Assembly (NCBI RefSeq): GCF_040515995.1
Contig: NZ_CP159485.1
Span: 2,046,001 to 2,110,000 of the forward strand
Direction of reading: 5' to 3'
Length of the DNA stretch: 64,000 nt
DNA from: Proteinivorax hydrogeniformans
Lineage (GTDB): Bacteria; Bacillota; Proteinivoracia; Proteinivoracales; Proteinivoracaceae
Position 1 is the stretch's first letter, and each line of letters opens with the position of its first letter. A program made the position numbers and the translations under genes. The notes under the pieces were generated by a model. It worked only from the letters and a program-made list of their open reading frames with translations. It did no database searches and was not told the origin of the DNA. Of this stretch, positions 1 through 64,000 are shown piece after piece.

Positions 1-733
1 CGTTTTTTTGAACAGACTGCTCAATCTCTTGAAGGGTAATATTAAGGGAGCCGTCGGACTCAGTTGGTGTAGTTAAAACCGCTAATTCTAGACCATTTAA
101 CAAGACCCTGGCATCTCCACCAGCCGCTTGAACTAAATGGTTTTTAGCGTCATCGGTTATACTTATATTCATGTCTTTGTAGCCTTTTTCTCCATCATTT
201 AAAACCCTATAAAGTAGCTTGAACAATTCTTCTTTAGTTAAATGGTGTAGCTTAAAAATTGTTGCTCTTGATATTAGCGCGGAATTTACCTCAAAGTAGG
301 GATTTTCTGTTGTAGCTCCTATCAAAATAATTGTTCCCTTCTCCACTGAAGGAAGCAAAGCATCCTGCTGACTTTTGTTGAAACGATGGATTTCATCTAT
401 AAATAGTATGGTTTTGGTACCATACATATCCAAGTTGTCACTAGCTGCCTTTATAACTTCTCGAATATCTTTTACTCCAGAAGTAACGGCATTAAGCTTT
501 ATAAATTCACTGTCGGTTGTATTTGCAATAACTTCTGCAAGAGTTGTTTTTCCAGTTCCTGGAGGTCCATAAAAAATCATAGAAGATAGTTTGTCAGCCA
601 TAATGGCTCGCCTTAACAAGCTGTTTTGCCCCACAATATGGGTTTGACCTATAAAATCATCTAAAGTTGTAGGTCTAAATCTAGCAGCTAACGGCTGAGA
701 TGAATTATCTTTATTATAGTTAAATAGATCCAT
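1..733 (-). CDS. rarA: Replication-associated recombination protein A, AAA+ ATPase (3' end outside window)
   Basis: RarA (MgsA) acts at stalled replication forks as a clamp-loader-like AAA+ ATPase. Translating the minus strand from the ATG at 733 gives an open frame of 244 codons that runs off the left edge, so the C-terminus is missing. The N-terminus reads MDLFNYNK, followed by the family's 'ARFRP' and 'IVGQ' motifs. A Walker A motif GPPGTGKTT lies near residue 57, a Walker B 'FIDEIHRFNKSQQD' near residue 119, and the sensor-1 'GATTENP' near residue 148. An AAGGGG-type SD precedes the ATG. Its length and motif order match RarA/MgsA; RuvB is excluded because a true ruvB lies at 28197-29177. 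Confidence 0.95.
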   Translation of the reverse strand, partial: MDLFNYNKDNSSQPLAARFRPTTLDDFIGQTHIVGQNSLLRRAIMADKLSSMIFYGPPGTGKTTLAEVIANTTDSEFIKLNAVTSGVKDIREVIKAASDNLDMYGTKTILFIDEIHRFNKSQQDALLPSVEKGTIILIGATTENPYFEVNSALISRATIFKLHHLTKEELFKLLYRVLNDGEKGYKDMNISITDDAKNHLVQAAGGDARVLLNGLELAVLTTPTESDGSLNITLQEIEQSVQKN

Positions 734-763
734 ACTTGTTTCCCCTTTACAAATGAGTATGTC

Positions 764-787
764 AAAAAAGCCGGCATCGCCGGCTTT
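764..787 (-). terminator. Rho-independent terminator of the RseC-like gene
   Basis: A perfect 9-bp stem (aaagccggc / gccggcttt) with a 3-nt loop is followed on the minus strand by a run of six T. It starts 6 nt beyond the stop of the RseC-like gene and separates it from rarA. Confidence 0.85.
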
Positions 788-792
788 AATTA

Positions 793-1200
793 TTAGTCTT
801 CAATTATTTCTGTAATTGTTGGCGTATACCCTTTATTTTTGTTAAATCTAGGCTCCATTTTGTTAATTAATAAAAAAGATATAAGCATTATTGCTAGTCC
901 TCCTAGCATTCCATATGCTTCATTGCCACCAAGTACATATGTTGTCGCTATAAAACCTAGTATCAAGGTAATAAGTGGTATTATATAAACTATCGAAGCA
1001 GCGCGAAGTACACCTACTGTAGCCATATCAATCATAACTTTTTGACCTTCTTGTGCTTTTGCACTATTTTCTGCTGTTATTACCTTAGATTTTTCTGAAC
1101 CTAAGTTGCAGGCTCCGCACTTTGAACAGGAGCTATGACGCTGAACTTCTACGAGGGCTTTAGTTCCTTTAATTTCTCTAACAGTGCCCACATTTTGCAT
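793..1200 (-). CDS. SoxR-reducing system / RseC-MucC family membrane protein
   Basis: The 135-aa protein has the RseC/MucC layout: an N-terminal soluble part with a cysteine cluster (HSSCSKCGACNLG, residues about 18-30), then two closely spaced membrane segments (about 69-89 and 96-113) and a short charged tail. The family includes RsxC-linked and sigma-E-linked redox proteins, and in Clostridia it is often found near Rnf complexes. No Rnf genes lie nearby here, so its partner is unknown. The cysteine cluster could bind metal or an Fe-S cluster (inference). An AAGGGTG ribosome binding site precedes the ATG. It is followed by its own terminator. Confidence 0.8.
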   Translation of the reverse strand: MQNVGTVREIKGTKALVEVQRHSSCSKCGACNLGSEKSKVITAENSAKAQEGQKVMIDMATVGVLRAASIVYIIPLITLILGFIATTYVLGGNEAYGMLGGLAIMLISFLLINKMEPRFNKNKGYTPTITEIIED

Positions 1201-1308
1201 TAAGATACACCCTTTCTAATAGCACTGTCCTTATTAGATTTCAGCTTTAAGCTGAGTTTTATAAGACAAAGTTATTTTATCAAAGCATCTGCCTTTAGTC
1301 AATTATGA

Positions 1309-2055
1309 TTATCTTAGAAGGTTGTTAACCACTCTTCCTGCCATTAACAATCCTGCTACAGAGGGAACAAATGATACACTGCCTGGTATTTGCCGTTTTT
1401 TAGTACAATGCCCATCCCCTCCAGGGCATACACAATTATTTTTACAGTCAGCCATAATCTGAGGTTTTAGCGGCTTTTCTTTGGAGTATACTACATCTAA
1501 TCCTTTATAGATACCCCTTCTTTTTAATTCCTTACGCATAACCCTAGCTAGTGGGCATATTGAGGTTTTAGAAATATCCTCAATCTCTAAAAGTTCAGGC
1601 CTTAACTTATTACCTGCGCCCATAGCTGATATTATTGGTATATTTCGTTTAAATGATTGTTCCACTAAATCAAGCTTTCCAGATACTGTATCGATAGCAT
1701 CCACTACATAATCAAGTTTTTGGTCAAAAAATTTCTCCCTATCTTCTGGACTGTAAAAACTAGCAAAAGACTTTATGTTGATTTTAGGGTTTATCTGTTT
1801 TAACCTCTCTGCCATAACCTCTACTTTCTTTTTACCCACTGTTTTAGTTGTTGCATGAAGCTGCCTGTTGATGTTAGTAATACAAACTTCATCAAAATCA
1901 ACTAACATAATGTTGCCCACTGATGAACGGGCTAAAGCTTCGGCAGTAAAAGAACCAACCCCCCCTATTCCAAATACTGCAACAAAGCTTTCATTCAGCT
2001 TTTGTTGTCCCTCTTTTCCTATAAGCATTTCCGTCCGGGAAAATCTATGTTGCAT
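1309..2055 (-). CDS. tcdA: tRNA threonylcarbamoyladenosine dehydratase
   Basis: TcdA (CsdL) belongs to the E1-like ThiF/MoeB family and uses ATP to cyclise t6A37 of ANN-decoding tRNAs to ct6A. The 248-aa protein begins with the typical 'HRFSRTEMLIG', has the nucleotide-binding GIGGVGSF near residue 30, 'DFDEV' near 54 and 'NRQLHA' near 63. It also carries the C-terminal cysteine pattern (C..NCVC..GGDGHC, about residues 203-217) and ends with 'AGRVVNNLL'. The length is normal. Start ATG follows AAGGGGTG. It stands alone between the RseC-like gene and the plus-strand small membrane gene. Confidence 0.92.
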   Translation of the reverse strand: MQHRFSRTEMLIGKEGQQKLNESFVAVFGIGGVGSFTAEALARSSVGNIMLVDFDEVCITNINRQLHATTKTVGKKKVEVMAERLKQINPKINIKSFASFYSPEDREKFFDQKLDYVVDAIDTVSGKLDLVEQSFKRNIPIISAMGAGNKLRPELLEIEDISKTSICPLARVMRKELKRRGIYKGLDVVYSKEKPLKPQIMADCKNNCVCPGGDGHCTKKRQIPGSVSFVPSVAGLLMAGRVVNNLLR

Positions 2056-2162
2056 TATTTTTCACCCCTTAACTTGTGGTTTTTTAATTTATGTTGTATA
2101 TTGCCATATTCCCTGCAATAGAGATAATGATAAGATTGAAATTATAAAGGTGGTGAATAAAA

Positions 2163-2453
2163 ATGGCTGTAAACACCCTGACAACTCTAGTTATTTTATC
2201 AATCTTAATTGAATTTACTATCGAGATTATAAAAAATTCTTTCCCCACAATCAAGGATTATAAAACCCAGATACTGTCCATCATTTTAGGTATCGCAGTT
2301 AGTATTACTACAACCACAGGCCTACTTTCTGCATTAGATATAGAGACAACAGTGCCCTTAATTGATTATTTTCTGACAGGCTTAATCATCTCTAGAGGGT
2401 CAAACGTAGTTCATGACCTCATTAAAAAACTCAAAACAAACACAGCTACATAA
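2163..2453 (+). CDS. Small holin-like integral membrane protein, function unknown
   Basis: A 96-aa plus-strand protein with three likely helices: about residues 8-27, 38-60, and a third hydrophobic stretch about 64-78 that leads into a basic tail. The end 'TGLIISRGSNVVHDL' followed by lysines resembles small phage-holin-like membrane proteins of Clostridia; this is pattern recognition, not a confirmed family. The start is set by AAAGGTGGTG 7 nt before the ATG. It is divergent from tcdA and convergent with aspS, only 12 nt from aspS's end, with no terminator visible between them. It is one of few plus-strand genes here. Confidence 0.65.
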   Translation: MAVNTLTTLVILSILIEFTIEIIKNSFPTIKDYKTQILSIILGIAVSITTTTGLLSALDIETTVPLIDYFLTGLIISRGSNVVHDLIKKLKTNTAT

Positions 2454-2465
2454 GAGTTTTCCCCT

Positions 2466-4214
2466 CTACTTCTTAATTAAGTTTAACTTTAACTCATCTA
2501 ACTGCCTGTCAGAAACTGTTGACGGTGCATCTGACATCAAGTCTGTAGCACTTGTAGTTTTAGGGAAAGCTATAACTTCTCGGATAGAATCAGTTTCTGC
2601 AAGCAGCATAACCAGCCTATCAAAGCCGAAGGCAATCCCTCCATGTGGGGGTGCACCATACTCTAGTGCATCTAAAAAGAAACCAAATTTTTCTTGTGCT
2701 TCCTCCTTAGACAGTGAGATAGCGTCAAAGACTTTACTTTGAATCTCTTGACTATGAATCCTGATACTACCACCAGCTACTTCTACGCCATTTAGAATTA
2801 AGTCATAGGCTTGCGCTCTTACCTTACCTGGAGATGTTGATAATAACTCAATATCCTCTTTATTTGGTTGTGTAAAAGGGTGATGAGCTGCTACATAGCG
2901 CTCTTCTTCTTCATCATAATCAAACAATGGGAAGTTAACAACCCAGGCAAACTCTAACTTATTTTTATCAATAAGGTCTAGCTCTTTTGCAAGTTGAATT
3001 CTTAGACTTCCTAGTGATTGTAATACAACCTTATCAATATCTGCTACGATAAAGATGGTGTCGCCTGTAGTTGCACCTGTCTCCTCAATAATAGCGTTAA
3101 GCTCTTCTTCTTTTAAAAACTTAGCAATTGGAGATTTAACTCCTTCTGATTTTAGGGATATCCAAGCTAAACCTTTGGCTTTATATTTTTTGACAAATTC
3201 GGTAAGTCTATCAATTTCTTTACGACTGTAATGAGCAGCGGGAGCTTTAATAGCTCTTACCGACCCGTTTTTTACAGCTTGCGAAAACACCTTAAACTCA
3301 GCATCTTTAACAATATGGGATAAATCTTTAATCTCCATACCAAAACGTAGGTCAGGTTTATCAGATCCATACCGATTCATGGCGTCTGAATAATCGATTT
3401 TCCTAAAGGGAGTATCAATTGATACTTCCTTTATCTTTGTATAAATCTCTTTTACCATCCCTTCCATAAGTGTCATAAAAGACTCCATTTGTGGAAATGA
3501 CATTTCTATATCTACTTGAGTAAACTCTGGTTGCCTATCTGCCCGCAAATCTTCATCTCTAAAGCATCTAGCTATCTGATAGTACCTGTCAGTTCCTCCT
3601 ACCATTAACAATTGCTTTAAAATTTGTGGTGACTGTGGAAGAGCATAAAAGCTTCCGCTGTTTACCCTAGAAGGAACTAAATAGTCCCTCGCCCCTTCCG
3701 GAGTACTCTTTGCCAAAATCGGAGTCTCAATCTCTAAAAAGTCATTTTCATCTAAATAGTCGCGAATCACTTTGGCTGTTTTGCTTCTTAAAATTAGATT
3801 ATTCATCAACTTAGGACGTCGAATATCTAAATAGCGATGCTTTAGTCTAATATTATCGTCGACCTCTGCTTCGTCTGTAATATAAAATGGTGGAGTCTTT
3901 GAAGTATTTAAGCACTCGATGTTTTGTGCAATAATCTCAATCTTCCCGGTCTTTAAGTCTTCATTTATATCTTTACGCGGCTGTACTACGCCTTCTATCC
4001 TAACAACATATTCACTGCGAAGAGATTCTGCAATCTTTAAAGCTTTTGGATATTCATTACCGACAACTACCTGTACTATACCCTCTCTATCCCTAACATC
4101 TATAAAGATCAAACCACCTAAATCTCTTCTCTTTGCAACCCAGCCTTCTAACACCACAGTGTTGCCTGTTAAGTTTTCATTAACTTCTCCACAATAATGA
4201 GTTCTTTTAGACAC
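2466..4214 (-). CDS. aspS: Aspartyl-tRNA synthetase
   Basis: A class II synthetase charging tRNA-Asp, 582 aa, the usual size of bacterial-type AspRS with a GAD insertion domain. It has the N-terminal OB-fold anticodon domain ('GWVAKRRDLGGLIFIDVRDREG'-like region), motif 2 'CFRDEDLRADRQPEFTQ', and motif 3 with 'GIAFGFDRLVM'. The start is GTG at 4214, placed 8 nt after AAAGGGG, so it overlaps the hisS end by 8 nt and the two genes are translationally coupled. Whether it is discriminating or also charges tRNA-Asn cannot be decided from the sequence. It is controlled by the T-box upstream of hisS. Confidence 0.97.
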   Translation of the reverse strand: MSKRTHYCGEVNENLTGNTVVLEGWVAKRRDLGGLIFIDVRDREGIVQVVVGNEYPKALKIAESLRSEYVVRIEGVVQPRKDINEDLKTGKIEIIAQNIECLNTSKTPPFYITDEAEVDDNIRLKHRYLDIRRPKLMNNLILRSKTAKVIRDYLDENDFLEIETPILAKSTPEGARDYLVPSRVNSGSFYALPQSPQILKQLLMVGGTDRYYQIARCFRDEDLRADRQPEFTQVDIEMSFPQMESFMTLMEGMVKEIYTKIKEVSIDTPFRKIDYSDAMNRYGSDKPDLRFGMEIKDLSHIVKDAEFKVFSQAVKNGSVRAIKAPAAHYSRKEIDRLTEFVKKYKAKGLAWISLKSEGVKSPIAKFLKEEELNAIIEETGATTGDTIFIVADIDKVVLQSLGSLRIQLAKELDLIDKNKLEFAWVVNFPLFDYDEEEERYVAAHHPFTQPNKEDIELLSTSPGKVRAQAYDLILNGVEVAGGSIRIHSQEIQSKVFDAISLSKEEAQEKFGFFLDALEYGAPPHGGIAFGFDRLVMLLAETDSIREVIAFPKTTSATDLMSDAPSTVSDRQLDELKLNLIKK

Positions 4215-5478
4215 TTAAACTACCCCTTTCTAACTGTTGTTTTAATTGCTTTTCCAACAGGATCTCTTGTTTGCCTTCCTTCAAATTTTTCAAGGTTAAC
4301 GTTTTATTTTTCATTTCTTCATCGCCTATAATAACTGCTTTTTCAGCGTTACATTTATCTGCAAGACGCATTTGAGCCTTAAAACTTCTCCCGCCATAGT
4401 CTTTGTCACAACTATAACCATGTTGACGTATCATCTGCATTACTTCAGTAGCATATCTTTGCACCTCTTCTTCTCCCATACTTACAACGAAAAAGTTTAG
4501 GTGCTCTTGAGGTAATTGTTTCTCTAACAAAGCAAGAACTATCCTATCTACCCCCATAGCAAGCCCAATTGCAGGTGTTTGAGGACCACCTAACTCCTCA
4601 ACCAGCCCGTTGTACCTTCCACCTCCACCAAAGGCGTCTTGTGTGGAAGTTGCCTTTTGGTTTCGGTATTCAAAGGCTGTATGAGTATAATAATCTAGTC
4701 CCCTCACTAGCCTTTTATCCAATACATAAGGAACATTAAAGACTTCTAAATATCTTTTAACGCTGCTAAAGTGTTCGTCACAGCTAGTGCAGATAACGTC
4801 AAAGATTGAAGGAGCTTTATTTGCCATAGCTCCACAACTTTCATTTTTACAATCTAGTAATCTCAGAGGATTTTTATCTAAACGAGTTTTACAGTTTGAG
4901 CAAAGGCTTTCTGTTTTGTCCTGATAGTATTCTATTAGCTTTTCTTTATATTTTTCCCTACATTCTTTACAGCCAACACTATTTATGTGGACCTTTACCT
5001 CCTCAGAATCTATACCAACATCCATGAGGAGTTGCCAGCCCACCGATATTACTTCTGCATCCAAGCCAGGGTCTCCTGAGCCTAAAGCTTCAATGCCAAA
5101 CTGATAAAACTGACGATACCTACCCTTTTGAGCTTTTTCATATCTAAACATAGGACCATTATAGAATAGTTTTATAGGAAGTCTTCCACCGTAGAGCTTA
5201 TTCTCAACAAATGCACGCACAACTGAGGCAGTTCCTTCTGGACGCAATGTCAAGCTCCTTTGGGATTTATCTTCAAAGGTGTACATTTCTTTTTCAACGA
5301 TGTCTGTGTTTTCTCCCACTCCTCTTTTAAAAAGGTCCGTCTGCTCGAAAATAGGAGTTTCTATTTTTTGGTAATTGTTGAGTGCTGTTATCTTAGCTAT
5401 GGCATCATTTACTCTGTTCCATACTAGCATATCGCTGCCTAAAATATCCCTCGTACCTCGTGGCACTTTGTATTTCAT
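4207..5478 (-). CDS. hisS: Histidyl-tRNA synthetase
   Basis: A class II synthetase charging tRNA-His, 423 aa (normal). Visible signatures are 'PRGTRDI' at the N-terminus, motif 2 'RYEKAQKGRYRQFYQ', the two histidine-specific loops 'LVRGLDYYTHTAFE' and 'GGGGRYNGL', and the C-terminal anticodon-binding domain. A cysteine-bearing insertion (CKEC..C..C..C..C, about 170-215) is the usual insertion of Gram-positive HisRS. ATG follows GGAGG by 9 nt. First gene of hisS-aspS, behind a T-box. Confidence 0.97.
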   Translation of the reverse strand: MKYKVPRGTRDILGSDMLVWNRVNDAIAKITALNNYQKIETPIFEQTDLFKRGVGENTDIVEKEMYTFEDKSQRSLTLRPEGTASVVRAFVENKLYGGRLPIKLFYNGPMFRYEKAQKGRYRQFYQFGIEALGSGDPGLDAEVISVGWQLLMDVGIDSEEVKVHINSVGCKECREKYKEKLIEYYQDKTESLCSNCKTRLDKNPLRLLDCKNESCGAMANKAPSIFDVICTSCDEHFSSVKRYLEVFNVPYVLDKRLVRGLDYYTHTAFEYRNQKATSTQDAFGGGGRYNGLVEELGGPQTPAIGLAMGVDRIVLALLEKQLPQEHLNFFVVSMGEEEVQRYATEVMQMIRQHGYSCDKDYGGRSFKAQMRLADKCNAEKAVIIGDEEMKNKTLTLKNLKEGKQEILLEKQLKQQLERGSLSV

Positions 5479-5508
5479 AATAAAAAACCTCCATTTTTAT
5501 AGTTTAAT

Positions 5509-5750
5509 AAAAAAAATCCGTCCTCATGTAAGGGACGAATTGATATCCGTGGTACCACCCTAGTTGCTATATGTATAAATAGCCACTTAAGTAAAAGAAG
5601 TCTTAACGGTCTTCAGCCGTTCGCTTTTCCCTTTAAAAAAGGTTAACACGACATCATATAGGGGCGTCCTTCACCTAGGCTTTGAGACTTCTCTCAGCTA
5701 TAAAGTCCTTTCTGTACAAAGTTTACTAGACTACTATTCCCTTTATAGAT
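5509..5750 (-). promoter_or_regulatory. T-box riboswitch leader of hisS-aspS, apparent Asp (GAC) specifier
   Basis: Read on the minus strand, the leader holds Stem I, a central hairpin (AACGG..CCGUU), the conserved T-box AGGGTGGTACCACGG (at 5547-5561) and a terminator hairpin (CGTCC..GGACG plus eight T, at 5509-5537). The specifier position was read by aligning this leader with the thrS and pheS leaders in the same window. The sequence GAAG-GAC-GCCCCU, next to a Stem I base helix GGG/CCC, puts GAC (Asp) in the specifier loop at 5666-5668. No CAC or CAU (His) is found in Stem I. Uncharged tRNA-Asp would therefore favour antitermination. The codon assignment is by eye. Confidence 0.9.
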
Positions 5751-5771
5751 TTAACTATTATAGTTTAAATT

Positions 5772-5800
5772 ATTTTATAGCATTTTGAAAGGGATGTCAA
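5772..5800 (-). promoter_or_regulatory. Promoter of the hisS-aspS T-box transcript
   Basis: A sigma-A-type promoter: -35 TTGACA (5795-5800), a 17-nt spacer and -10 TAAAAT (5772-5777) on the minus strand, about 20 nt before Stem I. Confidence 0.75.
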
Positions 5801-5825
5801 GAAAACGGAGTTTGAATTTCGCTCT

Positions 5826-7232
5826 CTATTTTTTTTCCAACAATGAACTCTTTTGATTAACTAGTTTCTGTAAACTCATCTTGTATTGGTTAGGGTCTTT
5901 CGGATTTTGTATAGGGCTAAATCCGTTTTTGGTCATAATTTTACTAACTGCTCCGCATCCTAGAGCTAGTATTGTGCTGCTCTCTTCTATGCTAGCTACA
6001 TTATAAGGGCTAATTTTACCATCTTTAGCAAAGCCCGTATTTTCTAAATTTGCTGCTATCGCTTTTTGTCTGTATAGATAGTAAGGTTGATATTTAGCTT
6101 TTTTTAGTATATTGTATACCTGACTTAAACCCTTCTCTAACTCCTCTTTATGATAACTGTTATGACTTTTTAGATCAGCTGCTCTCTTTACCGCAAGGGA
6201 ATGTATAGTTATATTTTCTGGTTCAAGGCTAATTGTTTTATTTAGACTTGAAATAAAGTCTAAAAGCCCTTCGCCATCTAGACCATAAATTAAATCTGTA
6301 TTTATCCAGTCAAACCCTATGGACTTTGCTTTTTTTATGGCCTCTACAAATTCTAAAGCTGTGTGGTTTCTATTTACATTCTGAAGTGTTTGAGGATTTA
6401 GGCTTTGACAATTTATGCTCAACCTATTTACCCCAAAACTTTTAGCTAGCTTCATTTTACTTAAAGTTAATGTATCCGGCCGGCCACCTTCTAGGGTAAA
6501 CTCCTTTATACGATCGTTATCAAAATTGCTTTGAATGCTTTTTAAAAGCAGCTTTAACTGAGAGTCACTAAGTGACGTTGGTGTTCCTCCCCCTATATAA
6601 ACAGTACCTATCTTTAATTTTTGTTTTTTTATAACTTTAGATATATATTCCATTTCTAAAATCAGGGTTTTTAGATAAGGATCTACCATATCCTTATTCT
6701 TGTCTATGGTATAAGATGTAAAGGAGCAATAGCTACATCTTGATGGGCAAAATGGTATTCCAATGTATAAATTTATACCAGTAGTTGTGATTTTTTTTTG
6801 GTTGTTAACAACTTGCAAACATAAGTCAACTTTATCTTTAGATACTAAAAGCTCATTTTGCAAAAAGCTTATTGGGTCTTCAAGATTAGAGTTTAAGTAA
6901 TTACTAATTAATTTTATAGGTCTAATACCTGTGAGTATTCCCCAAGGACTAGGCCTTTTTTTTGTAGCCTTTTCTAAAGCTTTAAACAAAGCCTTTCTTA
7001 ACGTAAATTTTTCGTTTAAGGCAGCTATTTCTTCAGTTAAAGTGAAACTCTTATCACCTTTTGTTAGTTCTATTAAAAAACTATTATTAACTTTACTTAT
7101 ATTTATTTCAATATCTATTTGGAAGTTTTCGCTGTTTGCATAATAGATGTTTTTTGAAGAAGTTATAAGAAGCAAAATATTGTGTGCCACAATTTGCAGT
7201 CTTGGATCAACATTACAATATATAGAAAGCAT
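5826..7232 (-). CDS. hemZ: Coproporphyrinogen dehydrogenase-like radical SAM protein HemZ
   Basis: HemZ is the Bacillota relative of oxygen-independent coproporphyrinogen III oxidase (HemN family). The 468-aa protein has the HemZ-specific N-terminal region ending in 'PSPWGILTGIRP' (about residues 95-106), then the radical SAM motif FCPSRCSYCSF near residue 162 and 'VYIGGGTPTSL' near 210. No other haem-synthesis gene is near, and many anaerobes carry HemZ without a full haem pathway, so the substrate is uncertain. Start ATG follows AAAGGA. It does not overlap its neighbours and lies downstream of a strong terminator, so it probably has its own promoter within 7233-7294. Confidence 0.9.
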   Translation of the reverse strand: MLSIYCNVDPRLQIVAHNILLLITSSKNIYYANSENFQIDIEINISKVNNSFLIELTKGDKSFTLTEEIAALNEKFTLRKALFKALEKATKKRPSPWGILTGIRPIKLISNYLNSNLEDPISFLQNELLVSKDKVDLCLQVVNNQKKITTTGINLYIGIPFCPSRCSYCSFTSYTIDKNKDMVDPYLKTLILEMEYISKVIKKQKLKIGTVYIGGGTPTSLSDSQLKLLLKSIQSNFDNDRIKEFTLEGGRPDTLTLSKMKLAKSFGVNRLSINCQSLNPQTLQNVNRNHTALEFVEAIKKAKSIGFDWINTDLIYGLDGEGLLDFISSLNKTISLEPENITIHSLAVKRAADLKSHNSYHKEELEKGLSQVYNILKKAKYQPYYLYRQKAIAANLENTGFAKDGKISPYNVASIEESSTILALGCGAVSKIMTKNGFSPIQNPKDPNQYKMSLQKLVNQKSSLLEKK

Positions 7233-7294
7233 AAAAACAGTCCTTTCTTACTTAAGCGAAACTTTACTCAGAGGCGCTACCAGAAGGGTATTTT

Positions 7295-7336
7295 AAAATC
7301 CCAGCCACAACATTAGATTTTGTTGGCTGGGATTTT
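7295..7336 (-). terminator. Terminator after the 55-aa small gene
   Basis: A 12-bp perfect stem (aaaatcccagcc / ggctgggatttt), extendable by CAAC/GTTG pairing across an 18-nt interior, ends in T on both strands. It lies between the small gene ending at 7352 and hemZ, and isolates hemZ from the upstream run. Confidence 0.85.
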
Positions 7337-7351
7337 AGAAACTTAAAATGA

Positions 7352-7519
7352 CTAATCGTTTTTGATTTGATGTTGTATCTTTTCTAAATCTTTTTCTGAG
7401 AGGTTATGTTTTACAGCTAGCTCCTTATCATTTAAACCTAAATTCAACGATTCTTCAAACTCAAAAAAGTCAAGCTTAACTTCTGGATACGACTTTCTCT
7501 TGTTTTTTCGTATGACCAT
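7352..7519 (-). CDS. 55-aa conserved-looking small protein, function unknown
   Basis: The frame is open from a TTG at 7537, but a GGGGAGG ribosome binding site sits 9 nt before the internal ATG at 7519, so the protein starts MVIRKNKRK and has 55 residues. It has a basic head, an acidic middle (DFFEFEESL) and a C-terminal part (GLNDKELAVKHNLSEKDLEKIQ) that looks like a two-helix, HTH-like segment. I do not recognise a family. It follows the MBL hydrolase gene by 60 nt and is followed by its own strong terminator, which supports it being a real gene. Confidence 0.65.
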   Translation of the reverse strand: MVIRKNKRKSYPEVKLDFFEFEESLNLGLNDKELAVKHNLSEKDLEKIQHQIKND

Positions 7520-7579
7520 AAGTACCAGCCTCCCCAAAGATATTTACGATTAGTTTAACCAATAGGGGATTTTTTATTT

Positions 7580-8194
7580 TTAAAGGTATTGATTGTTTTC
7601 TTTTTCAAAGAAAAAGCTAGTTTCCGGTCCATGACCTGGGTAAATAGTTAGGTCTTCTGTCATCAACTTGCTAAAATCTTTAAGCGTTTTTCTTAGCGTA
7701 GCGGTATCACCACCTGGAAGGTCGGTTCTTCCAACAGATAACTTAAAGAGTGTATCTCCACTAAAGACCACATCCTCCGCTAATAGCATTACTCCTCCAG
7801 GGGTATGCCCAGGACTATGAAGCACCTCTATTTTTATACCGCCTACTTCTAAAATTTCTGCATCTTCTAACTTGATATCTGCTGGAGGGGATGTAATCTC
7901 TCCTCCCATCATTGTGGACAGGTTTTTTTCAGGGTCAGTCAGCATCTCTGAGTCTTCTTTATGTATTGCTATTTCAGCATTTGGGAATGCATTTTTTAAG
8001 GCTTTGTTTGCACCTATATGGTCTGGGTGGCCATGGGTATTTATAATGTATTTAACCTCGATGCCCAGTTTATTTATTACTTTGATTATTTCTTCCTCAT
8101 TACCACCAGGGTCAATAACAGCTCCAACGCCATTTTCATATATAATATAGCAGTTAGTGCTTAATGGTTCAACTATGACTTTTTCAATTTTCAT
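7580..8194 (-). CDS. MBL-fold metallo-hydrolase (glyoxalase II-like)
   Basis: The 204-aa protein has the metallo-beta-lactamase ligand set: THGHPDHIG near residue 53, a later 'HSPGHTPGG' near 130, 'FSGDTLF' near 148 and 'YPGHGPETS' near 188. It matches the short GloB-like hydrolases (YqgX type) that lie next to relA and dtd in many Bacillota. The substrate is unknown; hydroxyacylglutathione or another thioester is possible. ATG follows AAGGAGG. It is 12 nt after dtd and likely in the recJ-apt-relA-dtd operon. Confidence 0.9.
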   Translation of the reverse strand: MKIEKVIVEPLSTNCYIIYENGVGAVIDPGGNEEEIIKVINKLGIEVKYIINTHGHPDHIGANKALKNAFPNAEIAIHKEDSEMLTDPEKNLSTMMGGEITSPPADIKLEDAEILEVGGIKIEVLHSPGHTPGGVMLLAEDVVFSGDTLFKLSVGRTDLPGGDTATLRKTLKDFSKLMTEDLTIYPGHGPETSFFFEKENNQYL

Positions 8195-8206
8195 GTTTAT
8201 TCCTCC

Positions 8207-8656
8207 TTAAAACAGCTTTGAACTATCTAATAATAAAGTTACTGGCCCTTGGTTTGTTAAGGATACGTCCATGTCCGCTCCAAACTGACCAGTTTCTACT
8301 GTCAACCCTTGATTTTTAAGTTCTTCCTTTACCATAAGATATAGGGCATTGGCTTCATTAGGAGGAGCGCTATCAGAAAATGAAGGTCTTCTTCCTCGTC
8401 TACAGTCACCACAAAGGGTAAATTGAGGTACTAATAATATCTCGCCTTTTATGTCTTTAATGGATAAGTTCATTTTCTGATTATCGTCTTCGAAAATCCT
8501 AAGGTTTACCAGCTTATCAACTATATATTCACAGTCTTTTTGATCGTCTTTGTCTTCCACGCCAAGAAGCACCATCATTCCATGCCCTATCTTTCCTATA
8601 ACCTGATTATTAACGTTAACTTTTGCATCTGTGACCCTTTGGATTACAGCACGCAT
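8207..8656 (-). CDS. dtd: D-aminoacyl-tRNA deacylase
   Basis: Dtd hydrolyses D-aminoacyl-tRNAs (and glycyl-tRNA-Ala) to protect translation. The protein is 149 aa, normal for the family, and shows 'MRAVIQRV' at the start, 'LLVPQFTLCGD' near residue 75 with 'GRRPSFSDSAPP', and the C-terminal 'TGQFGADMDVSLTNQGPVT' with the Gly-cisPro-type motif region. Its ATG directly abuts the relA stop codon, indicating translational coupling. Confidence 0.96.
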   Translation of the reverse strand: MRAVIQRVTDAKVNVNNQVIGKIGHGMMVLLGVEDKDDQKDCEYIVDKLVNLRIFEDDNQKMNLSIKDIKGEILLVPQFTLCGDCRRGRRPSFSDSAPPNEANALYLMVKEELKNQGLTVETGQFGADMDVSLTNQGPVTLLLDSSKLF

Positions 8657-10828
8657 TTAGACATCACTCCTCGTTCCTTGTCTTCTTATGCTATAAACTG
8701 ATTGAATAGATTTTATGCGATCTTTTATCTTAGATAGGTGTTTAATATCTTCCACTTCTATTGTTAAGCTTACTAAAGCATTGCCATCGTTTTTCCCTTT
8801 ACCGTTGACAGATAGGATGTCAGCTTTAGACTCAGTAACTACATTCATTACTTCTTTTAGAAGCCCCGGCCTATCCCAAGCATACACAGAAAAGCTAGCA
8901 GGGTAACTTTTGCTAACCTGTTCATCCCAACTAACTTCTAATAATCTTGAGTTTGAAATTCTATTCTTATTAACGTTAACACAATCACTTCTGTGAATGG
9001 AGACCCCTCTCCCCTTTGTTATATAACCGACTATATCATCTCCAGGGACTGGGTTACAGCACTTTGAAAACCTGAGTAATAGGTTGTCCACTCCTTTTAT
9101 GCTAACACCTTGTTGTGGAGCCTTTTTTTCTTTATGCATATTCAAGTCTTCTATAGTAGGCTCTTTTTCAGGGAATTCTTTTTGGTATTCTGCCTCTAAC
9201 TTTTTAGCGATAGAATTTGCGCTAAAGCTACCGTTGCCAACTGCCGCATAAAGGTCATTGGCAGTGGAGTAATTATATCTTTCAATTATTTTAGAAAGAT
9301 AATGGTCCAAAATTAGCTCTTCCGGTTCAAAGCCTAATTTTTCAACTTCTTTATCTAAAAGTTCCTTACCTCGTTCAATGGTTTCGCCTAGCTTTTCTTT
9401 TTTAAACCATTGTCTAATTTTTGTTTTTGCATGAGATGTTTTCACGTATTTAAGCCAATCTCGACTGGGGCTTTTTTCTTTTTTTGTTATAATTTCTATA
9501 ATATCACCGTTTGTTAGCCGATGATCAGCAGATACAATACCTCCATTAACCTTTGCTCCTTTGAATCTATGTCCTATATCCGTATGAATTCTATATGCAA
9601 AATCTACAGGTACTGCCCCCTTTGGAAGATCTATTACATCACCTTTAGGGGTAAAAACAAACACCTCATCATCAAATAAGTCAATCTTTAAAGACTCCAT
9701 ATATTCTCTGGCATCATTTAAGTCGTTCTGCCACTCCATGAATTGTCTAAACCAAGATAGTTTTTCCTCAAACTGCTTATTTATCTTTGTTCCTTCTTTA
9801 TAGCGCCAGTGAGCAGCGATACCGTACTCCGCAGTTCTATGCATATCCCACGTCCGTATTTGTATCTCTAGGGGATTTCCTTTAGGGCATAGAACAGTTG
9901 TGTGCAGCGACTGGTACATATTGGGCTTAGGCATAGCTATATAATCTTTAAATCTTCCTGGTATCGGCTTGTATTGACTATGTATTATACCAAGTATTCC
10001 ATAGCATTCCTTTACAGAGTTTACAATAATTCTAACTGCTGTAAGGTCATAGATTTCGTTAAATTGTTTACCCTTTTGATCCATCTTTTGATATATACTA
10101 TATAAATGCTTAGGCCGTCCACCTATATCTGCATTTATTCCTGCCTTAACTGCCTCATCACGAAGCTGGTCTATAATTTTTTTTATAAACGCTTCTCTTT
10201 CTTCTCTTTTTTGAGAGATTTGCTCCACTAAATTATAGTATTCTTTGGGCTTTGTATGTCGAAACGCCAAGTCTTCGAGCTCCCACTTGACCTTAAAAAT
10301 CCCCAGGCGATTAGCTAAAGGGGCGTAAATATCCATGGTTTCTTTCGCCATTCTTTTTTGTTTTTCTTCGGAGCAATATGATAAAGTTCTCATGTTATGT
10401 AGGCGGTCAGCTAGCTTTATAATTATTACTCTGATATCTGTTGCCATGGCCATAAACATTTTCCTAAAGCTTTCGGCCTGTTGCTCCTCTTTGGACTTAA
10501 AATTTATCTTTTTAAGCTTAGTTACACCGTCCACTAGCTGCGCTATCCGTGAACCAAATTGTTGCTTTACTTCCTCAATAGTAACTGAGGTGTCTTCAAC
10601 TACATCATGTAAGAGAGCAGCAGCTATTGTATCTACATCCATCTCTAACTTTGTAAGTATTGTGGCAACTTCTAAAGGATGAACAATAAAGGAGTCTCCC
10701 GACTCCCTTTTTTGCCCGCTATGTGCTTTATGTGCCAAGGCAAAGGCCTTATCTAATATAAGCAGATCTGAACGCTTGTCATACTTTCTTACATTCTCTT
10801 TAATATTTTCCATCTGCTGATTCGACAC
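8657..10828 (-). CDS. relA: Bifunctional (p)ppGpp synthetase/hydrolase RelA/SpoT family
   Basis: This 723-aa long RSH enzyme makes and degrades (p)ppGpp. The N-terminal HD hydrolase domain keeps its histidines and acids (HPLEVA, ALLHDVVEDT, about 48-75). The synthetase domain has 'GRFKDYIAMPKPNMYQSLHTTV' with RFKD, the RxKD form found in bifunctional enzymes, and 'EIQIRTWDMHRTAEYGIAAHW'. TGS (about 390-450), a zinc-finger-like 'CCNPVPGD' near 585 and a C-terminal ACT domain follow. Start GTG at 10828 follows AGGTGGGG. It is in one run with recJ, apt and dtd. Confidence 0.97.
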   Translation of the reverse strand: MSNQQMENIKENVRKYDKRSDLLILDKAFALAHKAHSGQKRESGDSFIVHPLEVATILTKLEMDVDTIAAALLHDVVEDTSVTIEEVKQQFGSRIAQLVDGVTKLKKINFKSKEEQQAESFRKMFMAMATDIRVIIIKLADRLHNMRTLSYCSEEKQKRMAKETMDIYAPLANRLGIFKVKWELEDLAFRHTKPKEYYNLVEQISQKREEREAFIKKIIDQLRDEAVKAGINADIGGRPKHLYSIYQKMDQKGKQFNEIYDLTAVRIIVNSVKECYGILGIIHSQYKPIPGRFKDYIAMPKPNMYQSLHTTVLCPKGNPLEIQIRTWDMHRTAEYGIAAHWRYKEGTKINKQFEEKLSWFRQFMEWQNDLNDAREYMESLKIDLFDDEVFVFTPKGDVIDLPKGAVPVDFAYRIHTDIGHRFKGAKVNGGIVSADHRLTNGDIIEIITKKEKSPSRDWLKYVKTSHAKTKIRQWFKKEKLGETIERGKELLDKEVEKLGFEPEELILDHYLSKIIERYNYSTANDLYAAVGNGSFSANSIAKKLEAEYQKEFPEKEPTIEDLNMHKEKKAPQQGVSIKGVDNLLLRFSKCCNPVPGDDIVGYITKGRGVSIHRSDCVNVNKNRISNSRLLEVSWDEQVSKSYPASFSVYAWDRPGLLKEVMNVVTESKADILSVNGKGKNDGNALVSLTIEVEDIKHLSKIKDRIKSIQSVYSIRRQGTRSDV

Positions 10829-10855
10829 TTTATCCCCACCTTTGCCTAATTTTAA

Positions 10856-11368
10856 TTAATATGTTATCAGGGATTTAATATCATACCCTTTAAGCTTATC
10901 TCTGCCATTTAGATATGTTAACTCTATCAAGAAAGTCACGCCTATAACCTCTCCGCCTAGCTCTTTTACCAGATCTACCGTTGATTTAACTGTGCCACCA
11001 GTAGCTAACAAATCGTCTGCTACTATAACCTTATCACCAGGCTTTATCGCATCTTTGTGGATCTGTAAAGTGTCGTTTCCATACTCTAACTCATAATTTG
11101 CTTCTACAACTTCGTAAGGAAGCTTGCCAGATTTTCTTACTGGTACAAAACCACTAGTAAGTTCGTACGCTAAAGGAGTACCAATCAAAAAGCCTCTAGC
11201 TTCTGGTCCTACAACCACATCTACTTGTTGCCCATAAAAAGGCTCTGCCATTTGCTTTATAGCTTCTTTAAAAGCTACTCCGTCTTGCATTAAAGTGGTA
11301 ATATCCTTAAAACTAATACCTTCATGTGGAAAATCCTCAATTACTCTTATTTTACTTTTTAAATCCAT
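10856..11368 (-). CDS. apt: Adenine phosphoribosyltransferase
   Basis: It salvages adenine to AMP using PRPP. The 170-aa protein begins with the typical 'DFPHEGISFKDITTLMQD' and has the PRPP-binding motif 'VIVADDLLATGGT' near residue 114, plus 'GPEARGFL' near 54. ATG follows AGGAGG. Its start overlaps the recJ end by 10 nt, so recJ-apt are coupled; the recJ-apt-relA order is conserved in Bacillota. Confidence 0.97.
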   Translation of the reverse strand: MDLKSKIRVIEDFPHEGISFKDITTLMQDGVAFKEAIKQMAEPFYGQQVDVVVGPEARGFLIGTPLAYELTSGFVPVRKSGKLPYEVVEANYELEYGNDTLQIHKDAIKPGDKVIVADDLLATGGTVKSTVDLVKELGGEVIGVTFLIELTYLNGRDKLKGYDIKSLITY

Positions 11369-13710
11369 ACTTTTTCCTCCTCGTCAATGAACATCTGACT
11401 TTTTATAAGACTATCTAGGGAAGTAGTCAAGGCATAATCAAACCATTTTTGATATAACATTTGTTGATTTTTGTATAGTTTATATTTGCTACCTTGTTCT
11501 ATATCCACTTTTGATTGACCTTCATCATTTAAATAAAAGTGTCCATTGTTCTCTTTTATTATTCCTTGCTCTTTCAATATATTTATGCCTCTTAAGGCTA
11601 AATAACGACTGTTTGCATTCAAGTTCATATATTGTAAAACCATTGTGATGTCAGCTGTTTGTTTAGGTTGTCTTTTAATAGCAGTATAAATAGCTCGCAA
11701 AAAATTTTTTGATGGAAACAGGTTTACCATTTCTTTTCTAAAACCTATTATTAGTTTTTCCTTGTCAATCTCAGATATAATATATCTAAACTGTTTTTGT
11801 GTGCAAGGGGGATCAACCAAAATCGCTATCCCATTTTTAAAGTCAGGCTTTTCGTTATAGTCTAATACCACTATATTGTCAAATTCCTTGCTGAAATTTT
11901 CTAAATAGTCCTTATGATAACTATTTGTAAACAAAAGATATTTTTGATCAGCTTTATTACTTTCCTTTATATATTTTAACACATTGACTCCTCTTAGGTC
12001 TAATGGAAAAGCAACGTTTTGCTCTGCTTTACAGCTTTTTATGTCTAATATTTTTAGCTGTAAAGAGGTTTTCCCTTGAAATGTATTTTTTTCAATATAT
12101 CCTAATAAGTTTATTTTATCTTGCCCGTTTATAGTATCAACTAGGTAATCCTTTTTAAATCCAATCGAATTAATCCAGTTGCCTTTTAAGTTAAAACTTA
12201 TCTTTAGGTGGTTTTTTTCTTTGCCTACTAGATTATAATTGGCAACCGGTAGCTGATTTACCGCAAAAACAGGGGCAGGGTTTTGCTGGCCAAAGGGCTT
12301 TAGTAGCTCAACCTCATCAATAAGAGATAAGCTTAGTTCATCATGACATAAAGTGAAATCCACCGAAACCTTTGGTGTTAAATATTTATCTATTCCTACG
12401 GAAATAGCGTAATTGTTTAACTCTTGACGGAACTTATTAATCTTATCTACCTCTATTGAAAGTCCTGCGGCCATAGCGTGACCACCAAACTTTGTCAGTA
12501 AATGACTGACACTTTCTAGTGCATCATATAGATGAAACCCTTCTACACTTCTACTAGATCCAGTTGCTATTTGAGACTTTTCATCTATGGATAAAATTAT
12601 TACAGGACGGTGAAACTTCTCCACTATCCTAGAAGCAACAATTCCGATAACTCCTTTATGCCAGGATTTATCGCCAATTACTATAACCTTGGTATCAGCA
12701 AGGTCCATTTCTTCCACCATTTTTACTGCCTGCTCATAAATTTCTTTTTCTAGTTCTTGCCTATGCTTATTTTGCTCATTTAAGCTTAAAGCTATTTGCA
12801 TACCTTGCTGTTCATTATCACAAAGTAATAAGTCCAAAGCCTGGTTAGGATCATTGACTCGACCTGCTGCATTTAACCTTGGACCAAAACCAAATCCTAA
12901 ATGGTAACTCTCAATTGGATAAGAGATTCCACTTGCCTCAGCAAGCCATTTTAAATTAGGACGCAAATTTTCATTCATCTGCTGTAACCCTAAAGCTACT
13001 ATCGTTCTATTTTCCCCAATAAGCGGAACTAAATCAGCTACAGTCCCTAAAGCTACTATATCCAAAAATTGACTCCAGTTTTCTTTCCCATAGTGCTTAT
13101 AAGTAGCATGAACTAATTTTAAAGCTAAACCCACACCAGCTAATTCTTTAAAAGGGTAGGTACAACCTTGCTGTTTGGGGTTCACTATGCTGTAGGCCTT
13201 CGGATACTCTTCTGCTGGATGATGATGATCGGTTATAATACAGTCCACTTTATGAGAGTTTAAAAAATCTACTTCATCTACAGCGGATATGCCACAATCT
13301 ACTGTTATTACTAAACTAACTCCTTCGGCTATATATTTTTCTAAGGTTTCACTTTTTAAACCATAACCTTCTGATCTGATTGGTATATGATAGAGTAAAT
13401 TTGCTTCAAGCTTACTAAGAGCAGCATACAGCACTGCGGTACTAGTAATACCATCTACATCATAATCTCCAAAAATCAGTATTTTCTCTTTTTCCTCTAT
13501 AGCCTTTGTAATTCTTTCTACAGCTGCATCCATCCCCTGCAAACGGGAAGGAGAGTGTAAATTACCGGTGCAAGGGTGCAAAAATTCATCGATGTTTTCT
13601 ATGCCTCTGTTAACTAACAGCTTAGCTAAAAATAAAGAGACATTATACTTTTCTGAGATATCTTTAGCTTTTTTTTCACACGGATTGTGCAATACCCAAT
13701 CTTTCTCCAT
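11359..13710 (-). CDS. recJ: Single-stranded-DNA-specific 5'-3' exonuclease RecJ
   Basis: RecJ trims 5' ends in recombinational and mismatch repair. The 783-aa protein shows the DHH phosphoesterase motifs 'FGDYDVDGITSTA' (about 80), 'VDCGISA' (about 136), 'TDHHHP' (about 158) and 'VALGTVADLVP' (about 217). The DHHA1 domain follows with 'SGRS'-like 'ATGSSRSVEGF' and 'GGHAMAAGLS'. The OB-fold domain and a roughly 220-aa C-terminal extension typical of long Bacillota RecJ proteins complete it. ATG lies after GGGAG. It probably starts the recJ-apt-relA-dtd-MBL operon. Confidence 0.96.
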   Translation of the reverse strand: MEKDWVLHNPCEKKAKDISEKYNVSLFLAKLLVNRGIENIDEFLHPCTGNLHSPSRLQGMDAAVERITKAIEEKEKILIFGDYDVDGITSTAVLYAALSKLEANLLYHIPIRSEGYGLKSETLEKYIAEGVSLVITVDCGISAVDEVDFLNSHKVDCIITDHHHPAEEYPKAYSIVNPKQQGCTYPFKELAGVGLALKLVHATYKHYGKENWSQFLDIVALGTVADLVPLIGENRTIVALGLQQMNENLRPNLKWLAEASGISYPIESYHLGFGFGPRLNAAGRVNDPNQALDLLLCDNEQQGMQIALSLNEQNKHRQELEKEIYEQAVKMVEEMDLADTKVIVIGDKSWHKGVIGIVASRIVEKFHRPVIILSIDEKSQIATGSSRSVEGFHLYDALESVSHLLTKFGGHAMAAGLSIEVDKINKFRQELNNYAISVGIDKYLTPKVSVDFTLCHDELSLSLIDEVELLKPFGQQNPAPVFAVNQLPVANYNLVGKEKNHLKISFNLKGNWINSIGFKKDYLVDTINGQDKINLLGYIEKNTFQGKTSLQLKILDIKSCKAEQNVAFPLDLRGVNVLKYIKESNKADQKYLLFTNSYHKDYLENFSKEFDNIVVLDYNEKPDFKNGIAILVDPPCTQKQFRYIISEIDKEKLIIGFRKEMVNLFPSKNFLRAIYTAIKRQPKQTADITMVLQYMNLNANSRYLALRGINILKEQGIIKENNGHFYLNDEGQSKVDIEQGSKYKLYKNQQMLYQKWFDYALTTSLDSLIKSQMFIDEEEKVWI

Positions 13711-13752
13711 AGTTTCATTCTCCCTATTTTTAGGTTCATACCAATAAAGATA

Positions 13753-14109
13753 TTAACTTAGGTTTACTAGTATCTTATTTGGTAGACATACTATCTGCTC
13801 ACTTTGCGTGCTAATCCACCCTGTCAACGAACAACATATCTGCTGAGGATAGTCTTCTTTACTCATCCTCTCCATCTTAACTTTTCCTTCTTTAGATATT
13901 AAAGTTGCCCATTTGTCTTCTTCAAATTGAAAGTGATAATTTAAGGCTTCTGTATCATTATTTATAGCAAAACTCAACACTTTCTCTCCATCTATTGAGA
14001 CTACCACATATTCACCTGGTTCTGAATTCATCACAAAGCCAAAAAAAATCATGAAAGCCACTGCAAATAATCCAATTGATAGCACTAAAATTTTATCCCC
14101 TTGCTTCAT
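13753..14109 (-). CDS. NusG domain II-containing membrane-anchored protein
   Basis: A stand-alone NusG domain II protein: one N-terminal membrane helix (about residues 6-26), then an extracytoplasmic domain with 'GEYVVVSIDGE', 'GWIS' and a C-terminal 'IVCLPNKI'. Three cysteines (two adjacent in 'QICCSL', one in 'IVCLP') sit where family members have paired cysteines, suggesting a disulfide or ligand site (inference). The frame is open from a TTG at 14121, but AGGTG lies just before the ATG at 14109, giving 118 aa (MKQGDKIL). Such genes often lie near redox or membrane complexes in Clostridia; none is beside it here. Confidence 0.78.
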   Translation of the reverse strand: MKQGDKILVLSIGLFAVAFMIFFGFVMNSEPGEYVVVSIDGEKVLSFAINNDTEALNYHFQFEEDKWATLISKEGKVKMERMSKEDYPQQICCSLTGWISTQSEQIVCLPNKILVNLS

Positions 14110-14196
14110 TTCACACCTCAACTTTTAAGTTATAGTACAATATAGATTTTATCCACATTAAAATGTTTTTTCAAGGGTTAATTAGCTATTTGAAAT

Positions 14197-14244
14197 AATA
14201 AATTAAAAAAACTAGGGAAAAATCCCTAGTTTTTTTAATTTATT
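14197..14244 (-). terminator. Very strong terminator at the end of the secDF operon
   Basis: A perfect 21-bp inverted repeat with a 6-nt loop (stem core aaaaaaactaggg / ccctagttttttt) ends in A/T runs on both sides, and its outer edge reaches into the secF stop codon. It should end transcription from secF on the minus strand and could act in both directions. Confidence 0.92.
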
Positions 14245-15136
14245 ATGCTGCTTTTTTCGCACTTTTATTTCTCAAAGCTAACCATACAGGACTTGCTACA
14301 AAGATCGAAGAGTATGTCCCGCTTATAACACCAAAAAATAGCGGAATTGCAAAAGGCTGTAAAGTTTCTCCGCCTAAAAACAAGAGTGACCCTAGCACTA
14401 AAATAGTGGTAAGTGATGTGTTAACAGATCTAACTATTGTTTGGCTAATGCTTGTATTAACAATTTCTGAATCAGATTCTTTTGCTTTATACTTAAGGTT
14501 TTCTCTTACTCTGTCAAAAACAACTATGGTATCATTTATAGAGTAACCTACAATAGTTAATATTGCTGCGACAAAAGGCGTATTTAACTCAATATTAAAT
14601 ATGGAAAATACTAAAAGTACTATTAAAATATCAAATACCAATGCACAAAGTGCAGAAATAGCGAATAATAATTGAAATCTATAGCTAATATATAAAATCA
14701 AAATTACAGCTGCCACTAGCAATGAAAGAAGTGCATTTCTTATTAGTTCTTGTCCAACTTGAGGCCCTATATCTTCAACTTCGCCTCTTGAATATCCTGG
14801 AAAACTATCTTCAAGTGAGTTCAATAACTCCACTCTACTATCTTCCGGCAGAGGTATAGTTCTAATATAAAACTCGCTTTCATCTATGCTTTGTACAAAG
14901 CTGTTTTCTAGACTAACCGATTCTCCATCCATATCTTCCACAGTTAAGCTAGCTAGTACCTCTCGTACATCTTCAGTATTAACGTCTTCTCCTAGTTCTA
15001 CCTGTACTCCAATCCCACCTGTAAAGTGAATTCCAAAGTTTAGGCCCACAACTAACATTATTAAAACACTTAGAAGTGCTATCACTCCGGAAACTAAAAC
15101 CCACTTTTTCCAATTATCCATTATATTTATATTCAT
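14243..15136 (-). CDS. secF: Protein translocase subunit SecF
   Basis: SecF with SecD uses the membrane ion gradient to complete Sec-dependent export. The protein has six membrane segments: one N-terminal, then a periplasmic-type domain with 'GGIGVQVEL', then five C-terminal. It carries the RND-family signature 'VGYSINDTIVVFDRVREN' near residue 205. The frame is open from GTG at 15145, but the ATG at 15136 (MNINIMDNWKKW) is better spaced from AGGTGAGG, giving 297 aa. It begins 9 nt after the secD stop. Confidence 0.96.
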   Translation of the reverse strand: MNINIMDNWKKWVLVSGVIALLSVLIMLVVGLNFGIHFTGGIGVQVELGEDVNTEDVREVLASLTVEDMDGESVSLENSFVQSIDESEFYIRTIPLPEDSRVELLNSLEDSFPGYSRGEVEDIGPQVGQELIRNALLSLLVAAVILILYISYRFQLLFAISALCALVFDILIVLLVFSIFNIELNTPFVAAILTIVGYSINDTIVVFDRVRENLKYKAKESDSEIVNTSISQTIVRSVNTSLTTILVLGSLLFLGGETLQPFAIPLFFGVISGTYSSIFVASPVWLALRNKSAKKAA

Positions 15137-15145
15137 CAGCCTCAC

Positions 15146-16372
15146 CTACCTTACACCAAAAAGCTTGGTATTTTTTATTAGGTTGGAGTTTACTACCACG
15201 CTTAGTAATATCCTAGTTATAAACAGTGCAGTAAACATACTCACCACTACACCAATAGAAAGTGTAACAGCAAAACCTCTAATAGGCCCTGCCCCCATAG
15301 AAAATAGCACTGCTGCCACTATAAGTGTGGTAATGTTGGAGTCCAAAATAGTTGTTTTCGCCCTTCTAAAGCCTGACTCTAACCCACTTTTAAGAGTTTT
15401 TCCGTTTCTTATTTCCTCTTTTATTCTTTCAAATATGATTACGTTAGCGTCAACCGCCATTCCGATAGTTAAAATCAAACCGGCTATGCCAGGAAGAGAA
15501 AGTACAACCCCAATACCCAGCATCGAAAACATAACTAGTAACAGATATATCAACAAGCTAAATGCTGCTATAAGACCTGGGACTCGATAGAATATTATCA
15601 TAAATAACATTACTAAACCTAACCCAAATAAACCTGCATAAAGTGAAGCTTGTAGTGCGCGACTTCCTAATTCTGGTCCTACAGAGCGAACCTCAAGTTG
15701 TTCTAATTCAAGGGGTAACGCCCCTGATCTTAAAAGGCTTGCTAAAATAGCTGCATCATCCACATTCCCTACACCTGAGATGACCGCCTGGCCTCCTGTA
15801 ATAGTTTCTTGTGGCACCGGTGATGATATTACTTCGCCATCAAGTTGGATAGGAATACTTTCTCCAGTTTGTGAATGAATTCTAGTAAGTTCTTCAAAAA
15901 TCCTTGACCCCTCATCATCAAGCTCTAACGATACTACCGGCTGGTTAAATTCATTAAAAGTAACCCCTGCATCAACTAGGTTAGCGCCACTAAAAGCTAC
16001 TTCACCTTCAGCGTTTAAAAACTCCAGCTGCGCCGTCTGCCCTATTAGCTCTAAGACATGCTCAGGATCTTGATCTGCGTCAGCTATCTCAATTCTTATT
16101 CTATCACTGCCCTCTTGCTGAATAAGGGGTTCAGTAACACCTAACTGGTCTACACGGTTACGCAAAACTTCAATAGTTCCGCTTAGCGACTCATCAGTAA
16201 CCTCGCTTCTTTCAGTTTCAACAGCCTGCAACAATACATACACGCCACCTTGAAGGTCTAACCCCAAGTTCATATCTCTTTCAATTACTGGTATAGCAAA
16301 AACAGTTACTCCTACTACTATCGCTACAAAAACAGCAAGAGCAATTAAGCTTTTCCAACGTATCATACGCAT
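15146..16372 (-). CDS. secD: Protein translocase subunit SecD
   Basis: SecD is the partner of SecF. It has one N-terminal helix, 'DMNLGLDLQGGVYVLLQA' near residue 35, the extracytoplasmic P1-type domain, then five C-terminal helices with 'LTIGMAVDANVIIFERIKEE' near residue 300. The open frame extends to 16438, but the extra 22 residues look non-coding, and GGGAG sits just ahead of the ATG at 16372 (MRMIRWKS), giving 408 aa. A second ATG two codons later is also possible. It is cotranscribed with secF and the HD gene upstream. Confidence 0.96.
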   Translation of the reverse strand: MRMIRWKSLIALAVFVAIVVGVTVFAIPVIERDMNLGLDLQGGVYVLLQAVETERSEVTDESLSGTIEVLRNRVDQLGVTEPLIQQEGSDRIRIEIADADQDPEHVLELIGQTAQLEFLNAEGEVAFSGANLVDAGVTFNEFNQPVVSLELDDEGSRIFEELTRIHSQTGESIPIQLDGEVISSPVPQETITGGQAVISGVGNVDDAAILASLLRSGALPLELEQLEVRSVGPELGSRALQASLYAGLFGLGLVMLFMIIFYRVPGLIAAFSLLIYLLLVMFSMLGIGVVLSLPGIAGLILTIGMAVDANVIIFERIKEEIRNGKTLKSGLESGFRRAKTTILDSNITTLIVAAVLFSMGAGPIRGFAVTLSIGVVVSMFTALFITRILLSVVVNSNLIKNTKLFGVR

Positions 16373-16438
16373 TTCTCTCCCTTCACCGTTACAATATATA
16401 CAAATTAAATTATAGCTCGATTTTACATGACTTGTCAA

Positions 16439-17098
16439 TTATAGAAGTTTTGCATCATTTATAACTAAGCCAAAGGATGCATCTAAAAATTCTGCTGCAC
16501 GGCGACACATAACCATTCTAGACAGGAAAATCTCAAAATATTCCATGACTGTTGTTATTTCTTGATCTATTTCTAGCTCTAGAGTTATTTTTCTAGTTTC
16601 TGTATCTACGTTTAGAAATGAGTGAATAGCACCATAGTTTACTCTGTCATGAATATCATAAGTGGAGACATCTGGGTTTCTTACTCTAGAACGGTGTACA
16701 TCTGACTTGTCCGCCAATATCAAGGCTGCAGCTACGCTATTGACACTTTCGCCATACTGTTCTTCATGGTTTCCGATAGCAGCAATTATCGTTGCGATTT
16801 CCCCATCATCCATTTCTAAGGACCTTAAAATATCATAGGCTATTACAGCCCCACTTTGTCCATGGTTATACCTGCTCACTACATTCCCTATATCATGTAA
16901 ATAACCTGCAATTGCGGCAAGCTCAACCTCCCTTTCTGAGTATTTTAGTCTTTCCAAGATATTAGATGCTATTTTGGCAACCAAGGAGGTATGTCTAAAG
17001 CTATGTTCAGTAAACCCCATGGCACCTAAATGTTCATTCCCCTTTTTGATAAACTCCTGTGCTGTTGGATGTTGCTTTACATCATTAAATGTAACCAT
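16439..17098 (-). CDS. HD-domain phosphohydrolase-like protein
   Basis: A 219-aa HD-superfamily protein. Metal-ligand candidates are H in 'EHSFRHTSL' (about 32-36), the HD pair in 'GYLHDIGNV' (about 66-70), 'HGQSGAVIAYDIL' and 'NHEEQYGE', and D in 'ALILADKSDVHRSR' near 127. This fits a catalytically competent HD phosphohydrolase of unknown substrate (nucleotide or cyclic nucleotide). ATG at 17098 is 9 nt after AAAGGG; a TTG at 17107 is less likely. It overlaps the P-loop gene by 14 nt and precedes secD, a neighbourhood I have seen in Clostridia (recall, not checked). Confidence 0.85.
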   Translation of the reverse strand: MVTFNDVKQHPTAQEFIKKGNEHLGAMGFTEHSFRHTSLVAKIASNILERLKYSEREVELAAIAGYLHDIGNVVSRYNHGQSGAVIAYDILRSLEMDDGEIATIIAAIGNHEEQYGESVNSVAAALILADKSDVHRSRVRNPDVSTYDIHDRVNYGAIHSFLNVDTETRKITLELEIDQEITTVMEYFEIFLSRMVMCRRAAEFLDASFGLVINDAKLL

Positions 17099-17456
17099 TT
17101 TCTTCAACCCTTTCTTTAATTTTGTTTATAGCTATTTCTAGCACCTCATCTATATCATAGGGATCGGTGTCAATATATATGTCCATATTCTGATGGGCAT
17201 TTGCTAACTTTTTTTTCTGCTCATCTAGTCTGTGCTGTCCCCAGCTTATCGTTGGACGTCTTTTTTTTGCTATTTCTAAGCTGCAACGTAGGTATATTAG
17301 AATATCTGGTTCATATCTACTCCATAACTTTTTTACTATAGAATGTTCTTGAGGAACATTATATGAGCTTTCAAAACCTGCTTTTTTTAGGTTCTTTACT
17401 AATGTAGTCTTCCCTGCTGCACAGTTCCCTACAACAGCAATTTTTATATTTTTCAT
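17085..17456 (-). CDS. Small P-loop ATPase/kinase-like protein, function unknown
   Basis: The 122-aa protein starts with a Walker A motif (VVGNCAAGKTTL, residues 8-19) and ends with an amphipathic helix. It has 'DILIYLRCSLEIAKKRR' in the place of a Walker B/LID region, resembling small nucleoside-kinase folds. No exact family is recognised. The frame is open from 17525, but a GGGGTGAT ribosome binding site precedes the ATG at 17456. It sits between a SpoIIE-type phosphatase and an HD protein, all in line with secDF; a phosphorylation-linked role is an inference from that context only. Confidence 0.75.
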   Translation of the reverse strand: MKNIKIAVVGNCAAGKTTLVKNLKKAGFESSYNVPQEHSIVKKLWSRYEPDILIYLRCSLEIAKKRRPTISWGQHRLDEQKKKLANAHQNMDIYIDTDPYDIDEVLEIAINKIKERVEENGYI

Positions 17457-17472
17457 AATATCACCCCAATTT

Positions 17473-18165
17473 TTACAGCGGGTAACTTGCCGAAAGCCGC
17501 CTAATATTCTTTTTGCTATCTCCAATATTGATAGCCATTACCGTAGTATCATCACTAGGTCGGCCTTTATCTAGCTCTATAGCCTGATCAATTAGCTGGT
17601 TTGCAATATCATAAGCTGATAATTCCTGTTGCATCAAACTTAATATATCCGCTTCAGTGATAGTCTTCCCATATTTTCTTCCTGCAGACAAAATTCCATC
17701 ACTAAATGTTAGAAGTTTTGTGCCTGTTTTTAAGGGCAACTCAACTATCTGTGGTTTTGAAAACTTATAAAACCCGAGCGGCTTTGTCTTTTTTGCATAA
17801 CTATATTCCTTTCCATCACACAGCATATAGATAGGGCAGTGCCCACTTCTGCTTATGACCAATGATTTAGTGTCTGAAGCCACTGAAATCATATTTAGGG
17901 TAGCAGATACCTTGCCACCTTTAATCGTATATAGGTAGTCTTGAACAGCTCTCGCTATTGCACCATCTCTTGCCCCATCAGCTAGCAGGGTAGATATTTT
18001 TCCCACAATCATATTACTTGTTAGTTTAGCAGAGTGACCACTTCCCTGCCCATCTACTACAACACCGGTCACTCCCCCTAACGGTCTTTCAACTATTTCA
18101 GCGCTATCTCCTCCAACACTCATGGTATGTTTATTAGCTTTAGCTATCGCTATATCTACCTGCAA
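17473..18165 (-). CDS. SpoIIE/PP2C-type serine phosphatase
   Basis: A 230-aa free-standing SpoIIE-like (PPM) phosphatase domain with no membrane segment. Metal-binding motifs are visible: 'VVDGQGSGHSAK' (about 36-47, DGxGxG), 'SRSGHCPIYML', 'TFSDGILSAG' (about 153-162) and 'RPSDDTTVMAI' (about 208-218). Such enzymes dephosphorylate anti-anti-sigma factors or related proteins; the substrate is not in this window. The start is TTG, 7 nt after AAGGAGG. It is the first gene of the run to secF; the short gap to the P-loop gene is 16 nt. Confidence 0.85.
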   Translation of the reverse strand: MQVDIAIAKANKHTMSVGGDSAEIVERPLGGVTGVVVDGQGSGHSAKLTSNMIVGKISTLLADGARDGAIARAVQDYLYTIKGGKVSATLNMISVASDTKSLVISRSGHCPIYMLCDGKEYSYAKKTKPLGFYKFSKPQIVELPLKTGTKLLTFSDGILSAGRKYGKTITEADILSLMQQELSAYDIANQLIDQAIELDKGRPSDDTTVMAINIGDSKKNIRRLSASYPL

Positions 18166-18282
18166 ATTAACTCCTCCTTATTGAATAAGTAAAAATCATA
18201 CTTATGGGTTTTCTCCAATTTTTTGCTAAAACCCTTTAATATCTCCTTTTTTTTGGTAAAATATAGACAGGAGGTGCTGTAA

Positions 18283-18789
18283 ATGATAAGTAATTATAAA
18301 AACTACAGTCCAAAAATTCACCCGAATACTTATATCCACCCAAGCGCCATTATTATTGGGAACGTAGAAATTGAAGAAGGGGTAAATATTTGGCCTAACG
18401 TTGTAATCCGAGCAGACATGAACAAAGTTACCATTGGAAAAAACACAAATATTCAAGATGGGTCAGTGCTTCATGTAGATTATGACACACCACTTATAAT
18501 TGGTGAAGGAGTCACTGTTGGGCACAACGCGGTGCTACATGGCGCTATAATTGAAGAATTTAGTTTAATCGGTATGGGTTCTACAGTGTTAGATAAAAGT
18601 GTCATCAAGAGCTATAGTATAGTGGGGGCAAACTCCTTGGTCCCACCTGGGAAAACATATGACGCCAAGTCTCTAATTGTAGGTTTACCTGGAAAAGCTG
18701 TTAGAACTACCACTGAAGAGGAACAAGCTAAAATTGAAAAGTCTGTCGATAATTATCTTCAAATGGCTAGAGAACACAAAAATAGTTAA
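18283..18789 (+). CDS. Gamma-carbonic anhydrase family hexapeptide-repeat protein
   Basis: A 168-aa left-handed beta-helix protein with repeated [LIV]-G-x4 hexapeptides. Candidate Zn ligands are H in 'GSVLHVDYD' (about 65) and the pair in 'GHNAVLHGA' (about 87-92), the gamma-CA/YrdA pattern. Family members may hydrate CO2 or act as acyltransferase-like proteins of unknown substrate, so the activity is not certain. ATG follows AGGAGGTG. It is divergent from the phosphatase gene and convergent with the acidic protein gene, sharing a bidirectional terminator. Confidence 0.92.
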   Translation: MISNYKNYSPKIHPNTYIHPSAIIIGNVEIEEGVNIWPNVVIRADMNKVTIGKNTNIQDGSVLHVDYDTPLIIGEGVTVGHNAVLHGAIIEEFSLIGMGSTVLDKSVIKSYSIVGANSLVPPGKTYDAKSLIVGLPGKAVRTTTEEEQAKIEKSVDNYLQMAREHKNS

Positions 18790-18795
18790 ATAAAT

Positions 18796-18840
18796 AAAAA
18801 ATAAGATGGTGCATTTTATATTGTGCACCATCTTATTTTT
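18796..18840. terminator. Bidirectional terminator between convergent genes
   Basis: A 17-bp perfect stem (core aagatggtgca / tgcaccatctt) with A-run before and T-run after, lying 6 nt past the gamma-CA-like stop and 8 nt past the end of the convergent gene. It suits both directions. Confidence 0.9.
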
Positions 18841-18848
18841 TTATTATT

Positions 18849-20060
18849 CTAATCTTCAATAGCTTCTCTTATTTCTTCAACTTGGGATGTGTATAGATTT
18901 GTAAAGTCATTTATCATCCAGCTATCATCGACTTTTTCAAAATGTAGCTTCATCCCTCTCCACTGCTTGTTATTATCTCGATTAAGGTGGAAAATCGTTG
19001 TCACCTGAGCAACTTCATCATCTAGATGTAGCTCAGCTATCATCGATTCTATAACCTCGGCTTTCGTCTCATCCTCAATTATGTCTTCCATTCTTTGCTC
19101 GATAATCCATCCCAAATTATCCATACCATCTTCCGATATAAGTTCTTTTACGGATTCATGTGAAAATTCCTCATGACTTGCAATGGTCCAATACTTATCA
19201 ACAAAAGACAAACTAATATCTTCAAGTTGTTGTTTCTGACTTTCAATGTATGCTAATTCGTCAACAACATCTTGCGAGGCTGATTTTACTTCTTGAATTT
19301 CCCATTTATTATCAGTTTTTATGACATTAAATTCTTTAATTTCTTGACCCATAACAACCCTTACTTCTGCATAATCATAAGATCTTTTTACAATCTCTTT
19401 TTCAGCTTTATCAGCATCATACTCAAGTTCATCAGACACATATTCTGAGACCAAGTTCATTATTGGCTTATCTTTTTCCTCATTTAACTCTCGAGCCTGT
19501 CTATCACTTGGCCAAACCATCTTAGTAATTAGCCATTTTGTTTCAGCTTCACCCTCATCATTTTGCATTTCAACTTTATCAAAAACCAGGTCAAAATAGG
19601 TCCATATTGCATCGGTACCCGCTAATGATTGCTCTACCTCCCAAAAGTGCACAACTCTAACCTCAGCACTATCAGAGGATAGGTTCATAAGTTCCGCTTC
19701 TATGCCCTTAGCAGTAGCGATATGTTCTTCTACCTTGTAATCACTTTTAAAGCCCTCAAGCTGAGGTTGAGCATTAGACCTAAAAGTTGGCGTAAGTAGC
19801 TCTAAAATAGGTTCTATCTCAAAAGTTGAATAATCGACATCTTGGAACCTATATACAAACTCTTCACCCTTCGCTGTTACTTTTTCCTCTACTGCTGGTT
19901 TATAGAAAAAGAAATAATGGCTGGTAAATCCAATTATTACAATCGCTAGTGCTACAAAAACTCCTAATGCAACGTAATCCCCTGTGGTCATCTTTTTCTT
20001 TTTTGGCGTTGGATTGTTACTTTTTGACTTATTTAAGCTCTTTTTTTTCTTTTTGGCCAT
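18849..20060 (-). CDS. Membrane-anchored acidic protein with three repeated extracytoplasmic segments
   Basis: The 403-aa protein has a lysine-rich cytoplasmic tail (residues 1-24), one membrane helix (about 30-52) and a strongly acidic outer part. That part appears to hold three related segments of roughly 90-140 aa, each ending in a beta-rich stretch ('WLITKMVWPS', 'KWEIQEVKSA', 'SWMINDFTNL'). This looks like NTF2-like or DUF4878-like accessory domains (inference; no confident family). The acidity fits an external location in an alkaliphile or salt-adapted cell, but is weak evidence. ATG follows a G-rich SD. It stands alone between two terminators. Confidence 0.7.
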   Translation of the reverse strand: MAKKKKKSLNKSKSNNPTPKKKKMTTGDYVALGVFVALAIVIIGFTSHYFFFYKPAVEEKVTAKGEEFVYRFQDVDYSTFEIEPILELLTPTFRSNAQPQLEGFKSDYKVEEHIATAKGIEAELMNLSSDSAEVRVVHFWEVEQSLAGTDAIWTYFDLVFDKVEMQNDEGEAETKWLITKMVWPSDRQARELNEEKDKPIMNLVSEYVSDELEYDADKAEKEIVKRSYDYAEVRVVMGQEIKEFNVIKTDNKWEIQEVKSASQDVVDELAYIESQKQQLEDISLSFVDKYWTIASHEEFSHESVKELISEDGMDNLGWIIEQRMEDIIEDETKAEVIESMIAELHLDDEVAQVTTIFHLNRDNNKQWRGMKLHFEKVDDSWMINDFTNLYTSQVEEIREAIED

Positions 20061-20185
20061 TTTTCATACTCCCCCCCATATTGTTTCTTTTAATTATACT
20101 TATCAAATTACACTTTTGCAAGTTTATTACATAAAGAAAGGTGTGAAATTTCCCAGTAACCTTTCTAGATAAACTGTTACATATA

Positions 20186-20214
20186 CAAAAAAAGACTGTA
20201 ATCAGCCTTTTTTT
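20186..20214 (-). terminator. Terminator of scfB
   Basis: On the minus strand an imperfect stem (GGCTG / CAGTC with one G-U pair, extended by A/T pairs) with a short loop is followed by seven T. It starts 4 nt after the scfB stop. Confidence 0.8.
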
Positions 20215-20218
20215 GTGA

Positions 20219-21592
20219 TTATTTTGCTTTTCTTAATGCTTTAACTGCCTCTATATATAAGCTGCATTCAGTCCTAACTTTTTGCATCTCACACGCTAAA
20301 CTATAGGGCTTTGTGAGATTTCCATTTATTTGGTGAGCATTAGCGTGGCACCCACCCCCACAAAAATAACGACTCCAACAGGTTCTACAAGCATCTTTTG
20401 TGAACATAGTTGTGTTAAAGAAAGTATCTGCTATAGAACTATCTATTTCTTTATTATACACATCCCCTACTTTAAAGGACTCATCGCCTACGAACTGATG
20501 ACATGGGTATAGATCTCCATTTGGAGCTACAGCCACATACTCCACCCCTGCACCACAGCCGCTCACTCTTTTAGCAGAACAAGGACCACCATCTAAGTTA
20601 ATGTTAAAATGGAAAAAGTTAAATGGTAGATTTTCATCTTCTTTTTTTAGATAAAATTCCGTTAACTTCCAGTATTCATCTTTGACTTTGTTAAGATCTT
20701 TTTCTGTAAGTGTATAGCTTGTTTGTCGCTCTTCAACTACCGGTTCCATAGAAACTTCCTCAAACCCTAAATCCACTATATGTTTAACGTCTTCACAAAA
20801 ATCAAGGTTTTCTTTTGTAAAGGTTCCTCGTAAATAGTAGTTTTGATATTGTCGTTTTTGTAGAAATGATTTATAATTTGCAACAATAGTTGAGTATGTC
20901 TTATGCCCCTTGTCTGTTTTACGCATGTTATTGTTTACATCTTCTCTACCATCTAAGCTTAGCACAGTTGCTATGTCATTTTCATTTAGAAACTCTTGGG
21001 CTTTTTCGTTTAAATCCAACCCATTAGTAGTAAGAGTCATTCTGATATTTTTATCATGTATAACTTCCTGCTCCTTAATGTACTTTACCAACTCTTCGAG
21101 CATATCTAGGTTAAGTAGAGGTTCTCCCCCAAAGAAGTCAACTTCACAGTTTTTTCTTGGATTGGATTTTTCCACTAAAAAGTCGATTGCTTTTTTAGCT
21201 GTTTTAAGATCCATTAGCTCACTTTTGCCGCCAAAGTTTCCGCTTGACGCAAAACAATATTTGCACCTCATATTGCAGTCGTGAGCAACATGAAGGCACA
21301 TAGCTTTAATTATATCTTTATTTGGTCTTGGAAGTTCGCTGGGTTTTTCGTCATTAAAAATATTACCTTGCTCGTGTAGTCTTAAAAGTTCGTTGTAAGC
21401 GCCTTCAATTTGGCTGCTGTCATAACCACTTAGTTTTTCAACTAGTTGGTTTGCTGTGATAGTGGGTTTTTGTTCGATACAGTCTATAACATCGCTTGTC
21501 ACATCGTCTATAACATGGACAGTCGATGTAGGAATATCTAGTAAAATATTAACTTGATTTTTTTTAAATTTATAAAAGTTTTTTGCTCTCAT
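20219..21592 (-). CDS. scfB: Radical SAM/SPASM maturase of the SCIFF peptide
   Basis: ScfB (CteB in Clostridium thermocellum) installs thioether crosslinks in the SCIFF peptide. The protein has an N-terminal peptide-recognition (RRE-like) region, the radical SAM motif CNMRCKYC near residue 105, and a SPASM domain with cysteines in 'SGCGAGV', 'LYPCHQF', 'ACRTCWSRYFCGGGC' and 'LACEMQK' for two auxiliary Fe-S clusters. The frame opens at ATG 21607, but GGGAG is best placed for the ATG at 21592 (MRAKNFY), giving 457 aa. The precursor gene lies directly upstream. Confidence 0.95.
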   Translation of the reverse strand: MRAKNFYKFKKNQVNILLDIPTSTVHVIDDVTSDVIDCIEQKPTITANQLVEKLSGYDSSQIEGAYNELLRLHEQGNIFNDEKPSELPRPNKDIIKAMCLHVAHDCNMRCKYCFASSGNFGGKSELMDLKTAKKAIDFLVEKSNPRKNCEVDFFGGEPLLNLDMLEELVKYIKEQEVIHDKNIRMTLTTNGLDLNEKAQEFLNENDIATVLSLDGREDVNNNMRKTDKGHKTYSTIVANYKSFLQKRQYQNYYLRGTFTKENLDFCEDVKHIVDLGFEEVSMEPVVEERQTSYTLTEKDLNKVKDEYWKLTEFYLKKEDENLPFNFFHFNINLDGGPCSAKRVSGCGAGVEYVAVAPNGDLYPCHQFVGDESFKVGDVYNKEIDSSIADTFFNTTMFTKDACRTCWSRYFCGGGCHANAHQINGNLTKPYSLACEMQKVRTECSLYIEAVKALRKAK

Positions 21593-21627
21593 GTCTCCAA
21601 CTCCCATTTTTTTCTATATAAAGAAAT

Positions 21628-21650
21628 AAAAGCAGCCTAAGGCTACTTTT
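21628..21650 (-). terminator. Hairpin overlapping the scfA stop codon (possible attenuator)
   Basis: A 10-bp stem with one G-U pair (AAAAGTAGCC / GGCTGCTTTT) and a 3-nt loop includes the scfA stop codon TAG. The following T-run is short and broken, so it may be a leaky terminator or an RNA-stabilising hairpin that lets scfA outnumber scfB. Confidence 0.6.
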
Positions 21651-21774
21651 CACAAATTTGATTACCCACTGTGCAGCTAGTTTTGCAAGCAGATTGACAG
21701 GAAGTTTGGCACTCTCCACATGGAGTTTGGTTTACTTCTTTCTGTGGGTTAATAGTAATAATATGTTTTTGCAT
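21643..21774 (-). CDS. scfA: SCIFF ribosomal peptide precursor (six cysteines in forty-five)
   Basis: This 43-codon gene encodes a peptide starting MQKHIITINP and ending GNQICEK. Its C-terminal half holds six cysteines (spaced C-x2-C-x3-C-x3-C-x3-C-x6-C), the SCIFF pattern, with threonine or serine between most cysteines as thioether acceptors. An exact AAAGGAGG lies 7 nt before the ATG. It is 50 nt upstream of scfB in the same direction. Known biology: SCIFF peptides are conserved in Clostridia and are modified by the adjacent radical SAM enzyme; their final role is still unclear. Confidence 0.96.
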   Translation of the reverse strand: MQKHIITINPQKEVNQTPCGECQTSCQSACKTSCTVGNQICEK

Positions 21775-21808
21775 TTGTAAGCCTCCTTTATTTTCTATGT
21801 ACCTTTTC

Positions 21809-21837
21809 AATTATATCATAGTTTTAGAGGCAATAAA
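21809..21837 (-). promoter_or_regulatory. Candidate scfAB promoter
   Basis: A consensus -10 TATAAT (21809-21814) on the minus strand lies about 35 nt before the scfA ATG. The best -35 with a 17-nt spacer is TTTTAT (21832-21837), a weak match, so activity may need an activator or another sigma factor. Confidence 0.5.
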
Positions 21838-21842
21838 ACATT

Positions 21843-21870
21843 TTGACGTTATTGATTATTCAGTTATAAT
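21843..21870 (+). promoter_or_regulatory. Promoter of the chromate-transporter pair
   Basis: TTGACG (21843-21848), a 16-nt spacer and TATAAT (21865-21870) face the transporter genes, back to back with the scfA promoter. The ATG at 21897 is 27 nt downstream. Confidence 0.75.
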
Positions 21871-21896
21871 ATTATATGAAGGGAGGCATACGCATT

Positions 21897-22442
21897 ATGC
21901 TATTTAATTTATTTACTACCTTTTTTAGAATTGGGGCTTTTACCTTCGGTGGTGGCTACGCTATGCTACCTATTATTCAAAGGGAAGTTGTAGATAATAA
22001 CGGATGGATATCTGAAGATGAATATTACGAAGTTCTAGCTGTAAGTCAAAGTGGTCCAGGCGCTGTTGCCATAAACACCGCTATTTATCTAGGCTATAGA
22101 ATCAAAGGAGTGCCAGGCAGTATAGTTGGAGCTTTGGGAGTGGTACTTCCCTCCTTCTTAATCATTTTAGCTTTTGCTACTTTTTTAAATTTTTTTCTAA
22201 GCTGGCCGGTTGGGGAAAAGTTTTTTTCCGGAATAAGACCAGCTGTAGTTGGTTTGCTTGTTTCTGTAACCTTTAAAATGATGAAAAAGCTGACAACTAA
22301 AAGTCAATGGGTTTTATTTTTCATATGCGCTCTTTTATTATTAATTTTTGATCTACATCCAGTTTATATAATTTTACTATCAGCATTGTATGGTGCGTCG
22401 TTTAGTAAAAAGGTGCTTCCCCAAAGGAGTGAAGGCCATTGA
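21897..22442 (+). CDS. Chromate-type ion transporter, first half (CHR family)
   Basis: A 181-aa CHR-family half-transporter with about five to six membrane segments and the family signatures 'FGGGYAMLPIIQREVV' near residue 18 and 'VSQSGPGAVAINTA' near 49. In many Bacillota the CHR domain occurs as two short proteins encoded in tandem, as here. Chromate is the known substrate for some members; the native one is often unknown. The frame opens at ATG 21876, but GGGAGG precedes the ATG at 21897. It overlaps the next gene by 4 nt. Confidence 0.9.
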   Translation: MLFNLFTTFFRIGAFTFGGGYAMLPIIQREVVDNNGWISEDEYYEVLAVSQSGPGAVAINTAIYLGYRIKGVPGSIVGALGVVLPSFLIILAFATFLNFFLSWPVGEKFFSGIRPAVVGLLVSVTFKMMKKLTTKSQWVLFFICALLLLIFDLHPVYIILLSALYGASFSKKVLPQRSEGH

Positions 22443-22996
22443 GTTTTATAGCACCGCTTTTGCAACTTTTTGTTTCGTTTTTTAAAATTGGCATTATTAG
22501 TTTTGGTGGTGGATATGCAATGATTCCCCTCATAGAGCGGGAAATTATCGAGGGACGAGGTTGGTTAACCGAAGCGCAATTTTTAGATATAATTGCTGTC
22601 GCGGAAATGACACCAGGGCCGATAGCTGTAAACTCAGCTACATATATTGGTTATCAAACAGAGGGGATTTTAGGTGCGATTACTGCAACTTTGGGAGTTG
22701 TAACTCCATCTTTTATCGCGATGGTTATCCTAGCATATGTAATTTGTAAAACTCAACATTTGTTAGTTGTAAAGGGAGCTTTAAAAGCTATAGTTTCTGG
22801 GGTAGTTGCATTAATAGGCTTTGCGACTATAAAAATTGCAATTAGCACCGGCTTGTTTGAAGTTAGAGGAGGGCTAAATATTGATTATGTCACAGTTACT
22901 ATTGCTTTAGCTGCTTTTGCGTTGCTTAGATATACGAAGCTCCATCCTGTTCTAATTTTAATAGGCTTTGGCTTTTTAGGAATAATAATCTACTGA
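22439..22996 (+). CDS. Chromate-type ion transporter, second half (CHR family)
   Basis: A 185-aa partner of the preceding half, with the equivalent signatures 'FGGGYAMIPLIEREII' and 'VAEMTPGPIAVNSATYIGY'. The proteins are sequence-related but inverted in membrane topology in other CHR pairs. The start is TTG at 22439, 9 nt after AAAGGAG, overlapping the previous stop (TTGA), which implies coupled translation of a two-chain transporter. It is followed by a terminator. Confidence 0.9.
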   Translation: MSFIAPLLQLFVSFFKIGIISFGGGYAMIPLIEREIIEGRGWLTEAQFLDIIAVAEMTPGPIAVNSATYIGYQTEGILGAITATLGVVTPSFIAMVILAYVICKTQHLLVVKGALKAIVSGVVALIGFATIKIAISTGLFEVRGGLNIDYVTVTIALAAFALLRYTKLHPVLILIGFGFLGIIIY

Positions 22997-23002
22997 TATG
23001 GG

Positions 23003-23027
23003 AAAAGGGACCGAAAGGTCCCTTTTT
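23003..23027. terminator. Terminator between transporter pair and SASP gene
   Basis: A 10-bp stem (aaaagggacc / ggtccctttt) with a GAAA tetraloop and flanking A and T runs. It serves the plus-strand transporter genes and also lies 4 nt past the minus-strand SASP stop. Confidence 0.9.
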
Positions 23028-23030
23028 AAT

Positions 23031-23234
23031 TTAACTATTATACTGCTTTTCCACTTTTGCAATCATTTTTTTTACCATCTGTCCACCTATCATTCCACAT
23101 TCTTTGGTGGTCATGTTCTTCCAACCTTTGGTACGGATTTTATCAGCTAAACCAAGTTCAGCAGCTGTTTCATATTTAAACCTTTCCATGGTTTGTTCTG
23201 CTTCAGGTAGTACATGCCTTTTTTTTCTAGCCAA
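23031..23234 (-). CDS. Alpha/beta-type small acid-soluble spore protein
   Basis: A 67-aa DNA-binding spore-core protein. The hallmark 'RFKYETAAELGL' (residues 19-30) contains the E-A cleavage region for the germination protease (GPR), and 'GMIGGQMVKKMI' (47-58) is the conserved DNA-binding helix. The start is TTG after GGAGGG. Expression is expected from a forespore sigma-G promoter, not resolved here. It is direct evidence that the organism forms endospores. Confidence 0.93.
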   Translation of the reverse strand: MARKKRHVLPEAEQTMERFKYETAAELGLADKIRTKGWKNMTTKECGMIGGQMVKKMIAKVEKQYNS

Positions 23235-23314
23235 TTAAAATCCCTCCTCAAGTTTTCACTTGCAGTATTATTTTGCTCAAGCACAACTTTTTTTATAATA
23301 TTTATTTAATAAAA

Positions 23315-23707
23315 TTATAAATTAAGAGCCATAACACCACCTATTGCTCCAACTATAAAGCCAAAAATGAGGTTAATTGGTGCTGTTAAGCTAAGGTCAG
23401 GAGCGGACACCGCACTTCCCATAAAAAGTAGAATAACTAAATATATAACTCCTACAAAACCACCTATTATCCAACCTTTTTGTCTTGTCATTTTGGCGCT
23501 TACAAATCCCCCGGCAAAAATACTAACTATTATTGTTATAATTACCACTACCCTTATTGTAGCGTCAGAGACAGTAGTTAGACTCATTATTATAGACCAA
23601 AGTAAAAGAACTACAACTGATATCATTATGCTGCTAAATAAACCATAGGCAAAGCTTTTGCCACTTGGATGCTGTTTTACACTATATCTTCTTCGCCTTT
23701 TCACCAT
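23315..23707 (-). CDS. TIGR04086 family four-helix membrane protein
   Basis: A 130-aa protein with a basic N-terminus (residues 1-17) and four membrane segments (about 22-43, 50-71, 79-97, 107-127). Its length, topology and ending ('FGFIVGAIGGVMAL') fit TIGR04086, which is found next to yajC and SCIFF genes in Clostridia; its function is unknown. ATG follows GGGGTG. It lies downstream of yajC, separated by a strong terminator, so it likely has its own promoter. Confidence 0.8.
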   Translation of the reverse strand: MVKRRRRYSVKQHPSGKSFAYGLFSSIMISVVVLLLWSIIMSLTTVSDATIRVVVIITIIVSIFAGGFVSAKMTRQKGWIIGGFVGVIYLVILLFMGSAVSAPDLSLTAPINLIFGFIVGAIGGVMALNL

Positions 23708-23792
23708 ATTTTCACCCCAGTTCTTGTTATGTTTATAGTTATTTTATAGGGGCAAAAAATATGCCTTTTCACACGTATTTCATTTTAAGATG

Positions 23793-23824
23793 AAAAAAAG
23801 GGGCTGTCGATAACAGCCCCTTTT
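23793..23824 (-). terminator. Terminator after yajC
   Basis: A 12-bp stem (aaaaggggctgt / acagcccctttt) with an 8-nt loop and a T-run on the minus strand, 4 nt past the yajC stop. It ends the queA-tgt-yajC run. Confidence 0.9.
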
Positions 23825-23827
23825 AAC

Positions 23828-24085
23828 TTATTCTACTACTTTTTCAACCGCAAACCTTTGTGCTTTAATTTCTGTTTTGTCGGCAATTTTAATTTTAATC
23901 TGATCCTCTTTTACCTCAGTTAAAGTTCCGAATATGCCACCGATTGTAATTACCTTATCGCCTTCTTTTAACTCAGATAGCATGGCTTGCCTAGCTTTTT
24001 GTTGCTTTTGCTGTGGACGAATTAAAAAGAAATAAAAAACAACGATAAGTACTATAAACGGCATTAATGCTTGTAAAAATTCCAT
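23828..24085 (-). CDS. yajC: Preprotein translocase subunit YajC
   Basis: An 85-aa Sec accessory protein: one N-terminal helix with 'FYFFLIRPQQKQQKARQ' (about 17-33), then a soluble domain containing 'LKEGDKVITIGGIFGT'. It is the usual length. It associates with SecDF, which is encoded separately at 14-16 kb here. ATG follows AAGGAGG, 17 nt after tgt. Confidence 0.95.
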   Translation of the reverse strand: MEFLQALMPFIVLIVVFYFFLIRPQQKQQKARQAMLSELKEGDKVITIGGIFGTLTEVKEDQIKIKIADKTEIKAQRFAVEKVVE

Positions 24086-24102
24086 TTCTTTACCTCCTTA
24101 TT

Positions 24103-25230
<1,128 letters not shown>

Positions 25231-25256
25231 TTAGTTTCTATTCTCATTTTTTTATT

Positions 25257-26285
25257 TTAGCTGATAAACATACTGTCGCCAAAAGAAAAGAATCTGTATC
25301 TTTCTTTTACTGCCTCCTGGTAAGCTAAGTCAATTTTATCCTTTGTCGCTAAGGCACTTACCAGCATCATAAGAGTGGATTTTGGTAGATGGAAGTTAGT
25401 AATAAGTGCATCTATTGCTTTAAACTCATAACCGGGGTAGATGAAAATATCAGTCCACCCACTTGAAGGCTTAATTTCTTGATTAAGACTAGCTGCGGTT
25501 TCCAAAGTTCTCACAACCGTAGTGCCAACTGCTATTACTCTGCCACCTTTTTTCTTTGTCTGATTTATTAGTTTTGCAGTCTCTTCGTTTATTGAATAAA
25601 ACTCAGAGTGCATTTTGTGCTCTAACACATTTTCCACCTGTACCGGCATAAAAGTGCCCAAACCTACATGTAAAGTAACAAAAGCTGTGACTATGCCCTT
25701 TTCTTTAATGCGCTCAAACAGCTCATTGGTAAAATGAAGACCCGCTGTAGGTGCTGCTACGGCACCTGGCTTTTGAGCATATACAGTCTGGTATCGATTC
25801 TGATCATCAGGCTTTTCTTTTATATAAGGAGGTAACGGTAACTCCCCCGCGCCTTTCAACTTTTCCATAAACTCATCGTAAGGAAAATTAAACTTGATTA
25901 CCTTTCCGCCAAAATCTGTATCACCTGTAATCTCACCCGTTATATCTTGGGGAAACTTAATTACAGTGTTTTTTTTGAGTTTTTTGCCGGGTTTTGCTAG
26001 GCACTCCCAACTATATTCATCAACCTTTCTAACTAACAGCACTTCTACTTTAGCTCCTGTATCTTTGCGTCCAAAAATACGGGCTGGAATAACTTTAGTG
26101 TTATTAAAAATAAGAAGATCATTTGGGTTTAAGTAGTCGATTATATCTTTAAACTTTTTATGGGTAATACAGTTTGTTTCTTTATCTTTTTTCAACACCA
26201 ATAGGCGGGAATCGTCCCGCCTTTGAGATGGTTTTTGAGCTATTAATTCGTCTGGTAAATTAAAATTAAAATCTTCAAGCTTCAA
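25257..26285 (-). CDS. queA: S-adenosylmethionine:tRNA ribosyltransferase-isomerase
   Basis: QueA converts preQ1-tRNA to epoxyqueuosine-tRNA using SAM. The 342-aa protein shows 'PDELIAQKP' and 'RRDDSRLLVL' at the N-terminus, 'LIFNNTKVIPARI' near residue 58, 'AAPTAGLHFT' near 178, and 'TNFHLPKSTLMMLVSAL' near 299. The start is TTG, 8 nt after AAAGAGG. It is the first gene of queA-tgt-yajC. Confidence 0.97.
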   Translation of the reverse strand: MKLEDFNFNLPDELIAQKPSQRRDDSRLLVLKKDKETNCITHKKFKDIIDYLNPNDLLIFNNTKVIPARIFGRKDTGAKVEVLLVRKVDEYSWECLAKPGKKLKKNTVIKFPQDITGEITGDTDFGGKVIKFNFPYDEFMEKLKGAGELPLPPYIKEKPDDQNRYQTVYAQKPGAVAAPTAGLHFTNELFERIKEKGIVTAFVTLHVGLGTFMPVQVENVLEHKMHSEFYSINEETAKLINQTKKKGGRVIAVGTTVVRTLETAASLNQEIKPSSGWTDIFIYPGYEFKAIDALITNFHLPKSTLMMLVSALATKDKIDLAYQEAVKERYRFFSFGDSMFIS

Positions 26286-26310
26286 TGTTTTATCCTCTTT
26301 CTTTTATAAT

Positions 26311-27909
26311 TTATCTTACGTCAATTTGTCTATAATAATATTCCAATATCTCTCGGTAACTATACCCTTCTACTGCCATTTGTCTAGCACCCCATTGGCT
26401 CATGCCAACACCATGCCCCCATCCACTACCATCTAAGGTTATATTATGTGGTCTTGTTGGTAATGAAGTTTTCCCATTTTCAGTAAGTACATACACTTCT
26501 TTTCCATCAACTACAGACGTTTCAGCTTCTCCTAAAACTGTAAAAGCATCACCTGAAACTTGTTTAATACCTAAAGTAGATTGAATAAAAGTATTAGAGT
26601 CCATTTTAACATCAAAAACCCTGCTCCACAAGCGCTGTGAACCACCAGGGGACGTATTGTTATGAAAAGCTCCAAAAATTTGTCCGCTTCTAATCTTAAC
26701 TTCTTCGCCTTGCTCTGAGGTTAGTAGAAGATAATCAACCCTACCACTATCAAATGTTACTACCTCGATGTCTGCAATGTCAAACGAGGAGTCTAAATGG
26801 CCTCTTGAAACTAATTCGTCTTTAAAACCAGCTCTGCCATGTTCATCAACACCTTCAATTACCGTCTCGTAAGCCCAGTCATCCAACATAGATCCAGATC
26901 TTACTGAGTATGGGTCTTTTACTCCTCTTAGGTATGTCAATGTTCCTCCCCAAACATTTTCACTATTTTCTGTATGTCCACCACTATGTGAGTGATATAC
27001 CGCGTCAATCGGGTTTCCATTAAACGTTATAATTTCCCCTTCAGTCTTTTCAATAGCCTCAACAACTCGTGAAGTTTCATGCCTAGAGTTATATCCTCTA
27101 TAAACCTGACTGTTAACAGTGGTACAGACGTTAAAACCTCTACTTTTGTACTTATTCCAGTTTCTAACAGCGTAAGTTCTAGCGGCAACTGTTTGAGCAG
27201 CTAAAGCTTCAATGGGCCAAGAAGGCGACATTTCGTAAGGAACTACGCCTCTTAAGTAAAGCTCCATGTCCAGTTGATTTATCACCTTAAATCCATCATT
27301 TTCTTTAAGAACTTCCATAAAGCCTCTGTATCTCGAGCCATCATTAACAGAGATGAATTCATCATCGCTATGTAAGCGCAGCACGGTATTATTGTCAATT
27401 TGTTCAAAGTAAGCAATTGTGCGCCCCTTGTTTTCAACCTTTACAACCTGACTTGCTACAGAAAAAGAGCTTGCTCTAAGTGAGGGATTTATATCTGTAA
27501 CTTCGTTTGCCCTGTGAGAGGGCACAAGAACATGCCATAGACCATTAAAGCCATAAAAAACAGGCACATTTGAATTTGATAATTGATTGTAAATTTCCCT
27601 AACCTTTGATATATCTGAATCGCTAAAAACCGTTGATGTTTTATTAACATTTGTTAAAGAAAACTCAAACTCTCCCACACCACTATATAAAGGATGTTCG
27701 GCATTATTATAGTTTGCTTTTAATGTATTACTGTTATTGCTATCTAGGTTTACAGTCCTTAAAGCGTTATTGCCAAAAAATAGACCAACCCTTATTTCAT
27801 CATGAGACGCTTCAGCAAACTGGATCCCAGGCCCTGTATAAAAAAAAGAACTGCATATACTTACTACAACTAAAGTTACTAATAATTTGGTATTAAACAT
27901 CCTTTTCAT
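26311..27909 (-). CDS. Secreted SpoIID/LytB-domain protein
   Basis: The 532-aa protein has a signal peptide (MKRMFNTKLLVTLVVVSIC, cleavage around 35), an N-terminal region with SPOR-like or unassigned structure, then the SpoIID/LytB domain: 'GVVPYEMSPSWPIEALAAQ' near residue 217, 'SHSGGHTENSENVW' near 308, and 'GWGHGVGMSQWGARQMA' near 497. SpoIID is a lytic transglycosylase for engulfment; LytB is an amidase enhancer. The gene lies between queA and ruv rather than in the usual spoIID site, so it is best treated as a paralogue in the spore or cell-wall remodelling class. Confidence 0.88.
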   Translation of the reverse strand: MKRMFNTKLLVTLVVVSICSSFFYTGPGIQFAEASHDEIRVGLFFGNNALRTVNLDSNNSNTLKANYNNAEHPLYSGVGEFEFSLTNVNKTSTVFSDSDISKVREIYNQLSNSNVPVFYGFNGLWHVLVPSHRANEVTDINPSLRASSFSVASQVVKVENKGRTIAYFEQIDNNTVLRLHSDDEFISVNDGSRYRGFMEVLKENDGFKVINQLDMELYLRGVVPYEMSPSWPIEALAAQTVAARTYAVRNWNKYKSRGFNVCTTVNSQVYRGYNSRHETSRVVEAIEKTEGEIITFNGNPIDAVYHSHSGGHTENSENVWGGTLTYLRGVKDPYSVRSGSMLDDWAYETVIEGVDEHGRAGFKDELVSRGHLDSSFDIADIEVVTFDSGRVDYLLLTSEQGEEVKIRSGQIFGAFHNNTSPGGSQRLWSRVFDVKMDSNTFIQSTLGIKQVSGDAFTVLGEAETSVVDGKEVYVLTENGKTSLPTRPHNITLDGSGWGHGVGMSQWGARQMAVEGYSYREILEYYYRQIDVR

Positions 27910-27973
27910 TTTTTCTAACCTCTCCTCCTTTGTCTATATAAAATTAATTCGACAAAATGAGAGAAGTTCCTGC

Positions 27974-28180
27974 TTACCTCAGCAAGCGAAATATTAAATT
28001 TAACAAGATAGAAATAATAACCATTGTGGTAATGGGGAAATAAAAAGTTATGTTTTCACCTCTGTGAATAATATCTCCTGGCAAACGACCTAAAGGAGGA
28101 AATTTACCCCCAAGTGTAATATATCCTCCTATAATAACCAATATCAAGCCAAATCCAATCAGAAGCTTTCCGGTATTCAT
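27974..28180 (-). CDS. DUF2905 small membrane protein
   Basis: A 68-aa protein with two membrane helices (about 5-25 and 47-67) flanking the DUF2905 signature 'GKFPPLGRLPGDI'. ATG follows AGGAGG. It is 16 nt after ruvB, as often seen in Clostridia. Function unknown. Confidence 0.88.
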   Translation of the reverse strand: MNTGKLLIGFGLILVIIGGYITLGGKFPPLGRLPGDIIHRGENITFYFPITTMVIISILLNLIFRLLR

Positions 28181-28196
28181 GTTGGATTACCTCCTG

Positions 28197-29177
28197 TTAA
28201 CGCATATGATTATATCCTTTTTCAGTGATCACTCTACCTCTTGGTGTTCTATTGATCATTCCAATTTGCAATAAGAAGGGCTCAATTACATCCTCGATAG
28301 TAGTCGATTCTTCGTTAATAGTAGCGGCTACACTCTCTAGCCCAACTGGCCCACCATCATAGACATCGATCATAGTTTTTAAGACCATTCTGTCTGCATT
28401 GTCTAGCCCGTATTCATCAATTTCTAAAAGATTAAGGCCGCTTTTTGAAATTTCCTCATCTATAATACCCTTGCCCTTGATCTGAGCAAAATCTCTTACC
28501 CGTTTTAAAATTCGATTAGCAATCCTCGGCGTTCCCCTTGATCTACAAGCAATTTCTTTAGCACCAGCTAATGCGATATCAACCTCTAATATCTCTGCTG
28601 TTCTTGTTATAATCTCCACTAAATCCTCTTTCTTATAAAACTCCAATCTTGAGATAATACCAAACCTATCTCTAAGTGGAGAAGATAACGCTCCCGCTCT
28701 CGTCGTAGCCCCAACTAAAGTAAATGGTGGGATATCGATACGTACAGACTGAGCACCTGGTCCTTTTCCTAACATTATATCTAAAGAAAAGTCCTCTAGC
28801 GCTGGGTATAAAATTTCTTCTACAGTTCTATTGAGTCTATGTATTTCATCTATAAAAAGAACATCAAAAGGCTGTAAACTAGACAAAATAGCTGCTAAAT
28901 CACCAGCACGCTCTATGGTTGGACCTGAGGTCACTTTAAAGCCTGCCCCCATTTCATTAGCTATAATATTTGCCAATGTTGTTTTACCAAGACCTGGCGG
29001 TCCGTATAACAGTACATGATCTAAGGGCTCATTTCTTCTTTTTGCAGCTTCTATGAAAATCCTTAAGTTTTCTTTAGCTTTATTCTGACCGATATATTGA
29101 TCAAAACCCTGGGGTCGTAGGCTGAGCTCTTTTGTATCTTCCTGCTGTTTATTAGCTGAAACTATTCTCCCCTCCAT
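28197..29177 (-). CDS. ruvB: Holliday junction branch-migration DNA helicase RuvB
   Basis: RuvB is the motor of RuvAB. The 326-aa AAA+ protein has '[12 protein letters not shown]' near residue 21, Walker [11 protein letters not shown] near 60, Walker B 'FIDEIHR' near 108, sensor-1 'GATTRAG' near 155, and the C-terminal winged helix ending '[11 protein letters not shown]'. Its ATG overlaps the ruvA stop by one nucleotide (TAATG). It is in a ruvC-ruvA-ruvB-DUF2905 run. Confidence 0.98.
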
Positions 29178-29785
29178 TACATTTCACTCCCCTTAGCGAC
29201 CTCTTTTAAAACGGCTTTAATAACCATTGAAACATCACTGGCTCCTTCTGAAATAGCTTTTCGGACTTCCTTTTCAATTTCTCCCTTTTTATACCCCAAG
29301 CTCATTAAACCATTCAACGCTTGGTTATATAGGTTAGGGTCAGTCTCTGCCTTCTCTGGCGTACTTACAGGTATATAGTTGTTTATAGACTCCTTCAGTT
29401 TATCTTTTAAATCAATAACTATTCGCTGAGCAGTTTTCTTGCCTATACCACTTACCTGTGTAAAAGGTTTATAGTCATTATCCTTGAGCGCAGAAACTAT
29501 TTCAATAAATGTTAGTTGATTAACAATAGCTAAGGCACCTTTTGGCCCCACTCCAGACACTGATAGTGCCTGGTTAAATATCTCTAAATCGTCTTTGCTA
29601 GTAAAACCATACAAGGTTGTGCTGTCTTCTTTAACAATATGTTCAGTATGTAGAAAAATTTCTTGACCTATTGTAGCTGCCACCTTGATGCTGGGGACAT
29701 AAACCTTATAACCTAAATTTCCACAGTCAATAACCAAGTTATCTTCATTTATAGCATGAACCTCTCCTCGAATAAATGCTATCAA
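29177..29785 (-). CDS. ruvA: Holliday junction DNA-binding protein RuvA
   Basis: RuvA forms the tetramer that holds the junction and recruits RuvB. The product starts MIAFIRGEV, as in other RuvA proteins, from a TTG at 29785 that is 9 nt after AAAGGAGG; the upstream ATG at 29794 overlaps that binding site and is unlikely. 202 aa, with an OB fold, two helix-hairpin-helix motifs ('[10 protein letters not shown]' and '[12 protein letters not shown]', about 70-120) and the C-terminal RuvB-contacting domain. The TTGA overlaps the ruvC stop. Confidence 0.96.
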
Positions 29786-30288
29786 CGACTCCATCCTCCT
29801 TTTTGAGCAACTACATTCATAGCTGAAAAATTATTATGACATATAGCTATAGCAAGACCGTCAGCTGCATCATCAGGTCTTGGAATTTTTTCTAAGTTTA
29901 AAAGCGTCTTAACCATTGTTTGTACTTGTGGCTTTGTCGCCCTTCCATAGCCTACGACACCTTGTTTAATCTGTAGTGGAGTATATTCATGAAGTTTAAC
30001 ACCTTTCTTTAATATAACCATTAAAATAACTCCTCTAGCCTGTGCGACAGTTATTGCAGTTTTAACATTTTTATTAAAAAAAAGCTCTTCTACAGCTACT
30101 ACGTCGGGCTTATACATATCTATTAACTTTTCTAAAGAATTTGCTAAACTTAACAGTCTTTGCGGCTCTTCTAAGTCTTTACTAGTTTCTATAGTTCCAT
30201 AATCTATGGCCTTTAGCTTGTGGTTTTCCTTCTTTACTATTCCGTAGCCTAAAATTGCAATACCAGGGTCTAAACCTAGGATAATCAT
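29782..30288 (-). CDS. ruvC: Holliday junction resolvase RuvC
   Basis: An endonuclease that resolves Holliday junctions. The 168-aa protein has the acidic catalytic residues in 'GLDPGIAILGYG' (D7), 'VAVEELFF' (E about 68) and the C-terminal 'RPDDAADGLAIAICH' (about 137-140). ATG follows GGGGG. First gene of the ruvCAB run; the overlap with ruvA is 4 nt. Confidence 0.97.
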   Translation of the reverse strand: MIILGLDPGIAILGYGIVKKENHKLKAIDYGTIETSKDLEEPQRLLSLANSLEKLIDMYKPDVVAVEELFFNKNVKTAITVAQARGVILMVILKKGVKLHEYTPLQIKQGVVGYGRATKPQVQTMVKTLLNLEKIPRPDDAADGLAIAICHNNFSAMNVVAQKGGWSR

Positions 30289-30338
30289 ATCTTTTCCCCC
30301 TCTCCATTAACATTTTACCCTAATAATGCAAAACACGC

Positions 30339-30376
30339 AAAAAGCTGCTGACTTGAATAGCCAGCAGCTTTTTAAA
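30339..30376 (-). terminator. Terminator after the BofC-like gene
   Basis: A 12-bp stem (aaaaagctgctg / cagcagcttttt) with an 11-nt loop, starting just past the stop at 30380 and separating this gene from ruvC. Confidence 0.9.
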
Positions 30377-30379
30377 ACA

Positions 30380-31120
30380 TTAAGAAGCATAATTCTCTAA
30401 AATATCTATTAAATCACCCAATGATTCTATTCTTCCCTCATCTTCTAACATTCCAATTGCATCTGCTCTAATTTCTAGATCTAAAAATTGAATCAAAGGC
30501 TGGCTATGAACTGGCTTGTCTTTAAATAAAGTTAACTTTCCTCTGAAAACCCCTATATATAGTTCATAGCTATTATCTAGCGGGATTCCCTCCTGAAATT
30601 TTTGTAACTGCTCTTGATCACCTACAAAATTAACGATATTTTCAAGCCTTTCAGTTTCATTACCTATCTTTGGATGGCCTTTATAAAATACCAAGCTTGT
30701 ACCTTCTATTTTTGCGTATTTGTACTCTAAACAATTTGAGCAAAATTCTTCTTCACTCTGTTTAAGTATCAAAATTTCCTGATTAGTTACTTGCTTAGGT
30801 TCTAAATTAGGATATTGTTCCTTAATCTCTTCATTAAAATCTCTAATGGTTTCACCTGAGAACCTTCCTTCAAAGTATTTAGCTTTTTTTGGGTCGTTAA
30901 CTTCGCCACACACTTCGCACTTATAAATAACCTTTACCACTAAGTCATCTTTAAAGGTTGGAGGCTCATCTTCGTTAGTTGGTATGCTAACATTTTCTTG
31001 CTCAATATCAGGTGCAGATGCTGGGAGCAAGTACAAAAATGAAGCTATTAAAACAATAAGCAAAGCAACCAATATAACTATAACAGCGTAAAATTTCACT
31101 AATCTTCCTTTATAAATCAT
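30380..31120 (-). CDS. BofC-like membrane-anchored protein with two CxxC pairs
   Basis: A 246-aa protein with one N-terminal helix (about residues 8-33), then an extracytoplasmic part. Its C-terminal about 65 residues resemble the BofC C-terminal domain ('ELYIGVFRGKLTLFKDKP...', ending 'LGDLIDILENYAS'). Position also supports it: B. subtilis bofC lies beside ruvA. BofC restrains SpoIVB in sigma-K activation. Unlike standard BofC it has CEVCGE (about 68-73) and CSNC (about 129-132), a possible zinc or thiol site. ATG 31120 follows GGGGTGA; the open frame extends further to 31168. Confidence 0.65.
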   Translation of the reverse strand: MIYKGRLVKFYAVIVILVALLIVLIASFLYLLPASAPDIEQENVSIPTNEDEPPTFKDDLVVKVIYKCEVCGEVNDPKKAKYFEGRFSGETIRDFNEEIKEQYPNLEPKQVTNQEILILKQSEEEFCSNCLEYKYAKIEGTSLVFYKGHPKIGNETERLENIVNFVGDQEQLQKFQEGIPLDNSYELYIGVFRGKLTLFKDKPVHSQPLIQFLDLEIRADAIGMLEDEGRIESLGDLIDILENYAS

Positions 31121-31125
31121 AAAAA

Positions 31126-31156
31126 TCACCCCACAGGTATTATTTACCATGGGGTG
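31126..31156 (-). promoter_or_regulatory. Hairpin covering the ribosome binding site of the BofC-like gene
   Basis: In the RNA the SD GGGGTGA pairs with an upstream CACCCC (7-bp outer stem at 31127-31133 with 31150-31156, plus a 4-bp inner stem). The ATG at 31120 begins 6 nt after the stem. Opening of this stem would be needed for initiation, so translation may be temperature-, ion- or coupling-dependent (inference). Confidence 0.6.
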
Positions 31157-31174
31157 ACAGATATACATATAACT

Positions 31175-31894
31175 TTATTCGACATTTGTGTAGATATTTT
31201 GCACATCATTATGATCATCTAGAACCTCTTCTAATTTCTCCATCTTTTCTAAGTCAGATTCACTTAGACTCACGGTGTTTTCCGGGACCATAGAAACCTC
31301 TTCAACTTCTAATTTATAATCATTATCTTCTAAAGCTTTTTTTACCGTCTCGAACTCTTCCGGCTCGCAGGTTATTTGGAAAATCTCGTCAGTTGATTTT
31401 ACATCTTCAGCTCCTGCTTCTAAGGCAACAAGAAGTAGTTCATCTTCCTCAACTTCATCGTTTTTTTCAACAACAAACAAGCCTTTTCTATGAAACATCC
31501 AAGAAACACAGCCTGACTCACCTAAATTACCATTATTTTTAGAAAATATATGCCTTATTTCACCAGCTGTTCTATTCCTGTTATCTGTTAAAATATCTAA
31601 CATTACAGCAGCCCCACCAGGACCATATCCTTCATATACAATTTCCTCAAAGTTTTTGCCGTCTAAGTCTCCTGTTCCTCTTTTAATCGCACGTTCGATG
31701 TTATCATTAGGCATATTATTTGATTTAGCTTTTTGGATTGCTAGTCTTAATTTAAAGTTGGTGTCAGCATCAGTACCTCCCTGTTGCACAGCCACCATTA
31801 TTTCTTTGGATATTTTAGTGAAAATTTTTCCTCTCTGCGCATCTTGTCGTGACTTTTTATGCTTTATATTAGCCCATTTTGAATGTCCAGCCAT
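31175..31894 (-). CDS. yebC: YebC/PmpR-family protein
   Basis: A 239-aa protein with the full YebC pattern: 'MAGHSKWANIKHKKSRQDAQRGKIFTK' start region, 'AKSNNMPNDNIERAIKRGTG' near 54, 'YEGYGPGG' near 84, and an acidic C-terminal part. Family members act as transcriptional regulators, and some (YeeI/YebC2 type) relieve ribosome stalling at proline motifs; which applies here is not decidable. ATG follows AAGGGGA. Confidence 0.95.
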   Translation of the reverse strand: MAGHSKWANIKHKKSRQDAQRGKIFTKISKEIMVAVQQGGTDADTNFKLRLAIQKAKSNNMPNDNIERAIKRGTGDLDGKNFEEIVYEGYGPGGAAVMLDILTDNRNRTAGEIRHIFSKNNGNLGESGCVSWMFHRKGLFVVEKNDEVEEDELLLVALEAGAEDVKSTDEIFQITCEPEEFETVKKALEDNDYKLEVEEVSMVPENTVSLSESDLEKMEKLEEVLDDHNDVQNIYTNVE

Positions 31895-31971
31895 CTTTAT
31901 TGCATCCCCTTTCAGTTGCTAAAAATGTACTATGTTATTTTATCATACGAAAGAAGGCTTGACAAAGGAGG

Positions 31972-32703
31972 TTAAAACTTTAGCGGACCGATATCTTTAT
32001 ATTGAGCAAAAGTTTGTCTTTTATGCTCAGTGGCTTTATACTTACTAATAATCTTCTCCCTTACTTTTGGATCAACTTCTTTACCGTCTAAAAAGTCATC
32101 AACATCACTGTATCGAATTCCTAGCTCTTGCTCATCGGTTTGTCCTTCCCATAAGCCTGCAGATGGGGGTTTGTTAATTATCTCTTGAGGTATATTAAGC
32201 TCTCGAGCCATATCAAAAACTTGATGTACTTTAAGGTCAGATATGGGGTTTACATCTGATCCACCATCCCCATATTTTGTAAAATAACCCAACACTATCT
32301 CAGCTCTGTTTCCGGTTCCTAAAACTAAATAATTTTTTTGTTGTGCTATAGCATAAAGAGTTGTCATTCTTAGTCTTGGTTTAATATTACTTTTAGCCTG
32401 GTCATTTAATGGCTCTTTTACCGATTCTAAAATAGTATCATAAGATTTAGACAAATCAACAACTTCATACTCCACTTCCAAGGCTTCACAAAGTTTCTTT
32501 CCGTGTTCAACATCTTCTTTTAAGGAATAGCAAGGCATGATTACGCCATAAACGTTATTAGGAAAAGCTCTTTTAGCCAAAGCCGCAACTACAGCGCTAT
32601 CTTTCCCGCCGCTAATCCCCAATATTAGACCATCGGATTTAGCTTGTTTGACATATTTTTGTAAAAACTTTACTCTGCTATCTATTTCCAGGTTATGACT
32701 CAT
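31972..32703 (-). CDS. nadE: NH3-dependent NAD+ synthetase
   Basis: The enzyme amidates deamido-NAD+ with ammonia and ATP. The 243-aa protein has the P-loop 'GISGGKDSAVVAAL' near residue 30, 'GTGNRAEIVLGYFTKYGDGGSDVNPI' near 128, and 'PPSAGLWEGQTDEQELG' near 178. There is no N-terminal glutaminase domain, so free ammonia is used. It overlaps the DUF523 gene by 11 nt. Confidence 0.96.
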   Translation of the reverse strand: MSHNLEIDSRVKFLQKYVKQAKSDGLILGISGGKDSAVVAALAKRAFPNNVYGVIMPCYSLKEDVEHGKKLCEALEVEYEVVDLSKSYDTILESVKEPLNDQAKSNIKPRLRMTTLYAIAQQKNYLVLGTGNRAEIVLGYFTKYGDGGSDVNPISDLKVHQVFDMARELNIPQEIINKPPSAGLWEGQTDEQELGIRYSDVDDFLDGKEVDPKVREKIISKYKATEHKRQTFAQYKDIGPLKF

Positions 32704-33151
32704 TAAAATCCTCCTCTGTTAATACTTTAATGTTATTCTTTTTGAACAAAGCCGCAGTCACGCCGTCTCCATTTTTTAGCCTGCCACAAAACTGACCATC
32801 GTAGATCTTTCCACTACCACAGGATGGGCTTTTGGCTTTTAATACAGAAACTTTTACGTTGTTTTCTTTTGCTAACTGATAAGCCTTTTGGGCACCTTCT
32901 AAAAAATTTTTTGTAACATCATTTCCAAGTTTATTAACTACAGAGCCTTCACCCTTTAGTATATCTTGACCATCACCTTGTTGCAACTCTGAAGGAGGTC
33001 GTGGGGTTGGTAAGCCTCCTAAAACTTCAGGGCAAGCTAAAATAACTATTTTATCTCGACAAAACTCCGTTACTGCTTTATTGTAATTGTTTGATCCATT
33101 GTATTTACATGACAAACCTAGTAAACAACTACTAACTAACACTTTGGCCAT
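32693..33151 (-). CDS. DUF523 family protein
   Basis: A 152-aa protein with the DUF523 pattern 'SSCLLGLSCKYNG' at residues 7-19, 'ILACPEVLGGLPTPRPPSE' near 36-54 and 'VLKAKSPSCGSGKIYDG' near 100. The conserved cysteines suggest a metal or Fe-S site; the function is unknown. ATG lies within the end of the DUF2225 gene (20-nt overlap), and its own stop overlaps nadE, so the three are coupled. Confidence 0.9.
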   Translation of the reverse strand: MAKVLVSSCLLGLSCKYNGSNNYNKAVTEFCRDKIVILACPEVLGGLPTPRPPSELQQGDGQDILKGEGSVVNKLGNDVTKNFLEGAQKAYQLAKENNVKVSVLKAKSPSCGSGKIYDGQFCGRLKNGDGVTAALFKKNNIKVLTEEDFNES

Positions 33152-33836
33152 CGCTTTGTTCTTCCTTTTTAACTTTTTCTTTTACTTCGTTCCATCTTTC
33201 TCGTGCCTTTTTCTCAATCGATTGATGCAAAGATCTTTCTTTATGTTCTGTAACTTTTGAGAACCAACGAATCGCATCGTGATTTTTCCCTGTTCTGGCA
33301 GAAAGCTCACCGATTAAATATATAATGTAAACCTCAGGCTGTTCATATCCGCTGAGCTTACCATTTTCATAAGCCTGTTTATAATACTTTTTAGCTGTTC
33401 TTAAAAATTTATACTCCTGGGCTCCGTCATTTTTATATCTGAAAAACCAAGCTAACCTTAAAGATAGACCAGCTAAAACAAGGTCATGCTCTTCTATAGT
33501 TTGCGCAGAAATGAAAGCTAGCTTATATGCCTCTATGGCCGGTCCAATACATCGCGCCATTGAATATTTATGACGTTTATACCATTTAGAAGCTAACGGT
33601 TTAAAAGCTTGCTTTTGTTCATCCTTAAGTTTGGTAGAAAAGTTCTTCGTAAAAGAAAATCCGCAGTTAGGGCATACAAAGACCTCATAAAAAAAAGGAT
33701 TTTCCCCTTTATAATATGTACAAAAATCACTATCTTGATTTTGTTTGACGACCTTACTGGTCTTAACTTTTAAGCTTTCAAAACTACTTTCGCAATATAA
33801 GCAATCGACACTTACATTATACAAAGGTGTCCCCAT
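33132..33836 (-). CDS. DUF2225 family protein
   Basis: A 234-aa protein with an N-terminal zinc-ribbon-like pair (CLYC near residue 11 and CPNCGFSF near 54), then an alpha-helical, TPR-like region (about 70-215) rich in tyrosine and alanine ('EAYKLAFISAQTI', 'YIIYLIGELSARTGK'). This is the DUF2225 layout; the function is unknown. ATG follows AGGAGG, and it heads the DUF2225-DUF523-nadE run. Confidence 0.88.
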   Translation of the reverse strand: MGTPLYNVSVDCLYCESSFESLKVKTSKVVKQNQDSDFCTYYKGENPFFYEVFVCPNCGFSFTKNFSTKLKDEQKQAFKPLASKWYKRHKYSMARCIGPAIEAYKLAFISAQTIEEHDLVLAGLSLRLAWFFRYKNDGAQEYKFLRTAKKYYKQAYENGKLSGYEQPEVYIIYLIGELSARTGKNHDAIRWFSKVTEHKERSLHQSIEKKARERWNEVKEKVKKEEQSDGQSVS

Positions 33837-34030
33837 TAAAATCCCTCCTAGTTTATATAAGTACTACTTCTATAATTTTCTATATTTTTCCTGCTCAAAA
33901 ATAGTTACATTTTAAAGTCAGATGCAGGCTTTAGTAGGAGCAGATGGAGACTAAGGTCCGCACTCAGAGATTAACAAGTCAGATTCTTTAAGAGAACTAG
34001 CTTTGTGTTTATAAAGAGTTGCTTATTAAC

Positions 34031-34071
34031 AAAAAAAAGCACCTAACCAAATAATATGGTTAGGTGCTTTT
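34031..34071 (-). terminator. rRNA operon terminator
   Basis: A stem aaagcacctaacca / tggttaggtgcttt (14 bp) with a short AT-rich loop, followed on the minus strand by eight or more T. It begins 4 nt after the 5S 3' end. Confidence 0.95.
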
Positions 34072-34074
34072 GCG

Positions 34075-34193
34075 TACCCAGCGACGTCCTACTCTTCCAG
34101 GGGGTAAACCCCAAGTACCATCGGCGCTGAAGAGCTTAACTGCGGTGTTCGAGATGGGAACCGGTGGATCCTCTTCGCTTTTGTCACTGGATA
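34075..34193 (-). rRNA. rrf: 5S ribosomal RNA
   Basis: About 119 nt. The two ends pair (TATCCAG with CTGGGTA), and the internal 'GAAGAGGATCCACC', 'CCCATCTCGAACACCGCAGTTAAG' region and 'GTAGGACGTCGC' agree with bacterial 5S. The ends are set by the terminal helix. Confidence 0.95.
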
Positions 34194-34237
34194 AATTACC
34201 ATAAGGAATAAAACTAAGTCATTATCTAAACTAAGTT

Positions 34238-38905
<4,668 letters not shown>

Positions 38906-39047
38906 TAGTTTATGAAAAGCTAAAATTTAGCTCAACTTACTTAAATAATAAAAAAGAAATTAACTTTAAACCTTACTGGCTTTTGCATTAGCTGTTCAAT
39001 TTTCAAAGACCTAATTTGTTTGCCGCCGTGTTTCAGCGACAAGTAAT

Positions 39048-39076
39048 ACTATACCATTTATTCGTTTTTGTGTCAA
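39048..39076 (-). promoter_or_regulatory. rRNA promoter P2
   Basis: Perfect -35 TTGACA (39071-39076), a 17-nt spacer and -10 TATAGT (39048-39053), followed by a GTCGCTGAAAC..GGCGGCAAA leader, roughly 140 nt before the 16S 5' end. Confidence 0.88.
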
Positions 39077-39144
39077 CAACTTTTTTATTTTTTTTAAAAG
39101 CTGTTGAATATTTTTGCCGCCGCTTGTTTCAGCGACAGTTATAT

Positions 39145-39173
39145 ACTTTACCATCATTTTTACCAAAGGTCAA
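39145..39173 (-). promoter_or_regulatory. rRNA promoter P1
   Basis: -35 TTGACC (39168-39173), a 17-nt spacer and -10 TAAAGT (39145-39150), followed by a second copy of the GTCGCTGAAAC..GGCGGCAAA leader. It lies 97 nt upstream of P2, with the same geometry, as expected from a tandem duplication. Confidence 0.82.
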
Positions 39174-39299
39174 GGATTTATGCGTGGAAAATAATGGGGA
39201 CCGTTTTGGTGGTCAGCGGATAGCAGGTAGCGGATAGGAAAACCTAAAACCAGTTGGATGGTTGGATAGTTAGATAGGAAAACCTTGTAATGAGACCCC
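39174..39299. other. Non-coding, low-complexity stretch upstream of the rRNA promoters
   Basis: No gene is visible. It contains short tandem words (ggatag repeated, and two copies of 'ataggaaaacct' about 47 nt apart), so it looks like decayed repeat DNA. Confidence 0.6.
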
Positions 39300-39389
39300 A
39301 ATGGCTGTAGGGGAGCAGTGTCTGCTCCCGAACATTATGTCCCACGTATCTCAGTGGGACTGTTCTTCCTTACATATATGGTAACAAAT
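39300..39389. repeat. Hairpin-rich dispersed repeat, copy A
   Basis: A 90-bp unit with two hairpins (gggagcag/ctgctccc and gtccca/tgggac). It matches copy B at 39516-39604 with about six substitutions and one indel. Confidence 0.85.
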
Positions 39390-39515
39390 AAAAGACCCAA
39401 ATGATAAAAACCTAGGGACAATGGGGACTGGTATGCTGTCCCATCGTTTCCCAATGGGACTGTCGTACCTGTCCCCTCTGTCCCGAGATGGCATGACCTA
39501 GATGGAACAACCCTA

Positions 39516-39604
39516 AATGGCGTAGGGGAGCAGTGTCTGCTCCCGAACATTATGTCCCACGTATCTCTGTGGGACGGTTACTGCTTACATATATGGTAGC
39601 AAAT
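39516..39604. repeat. Hairpin-rich dispersed repeat, copy B
   Basis: An 89-bp unit matching copy A in the same orientation. Between the copies (about 39410-39490) lie further gtccca/tgggac words, a degenerate third copy. It ends just before the yunB stop. Confidence 0.85.
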
Positions 39605-39612
39605 CAAAAGAG

Positions 39613-40320
39613 TTACTCTATCATTGGCAATGGTATATCAAAATCTTGATTTCCTAAAGGTAGGTTTATCACCGTATCTGGTACATCTCCAAAATATGTA
39701 GCTGTTACAATAGGTGTGTATGTCTCAACTTTAACTGTCGATGATACAAATGGAATTACAATCTGGACATCCGCTTCTATTCCTATTCCCACTTCGTGGG
39801 ATACTATATTTATACCTGTAGGATGAAACTTCTGCTCAATGCCTGCGTTTACTGTACCTATGGGCACTAGATTAACTGGTATCCTAGGACCATAATCCGC
39901 TAAGATTTCACTGCCTAAAGCTTGACCTAAAGGTATCCTTATAGTCTCAGATTTAATGCTTTTTAAAGCTTCCTGAACGTTCATAGTAGTTAGCGTCTGA
40001 ATTCTAGCTATTTCCATATTGTTTACTTCTGCCATAGCTATGTTACCGCTATAGTCCTTTTGTATATATATTAAATGTTCATACCTACTCTCTTTAGCTA
40101 TATGTACGTCAATGGCACTGTTGATGGCCTCTGTAGCAATAACTCTTGCCCTTGCCTCTGCTATAGCAATAATTGTCGGCCTTAGACTAGATTCAATAAA
40201 TACGAAGGTAGAAACAAGTATATAACAAATAAAAAGCACTAATATGCCTATTACAAATTTTCTTTGTAATAAATTAGGAAGCAAAGGTCGTCTTTTACCA
40301 AACCTTTTTCTTCTCAACAT
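39613..40320 (-). CDS. yunB: Sporulation protein YunB
   Basis: A 235-aa protein with a basic N-terminus, one membrane helix (about 22-44) and a conserved extracytoplasmic domain: 'AEARARVIATEAINSAI', 'YDYSGNI'-like 'QKDYSGNIAMAEVN', 'PLGQALGSEILADYGPRIPV', 'VPIGTVNAG' and 'TYTPIVTATYFGDVPDT'. This is YunB, a sigma-E-dependent protein required for full sporulation in B. subtilis. ATG follows GGGGGA. Confidence 0.92.
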   Translation of the reverse strand: MLRRKRFGKRRPLLPNLLQRKFVIGILVLFICYILVSTFVFIESSLRPTIIAIAEARARVIATEAINSAIDVHIAKESRYEHLIYIQKDYSGNIAMAEVNNMEIARIQTLTTMNVQEALKSIKSETIRIPLGQALGSEILADYGPRIPVNLVPIGTVNAGIEQKFHPTGINIVSHEVGIGIEADVQIVIPFVSSTVKVETYTPIVTATYFGDVPDTVINLPLGNQDFDIPLPMIE

Positions 40321-40501
40321 TATAATCCCCCTTAAACTATACTACAATAATATATTCTTTTATCAAAAAATATAACACTAAGTTTTATATGAGGATATTC
40401 TTGCCTCTAAACTCATCAGCGTTTAGTATATTTTATTTATATTGAGATATATTATTTAATATCGCCTACCATAATCTAATGTAAAGGAGATGGAAACTTC
40501 A

Positions 40502-40990
40502 ATGAAAAAAGTCTTTATATCGTTGGTAGTGTTGTTTATGCTATTAACGCAAACTGCAAGCACTTTATCAGTTATGGTAGATCAGGAAAAAACTTTGATT
40601 GTTTCAGGAAAGCAAAACATGATTAGATATGAAGTATATCAGGGAGCAATTGATGAACACTATGTTCTAAGATTGTATAAAGATGCTCAAAAAGGTTATA
40701 CACCACAAATTCGAGACATAGTCGTCGATTTGGAAGTAGAAAATGGCAACCTTTTATCTGTTGCCCCTGCCGGTAAACTAGACCAAAACATATCACAAAA
40801 TAAGTTTTACTCTAGTAGAGGGCTAAACTCACAGCTAAAAGATGAGGGATTGTTTTTAGTTTTTAAAACAGTACCCGCTGAGAATAGTGGAACGGTTAAT
40901 ATCACTTTTTCCACTACAGAGTACACTCAGCTTTCAAGATCTTCAGAAACAAAGGTAAGTGATAACATATCTTTCGAAATTACAAATTAA
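40502..40990 (+). CDS. Secreted protein of unknown function
   Basis: A 162-aa plus-strand protein with a clear signal peptide (MKKVFISLVVLFMLLTQTAS, cleavage near residue 20-23) and a beta-rich mature part of about 140 aa ending 'DNISFEITN'. The alternating hydrophobic pattern and lack of cysteine suggest a beta-sandwich, perhaps carbohydrate- or cohesin-like; I cannot assign a family. AAAGGAG lies 12 nt before the ATG at 40502; an earlier ATG at 40490 directly abuts the SD and is unlikely. It is divergent from yunB and convergent with tyrS, with a shared terminator. Confidence 0.7.
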   Translation: MKKVFISLVVLFMLLTQTASTLSVMVDQEKTLIVSGKQNMIRYEVYQGAIDEHYVLRLYKDAQKGYTPQIRDIVVDLEVENGNLLSVAPAGKLDQNISQNKFYSSRGLNSQLKDEGLFLVFKTVPAENSGTVNITFSTTEYTQLSRSSETKVSDNISFEITN

Positions 40991-41003
40991 CTTTTTGCAT
41001 ATT

Positions 41004-41039
41004 AAAAGCCCAGCTTTCACTAAAGAAAGCTGGGCTTTT
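41004..41039. terminator. Bidirectional terminator between secreted-protein gene and tyrS
   Basis: A perfect 15-bp stem (aaaagcccagctttc / gaaagctgggctttt) with a 6-nt loop between convergent genes; the tyrS stop is 3 nt away. Confidence 0.92.
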
Positions 41040-41042
41040 ATC

Positions 41043-42248
41043 TTACTTAAATACAATGTATTTAAATCTTCTTTTGCCAACCTGTACTAAAACCTTATCA
41101 TTTGGTTTTTTCATTTTTTCATCGTTATATTGCTCTTGATTTATTTTCACTGCGCTTTGTTTAACCATTCTTCTACCTTCAGAGGTGCTTTGGACTAACC
41201 CTGCGTCAGCTAAAACTTTAGGTAGCCAAATAGTTCCCTCTTCATCTGCACTTACATCAATTTCTATTTCTTCTATATCAGTAGGTATCCTTCTTTTTTG
41301 GAATACTTTCTGAAACTCTTGTTCCGCCATATCGGCTTGCTCTTGTCCATGATATATAGAAACTATTTCCCTACCTAGACGCATCTTAAAATCTCTTGGA
41401 TTTGTATTTCCTTCTTCCAGTCGGTTTTTAATATCGTTAATTTCCTTTAAAGGAACATCTGTACACAGCTCGTAATATTTTACTATTAAGCTATCAGGTA
41501 TAGACATTACTTTACCGTACATGTCCTTAGGTTCGTCTGTTATACCAATGTAGTTATTTAAGCTTTTGCTCATTTTTTGTTTGCCATCAAGTCCTTCTAG
41601 GATTGGAAGGGTAATAACTACTTGAGGGTTTTGTCCTGCTTCTCTTTGTAGATCTCTAGCAACTAAGAAATTGAACTTTTGGTCGCTTCCTCCCACCTCA
41701 ATATCAGATTCTAAATGAACAGAATCTTGAGCTTGAGCTAGTGGGTATAAAAATTCGTGAATACTGATTGGGGTACCAGATTTATATCGTTTTTCAAAGT
41801 CATCCCTTTCAATCATCCGAGCCACTGTGTATTTAGAACTAAGTCTTATAACATCATCAAATCGCATTTCACCTAACCAGCTGCTGTTATATACAACCTC
41901 TGTTTTAGATTTGTCTAATACTTTGAAGACTTGTTCTTGATATGTTTTGGCATTTTCTAGTATTTGCTCACGAGTTAACATCTTTCTTGTTTCTGATTTA
42001 CCGCTTGGGTCCCCTATAGCAGCTGTAAAATCACCGATTACAAATACTATTTTATGACCTAACTTTTGTAAATCTCTAAGCTTTCGCATCGGAACCATAT
42101 GCCCTATATGTAAATCTGCGGCAGTAGGATCTGCGCCGTATTTTACTATAAGCGGTCTATCCAGCTCAAGTCTTTCCTCAAGCAACTTCTCTGAAATTAT
42201 TTCATCGGTGCCACGCCGTAAAATTTCCATCTTTTTTTCTAATTTCAC
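41043..42248 (-). CDS. tyrS: Tyrosyl-tRNA synthetase
   Basis: A class I synthetase for tRNA-Tyr, 401 aa. Visible are 'YGADPTAADLHIGHM' (HIGH motif, about 36-50), 'GDFTAAIGDPSGKSETR' and 'KMSKSLNN' (KMSKS, about 229), with a C-terminal S4-like domain ('STSEGRRMVKQSAVKIN'). The 'HIGH'-with-long-insert type fits TyrZ-like enzymes rather than the shorter TyrS, so tyrZ is an alternative symbol. GTG start is 8 nt after GGAGG. Confidence 0.95.
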   Translation of the reverse strand: MKLEKKMEILRRGTDEIISEKLLEERLELDRPLIVKYGADPTAADLHIGHMVPMRKLRDLQKLGHKIVFVIGDFTAAIGDPSGKSETRKMLTREQILENAKTYQEQVFKVLDKSKTEVVYNSSWLGEMRFDDVIRLSSKYTVARMIERDDFEKRYKSGTPISIHEFLYPLAQAQDSVHLESDIEVGGSDQKFNFLVARDLQREAGQNPQVVITLPILEGLDGKQKMSKSLNNYIGITDEPKDMYGKVMSIPDSLIVKYYELCTDVPLKEINDIKNRLEEGNTNPRDFKMRLGREIVSIYHGQEQADMAEQEFQKVFQKRRIPTDIEEIEIDVSADEEGTIWLPKVLADAGLVQSTSEGRRMVKQSAVKINQEQYNDEKMKKPNDKVLVQVGKRRFKYIVFK

Positions 42249-42278
42249 CTTAAAAACCTCCTAACAATACCTCTATGT

Positions 42279-42307
42279 ATAATATGTTATATTATCATTT
42301 TAGCCAA
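42279..42307 (-). promoter_or_regulatory. Candidate tyrS promoter (short leader, no T-box)
   Basis: -35 TTGGCT (42302-42307), a 17-nt spacer and -10 TATTAT (42279-42284). The transcript would have a leader of only about 25 nt, with no T-box motif. Confidence 0.5.
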
Positions 42308-42314
42308 CTTAAAG

Positions 42315-42329
42315 CAAACTCAACCTAAT
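42315..42329 (+). repeat. 15-bp direct repeat left of the insertion sequence
   Basis: The word caaactcaacctaat is identical at 44096-44110 on the other side of the element, about 31 nt outside the left end (42361). Confidence 0.7.
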
Positions 42330-42421
42330 GATAGTGTCAAGACACTGTAGGTTAAAAAAAGGAACCTCATTTCCACAATACATATAACATTTAACAAGAC
42401 CGTGGCGGCCTTGACATCCAC

Positions 42422-42517
42422 CCCGCCTGTGGTTCTTGTTTAAAAACCGATGGGCGGCTCCGAGGACATTACATTTTTTTCCACCCCATCGGTATAGGAC
42501 ATTATACCACAGGCGGG
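42422..42517. repeat. GC-rich nested inverted repeat inside the insertion sequence
   Basis: The outer 12-bp arms are perfect (cccgcctgtggt at 42422-42433 and its complement at 42506-42517), enclosing an inner 8-bp pair (ccgatggg at 42447-42454 / cccatcgg at 42485-42492) in register. It is far more GC-rich than the surrounding DNA. Confidence 0.85.
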
Positions 42518-42586
42518 CCCCCGTCTGCCAAGGCTTCCCTGCGGCGCCACTACTGTAACCTCCGGGCTCACCAAGAACATTTTAGT

Positions 42587-43982
42587 TTAAATGCTAATTT
42601 TATTATTAAGGCCTCTTAGCGCTACTCTTGTTAAGTTTACTCCATATTCCATTACTGGAACATTACTAAAACTTTCTTTGCCAATCTTTTTTCTCGTTTT
42701 TAAATCTTTTAACTGTTTCCTAACTTCAGTTGTCAATTCAATTACTTTATTGTCTTTTTGCTTATAAGTTTCTAGGTAGTGGTCTTTAACTTGCTCTTTG
42801 TTTGCCTCCACAGCTCGCATAGATGCCATTTTTTTTGCCCCATTTAGACTCCAAGCCATAGGGCGACTGCTCAAACGGGATGATAAAACATGGCTCACAT
42901 GCCCTTCGGCACTGCACCCTATCTCTGGATTTTCAATTGATGCCTTTATACCATCCCAAGTGTTCTTAATATAGGTTATAGTTTTTTGTATTCTCTTTTT
43001 CCTTGGTTTGCTATCTGCCTTTGCAAGTGCTTCTTTTAAGTTTTCTAAGACAGCCTCTCTATCTAGCTTCTTTATGTTTTTATAAATCTTTGTCTTTAAG
43101 TTTGGAGCATGAGCTGTAGCCATTATGATGTATTTAGATAAATGAAACTTATCTAAGATAAACGTGGAGCTAGGAATGTATTCCAGCCCTGAGCGTATCC
43201 ATTTTGCTCCATCGCCTAGTATATAAATATCATTGATACAATTAACATCGTATTGGGAATATATGAAATCGCAGACTCTAAACCAAAAGTCTTCCGGCTT
43301 TTCATCAATAGAGGTAAAATACTTAGGATTTATTAGCATACGCCTACCATTAACTTCTTTTACGCCTTCATGAACATAGATTAGTCTAGCTTGTGCTCCC
43401 CTTTTAGAGCGTACTGATAAATGGTCTTCATCGGCTTCTATATAAAGTGTGGGAACTTCTTTTTTATCACAAGGGATCTCATAATCTTTTGCCTTAAAGT
43501 CTCTTACTGTATTAGCAGCTGTTTGTTTGCTTAACTTTAACTCTGAGTTATATCGGCTTAGTTCCTGTGTTGCTTTTTCGTACGAAAGCTTTGTAGTAGC
43601 TTCAAGCAACTCGGATTTTAAAGTAGGTTCTATTCTCATATGTGCTGTTATGCCAGCATTTTCATCTGCTAAATAGGAATATTTCTTAGTCTCTTTGTTT
43701 TTAAAGTATGTTCGTTTATAGGTCATTTCACCAAAAGGGGTGAGTATACTTTTATAGTCGCCTTTTCTTTCTATGACCCAGTCCTTTCGTTCTTTTTTAT
43801 CTTTAACTATTTGTTGATCCATTGCTTCAATTACTTCTTGCATTATCCCTACACCAAGACCATCTAGTTCCTTTTTTAATTCTTTAGTAAAAGTATTGTA
43901 GTCAATACCTCCCTTCAAGAGTTTCTAAAACTTTTTCAGTTACATGAAGGATTTTTTCTTCTACTACGCGAATTATTTCCAT
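42587..43982 (-). pseudogene. ISLre2-family (UPF0236) transposase, frameshifted near its start
   Basis: The main frame (about 440 aa) carries the ISLre2 signatures: 'YKSILTPFGEMTYKRTYFKN', 'LYIEADEDHLSV', 'YILGDGAKWI' and the C-terminal 'SSRLSSRPMAWSLNGAKKMASMRA'. A separate frame starts at an ATG (43982) with AAAGGAG upstream and gives MEIIRVVEEKILHVTEKV, ending at a TGA after 'TLEGRY'. Removing one base near 43910 would join the two as 'ETLEGGIDY', matching other family members. So it looks like a single-base insertion; programmed +1 frameshifting is less likely. Confidence 0.8.
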
Positions 43983-44095
43983 GAGGAACCTCACTCCTTT
44001 GTTTAGGATTATTCTCGTGTGGAGAATTTTGAGGTTCCTCTTCTTTTTTTAAAAGTATTTTTCCTGCTTAAATCCTACAATAATTTTACACTAAC

Positions 44096-44110
44096 CAAAC
44101 TCAACCTAAT
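44096..44110 (+). repeat. 15-bp direct repeat right of the insertion sequence
   Basis: The second copy of caaactcaacctaat (first at 42315-42329), 57 nt beyond the right IS end. Confidence 0.7.
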
Positions 44111-44144
44111 AAAAAGAGGTATTTAAAGTAGATTAGCTGCATTA

Positions 44145-44173
44145 TTAACTTTTACCTGTAAATGTGCTATAAT
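44145..44173 (+). promoter_or_regulatory. Candidate promoter of the PBP gene
   Basis: -35 TTAACT (44145-44150), a 17-nt spacer and a perfect -10 TATAAT (44168-44173), about 63 nt before the TTG start. Confidence 0.65.
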
Positions 44174-44236
44174 CTTTATTAAGATTTTTAATAAATCTTA
44201 GTTTAAAGTGCCCAATAGATGAAGGGAGAGATTAAT

Positions 44237-47179
44237 TTGCGGGGAAACAAGGGGAATAATAAATCGCATCGTGCAAATACCGATAATCAAAAGCAAAAAA
44301 ATAAATCTGATTCCAAGTTCAAACCATTTATGAGAGGTACCCTTAAAGTTTTAAAAGTGTGCTTAATCATAGGTATTCTTGGAGGTTTCTTAGGAGCAGG
44401 AGTCGCTTTTGGGATGGTTGTGGCTTCAATTCATGACGTTCCTGACATGGATAGAGACAGACTTGAGGTAATGGCTATTCCCTCAACGTTTTATGACACA
44501 AATAACAATCAATTTTTCGAAACAAGTCGAGATGTTAGTAGGGTAGCTTTAAGCTACGATGAAGTTCCACAAGACTTAAAAAATGCCTTTTTAGCGGCAG
44601 AAGACCAAAACTTCTATAGCCATCCTGGTTTTGACATAACAGGCCTTGGTCGAGCTGCTGTTAATCACTTAACAGGTCAACCTATGGCTGGTGGTGGAAG
44701 TACTATAACCCAACAGTTAACTAAGCAAGTTGTGTTAAGAGATAGCTCCACAAACCTAAGAAGAAAAATCCAAGAGCTGTACTTAGCGTTACAAGCTGAA
44801 AAATTCTACACAAAGGAAGAGATTTTTGAGTTTTATATGAATGGGGCAGTTCATTATCGGGGAAATACCCAAGGAGTTGGTGCAGCTGCCAATGATATTT
44901 TTGGTAAAACTGTAGACGAGCTCACTTTAGGGGAGATAGCTATAATTGCTGGTGCGCCTAACCTTCCTTACAGGTACACTCCTACAGAAGATAATAAAGA
45001 GGGAGCTCTACAACGTAGAAACCATGTGCTTAGAAGGATGTACAGAAGCGGATTTATAACTGCAGAAGAACGGGACGAAGCTATGGCAGAGGAAATAAAG
45101 TTAGCTTCGTCAAGTAATGACGAAAGTGATTACAGTAATGTTAAGTATCCGGGTTTTGTAACCTATATTAGAGATATTGAAGGCATTAGAATTTTACAAG
45201 AAGTTTATGGCTGGGACTCTACTCAGGCAGAAAATGAGATGTTCAATGGTGGTTTTAAGATTTACACCACCTTAGATCCTAAAATGCAAGAAAAAATCGA
45301 AAACATTATGAATAACAGTAACGAATATCTTGCACCTGTTAAAGATAAAGATGATAACTTAGTACACCCTCAAGGCAGTGCTACTATGATTAACCACAAT
45401 ACAGGGGAGCTTGTCGCCCTTTTCCCTGGTAGAAATCACACCGTAGGTGATAGTGTAAGGCCTGCGCAAAGCTCTAGACAACCAGGTTCGGCAATCAAGC
45501 CTATATTAAGTTTCGCACCAGGATTTGAAAATAAAACCTTAACTCCTGGCACTGTTTTAGATGATGCGCCTATTGATTTTGGTGGTTATACTCCTGAAAA
45601 CTGGGACCGTAGATTTAGAGGTTTAATTACTTCACGGGAAGCTCTTAGCGCCTCAAGAAATGTCCCAGCAGTTAGTGCCTTTTGGATGAATACTAGGGGA
45701 AATATGGCTTTTGCTGAAGAGCTAGGCTTAGATTATTCCACTTCTCCTGAAGCGGTCCTTGCCTTGGGTACCCGTGAAACAACAGCAATCCAACTAACCC
45801 AAGCTTACGGCGCTTTTGCCAATGAAGGAATGTTAAATGAAACTTTTGCCATCAAGAAAATTGAAGACCGGAATGGAAGAGTTGTATACGAACATAACCG
45901 TCAAAGTAAAGAAGTTATGTCTGAACAAACTGCATACCTAGTTACTGACAGTTTGCGAGATGCTATAACACCAGGCCTTGGTACCGCAGGTTCAGTTAGA
46001 AATATATTCACCAACAATGCTGCTGCCAAAACCGGTACATCTAGTATGTCTGACGGATGGCTTGTTGGTTATACTCCTCACTATACATTAGGTGTATGGA
46101 TGGGGTGGGATCGTAATGAAGGTAGTATCGGCAGTTCTAATGTTGTGGGTACATGGGCACGTATCATGCGAGATACTCATTCTAACTTGCCTAACACATC
46201 CTTTAATAGGCCATCGGGACTAGTGTCTATACCGATTAGCACAAAGTCTGGTAAGTTGCCAAGCGACCTAACACCATCAGAGTTTATAAGATCGCATCTA
46301 TTTCTAAGTGGGACTGAGCCTACCGAAGAGTGTGATGCTTTTGTGGAAGTAGAGGTTTGTAAAGTTTCTGGTCTATTAGCTACTGATAGCTGTCCTCCCC
46401 ATCACAGAGAAACTAAAGTAATGCTACAACCTAGAGACTATTTAGAAACAGATAGCAGGTGGGAACTAGGGCGTGCTGGAAGAGTGCCTGAAGATATTAG
46501 CTTAATGGCTCCTGAAGATGAGTGTGACATGCATGATTCTGACGCACAGCCTCCTTCTAATTTAGGTTACCAAATTCATGGTGATGGCATAGAAATTAGC
46601 TGGTCATCAGGTGATAGTGGTGATAGATTTAACATTTATCGTTCCAGTAGCGAAGATTCTGAGTTTACTAAGCTTAATACTTCTCCCATAAGAGAAACTC
46701 ACTTCTTAGACACTAATGTTAGTCAAGGTGTAACCTATAGATACTATGTTACTAGAGTAAGGGATGAAGATAGCGAAACCCGTCCATCAGATTTTATCGA
46801 AGTAGAAATGCATGATGGAGTTCAGGCAGTCAAAAATATCAGTGCAGAAAAGATAAGCGGAGGAGTCAGAGTGACATTTGAAGAATCCTTCGGTGCAAGA
46901 CACTATCGTATCTACCGCAGTACTAGCGCTGATACAGGATTTGAACGTGTTGAAAACGCCAGAGCTAATGGCAATGTCGGCCAAACGCAAAACTTTACCG
47001 ACAACAAAATAGAACCTGGTAATACCTACTACTATTATGTGGTAGCTGTTTCAGGAAATGATAAAGCTGACCCATCACCAACGGCTGAAGTTAAAGTTTT
47101 AGACGACGATACTGACAATGGCGATGATGCTAGCGACGATGAATCAAATACAAGCGAAGCAAACGGTAACGATGAATAA
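44237..47179 (+). CDS. Class A penicillin-binding protein with C-terminal fibronectin type III-like domains
   Basis: A bifunctional PBP of 980 aa. A cytoplasmic basic head and one membrane helix (about 35-57) precede the GT51 glycosyltransferase domain ('AAEDQNFYSHPG' near 120 and 'GGGSTITQQLTKQ' near 153). The transpeptidase has SxxK in 'QPGSAIKP' (about 415), SxN in 'SASRN' and KTG in 'AAKTGTSS' (about 596). Two FN3-like repeats (about 770-955) and an acidic tail follow. GGGAG favours the TTG at 44237; ATG 44219 lacks a binding site. Long class A PBPs with FN3 occur in other Clostridia. Confidence 0.93.
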   Translation: MRGNKGNNKSHRANTDNQKQKNKSDSKFKPFMRGTLKVLKVCLIIGILGGFLGAGVAFGMVVASIHDVPDMDRDRLEVMAIPSTFYDTNNNQFFETSRDVSRVALSYDEVPQDLKNAFLAAEDQNFYSHPGFDITGLGRAAVNHLTGQPMAGGGSTITQQLTKQVVLRDSSTNLRRKIQELYLALQAEKFYTKEEIFEFYMNGAVHYRGNTQGVGAAANDIFGKTVDELTLGEIAIIAGAPNLPYRYTPTEDNKEGALQRRNHVLRRMYRSGFITAEERDEAMAEEIKLASSSNDESDYSNVKYPGFVTYIRDIEGIRILQEVYGWDSTQAENEMFNGGFKIYTTLDPKMQEKIENIMNNSNEYLAPVKDKDDNLVHPQGSATMINHNTGELVALFPGRNHTVGDSVRPAQSSRQPGSAIKPILSFAPGFENKTLTPGTVLDDAPIDFGGYTPENWDRRFRGLITSREALSASRNVPAVSAFWMNTRGNMAFAEELGLDYSTSPEAVLALGTRETTAIQLTQAYGAFANEGMLNETFAIKKIEDRNGRVVYEHNRQSKEVMSEQTAYLVTDSLRDAITPGLGTAGSVRNIFTNNAAAKTGTSSMSDGWLVGYTPHYTLGVWMGWDRNEGSIGSSNVVGTWARIMRDTHSNLPNTSFNRPSGLVSIPISTKSGKLPSDLTPSEFIRSHLFLSGTEPTEECDAFVEVEVCKVSGLLATDSCPPHHRETKVMLQPRDYLETDSRWELGRAGRVPEDISLMAPEDECDMHDSDAQPPSNLGYQIHGDGIEISWSSGDSGDRFNIYRSSSEDSEFTKLNTSPIRETHFLDTNVSQGVTYRYYVTRVRDEDSETRPSDFIEVEMHDGVQAVKNISAEKISGGVRVTFEESFGARHYRIYRSTSADTGFERVENARANGNVGQTQNFTDNKIEPGNTYYYYVVAVSGNDKADPSPTAEVKVLDDDTDNGDDASDDESNTSEANGNDE

Positions 47180-47213
47180 TAAAAAAGCTCCCCGACGGGA
47201 GCTTTTTTATTAT
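47176..47213. terminator. Bidirectional terminator between PBP gene and pcp
   Basis: A perfect 17-bp stem (core aaaaaagctccc / gggagctttttt) with a 4-nt loop; the left arm overlaps the PBP stop codon. It serves the convergent pcp gene too. Confidence 0.92.
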
Positions 47214-47224
47214 TCTAAAGTTAT

Positions 47225-47866
47225 TTAATGAGTTCTTCCTAACTTTTTATTTACGCTGGCCTTCAAATTATTATAACAAATTCCTATTACCATTTCTTTT
47301 ATTATTGAGGCTACTAGCTGAGGATCCATGGAAGGTTGATTCTTATTTACCACTTGCCTCGGTGAAAAAGGAATGTGTACAAAACCTACTTTCGTTGTAG
47401 TTCCCCTAAAGTAATATAACGAGCTATACATAATGTAATTACAAACATATGTCCCTGCTGTGAAAGAGATATCTACCGGTAGCTTAAGTAACTGCAAATG
47501 ATTCACCAAATCTTCAACATGTAATGTAGAGAATATCCCGTCAGGGCCACCATTAACTATAAGTTCTTCTAACGGTTGATTTCCCTGATTATCTGGTATA
47601 GCGGCATTTTTATAATTGACTGCAACTTTCTCTAAGGTAACTTTAGCTCTTCCACCCGCTTGACCTATGTGTATTATAATGTCGTATTGTTTGTCGCCAA
47701 TCATATTTAATACATCTTCAAAGCAGTTAAAAGTTGTAGGTAAGCAAGCTGTGTCTAGATTAACTCCTAAAATGTCGTCATCTTTTAGATAGCTTAGCAC
47801 TTCAAGACTTGGGTTTTCTTTCTCTTTGCCAAATGGCTCAAATCCAGTAATAAGTACATTTTTCAC
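47225..47866 (-). CDS. pcp: Pyroglutamyl-peptidase I
   Basis: A cysteine peptidase removing N-terminal pyroglutamate. The 213-aa protein starts MKNVLITGFEPFG, and has the catalytic Glu in 'VTLEKVAVN' (about 80), Cys in 'GTYVCNYIMY' (about 143) and His in 'GFVHIPF' (about 165), the order seen in the C15 family. The open frame extends to a GTG at 47884, but AGGAGGGG lies 5 nt before the GTG at 47866. It follows mutS2 closely. Confidence 0.93.
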   Translation of the reverse strand: MKNVLITGFEPFGKEKENPSLEVLSYLKDDDILGVNLDTACLPTTFNCFEDVLNMIGDKQYDIIIHIGQAGGRAKVTLEKVAVNYKNAAIPDNQGNQPLEELIVNGGPDGIFSTLHVEDLVNHLQLLKLPVDISFTAGTYVCNYIMYSSLYYFRGTTTKVGFVHIPFSPRQVVNKNQPSMDPQLVASIIKEMVIGICYNNLKASVNKKLGRTH

Positions 47867-47880
47867 AGTTTCCCCTCCTA

Positions 47881-50244
47881 TCACTTTAACGTAACTATGC
47901 TAGCTCCCTGTCCCCCTTCTTTAAACCCACCAAACCTTGTGGAGTCAACATGAGGATGCTTCTTTAAATAACTGGTTATTCCCTCCCTTAACGCTCCTGT
48001 TCCTTTGCCATGAATTATAGTAACTTCTTTTAAACCCGCGACAAATGCTTCGTCTAAAAACTTATCAACTTTTAGGATACCTTCTTCCACATTTTCACCT
48101 CTTAAGTCTAAAGAATTTTTAGCGCTACTTTGAGCAGAAGCACCTTTCCCAGGGGTATAAACAGTGGTGCTAGGTTTTTGGTTAGATTGGAGCAATTGTA
48201 AATTTGATATCGGAGTTTTTACCTTCATAATCCCCACCTGACAAAGAACCTTTCCTTCTGAATCAGGAAGGCTTAAGATGGTTCCTTTTTGATTTACATC
48301 TAGCAACTTGACCTGTTCGCCTTTTTTAATTTTATCTGCTGTAACGTTTCCTTTTTCCTTTTCCCCAGAATATAAGTCTTTATCTATGGTTTTTTTAAGT
48401 CTTTGCCCATAAGTTGTTAATTTTCTATCTAAATCACCTTGAACCATTTCGCTACCCTGTCTTTTTAACTTTCTAATTTCTTTAACTAGCTGCTCGCTCT
48501 CTTTTTTAGCTTGGCGAACAATATCTCTAGCTTCTTCTTTTGATTTTTCTAGAACATTTTTCCGTTTCTGCTTCAGCTGCTCATTTTCATTGATATATTT
48601 AGATTTTACCCTTTCTACTTCTTCTTTTTGTCGCTCTAACGCTTTTGCCTTACTTTCATAGGCCATGCGTTTTTGCTCTAAATCTTCAATCATGTTGTCA
48701 ACTTTAGTATTTTGTGTACCCATTACTTTTTTAGCTTTATCCACAATTTCATCACTTAAGCCCAACCTTTTAGAAATCTCAAAGGCGTTGGATTTTCCAG
48801 GTATTCCCACAAGCAACCTATAGGTTGGTCTCAAGGTTTTAGAATCAAATTCCACAGACGCATTTTCTACGCCAGCGTTTTCATAAGCATATGTTTTTAA
48901 TTGAGAGTAATGAGTGGTAGCTATAGTTAATAGCCCCCTTTGCCTAAATAAGTCAAGTAAGCAGGTCGCTAAAGCAGAGCCTTCTATAGGATCGGTACCA
49001 GCTCCTAGTTCGTCAAAGAGCACCAATGAATTTTCTCGCGCCTTTTTTGTTATTTCCACAATATTTGTCATATGAGAAGAAAAAGTACTAAGTGACTGCT
49101 CTATGCTTTGTTCATCACCAATATCTGCGTAAATACCGTCAAGTAGCGGAAAGCTTGAGTCTTCTTTAGCTGGCACAAACATACCGCTCAATGCCATGGC
49201 TGTTAAAAGGCCAACTGTCTTGAGGGTTACTGTTTTCCCTCCAGTATTAGGTCCAGTAATTATAAGTGTAGTAAAGTCAGCACCGAGACGTACGGACATG
49301 GGGACAACTTCTTCATCGCTTATTAAGGGGTGGCGCCCTTCGTTTACTTTTATTAGATTTTCAGTGTTAATAATAGGTAAGCTAGCCTTTTGTACTTTGG
49401 CAAGTTTTGCTTTTGCGAAAACAAAGTCTATTTTTCCAACCAATTGATTGATAATTTCAAGATTTGAGCTCTCAGCTGCAACTTCTGCAGATAACTGGAT
49501 TAAAATCCTTTCAATCTCGTACCCTTCTTTTTTATACAACTCTGTTAACCTATTACCTATCTCAACAGCGTAACTAGGTTCCACAAAAAGAGTTTGCCCA
49601 GAGGCTGATAAGTCATGAACTATGCCAGGAACCTGTCCTTTATAATCTTTGTTCACCGGTATCACATAACGATCATTTCGCTGAGTAATAATCGGTTCTT
49701 GTAGGTACTTTTGATTTTTGGGGTTTCTTATATAACTTTCAAGTTTCTCCCTTAAAGTGTTGTGGTTTTTATAAATGGACCTGCGTATAGACTTGAGCTC
49801 AGATGATGCCTCGTCTTTTACTGAGCCATCCTCATCAATACATTTAAATAGGTTTTCCTGTAAATCTTTACATCGATCTAAATCTTTTACCATTGAGTAT
49901 AAAAACGGCGTTATATCTTGGTGTTTTTCAAGATAATTGACAATATCCTTAAAACACCGAAGCAGCATAAATATATTCCTAAGCTCTTTTCCTTTCAAAC
50001 TGCTACCCACATCTGCTCTCTTTAGATAATCAGTACAATCAACGAGCTCCTTTAAGGGTGCACTACCATATTTTAAAACTTCCACAGCTTCTGCTGTAAG
50101 CGTAATCTCTCTTTTTAATTGTTCTAGGTCATTTATAGGTTTTAATTTGGTGCTAACTGACTTGCCAACCTCTGACATAGCCTTCTCTGTTAGCATAGTC
50201 ACTATTTTATGGTACTCTAACGTTTTTAAATGCTTGTAATCCAA
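47881..50244 (-). CDS. mutS2: Endonuclease MutS2
   Basis: MutS2 suppresses homologous recombination and rescues stalled ribosomes in Bacillota. The 787-aa protein has no mismatch-recognition domain; it has the MutS core and clamp, Walker A 'GPNTGGKTVTLK' near residue 332, Walker B 'LVLFDELGAGTDP' near 408, a long coiled coil (about 510-620) and a C-terminal Smr nuclease domain ('LDLRGENVEEG' near 710 and 'HGKGTGALREG' near 743). The start is TTG after AAGGAGG. Confidence 0.96.
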   Translation of the reverse strand: MDYKHLKTLEYHKIVTMLTEKAMSEVGKSVSTKLKPINDLEQLKREITLTAEAVEVLKYGSAPLKELVDCTDYLKRADVGSSLKGKELRNIFMLLRCFKDIVNYLEKHQDITPFLYSMVKDLDRCKDLQENLFKCIDEDGSVKDEASSELKSIRRSIYKNHNTLREKLESYIRNPKNQKYLQEPIITQRNDRYVIPVNKDYKGQVPGIVHDLSASGQTLFVEPSYAVEIGNRLTELYKKEGYEIERILIQLSAEVAAESSNLEIINQLVGKIDFVFAKAKLAKVQKASLPIINTENLIKVNEGRHPLISDEEVVPMSVRLGADFTTLIITGPNTGGKTVTLKTVGLLTAMALSGMFVPAKEDSSFPLLDGIYADIGDEQSIEQSLSTFSSHMTNIVEITKKARENSLVLFDELGAGTDPIEGSALATCLLDLFRQRGLLTIATTHYSQLKTYAYENAGVENASVEFDSKTLRPTYRLLVGIPGKSNAFEISKRLGLSDEIVDKAKKVMGTQNTKVDNMIEDLEQKRMAYESKAKALERQKEEVERVKSKYINENEQLKQKRKNVLEKSKEEARDIVRQAKKESEQLVKEIRKLKRQGSEMVQGDLDRKLTTYGQRLKKTIDKDLYSGEKEKGNVTADKIKKGEQVKLLDVNQKGTILSLPDSEGKVLCQVGIMKVKTPISNLQLLQSNQKPSTTVYTPGKGASAQSSAKNSLDLRGENVEEGILKVDKFLDEAFVAGLKEVTIIHGKGTGALREGITSYLKKHPHVDSTRFGGFKEGGQGASIVTLK

Positions 50245-50250
50245 AACGAA

Positions 50251-51903
50251 CTACCTCCTTAGATAATCCAAGAGTTTCTCCCTCTCCCAACAGTTTATTA
50301 TATCTTCTTTTGATAGCCAACCCCTTTTTGCCACGGAAATTCCCAAATCTATATTAGAAAGTTCATCAGCACTATGACTATCAGTGTTGACAGATATATA
50401 ACCCCCCATACTTTTTACAACTCTCACCCACTTTTCGTCAAGATCCAATCTATATGGAGAACTGTTTATTTCTATTGCTTTTTTCTGTTTGTGGGCTTCT
50501 TTTATCACAGCCGGTATATCAATTTCATAAGGCTCTCTTTTTAAAAGCAACCTCCCAGACGGATGCCCAATGATATGAACTGCAGGGTTATTTATAGCGT
50601 TAATCATCCTTTTTGTCATTTCTTTTTTTCCCATCTTAAAGTTAGAGTGTACCGAGGCAACGATAACATCAAAATTTTTTAAAAATTCGTCGTCAAAATC
50701 TAAGCTGCCATCCTTTAAAATGTCAACTTCTACTCCTTTTAGTAGTAAAACATCGCTCTTTTTCTGTAAAGCATCAATAGCTTCAAATTGTCTATAAAAT
50801 CGCTCTTTATCTAATCCACCAGCTATCTTTAACGACTTACTGTGATCAGTTATAGCTAAGTAGCTATAATTTAATTGTTCAGCTTTCTTTACCATTTCTT
50901 CTAATGAGCTTAAGCCATCACTATAGTTTGTATGTATATGTAGGTCACCCTTAACATCACTTTTTCGTGCTAGCATAGGTACCCCAAAGTTTTTGGCTAA
51001 AGCTATTTCACCTTTCCCCTCTCTAAGCTGGGGGGGGACGAATTGGATTTTAAGTTGTGAATAGATCTCTTTTTCATCTTTATCTTTACACATTTCTTTG
51101 CTAAAACCAGCTACTTCTAACCTTTTTAAGTGCGACTGAGCGCCAGTGTATTTTATAAGGTTGTACCCTTTAAGGCTAGGATTACAATGATAGATTATTA
51201 GGGGAATTTTAAAATCACTAATTTCAAATTTCCCTTTTTTAAACTCAACCTTAGAGAAAGTTTGCTCTATTTTATGAGCAATAGAATTTTTTGAAGTTAC
51301 TATGAGAATCTCAACCCTAGTTATCAGTTTACTTTGACGTCGCAAATCACCAACAATGCATATTTGATCCCCTTTTGTTAACGAACTTTCCAGCATGTTT
51401 TTAACCTTATCACACATAACTTTACCACTAACTAACAAGTGTTGTCTACCATAGGCTAAGTATTCCAATAAGTTTCTCTTAATCTTCTGAGCAGTTTGCG
51501 GCCCTATCCCGTCGATTTTTGTTACTTCTCTTTTTTCTAAGGCGATCTGCAGATCTTTAATGCTTGATACATCAAGCTTTTTGTGTAACTTATGCGCTAA
51601 ACTTGGTGTTAAACCAGAAATATAGGTTAACTCTGCCAGCCCGTCGGGCACCTCTTCTTTTAACCTCTTTAACTTAGTGCTATAACCTAACTTAACTGTT
51701 GAGCTGATTTCTTTGGCTAGTTTTTCCCCTACACCAGGTAACTTAGTTAGAGAGCTACTCTCCATCAGTTCTAAAACTGGCTCAGCTCTCTCTATAGTCC
51801 GTGCCGCTTTTATATAACTTTTACCTTTATAGGGATTTTCACCTTTAAGCTGCAGGTAATTTCCTATCTCTTTTAATATTAACGAAAGCTCTAAATTATC
51901 CAT
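50251..51903 (-). CDS. PolX-like protein with degenerate polymerase domain and intact PHP domain
   Basis: The 550-aa protein has the PolX layout: two helix-hairpin-helix regions (about 50-145), a family X polymerase core (about 150-300) and a C-terminal PHP nuclease (from about 318). The PHP metal motifs are present: 'DLHIHTNYSDG', 'ITDHSKS', 'GVEVDIL', 'VASVHSN', 'IIGHPSGR', 'EINSSP' and 'NTDSHS'. In the polymerase, the GS..RG and DxD region is 'VGDLRRQSKLITRVEILIV', so the catalytic aspartates appear lost, and the later VDLR-type strand is 'KIPLIIYHC'. It probably works as a PHP exonuclease only. ATG follows GGGGG. Confidence 0.85.
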   Translation of the reverse strand: MDNLELSLILKEIGNYLQLKGENPYKGKSYIKAARTIERAEPVLELMESSSLTKLPGVGEKLAKEISSTVKLGYSTKLKRLKEEVPDGLAELTYISGLTPSLAHKLHKKLDVSSIKDLQIALEKREVTKIDGIGPQTAQKIKRNLLEYLAYGRQHLLVSGKVMCDKVKNMLESSLTKGDQICIVGDLRRQSKLITRVEILIVTSKNSIAHKIEQTFSKVEFKKGKFEISDFKIPLIIYHCNPSLKGYNLIKYTGAQSHLKRLEVAGFSKEMCKDKDEKEIYSQLKIQFVPPQLREGKGEIALAKNFGVPMLARKSDVKGDLHIHTNYSDGLSSLEEMVKKAEQLNYSYLAITDHSKSLKIAGGLDKERFYRQFEAIDALQKKSDVLLLKGVEVDILKDGSLDFDDEFLKNFDVIVASVHSNFKMGKKEMTKRMINAINNPAVHIIGHPSGRLLLKREPYEIDIPAVIKEAHKQKKAIEINSSPYRLDLDEKWVRVVKSMGGYISVNTDSHSADELSNIDLGISVAKRGWLSKEDIINCWEREKLLDYLRR

Positions 51904-51965
51904 ATATACCCCCGCTTGTCAGATTATTCACTTATAAGTATACCCGTCTATTTATATTTAAAAAC

Positions 51966-51999
51966 AAAAGTCCAGCACCGAAAATCCGTTGCTGGACTT
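51966..51999 (-). terminator. Terminator after cvpA
   Basis: A 10-bp stem (aagtccagca / tgctggactt) with a 12-nt loop and T-run on the minus strand, 14 nt past the cvpA stop; it separates polX-mutS2 from cvpA. Confidence 0.85.
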
Positions 52000-52012
52000 A
52001 ACTTAAGTTTTT

Positions 52013-52549
52013 TTATACCTGACCAATTATATCATGCAATCTATTATACATTCGAGGGAAAATGTCTTCAAGCTGGGTAGCTATTAATGATGATTCCAAG
52101 GAATTTTGTATTGTAGGTATTGCCATAAAAGAAAGAATCCACACTAACAAGACAGAAAGTACAACTCCCTTAACAAGGCCTATTGCTGTTCCGCCTACTT
52201 TATTAAACGATCCAATAACAGGTATCTTGTTAAAAACTGAGGTAGTAAAAAGAAGAAATGATAAACCATAACGAACTATAAAAAACACTATTACAGCTCC
52301 TACTGAATTCATAAATGATAAAATAGGATTAACTCCACCCTCCACTGCCGTCTGAACAACGATTGACTCAGCTAGGGTTTCTAGGCCTAAAGCTCCCAAA
52401 ATGGTGCTACCTACAAATGGTCCAAGCCTAGATGCAGCAAAGTAAGCGATCAAAATGCTGCTTAGCTCTAGAACCATTCTAATAAGGCCTTTATTCCTTC
52501 CTATATAAACATTTAGTAATATAAAACCTATTAATAAGATATCTAGCAC
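52013..52549 (-). CDS. cvpA: CvpA family membrane protein
   Basis: A 178-aa protein with four to five membrane segments and the CvpA pattern near the start ('DILLIGFILLNVYIGRNKGLI'), 'AYFAASRLGPFV' and 'GSFNKVGGTAIGLVKGVVLS' near residue 113. In other bacteria it is linked to colicin V export, but the general role is unclear. The GTG start follows GGAGGAG one nucleotide after zapA. Confidence 0.9.
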   Translation of the reverse strand: MLDILLIGFILLNVYIGRNKGLIRMVLELSSILIAYFAASRLGPFVGSTILGALGLETLAESIVVQTAVEGGVNPILSFMNSVGAVIVFFIVRYGLSFLLFTTSVFNKIPVIGSFNKVGGTAIGLVKGVVLSVLLVWILSFMAIPTIQNSLESSLIATQLEDIFPRMYNRLHDIIGQV

Positions 52550-52550
52550 T

Positions 52551-52823
52551 TTAATCTCCTCCGTTTTCCTCTTGCTCTATCATTTCCAAAAGCTCTTGTT
52601 GTTCTTTCTCCAAGGCTATATACTTATCTGCAATATGCATGGCAGCCATTATTGCCACTTTAGAAGAGCTTAGTTTTGGATTCTTCTCTTTTATTAGGCA
52701 CATTTGTTTATCTACCATATGGGCTAGTTTGGCTACATGTTCTGGTGGATTGCTACCTTTAATTATATAATCTTCACCATAAATTTTAACAACAGTCCTA
52801 TTATCATCGTTAATTGTCCCCAT
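52551..52823 (-). CDS. zapA: Cell division protein ZapA
   Basis: ZapA stabilises the FtsZ ring. The 90-aa protein has the ZapA domain start ('TVVKIYGEDYIIKG', about 8-21) and a C-terminal coiled-coil helix rich in Glu and Lys ('HIADKYIALEKEQQELLEMIE'). The frame opens further upstream, but AGGAGGGG lies before the ATG at 52823 (MGTINDD). It is directly followed by cvpA. Confidence 0.9.
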   Translation of the reverse strand: MGTINDDNRTVVKIYGEDYIIKGSNPPEHVAKLAHMVDKQMCLIKEKNPKLSSSKVAIMAAMHIADKYIALEKEQQELLEMIEQEENGGD

Positions 52824-52923
52824 GTTCTCCCCTCCTACGAAAACAAGCAAAAAGTATTATTAACATTATACACTAAAATAAACTTTTTTGAAAATATATT
52901 CATTATTTTCAAACTGCTTGTGT

Positions 52924-55302
52924 TTAGCGCAGCAAAGCTTGAAATTTCTTTTCCAACAACTGCATTACTTGCTTCATTGACTTGTTTATTTCCTTCTCTT
53001 TTAGGGTCTTTTCAGCCTGAATTATTATCGATAGTGCCACACTTTTCTTTCCTGCTTCTATGTTCTCACCTTGATAAACATCGAAAACATCACTATCGTT
53101 GATATATTTAATGTTCGATTTTTTAATTTCATCTATCATATCGCCGGTTTGTACATCTTCATCTACTACAACTGCTAAGTCTCGAGAAACAGCAGGGTGC
53201 TTAGGTATGCTACGATAGGTTATTTGAGCATCCCAATACGAAACTAACTTACTTAGGTTTAGCTCTATTACTATAACATCCCCTTTGATATCCCAATTAT
53301 CAGATATTTCGGGGTGAATTTCACCAATGACACCTACAATTTCACCATTAACTATAATGTCGCCACTTTTGTTCGGATGATAACTTTCAGTTTTTGAACG
53401 CTTAAGCGACCAATTATCTATGTTTAACATGCTGAACAAATTCTCTAGCGTCCCTTTAGCAGTATAGAAATCATTTGCAGAACTTTTTCCTTCCTGCCAA
53501 TGCTGGCCACTAGTTTCTGAAGTCATAGCTACAGCCAAAATATTCTCTTCTATAGGATGCTTAATTAGGGGTAGCTCCTTTGCGATATACACTTTTCCAA
53601 CCTCGAAAATTTCTACCTGCTGAATATTGTGCTTTTGGTTATGAGAGACAGCAGCCATAATCGAAGGAAGCATAGATGTACGCATCAAACTCTCGTTTTC
53701 ACTTAAAGGATTAGATAACTTTATAGAGCTATCTAATTCCATGTTAGTTTTCTGATAATGCTCTTTTGATATAAATGGATAAGACATTGTTTCAAAAAAG
53801 CCTAGAGATGTTAAAGTGTCTTTTAACTCATCGATAACCCTTGCGTTTTTACTTTTTTCACCCACTGTGGTTTCCATATCAGGTAAAGAGGTTGGGATGT
53901 TATTGTAGCCTACCATTCTTGCAACCTCTTCAATTAAATCTACGGTCTGAGTCAAGTCTACCCTGTATGAAGGAGGTATAACCTCTATTTTTTCTTTTAC
54001 CTCAACCTCACACTCTAGTCTTTTAAATATATCAATAATTTCCTCATTTGATAAAGTTAACCCCAACTTACTATTTATTTCTGCAGCTTCTATTGAAATA
54101 GGCTTAGCAGAAAAAGAAAAATCACCCGCTAATACTCTGCCGTTTAATTTAGCATCACATATGTCGGTCAAAAGTCTATTAGCTCTATTAGCAGCAGTTA
54201 TTACCCTGGCAGGGTCCACTCCTTTTTCAAATCTTGTAGATGCATCGGTTTTAATCCCTTGCTCCTTAGCTTTTGTTCTAACCGAGATAGGGTCAAAATA
54301 AGCAGATTCTAGGACGATGTTGGTAGTTGTGTCTTTTACCTCACTATCTAACCCACCGATAACTCCGGCCAACGCTAAAGGTCTATTTCCATCTGTTATC
54401 AACAAAGATTCTTTCGACACCTTTCTCTTTTCATCGTCTAAAGTTATGAATTCCATACTATCACAAGCTTCCTTAACCACTACTTTATTTGATAAAATTG
54501 TTTCCTTATCAAAACAATGTAAGGGTTGCCCTAACTCTAACATTACGTAATTTGAAATATCAACCACGTTGTTAATTGGGCGAACATTAGCTTTTAAAAG
54601 TCGGATTTGTAGCCAGATAGGTGAGGGTTTTACACTTACATCTTGTAACACCTGTGCAACATAGTTTTTACAGCCTTCAGTCTCTATATCCACTTCAAAA
54701 TCAACTGCCTTATTTTCATCTTCCAATTGTTCTGGATAGACAAATTCCGCCCCAGTTATAGCCTTAATTTCTTTGGCAACACCTACCATATTTAGACAGT
54801 CGCCACGGTTTGGTGTTAAGTCCAATTCAAAAACATAGTCATCTAGGTCTAAAGCTTCCTCTATTGAAATTCCAACTGAAGTATCGGACGGTAGGATTAA
54901 TATCCCATCTTCAAAAACTACGTCGAGGTTAAGCTCTTCGCCTGCACAGAGCATCCCGTAGGATTCTACCCCTCTAATTTTAGACTTTTTGATTTTAAAA
55001 TTACCAGGTAGAATTGTTCCAACAGTGGCAAACGGAACTTTCTGCCCCACTTTAATGTTTTGTGCTCCGCAAACAACTTGATATAATTCCTTCCCATCAC
55101 TGACTTCTGTTATAGAAAGTTTGTCTGCATCTGGGTGTGGACTTATTTTTTTAATTTCCGCTACTATAACTCCATCTAAGTTGTCAAAGGGTTTATAAAC
55201 ATGCTCCACAACCACTCCTGCATCTGTTAGCTTCTCTGCAAGCTGATTATGGTTATCATCTATATTAACATATTCTTTTAACCAATTATAAGATATTCTC
55301 AT
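52924..55302 (-). CDS. pheT: Phenylalanyl-tRNA synthetase beta subunit
   Basis: The beta chain of the (alpha-beta)2 PheRS. The product starts MRISYNWLKEYV from the ATG at 55302, 8 nt after GGAGG; 792 aa. It carries the tRNA-binding domain ('VCGAQNIKVGQKVPFATVG', about 85), B3/B4 editing domains, B5 ('LTLSNEEI'), and the ferredoxin-like anticodon-binding domain at the end ('SKHPAVSRDLAVVVD'-like). Four nucleotides separate it from pheS. Confidence 0.96.
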   Translation of the reverse strand: MRISYNWLKEYVNIDDNHNQLAEKLTDAGVVVEHVYKPFDNLDGVIVAEIKKISPHPDADKLSITEVSDGKELYQVVCGAQNIKVGQKVPFATVGTILPGNFKIKKSKIRGVESYGMLCAGEELNLDVVFEDGILILPSDTSVGISIEEALDLDDYVFELDLTPNRGDCLNMVGVAKEIKAITGAEFVYPEQLEDENKAVDFEVDIETEGCKNYVAQVLQDVSVKPSPIWLQIRLLKANVRPINNVVDISNYVMLELGQPLHCFDKETILSNKVVVKEACDSMEFITLDDEKRKVSKESLLITDGNRPLALAGVIGGLDSEVKDTTTNIVLESAYFDPISVRTKAKEQGIKTDASTRFEKGVDPARVITAANRANRLLTDICDAKLNGRVLAGDFSFSAKPISIEAAEINSKLGLTLSNEEIIDIFKRLECEVEVKEKIEVIPPSYRVDLTQTVDLIEEVARMVGYNNIPTSLPDMETTVGEKSKNARVIDELKDTLTSLGFFETMSYPFISKEHYQKTNMELDSSIKLSNPLSENESLMRTSMLPSIMAAVSHNQKHNIQQVEIFEVGKVYIAKELPLIKHPIEENILAVAMTSETSGQHWQEGKSSANDFYTAKGTLENLFSMLNIDNWSLKRSKTESYHPNKSGDIIVNGEIVGVIGEIHPEISDNWDIKGDVIVIELNLSKLVSYWDAQITYRSIPKHPAVSRDLAVVVDEDVQTGDMIDEIKKSNIKYINDSDVFDVYQGENIEAGKKSVALSIIIQAEKTLKEKEINKSMKQVMQLLEKKFQALLR

Positions 55303-55306
55303 GTAT

Positions 55307-56338
55307 TTAACCTCCAATGAATTGTTTTGAAACTCTTATATCACCGCTATAAAAATCTCGTATGTCTTTTACCCCGTATTTTAACATAGCTACTCTCTCG
55401 ATGCCGATGCCAAAGGCGAAACCTTGAACTTTGTTGGGATCATACCCTGCGTTTTTCAATACATTAGGGTGCACCATTCCTGCGCCTAATATTTCTACCC
55501 ATCCTGTTTGAGAACAAGTCCCACAACCATCTCCATCACACATGATACAACTTATGTCCACTTCAGCACTAGGCTCTGTAAAAGGGAAATAGCTTGGGCG
55601 AAGCCTGATTTTCTTATCTTTACCGAACATCTTCTGTGCAAATAACAATAAAGTGCCCTTTAAGTCAGCCATTGTTATATTTTCATCTACAACTAACCCC
55701 TCTAACTGCTGAAATACAGGCGAGTGTGTAGGATCATCATCTTTTCTAAACACTCTACCTGGACTTACTATCTTGACAGGTAGTTTGCCTTCTTTTTTTA
55801 ACATCGTTCTAACCTGAACTGGAGATGTGTGGGTTCTTAGCAGAAACTCATCGGTAATATAAAATGTATCTTGCATATCCCGGGCTGGATGCGTTGCTGG
55901 TAGGTTCAAAGCTTCGAAATTATAGAATTCATTTTCAATTTCTGGGCCTTCAACAATCTCATAACCCATTGATATAAAAGTTTCTTCCATAGCCCTCTTA
56001 ACAATTGTCAAAGGATTTAAACCACCTATATTCCTTCCTGTACCAGGCAGAGTTATGTCTATTGACTCTTTTAGAAGCTTATCCTCTAACTCTTTTTGTT
56101 TTAAATAATCTTCCTTTTTCTCAGTTAAGCTTTGTATTTCCTCCTTAACTTCATTGGCAAGTTTACCCATGACAGGTCTTTCTTCAGGAGATAAAGAACC
56201 CATTTGCCTCAACAATGTAGTAATTTCTCCTTTTTTCCCTAAGTAGTTGACCTTTAATTCATTTAACTGAGCTAATGATGAAGCGCTATCTATTTCTTTT
56301 TTTGCAGCTTGTAAAATTGAGTTTAACTCGTTTTTCAT
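55307..56338 (-). CDS. pheS: Phenylalanyl-tRNA synthetase alpha subunit
   Basis: The catalytic alpha chain, 343 aa (normal). It has an N-terminal coiled coil (about 1-85), motif 2 '[21 protein letters not shown]' near 196, and motif 3 '[17 protein letters not shown]' near 305. ATG follows GGAGGG. It is behind a T-box and cotranscribed with pheT. Confidence 0.97.
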
Positions 56339-56382
56339 ATCTATCCCTCCAATTTGCTAGTTACATTGTAAAATAAAAAAAT

Positions 56383-56600
56383 CCGCCCCAAATTGGGACG
56401 GAAAATTCCGCGGTACCACCCAAGTTGCTTAAAGTAAGCCCCTCGACACCTTTAACGGAGTGCACCGGATAAGCTTACTAAGCTGAGCCGTTAAGCTTAC
56501 CAATTTGAAAGTGAATTCAGCTACATCTCTCTTTAGAAGCTCTCATCCTATGCTCCTTTTTCTGTAAAAGAGGTTATGTGCCTACTATCTTTCGCTCTAT
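56383..56600 (-). promoter_or_regulatory. T-box riboswitch leader of pheST, Phe (UUC) specifier
   Basis: The conserved T-box GGGTGGTACCGCGG is at 56408-56422 in reverse complement, followed by a terminator hairpin (CCGTCCCAATTTGGGGCGG region with a T-run). The AGAGAG-type Stem I loop is present. In Stem I the pattern GAA-UUC-A just before the closing helix (GAAAG/CUUUC) places UUC in the specifier loop at 56513-56515, consistent with the Phe enzyme downstream. Read by eye and aligned with the other two leaders. Confidence 0.9.
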
Positions 56601-56635
56601 CATTTGGCTATACTCATTTTTTTCTTATACTTCAG

Positions 56636-56664
56636 ATAATATGTCACTACTCCGGTTTGAACAA
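56636..56664 (-). promoter_or_regulatory. Candidate pheST promoter
   Basis: -35 TTGTTC (56659-56664), a 17-nt spacer and -10 TATTAT (56636-56641), about 30 nt before Stem I. Moderate match. Confidence 0.45.
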
Positions 56665-56759
56665 ATAACTTCCAAAACTTATCTTTACCCATATATCTTT
56701 CCCTCCCGGCAATAGTATATAAGCAATGATAACATATTTTCTGACTTTTTACAAATCTA

Positions 56760-57527
56760 TTACGAAGACTGAAGTTTATACAACATAATTCCAGCAGCTA
56801 CTGCTACATTTAAGGACTCTATTTCCCCATATATAGGAAGTTTCACACTAACTCCTGGCATTTTTTGAACAGATGTTGAGATGCCGTTAGCTTCATTACC
56901 TACTACCAGACAGTAATTACGATTAGGGAGGTCAACATCTCCCCAATATTCGCCCTCTAAGTCACTTTTTATAAGTGTTAGCTCCCGGTTAGATATAAAT
57001 TCTTTTAAGTCGTTCAAATCTAAATCATACACAATAGGTATGTTATGTAATGCACCCATAGTGGCACGTAAAACCTTGTCATTAAATATATCCACAGTTC
57101 CTTTTAATAATAACATTCCATCTACACCACTTGCAACAGCAGTTCGAATAATTGTTCCTAAATTTCCAGGGTCCTGAACTCTGTCAATCACTATATAGTT
57201 ACCCTTACTTAGATCTTCTATTTTAAAATCTGGCCTTTGTACAAGAGCAGCTATACCCTGAGTTGTGTCTGTACTTGAAATAGTGTTAAAAAGATTATCA
57301 CTTATAGTTATTATCTTATCATTACTAAAGCTATTTAACAGCTTTTCATACTTTTTAATCATCCCATCTTGAAGCAAAAGCTTTTCTATTAGGTTTGGGG
57401 TTTTTTCAGCTATTTCATGGACAAACCTCTCACCCTCAGCTAAATAGAAGTTCTCTTTACTTTTCTTCCCTTTTTTCTTGTTCAACAAAATTTTTTTTAT
57501 TAAGGGATTATCTTTTGAGGATATCAT
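56760..57527 (-). CDS. TrmH/SpoU-family rRNA 2'-O-methyltransferase
   Basis: A 255-aa SPOUT methyltransferase with an N-terminal L30e-like substrate-binding region (about 1-95), then the SpoU motifs: 'VQDPGNLGTIIRTAVASG' (about 118-135), 'VVGNEANGIS' (about 209) and 'LPIYGEIESLNVAVAAGIMLY' (about 232). It resembles the YsgA/RlmB-like group that modifies 23S rRNA ribose. Its start overlaps the trkA-like gene's end (ATGA). Confidence 0.9.
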   Translation of the reverse strand: MISSKDNPLIKKILLNKKKGKKSKENFYLAEGERFVHEIAEKTPNLIEKLLLQDGMIKKYEKLLNSFSNDKIITISDNLFNTISSTDTTQGIAALVQRPDFKIEDLSKGNYIVIDRVQDPGNLGTIIRTAVASGVDGMLLLKGTVDIFNDKVLRATMGALHNIPIVYDLDLNDLKEFISNRELTLIKSDLEGEYWGDVDLPNRNYCLVVGNEANGISTSVQKMPGVSVKLPIYGEIESLNVAVAAGIMLYKLQSS

Positions 57528-58177
57528 TTTTCTCGCTCCTCAATCTTCTTTAAGCTTTTATTGCTACCAATTACCACTAAGATATCGCCCTCTTTAATTT
57601 CAATATCTGCAGTAGGAGAAACATTTATATCATCCCCTGTCTTTATAGCCATGACATTAATCCCCACCTTTGCTCTTAAGTCCAGCTTCTCTAAACTTTT
57701 ATTAACCATAAAATCAGGTGCGGTAATCTCCACTATGCTGTAATCCGGCGCCAATTCAATATAATCCAATATATTGGTTGCTGTTAAGTTATTGGCCACT
57801 CGGGTCCCCATATCTCTTTCGGGAAAAACAACCCTATCTGCCCCTGTTTTCCAAAGAACCTTACCGTGCAGTTCATTTTGTGCTTTGGCAACCACGTAGG
57901 GAACACCCAAATCCTTTAAAAGTAGTGTAGCTAAAATACTCGCCTGAATGTCCTGTCCAATTCCTACAATGCCTACATCAAAATTCCTAAGCCCTAAGCC
58001 TTTTAGGGCATGCTCATCTGTAGCATCAACTTGAATCACATGTGTAGTAAACTCTAGTGCTTCCTGCGTACGCTCTTCACTTCTATCTAAACCTAAAACC
58101 TCATATCCCATGTTGTTAAGTTTTTTAGCTACGCTATTTCCAAATCTACCTAACCCTACTACTACAAACTGTTTCAT
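57524..58177 (-). CDS. ktrA: Potassium uptake regulatory subunit (TrkA/KtrA type)
   Basis: The 217-aa cytoplasmic RCK protein has an RCK_N Rossmann domain ('VVVGLGRFGNSVAKKL', about 5-20, then 'GLDRSEERTQEA') and an RCK_C domain (about 140-215). It gates the KtrB/TrkH channel encoded just downstream of it in the same transcript. ATG follows AAAGGAGGG. Confidence 0.93.
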   Translation of the reverse strand: MKQFVVVGLGRFGNSVAKKLNNMGYEVLGLDRSEERTQEALEFTTHVIQVDATDEHALKGLGLRNFDVGIVGIGQDIQASILATLLLKDLGVPYVVAKAQNELHGKVLWKTGADRVVFPERDMGTRVANNLTATNILDYIELAPDYSIVEITAPDFMVNKSLEKLDLRAKVGINVMAIKTGDDINVSPTADIEIKEGDILVVIGSNKSLKKIEEREK

Positions 58178-58189
58178 ATTAACCCTCCT

Positions 58190-59524
58190 TTAACCTACCA
58201 GTACACGCTCCTCTGGGTAGCGTATTTTAGATTTGCTATATCGACGTCCTAACGCTAAAGCTAAAGTCAACGGTCCTACTCTGCCCATAAACATTACAAC
58301 GATAATTATACCTTTGCCAAAGGTAGTTAACTCTGAGGTTATGCCTGTACTTAGCCCTACAGTACCGAAAGCAGAAACTACCTCAAAAAATACATTCATA
58401 AACTCTTGGTTTTCTGTTTGAGAAAGCACAATAGTTACTGTGCCTACAACAATTAATCCGATCACAATAATTGAAAGGCCTTTCAAAACTATATGGTAGG
58501 GAATGCGCCTGTTCATCAAATTAACTTCGTCTCCACCCTTAATAATAGCATATACAGCTACCAAAAGCACTCCAAAAGTTGTAGTCTTTATTCCACCGCC
58601 TGTAGAAGCTGGTGAGGCTCCTATAAACATAAGTAATAACATAAAAAACAAAGTCCCTGCCTCTAAAGACCCAGTATCTATTGTGTTAAACCCTGCTGTT
58701 CTGGTTGTAGCCCCTGTAAAAAAGGCAGGCATGATTTTTTCCACAAAGGAAAGCTCACCTAACGTTGCAGGGTTATCATATTCTAAAATAAATATCCCCA
58801 AAAAGCCCACAACTAAAAAAATTGCTGTTAACAGTAGCACAAACTTACTATGTAAGGCCATTTTTTTTATTGAACCTCTTGTATATATATCCACAATTAC
58901 GGTAAATCCTAGTCCCCCAAAAATAAATAATCCCATTATAACAGTATTTACCACAAAATCGTCTCTGTAAGGTGTTAATCCCACGCCGCCTCCAACAATA
59001 TCAAAACCAGCGTTAGAAAAAGCAGAGATAGAGTGGAAAACCCCCATATATAGACCTCTTAATAAACCGACATCCTGAGAGAATCTTATGCCTAAAATTA
59101 AAGCAGCTACACCTTCTATAATCAATGTTAAGATAATAATACTTTTGGTTAAACGAACCAAGCCAGAAAGAGTTATTTGATTTAAGGCCTCCTGTATCAC
59201 CAACCTACCTTTAAGTGTGATTTTTTTCCCTAGCACAAGAAATATCAGCGTAGCCATGGTCATAAAACCTAGCCCTCCAGCCTGTATAAGTAGCATAATT
59301 ACCACCTGTCCAAAGGTGGAAAAAAAAGTACCGGTATCAACCACTACTAGACCAGTCACACAAACAGCGGAAGTAGCGGTAAATAATGCATCTAAAGGAC
59401 TTAGAGGTTCTCCTGATGCAGAAGCAATAGGCAATGACAGTAGTATAGTCCCTAATAAAATTAATATTAAGAAACCTACAACCAATACTTGTGCAGGAGA
59501 GGGTTGAAACTTTTCCGAAAACAT
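58190..59524 (-). CDS. ktrB: Potassium uptake channel subunit (TrkH/KtrB type)
   Basis: A membrane protein of the TrkH/Ktr superfamily with four M1-P-M2 repeats. Pore loops are recognisable: 'TATSAVCVTGLVVVDTGTF' (about 60), 'SAFSNAGFDIVGGGV' (about 177), 'GATTRTAGFNTIDTG' (about 272) and 'SAFGTVGLSTGITSE' (about 396), each with the selectivity glycine. The open frame extends upstream to 59551, but GGAAGTGGGG precedes the ATG at 59524 (MFSEKFQ), giving 444 aa. It is followed by ktrA. Confidence 0.94.
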   Translation of the reverse strand: MFSEKFQPSPAQVLVVGFLILILLGTILLSLPIASASGEPLSPLDALFTATSAVCVTGLVVVDTGTFFSTFGQVVIMLLIQAGGLGFMTMATLIFLVLGKKITLKGRLVIQEALNQITLSGLVRLTKSIIILTLIIEGVAALILGIRFSQDVGLLRGLYMGVFHSISAFSNAGFDIVGGGVGLTPYRDDFVVNTVIMGLFIFGGLGFTVIVDIYTRGSIKKMALHSKFVLLLTAIFLVVGFLGIFILEYDNPATLGELSFVEKIMPAFFTGATTRTAGFNTIDTGSLEAGTLFFMLLLMFIGASPASTGGGIKTTTFGVLLVAVYAIIKGGDEVNLMNRRIPYHIVLKGLSIIVIGLIVVGTVTIVLSQTENQEFMNVFFEVVSAFGTVGLSTGITSELTTFGKGIIIVVMFMGRVGPLTLALALGRRYSKSKIRYPEERVLVG

Positions 59525-59583
59525 AACCCCACTTCCTTTCAAAATCTTCACTAAACACTATATGTATCTATCTCTAATTTTAC

Positions 59584-59612
59584 AAAAAAAGCGCAATTAT
59601 ATGCGCTTTTTT
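59584..59612 (-). terminator. Terminator of the infC-rpmI-rplT operon
   Basis: An aaaaaagcgca / tgcgctttttt stem with a 6-7 nt loop and T-run on the minus strand, 2 nt after the rplT stop. Confidence 0.88.
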
Positions 59613-59613
59613 G

Positions 59614-59967
59614 TTAGATATTTTCTTTTGCTACGCCAACTAGTTGTTGGAAACCGTTGCTATCGTTAACAGCCATGTCCGCTAACATCTTTCTGTTGAT
59701 GTCAACACCTGCATTTTTTAAACCGTTAATCAGTTTGCTGTAAGTTAAACCGTTGTTTCTTGCTTCAGCATTGATTCTAGCAATCCATAACTTTCTGAAC
59801 TCTCTTTTACGATTCTTTCTATCTCTATAAGCATAGGTAAGTGACTTGATTACCTGCTCATTTGCTCTTCTAAATAGTTTACTTTTTGATCCATAATAAC
59901 CTTTTGCTAACTTTAGTGTTTTTTTATGACGTTTTCTGGTTTGCACACCAGGCTTTACTCTAGGCAT
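59614..59967 (-). CDS. rplT: 50S ribosomal protein L20
   Basis: A 117-aa basic protein, starting [16 protein letters not shown], with '[19 protein letters not shown]' and '[18 protein letters not shown]'. This is standard L20, which binds 23S rRNA and, in Bacillota, the infC leader to repress the operon. ATG follows AAAGGAGG. Confidence 0.98.
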
Positions 59968-59993
59968 TTTCGTAAACCTCCTTTTTCAATATA

Positions 59994-60185
59994 TTACGGC
60001 AATAATTTCCCGATTCTTTTTTCATCACTTTTGCTTACTAAGTCACCTTTACGTAACTGACGCTTGCGCTTAGAAGTTTTTTTAGTTTTAATATGCTCAG
60101 CAAAAGCACTGCTTCTTTTGATTTTACCATTTTTATTTCTTTTAAATCTTTTCTTAGCTCCACTGTGAGTTTTCATCTTTGGCAT
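59994..60185 (-). CDS. rpmI: 50S ribosomal protein L35
   Basis: A 63-aa basic protein ([16 protein letters not shown] start; '[20 protein letters not shown]'-like core) of normal L35 length. It lies between infC and rplT in the conserved operon. ATG follows GAGGAGG. Confidence 0.97.
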
Positions 60186-60200
60186 AGTTAGTCCTCCTCT

Positions 60201-60713
60201 CTAGCTATTTTTAGGGGCTAAAACCATAGTCATGTTTCTTCCTTCAAGCTTTGCTTTTTTCTCAACTGTTCCTAAATCAGCAACTTCTTCTGCAACTCTT
60301 TCACATAGTTTAGTACCAATTTTAGGATGGGTTACTTCTCTACCCCTAAACATTATTGTAACTTTTACTTTGTCTTGTTTTTTGAGAAATCTAATTACGT
60401 TTCTAAGCTTGGTTTGGAAGTCATGCTCATCGATCTTAGGTCTCAACTTAACTTCTTTTACGCTAATTACATGTTGCTTCTTCTTGGCTTCTTTTTCCCT
60501 TTTCGCTTGTTCATACTTGTATCTACCCACATCCATAATCCTACATACTGGTGGGCGAGCTTGGGGTGCAACAGCCACTAAGTCTAATCCTTGATTTTCT
60601 GCCATTTCTCTAGCTTTTTTTGAAGTAACAACACCTAGTTGTTCGCCATCACTTCCTATTAGGCGAATCTCCTTAAATCGAATATCCTCATTTGTCATAA
60701 GGTCTTTACGAAT
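60201..60713 (-). CDS. infC: Translation initiation factor IF-3 (apparent ATT start)
   Basis: IF-3 prevents 70S joining and checks the start codon. The core has 'MTNEDIRFKEIRLIG', 'PVCRIMDVGRYKYEQAKREKEAKKK', and a C-terminal domain with 'KVTIMFRGREVTHP'. The ATG at 60698 has no properly placed SD, whereas GGAGGTGG lies 9 nt before an in-frame ATT at 60713, giving M(I)RKDLMTNE and 170 aa. An AUU start on infC is a known autoregulatory device in E. coli; here it is inferred from SD spacing. Confidence 0.95.
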   Translation of the reverse strand: MRKDLMTNEDIRFKEIRLIGSDGEQLGVVTSKKAREMAENQGLDLVAVAPQARPPVCRIMDVGRYKYEQAKREKEAKKKQHVISVKEVKLRPKIDEHDFQTKLRNVIRFLKKQDKVKVTIMFRGREVTHPKIGTKLCERVAEEVADLGTVEKKAKLEGRNMTMVLAPKNS

Positions 60714-60741
60714 AATTTTCCACCTCCTAAAAATTTAACTA

Positions 60742-60912
60742 AAAAGGTGTTAAAACACCTTAGAAGTACAAAGCCATCAAACAAAATAAAAAAGGGCGGA
60801 TAATAGCATCCGCCCTTTGATATATATAAATACAGATATACCAAAATTATTCTCCCATAACCTTACTAGCTCGTAGCCGCAAGGTGAGAAGCGGATGGCC
60901 TCTACTTTTCAC
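60742..60912 (-). promoter_or_regulatory. L20 (infC) leader with tandem terminator-like hairpins
   Basis: The leader of the infC-rpmI-rplT operon matches the Bacillota L20 leader: an upstream fold with 'GTAGAGGCCATCCGCTTCTCACCTTG' in the RNA, a strong terminator hairpin (11-bp stem at 60791-60801 / 60808-60818, loop 6 nt) with a T-run, and a second smaller hairpin (AAGGTGTT / AACACCTT at 60744-60761) with five T. L20 binding is known to favour termination. Recognition is by position and shape. Confidence 0.85.
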
Positions 60913-60919
60913 AACTTAT

Positions 60920-60948
60920 ATACTACACCTTAACACCTTATTTGTCAA
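60920..60948 (-). promoter_or_regulatory. infC operon promoter
   Basis: -35 TTGACA (60943-60948), a 17-nt spacer and -10 TAGTAT (60920-60925), just past the thrS stop (60951). Confidence 0.75.
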
Positions 60949-60950
60949 GT

Positions 60951-62855
60951 TTATTTTTTCTGTTGTATTTCATCTACAACTTTTTCCACAAACTCTGTGC
61001 TACTTACTAGTCCTAGCTCACCTTTATCCCTAGATCTAACGTTCACACCATTTTGCTCAACCTCTTTATCTCCCACTATCAACATATAAGGTATTTTTTT
61101 TAGCTGGCCTTCTCTTATTTTATAGCCAATCTTTTCGTTACGGTCATCTAAGGTCACCCTTACACCTTTACTTTCAAGCTGCTTCTTCACCTCTACACAG
61201 TAACTTGCGTGCTTATCGCTTATAGGCATAATCCTTACTTGTTCCGGAGCTATCCAAGCTGGGAATGCACCACCGTAGTGTTCTATTAACAAACCTAAAA
61301 ATCTATCAACGGCGCCTAGCACTACCCTATGCACTACAACAGGTCTGTGTTTTTCCCCATCTTCACCAATATATGTTAGATTAAACCTTTCTGGCAACAT
61401 AAAGTCTAATTGAATGGTTCCGCACTGCCAGCTTCTACCTAATGAGTCTTCAAGATGAAAGTCGATTTTAGGACCATAAAAAGCTCCATCACCTTCATTT
61501 ATTTCAAAATCTAACCCTTTATTGACTAGCACTGACTTTAACGCATCGATAGCTTTGTCCCATATTTCATCAGAACCTATAGCTTTTTCTGGCTTAGTGC
61601 TAAGCTCCAGCTTATACTTAAAGCCAAAGACACTATATACATCATCAATAAGCTGTATAACTTTGCTGATTTCTTCCTCAATCTGTTCTGGAAGCATAAA
61701 GATATGAGCATCATCTTGAGTAAAACTTCTAACACGCATAAGACCGTGTAAAGTTCCAGAAAGCTCTCGTCTATGAACTAACCCAAGCTCTGCCATTCTT
61801 ATAGGGAAGTCTCGGTAACTATGGTGATTGCTTTGGTATATAAGCATAGCACCTGGGCAGTTCATAGGTTTTATAGCAAAATTCTCATCGTCAACCTCAG
61901 AGTAATACATGTTCTCTCGATAGTTTTCCCAATGACCTGACTGCTCCCACAACCTTTGATTCATCATAATAGGTGTTTGAATTTCATCATATCCATAATC
62001 TTTATGCTTTTGTCTCCAGTATTTTAGCACTTCATTTCTTAGCACCATTCCATTTGCGTGATAAAAAGGCATGCCCGGTGCCTCGTCACTTATGCTAAAG
62101 AGATCTAACTGCTTTCCTAGCTTTCTATGATCTCTCTTTTTAGCCTCTTCTAACCTATGCAAATGTTCATCTAACAGTTTCTTTTTAGGGAATGCTGTGC
62201 CGTATATCCTTTGCAGCATAGGCTTTCTTTCGTCTCCACGCCAGTAGGCTCCTGCAATGCTTAAAAGCTTAAATGCCTTTAATCTTTTAGTGGATGGGAA
62301 ATGAGGTCCAGCACAAAGGTCAACAAAGTCTTGTTGCTTATAGTAAGATATTTCTTCGTCGTCACTAAGCTCCTCAATAAGCTCTAACTTGTAATCTTCA
62401 CCTTTTTCTTTAAACATTTCAAGGGCCTCGTCTCTAGAAAGTACATTACGATCAAAACCGATATCCCTTTTTACAATTTCCTTCATCTTATCTTCAATTT
62501 TTTCTAAATCCTCAGGAGTCAGCTTGTCCTCTAACTCAAAATCGTAATAAAATCCATCCTTAATACTAGGTCCAATTCCAAGCTTTACGTTAGGGTAAAG
62601 TTCAGTAACAGCTTGTGCCATAATATGAGCAGCGCTATGTCTAAAAACGTCTTGGCCTTCCTCTGAATCAAATGTTAAAATATCCACCGAGCTATCTTTT
62701 GTAACGTTTTTATCTAAGTCAACTAACTCTCCGTCAACTTTACCAGCTATAGCCTCTTTAGCTAGTCTTGAGCTGATAGATTTTGCAATTTCATAAACCG
62801 AAACCTCACTATCAAATTCCTTTACACTACCATCTTTAAGTGTAACTTTCACCAT
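60951..62855 (-). CDS. thrS: Threonyl-tRNA synthetase
   Basis: A 634-aa class II enzyme with TGS (about 1-60), editing (HxxxH 'HSAAHIMAQAV' near 73, 'CAGPHFPST' near 182), catalytic core ('NGMVLRNEV', 'KPMNCPGAMLIY', 'RELSGTLHGLMRVRSFTQDDAHIF', 'HRVVLGAVDRFLGLLIEHY') and anticodon domain at the end. ATG follows GGAGGG. It is the first gene after its T-box, and the infC promoter begins right after its stop. Confidence 0.98.
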   Translation of the reverse strand: MVKVTLKDGSVKEFDSEVSVYEIAKSISSRLAKEAIAGKVDGELVDLDKNVTKDSSVDILTFDSEEGQDVFRHSAAHIMAQAVTELYPNVKLGIGPSIKDGFYYDFELEDKLTPEDLEKIEDKMKEIVKRDIGFDRNVLSRDEALEMFKEKGEDYKLELIEELSDDEEISYYKQQDFVDLCAGPHFPSTKRLKAFKLLSIAGAYWRGDERKPMLQRIYGTAFPKKKLLDEHLHRLEEAKKRDHRKLGKQLDLFSISDEAPGMPFYHANGMVLRNEVLKYWRQKHKDYGYDEIQTPIMMNQRLWEQSGHWENYRENMYYSEVDDENFAIKPMNCPGAMLIYQSNHHSYRDFPIRMAELGLVHRRELSGTLHGLMRVRSFTQDDAHIFMLPEQIEEEISKVIQLIDDVYSVFGFKYKLELSTKPEKAIGSDEIWDKAIDALKSVLVNKGLDFEINEGDGAFYGPKIDFHLEDSLGRSWQCGTIQLDFMLPERFNLTYIGEDGEKHRPVVVHRVVLGAVDRFLGLLIEHYGGAFPAWIAPEQVRIMPISDKHASYCVEVKKQLESKGVRVTLDDRNEKIGYKIREGQLKKIPYMLIVGDKEVEQNGVNVRSRDKGELGLVSSTEFVEKVVDEIQQKK

Positions 62856-62881
62856 TATAAACCCTCCTACTTTTATATAAT

Positions 62882-63108
62882 AAAAAACGCCCCTTAAAAA
62901 AGGGACGATAATTACCGTGGTTCCACCCTAGTTAAAAGATTTACCATCTTTCACTTAGATCGATTGTGTAACGGTTATCAACCGGCACAGGTTTTGGCCT
63001 GCCAGCTCAGGGGCGGTCTTCGCTAACTTTTCTTTTAGGTAGATTTTCAGCCTGGTGATCTACCCTCTCTGAAAAAGTAAGCCAGCTACTTTTCCCTTCT
63101 TAGCTTTT
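62882..63108 (-). promoter_or_regulatory. T-box riboswitch leader of thrS, Thr (ACC) specifier
   Basis: The conserved T-box AGGGTGGAACCACGG is at 62915-62929 (reverse complement) followed by a terminator hairpin and T-run (CGTCCC..GGGGCG region). Stem I has the AGAGAG and GA-rich loops, and the specifier reads GAAG-ACC-GCCCCU with the GGG/CCC base helix, so ACC is at 63015-63017. The same arrangement gives GAC in the hisS leader. Confidence 0.92.
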
Positions 63109-63120
63109 ATATTTTAGAAT

Positions 63121-63149
63121 ATTATAATGATATTTGCAAGTTTTGTCAA
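63121..63149 (-). promoter_or_regulatory. thrS T-box promoter (full consensus)
   Basis: Perfect -35 TTGACA (63144-63149), 17-nt spacer and perfect -10 TATAAT (63121-63126). The -35 box overlaps the ytxC stop codon. Confidence 0.9.
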
Positions 63150-64000
63150 CCTTTTTCTCCTTTTTTAGGAGTATGCTCACAATCTTCACAAATTGTACAA
63201 CCTAAACATATGACAATACGATCTTCAAAAATACTATTAACAGTGCGCAAAAGTTCCTCTCCTGAGTAAAAATCTTTAATATGGACAAATACCTTTAAAG
63301 GTGAGTTAGTAACTAGCGAGCTTATTATTCCATCTCCACCAAATAGTTCAAGACAACTTTCTTTGGTCATTATTTTATTATTACTATCATTTAATAAGTA
63401 ATACCCATCTTTTTTTAAAAGATGAACCTCTTTTTCTTGCGGCTGTTGAACATTAACAAAGTACTTTAACAATCTTATAAAATCATTGTACTCCTTTTCT
63501 AACTTTAATTCATCCGCCGCTTGCTCTATAAAGTTTTCCAACTTTCCAAAGTAACTTTTCAATCTAAACCTTAAAAATCCTTCTATGTTGATTTGGGGTT
63601 GGCTAAGTAAGTGATCTAATATTTGCTTAGAGATATCTTTTTTTGACTCATCTTTTCGGTCATGCAAATCATCAAACTCCTTAATGACTTTTAAAGACTT
63701 TAAGTAAAGTTTGTTCTGCTCTTTTTCCTTTAAATGTGAGTAAGATCCTTTAATCAACTTTTCCACTAAATTTTTTTCTAATACTTCTACTATATAATCA
63801 GCTAACGCCCATGATAGCTTCTCAAACACTTTCTCCTGTTGCAGTGGCGTCAGCTCATCTTTTAGGATAGTGCATCCCATAAAAGTAGTATTTCCGTCGC
63901 TATCCTCACTTATCTCAACGCCTATCCCCTCCCGCCTCAACGGTTCTAACATATTTTGATTAAGGCAGCTTCGAAACTGATCAATAAACCGTTCAGTACC
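63146..64000 (-). CDS. ytxC: Sporulation protein YtxC (5' end outside window)
   Basis: A YtxC-like protein whose frame stays open to the right edge, so the start lies outside the window and 284 codons are visible. The internal region beginning 'MLEPLRREGIGVEI' is followed by alpha-helical stretches, 'NIEGFLRFRLKSYFGKLENF' near the middle (the most conserved YtxC part) and a cysteine-bearing tail ('CLGCTICEDCEHT'). YtxC is a putative sporulation protein, commonly beside thrS; its function is unknown. Confidence 0.85.
   Translation of the reverse strand, partial: GTERFIDQFRSCLNQNMLEPLRREGIGVEISEDSDGNTTFMGCTILKDELTPLQQEKVFEKLSWALADYIVEVLEKNLVEKLIKGSYSHLKEKEQNKLYLKSLKVIKEFDDLHDRKDESKKDISKQILDHLLSQPQINIEGFLRFRLKSYFGKLENFIEQAADELKLEKEYNDFIRLLKYFVNVQQPQEKEVHLLKKDGYYLLNDSNNKIMTKESCLELFGGDGIISSLVTNSPLKVFVHIKDFYSGEELLRTVNSIFEDRIVICLGCTICEDCEHTPKKGEKG

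Follow-up and report, generated by a model that had tools for sequence, protein, structure and literature searches.

A SCIFF ranthipeptide pair in Proteinivorax hydrogeniformans and comparative evidence on its acceptor threonine

The window analysed here, a 64,000-nucleotide stretch of DNA from Proteinivorax hydrogeniformans, contains the short gene scfA, which is followed on the same strand, after about 50 bases, by scfB (Table 1). The original prediction had placed a six-cysteine peptide of 43 aa at this position and assigned it to the SCIFF precursors. The gene was confirmed: its 43 codons specify MQKHIITINPQKEVNQTPCGECQTSCQSACKTSCTVGNQICEK, with six cysteines at positions 19, 22, 26, 30, 34 and 41, and the sequence AGGAGG can be read as its ribosome site. 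Searches with the family models gave 68.5 bits for TIGR03973 (cut-off 50) and 69.2 bits for PF13165 (cut-off 27), so the possibility that the peptide fails to match the SCIFF model can be set aside. As expected of a member, ScfA has six cysteines within about 45 residues and a QSACKTS core, and the spacing of its cysteines equals that in 143 of 152 SCIFFs.

Table 1. Features in and around the scfAB locus, in window coordinates
Feature	Position	Strand	Support
Small NusG domain II protein adjoining secF	13753-14121	-	
403-aa protein directly 3' of scfB	18849-20060	-	
Strong hairpin directly 3' of scfB, likely terminator	20183-20218	-	-15.8 kcal/mol, z -8.2
scfB, SCIFF maturase (RRE + radical SAM + SPASM), 457 aa	20219-21592	-	TIGR03974; CteB 5wgg
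Terminator-like hairpin at the scfA-scfB junction, overlapping the stop codon of scfA	21628-21650	-	10 pairs, U-rich tail, -12.3 kcal/mol
scfA, SCIFF precursor, 43 aa	21643-21774	-	TIGR03973 and PF13165 matches
Extended -10 element TGATATAAT, likely scfA promoter	21810-21818	-	Sequence reading
CHR pair promoter, sigma-70-like (neighbour; membership of scfAB improbable)	21843-21870	+	11/12 matches
Two-chain CHR transporter chrA1-chrA2 (neighbour)	21876-22996	+	PF02417 in both chains
Small acid-soluble spore protein gene, between the CHR transporter and TIGR04086	23031-23234	-	Family match

The open frame of scfB extends to an earlier ATG (20219-21607, minus strand), giving a product of 457-462 aa, and of the two starts the one at 21592 is preceded by the better ribosome site, as judged from the sequence. 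The product scored 566 bits with the equivalog model TIGR03974 (cut-off 425), whereas rival SPASM models stayed below their cut-offs (not_ScfB, 475 against 855; PapB, 270 against 340; QhpD-type, 254 against 453; a Nif11-type model likewise). The radical SAM/SPASM enzyme adjoining the peptide gene is thus a SCIFF maturase, as had been claimed, and not a member of another SPASM subfamily. Its best solved relative is CteB (PDB 5wgg; phmmer, E 1.7e-138), with which 199 of 441 aligned residues are identical (45%). The CX3CX2C cysteines are residues 111, 115 and 118; Cys104 and eight C-terminal cysteines (343, 351, 369, 407, 410, 416, 420 and 439) also align with cysteines of CteB, and all of these cysteines are kept in 143 of 143 relatives. 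The alignment with CteB begins at residue 11 and spans the RRE region, which we assigned by alignment.

The closest described system is CteA/CteB of Clostridium thermocellum (thermocellin; PDB 5wgg and 5why), which belongs to the same families and shares with scfAB the six-cysteine core, the radical SAM and SPASM cysteines and the N-terminal RRE region. Tte1186a/Tte1186 of Caldanaerobacter subterraneus is likewise a SCIFF precursor with its maturase, for which reviews give one Cys-Thr thioether. PapA/PapB are also ranthipeptide proteins, and PapB is a SPASM maturase related to ScfB, but their product freyrasin bears six Cys-Asp beta-thioethers, unlike the single Cys-Thr thioether of SCIFF (reviews). 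The scfAB pair is a standard SCIFF ranthipeptide system of an already known kind, and an ordinary member of it.

Such systems are common among the relatives of this organism. The peptide was found above the cut-off in 52 of 61 genomes sampled from the phylum and the maturase in 50 of the same 61, and all 13 genomes of the class carry the peptide. A DNA pattern for the SCIFF core, in which CteA positions 34, 36, 37 and 38 were left free, had matches in 281 of 398 genomes; the reversed pattern matched none of the genomes listed. Far from being a rare cluster, SCIFF belongs to the core traits of the group.

Elements resembling the extended -10 sequence lie upstream of scfA in the class. At 64 of 140 linked loci a terminator-like hairpin lies no more than 90 bases from the scfA stop, against a baseline of 4.2 in shuffled sequences and 13 in a control stretch within scfB. 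The hairpins vary in sequence among families but not in form, a pattern to be expected if they are leaky terminators that would leave more precursor mRNA than maturase mRNA. In one family (f2), the hairpins that plain folding gave after scfA fall within the reading frame of scfB, and we left them out of the terminator count. Nothing in Rfam matched positions 18000-26000, which therefore contain no known riboswitch. Given the strong hairpin after scfB, the next gene is probably a separate unit. In every genome of the class it is found directly 3' of scfB. Its product of 403 aa has a basic N-terminus and what looks like a single membrane helix; it has no match in Pfam or NCBIfam, and much lower scores were obtained for its relatives in other genera.

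Taken by itself the locus is routine, and what is new is modest comparative evidence, from about 230 relatives, on the disputed position of the crosslink. In reviews, in vitro work is described as having first assigned a Cys32-Thr37 thioether to Tte1186a and CteA, later co-expression work as having given Cys32-Thr34 with the bond at the gamma carbon, and the discrepancy as standing. Cys32, Thr34 and Thr37 of CteA correspond to Cys30, Thr32 and Thr35 of ScfA. Position 34 of CteA, two residues after the donor cysteine, is threonine in all 152 SCIFFs, whereas position 37 is threonine in 145 and glycine in seven. Cys36 of CteA is missing from eight of the 152, and on the maturase tree these losses are scattered over four different places. 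A second, named set has threonine at both 34 and 37 in 78 of 78 loci, and may overlap with the set of 152 peptides in some species. The invariant Thr34 and the Gly37 cases appear alike among 52 peptides that were found by profile, with no pattern used.

The seven Gly37 peptides (loci L067, L073, L136, L137, L170, L171 and L172) read CKTSCGVANQ or CKTSCGIANQ and fall in a single maturase clade, so they represent one evolutionary event. The maturases of this clade score over the family cut-off or are close relatives of such enzymes. Because glycine has no side chain, position 37 cannot supply the acceptor in the Gly37 clade, whereas Thr34 is a possible acceptor everywhere. An invariant Thr34 beside a variable position 37 favours Cys32-Thr34 over the earlier Cys32-Thr37, and for ScfA the predicted crosslink is Cys30-Thr32. 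This is a comparative argument and not a proof, as the invariance of position 34 could have another cause, such as recognition by the enzyme. A thioether made by the same pair between Cys30 and Thr35 would agree with the in vitro assignments reported in reviews, and with the threonine found there in ScfA and in most relatives (145 of 152, and 78 of 78). It is nevertheless rather unlikely in view of the glycine in seven genomes with family-level maturases, the invariance of position 34 and the assignment of Thr34 by co-expression, the last again as given in reviews. The natural Gly37 SCIFFs are direct test material for the disputed position.

Taken as a whole, the locus is best explained, and we hold this with good confidence, as a SCIFF pair with a leaky terminator, a Thr32 crosslink and a role as a signal or regulator. 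We propose that scfA would be transcribed from its own promoter, with most transcripts ending at the hairpin after the gene and a minority reading through into scfB; we infer that this attenuation would provide much precursor and little enzyme. In this organism, the N-terminal leader of ScfA would be bound by the RRE domain of ScfB, and the radical SAM cluster would generate a 5'-deoxyadenosyl radical that abstracts hydrogen from the side chain of the core threonine. The Cys30 thiol would then close the Cys-S-Cgamma-Thr thioether, with Thr32 rather than Thr35 as the predicted acceptor. By analogy with other clostridia, the product would probably be a signal or regulator within the cell or population that makes it, tied to late growth or sporulation.

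The SCIFF ranthipeptides of solventogenic clostridia reportedly take part in quorum sensing and in the control of sporulation. Two reviews cite Chen et al. 2020 for these roles and describe a C. beijerinckii mutant in which sporulation genes were down and agr was up (PMC8326336, PMC8102284). The signalling role comes from one study, of species other than this one. The original prediction regarded the biological role of the family as open, which needs qualifying in view of the role reported for solventogenic clostridia. By analogy, a signalling or regulatory role is the most likely one here.

The neighbourhood of the pair offers another possible clue to its role. The genes yajC and TIGR04086, predicted nearby, were both confirmed by family models. 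In the class the order queA, tgt, yajC, TIGR04086, CHR pair (reverse), scfA, scfB, the 403-aa protein gene, gamma carbonic anhydrase (reverse), HD protein, secD and secF is largely kept; the small NusG domain II protein is a further neighbour here. TIGR04086 was not mentioned in the papers searched. Beyond the class, about 14 families were seen to have scfA close to yajC/TIGR04086, to secDF or to both. In family f40, scfA lies between TIGR04086 and secD in all six genomes sampled (L081 and L345-L349; one contig starts just before scfA), with a single maturase gene elsewhere in the genome (L080, L336-L339 and L342). Because this location recurs, the Sec accessory operon looks like the old genomic address of scfA, between yajC/TIGR04086 and secDF.

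Such an address would fit a modified peptide that acts at the membrane together with YajC, SecDF and TIGR04086, the accessory machinery of Sec, for which the recurrence outside the class and the retention of scfA alone in f40 both argue. We consider this distinctly unlikely, because one ancient insertion that was then inherited could explain the address without any function, and because scfAB is located elsewhere than the Sec genes in most families. It is similarly doubtful that SCIFF is anchored by its peptide, encoded in the yajC-TIGR04086-secDF operon, as a housekeeping peptide tied to the Sec membrane machinery or the state of the envelope, whose product needs only the Thr34 crosslink (here Thr32). 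The scfA-only arrangement is, in any case, a concrete place to seek a role for this widespread clostridial peptide.

A link to the two-chain CHR transporter, which had been put forward as an inference, stood as adjacency within the class and failed across the phylum. The transporter does lie back to back with scfA (the start of chrA1 at 21897 is more likely than that at 21876), and the divergent pair adjoins scfA in 13 of 13 class genomes, even where the flank beyond has changed. In one other family (f31), scfA and scfB are followed directly by a two-chain CHR transporter in the same direction, at five loci (L071, L139, L140, L141 and L143). A common origin of the two arrangements was rejected, as the tree does not place the f31 chains as sisters to those in the class, and the adjacency therefore probably arose twice. 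The repeated association would suit a transporter that exports the peptide, or one that is controlled jointly with it from the divergent promoter region between them. CHR proteins, however, are known as chromate or anion carriers and are not known to export peptides. Among about 138 loci outside the class, f31 is the only family with the adjacency; at least 10 SCIFF genomes lack a CHR match at E 1e-20, and in most of the remaining ones CHR is unlinked to scfAB. We therefore regard membership of the transporter in the system as highly improbable. The evidence does not support a general functional link between CHR and SCIFF; within the class, the promoter region that the two units share may provide a regulatory link.

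Production of a secreted antimicrobial by scfAB is hardly credible: antimicrobials are frequent products of RiPP precursors with radical SAM maturases, but the near-universal distribution of the pair, present in most genomes of the phylum, and the lack of any export or immunity gene linked to scfAB, as originally noted, both argue against an antibiotic role, which is unlikely. The review literature gives the same counter-argument.

Departures from the simple linked pair were also seen. One genome (G290) has two SCIFF genes, one adjoining a maturase gene and one alone (L209 and L344), and another (G046) has, together with a linked pair, a second full-scoring ScfB (L091) with no recognisable SCIFF gene nearby. 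Unlinked scfA and scfB also occur in genomes G058, G096, G161, G130 and G185.
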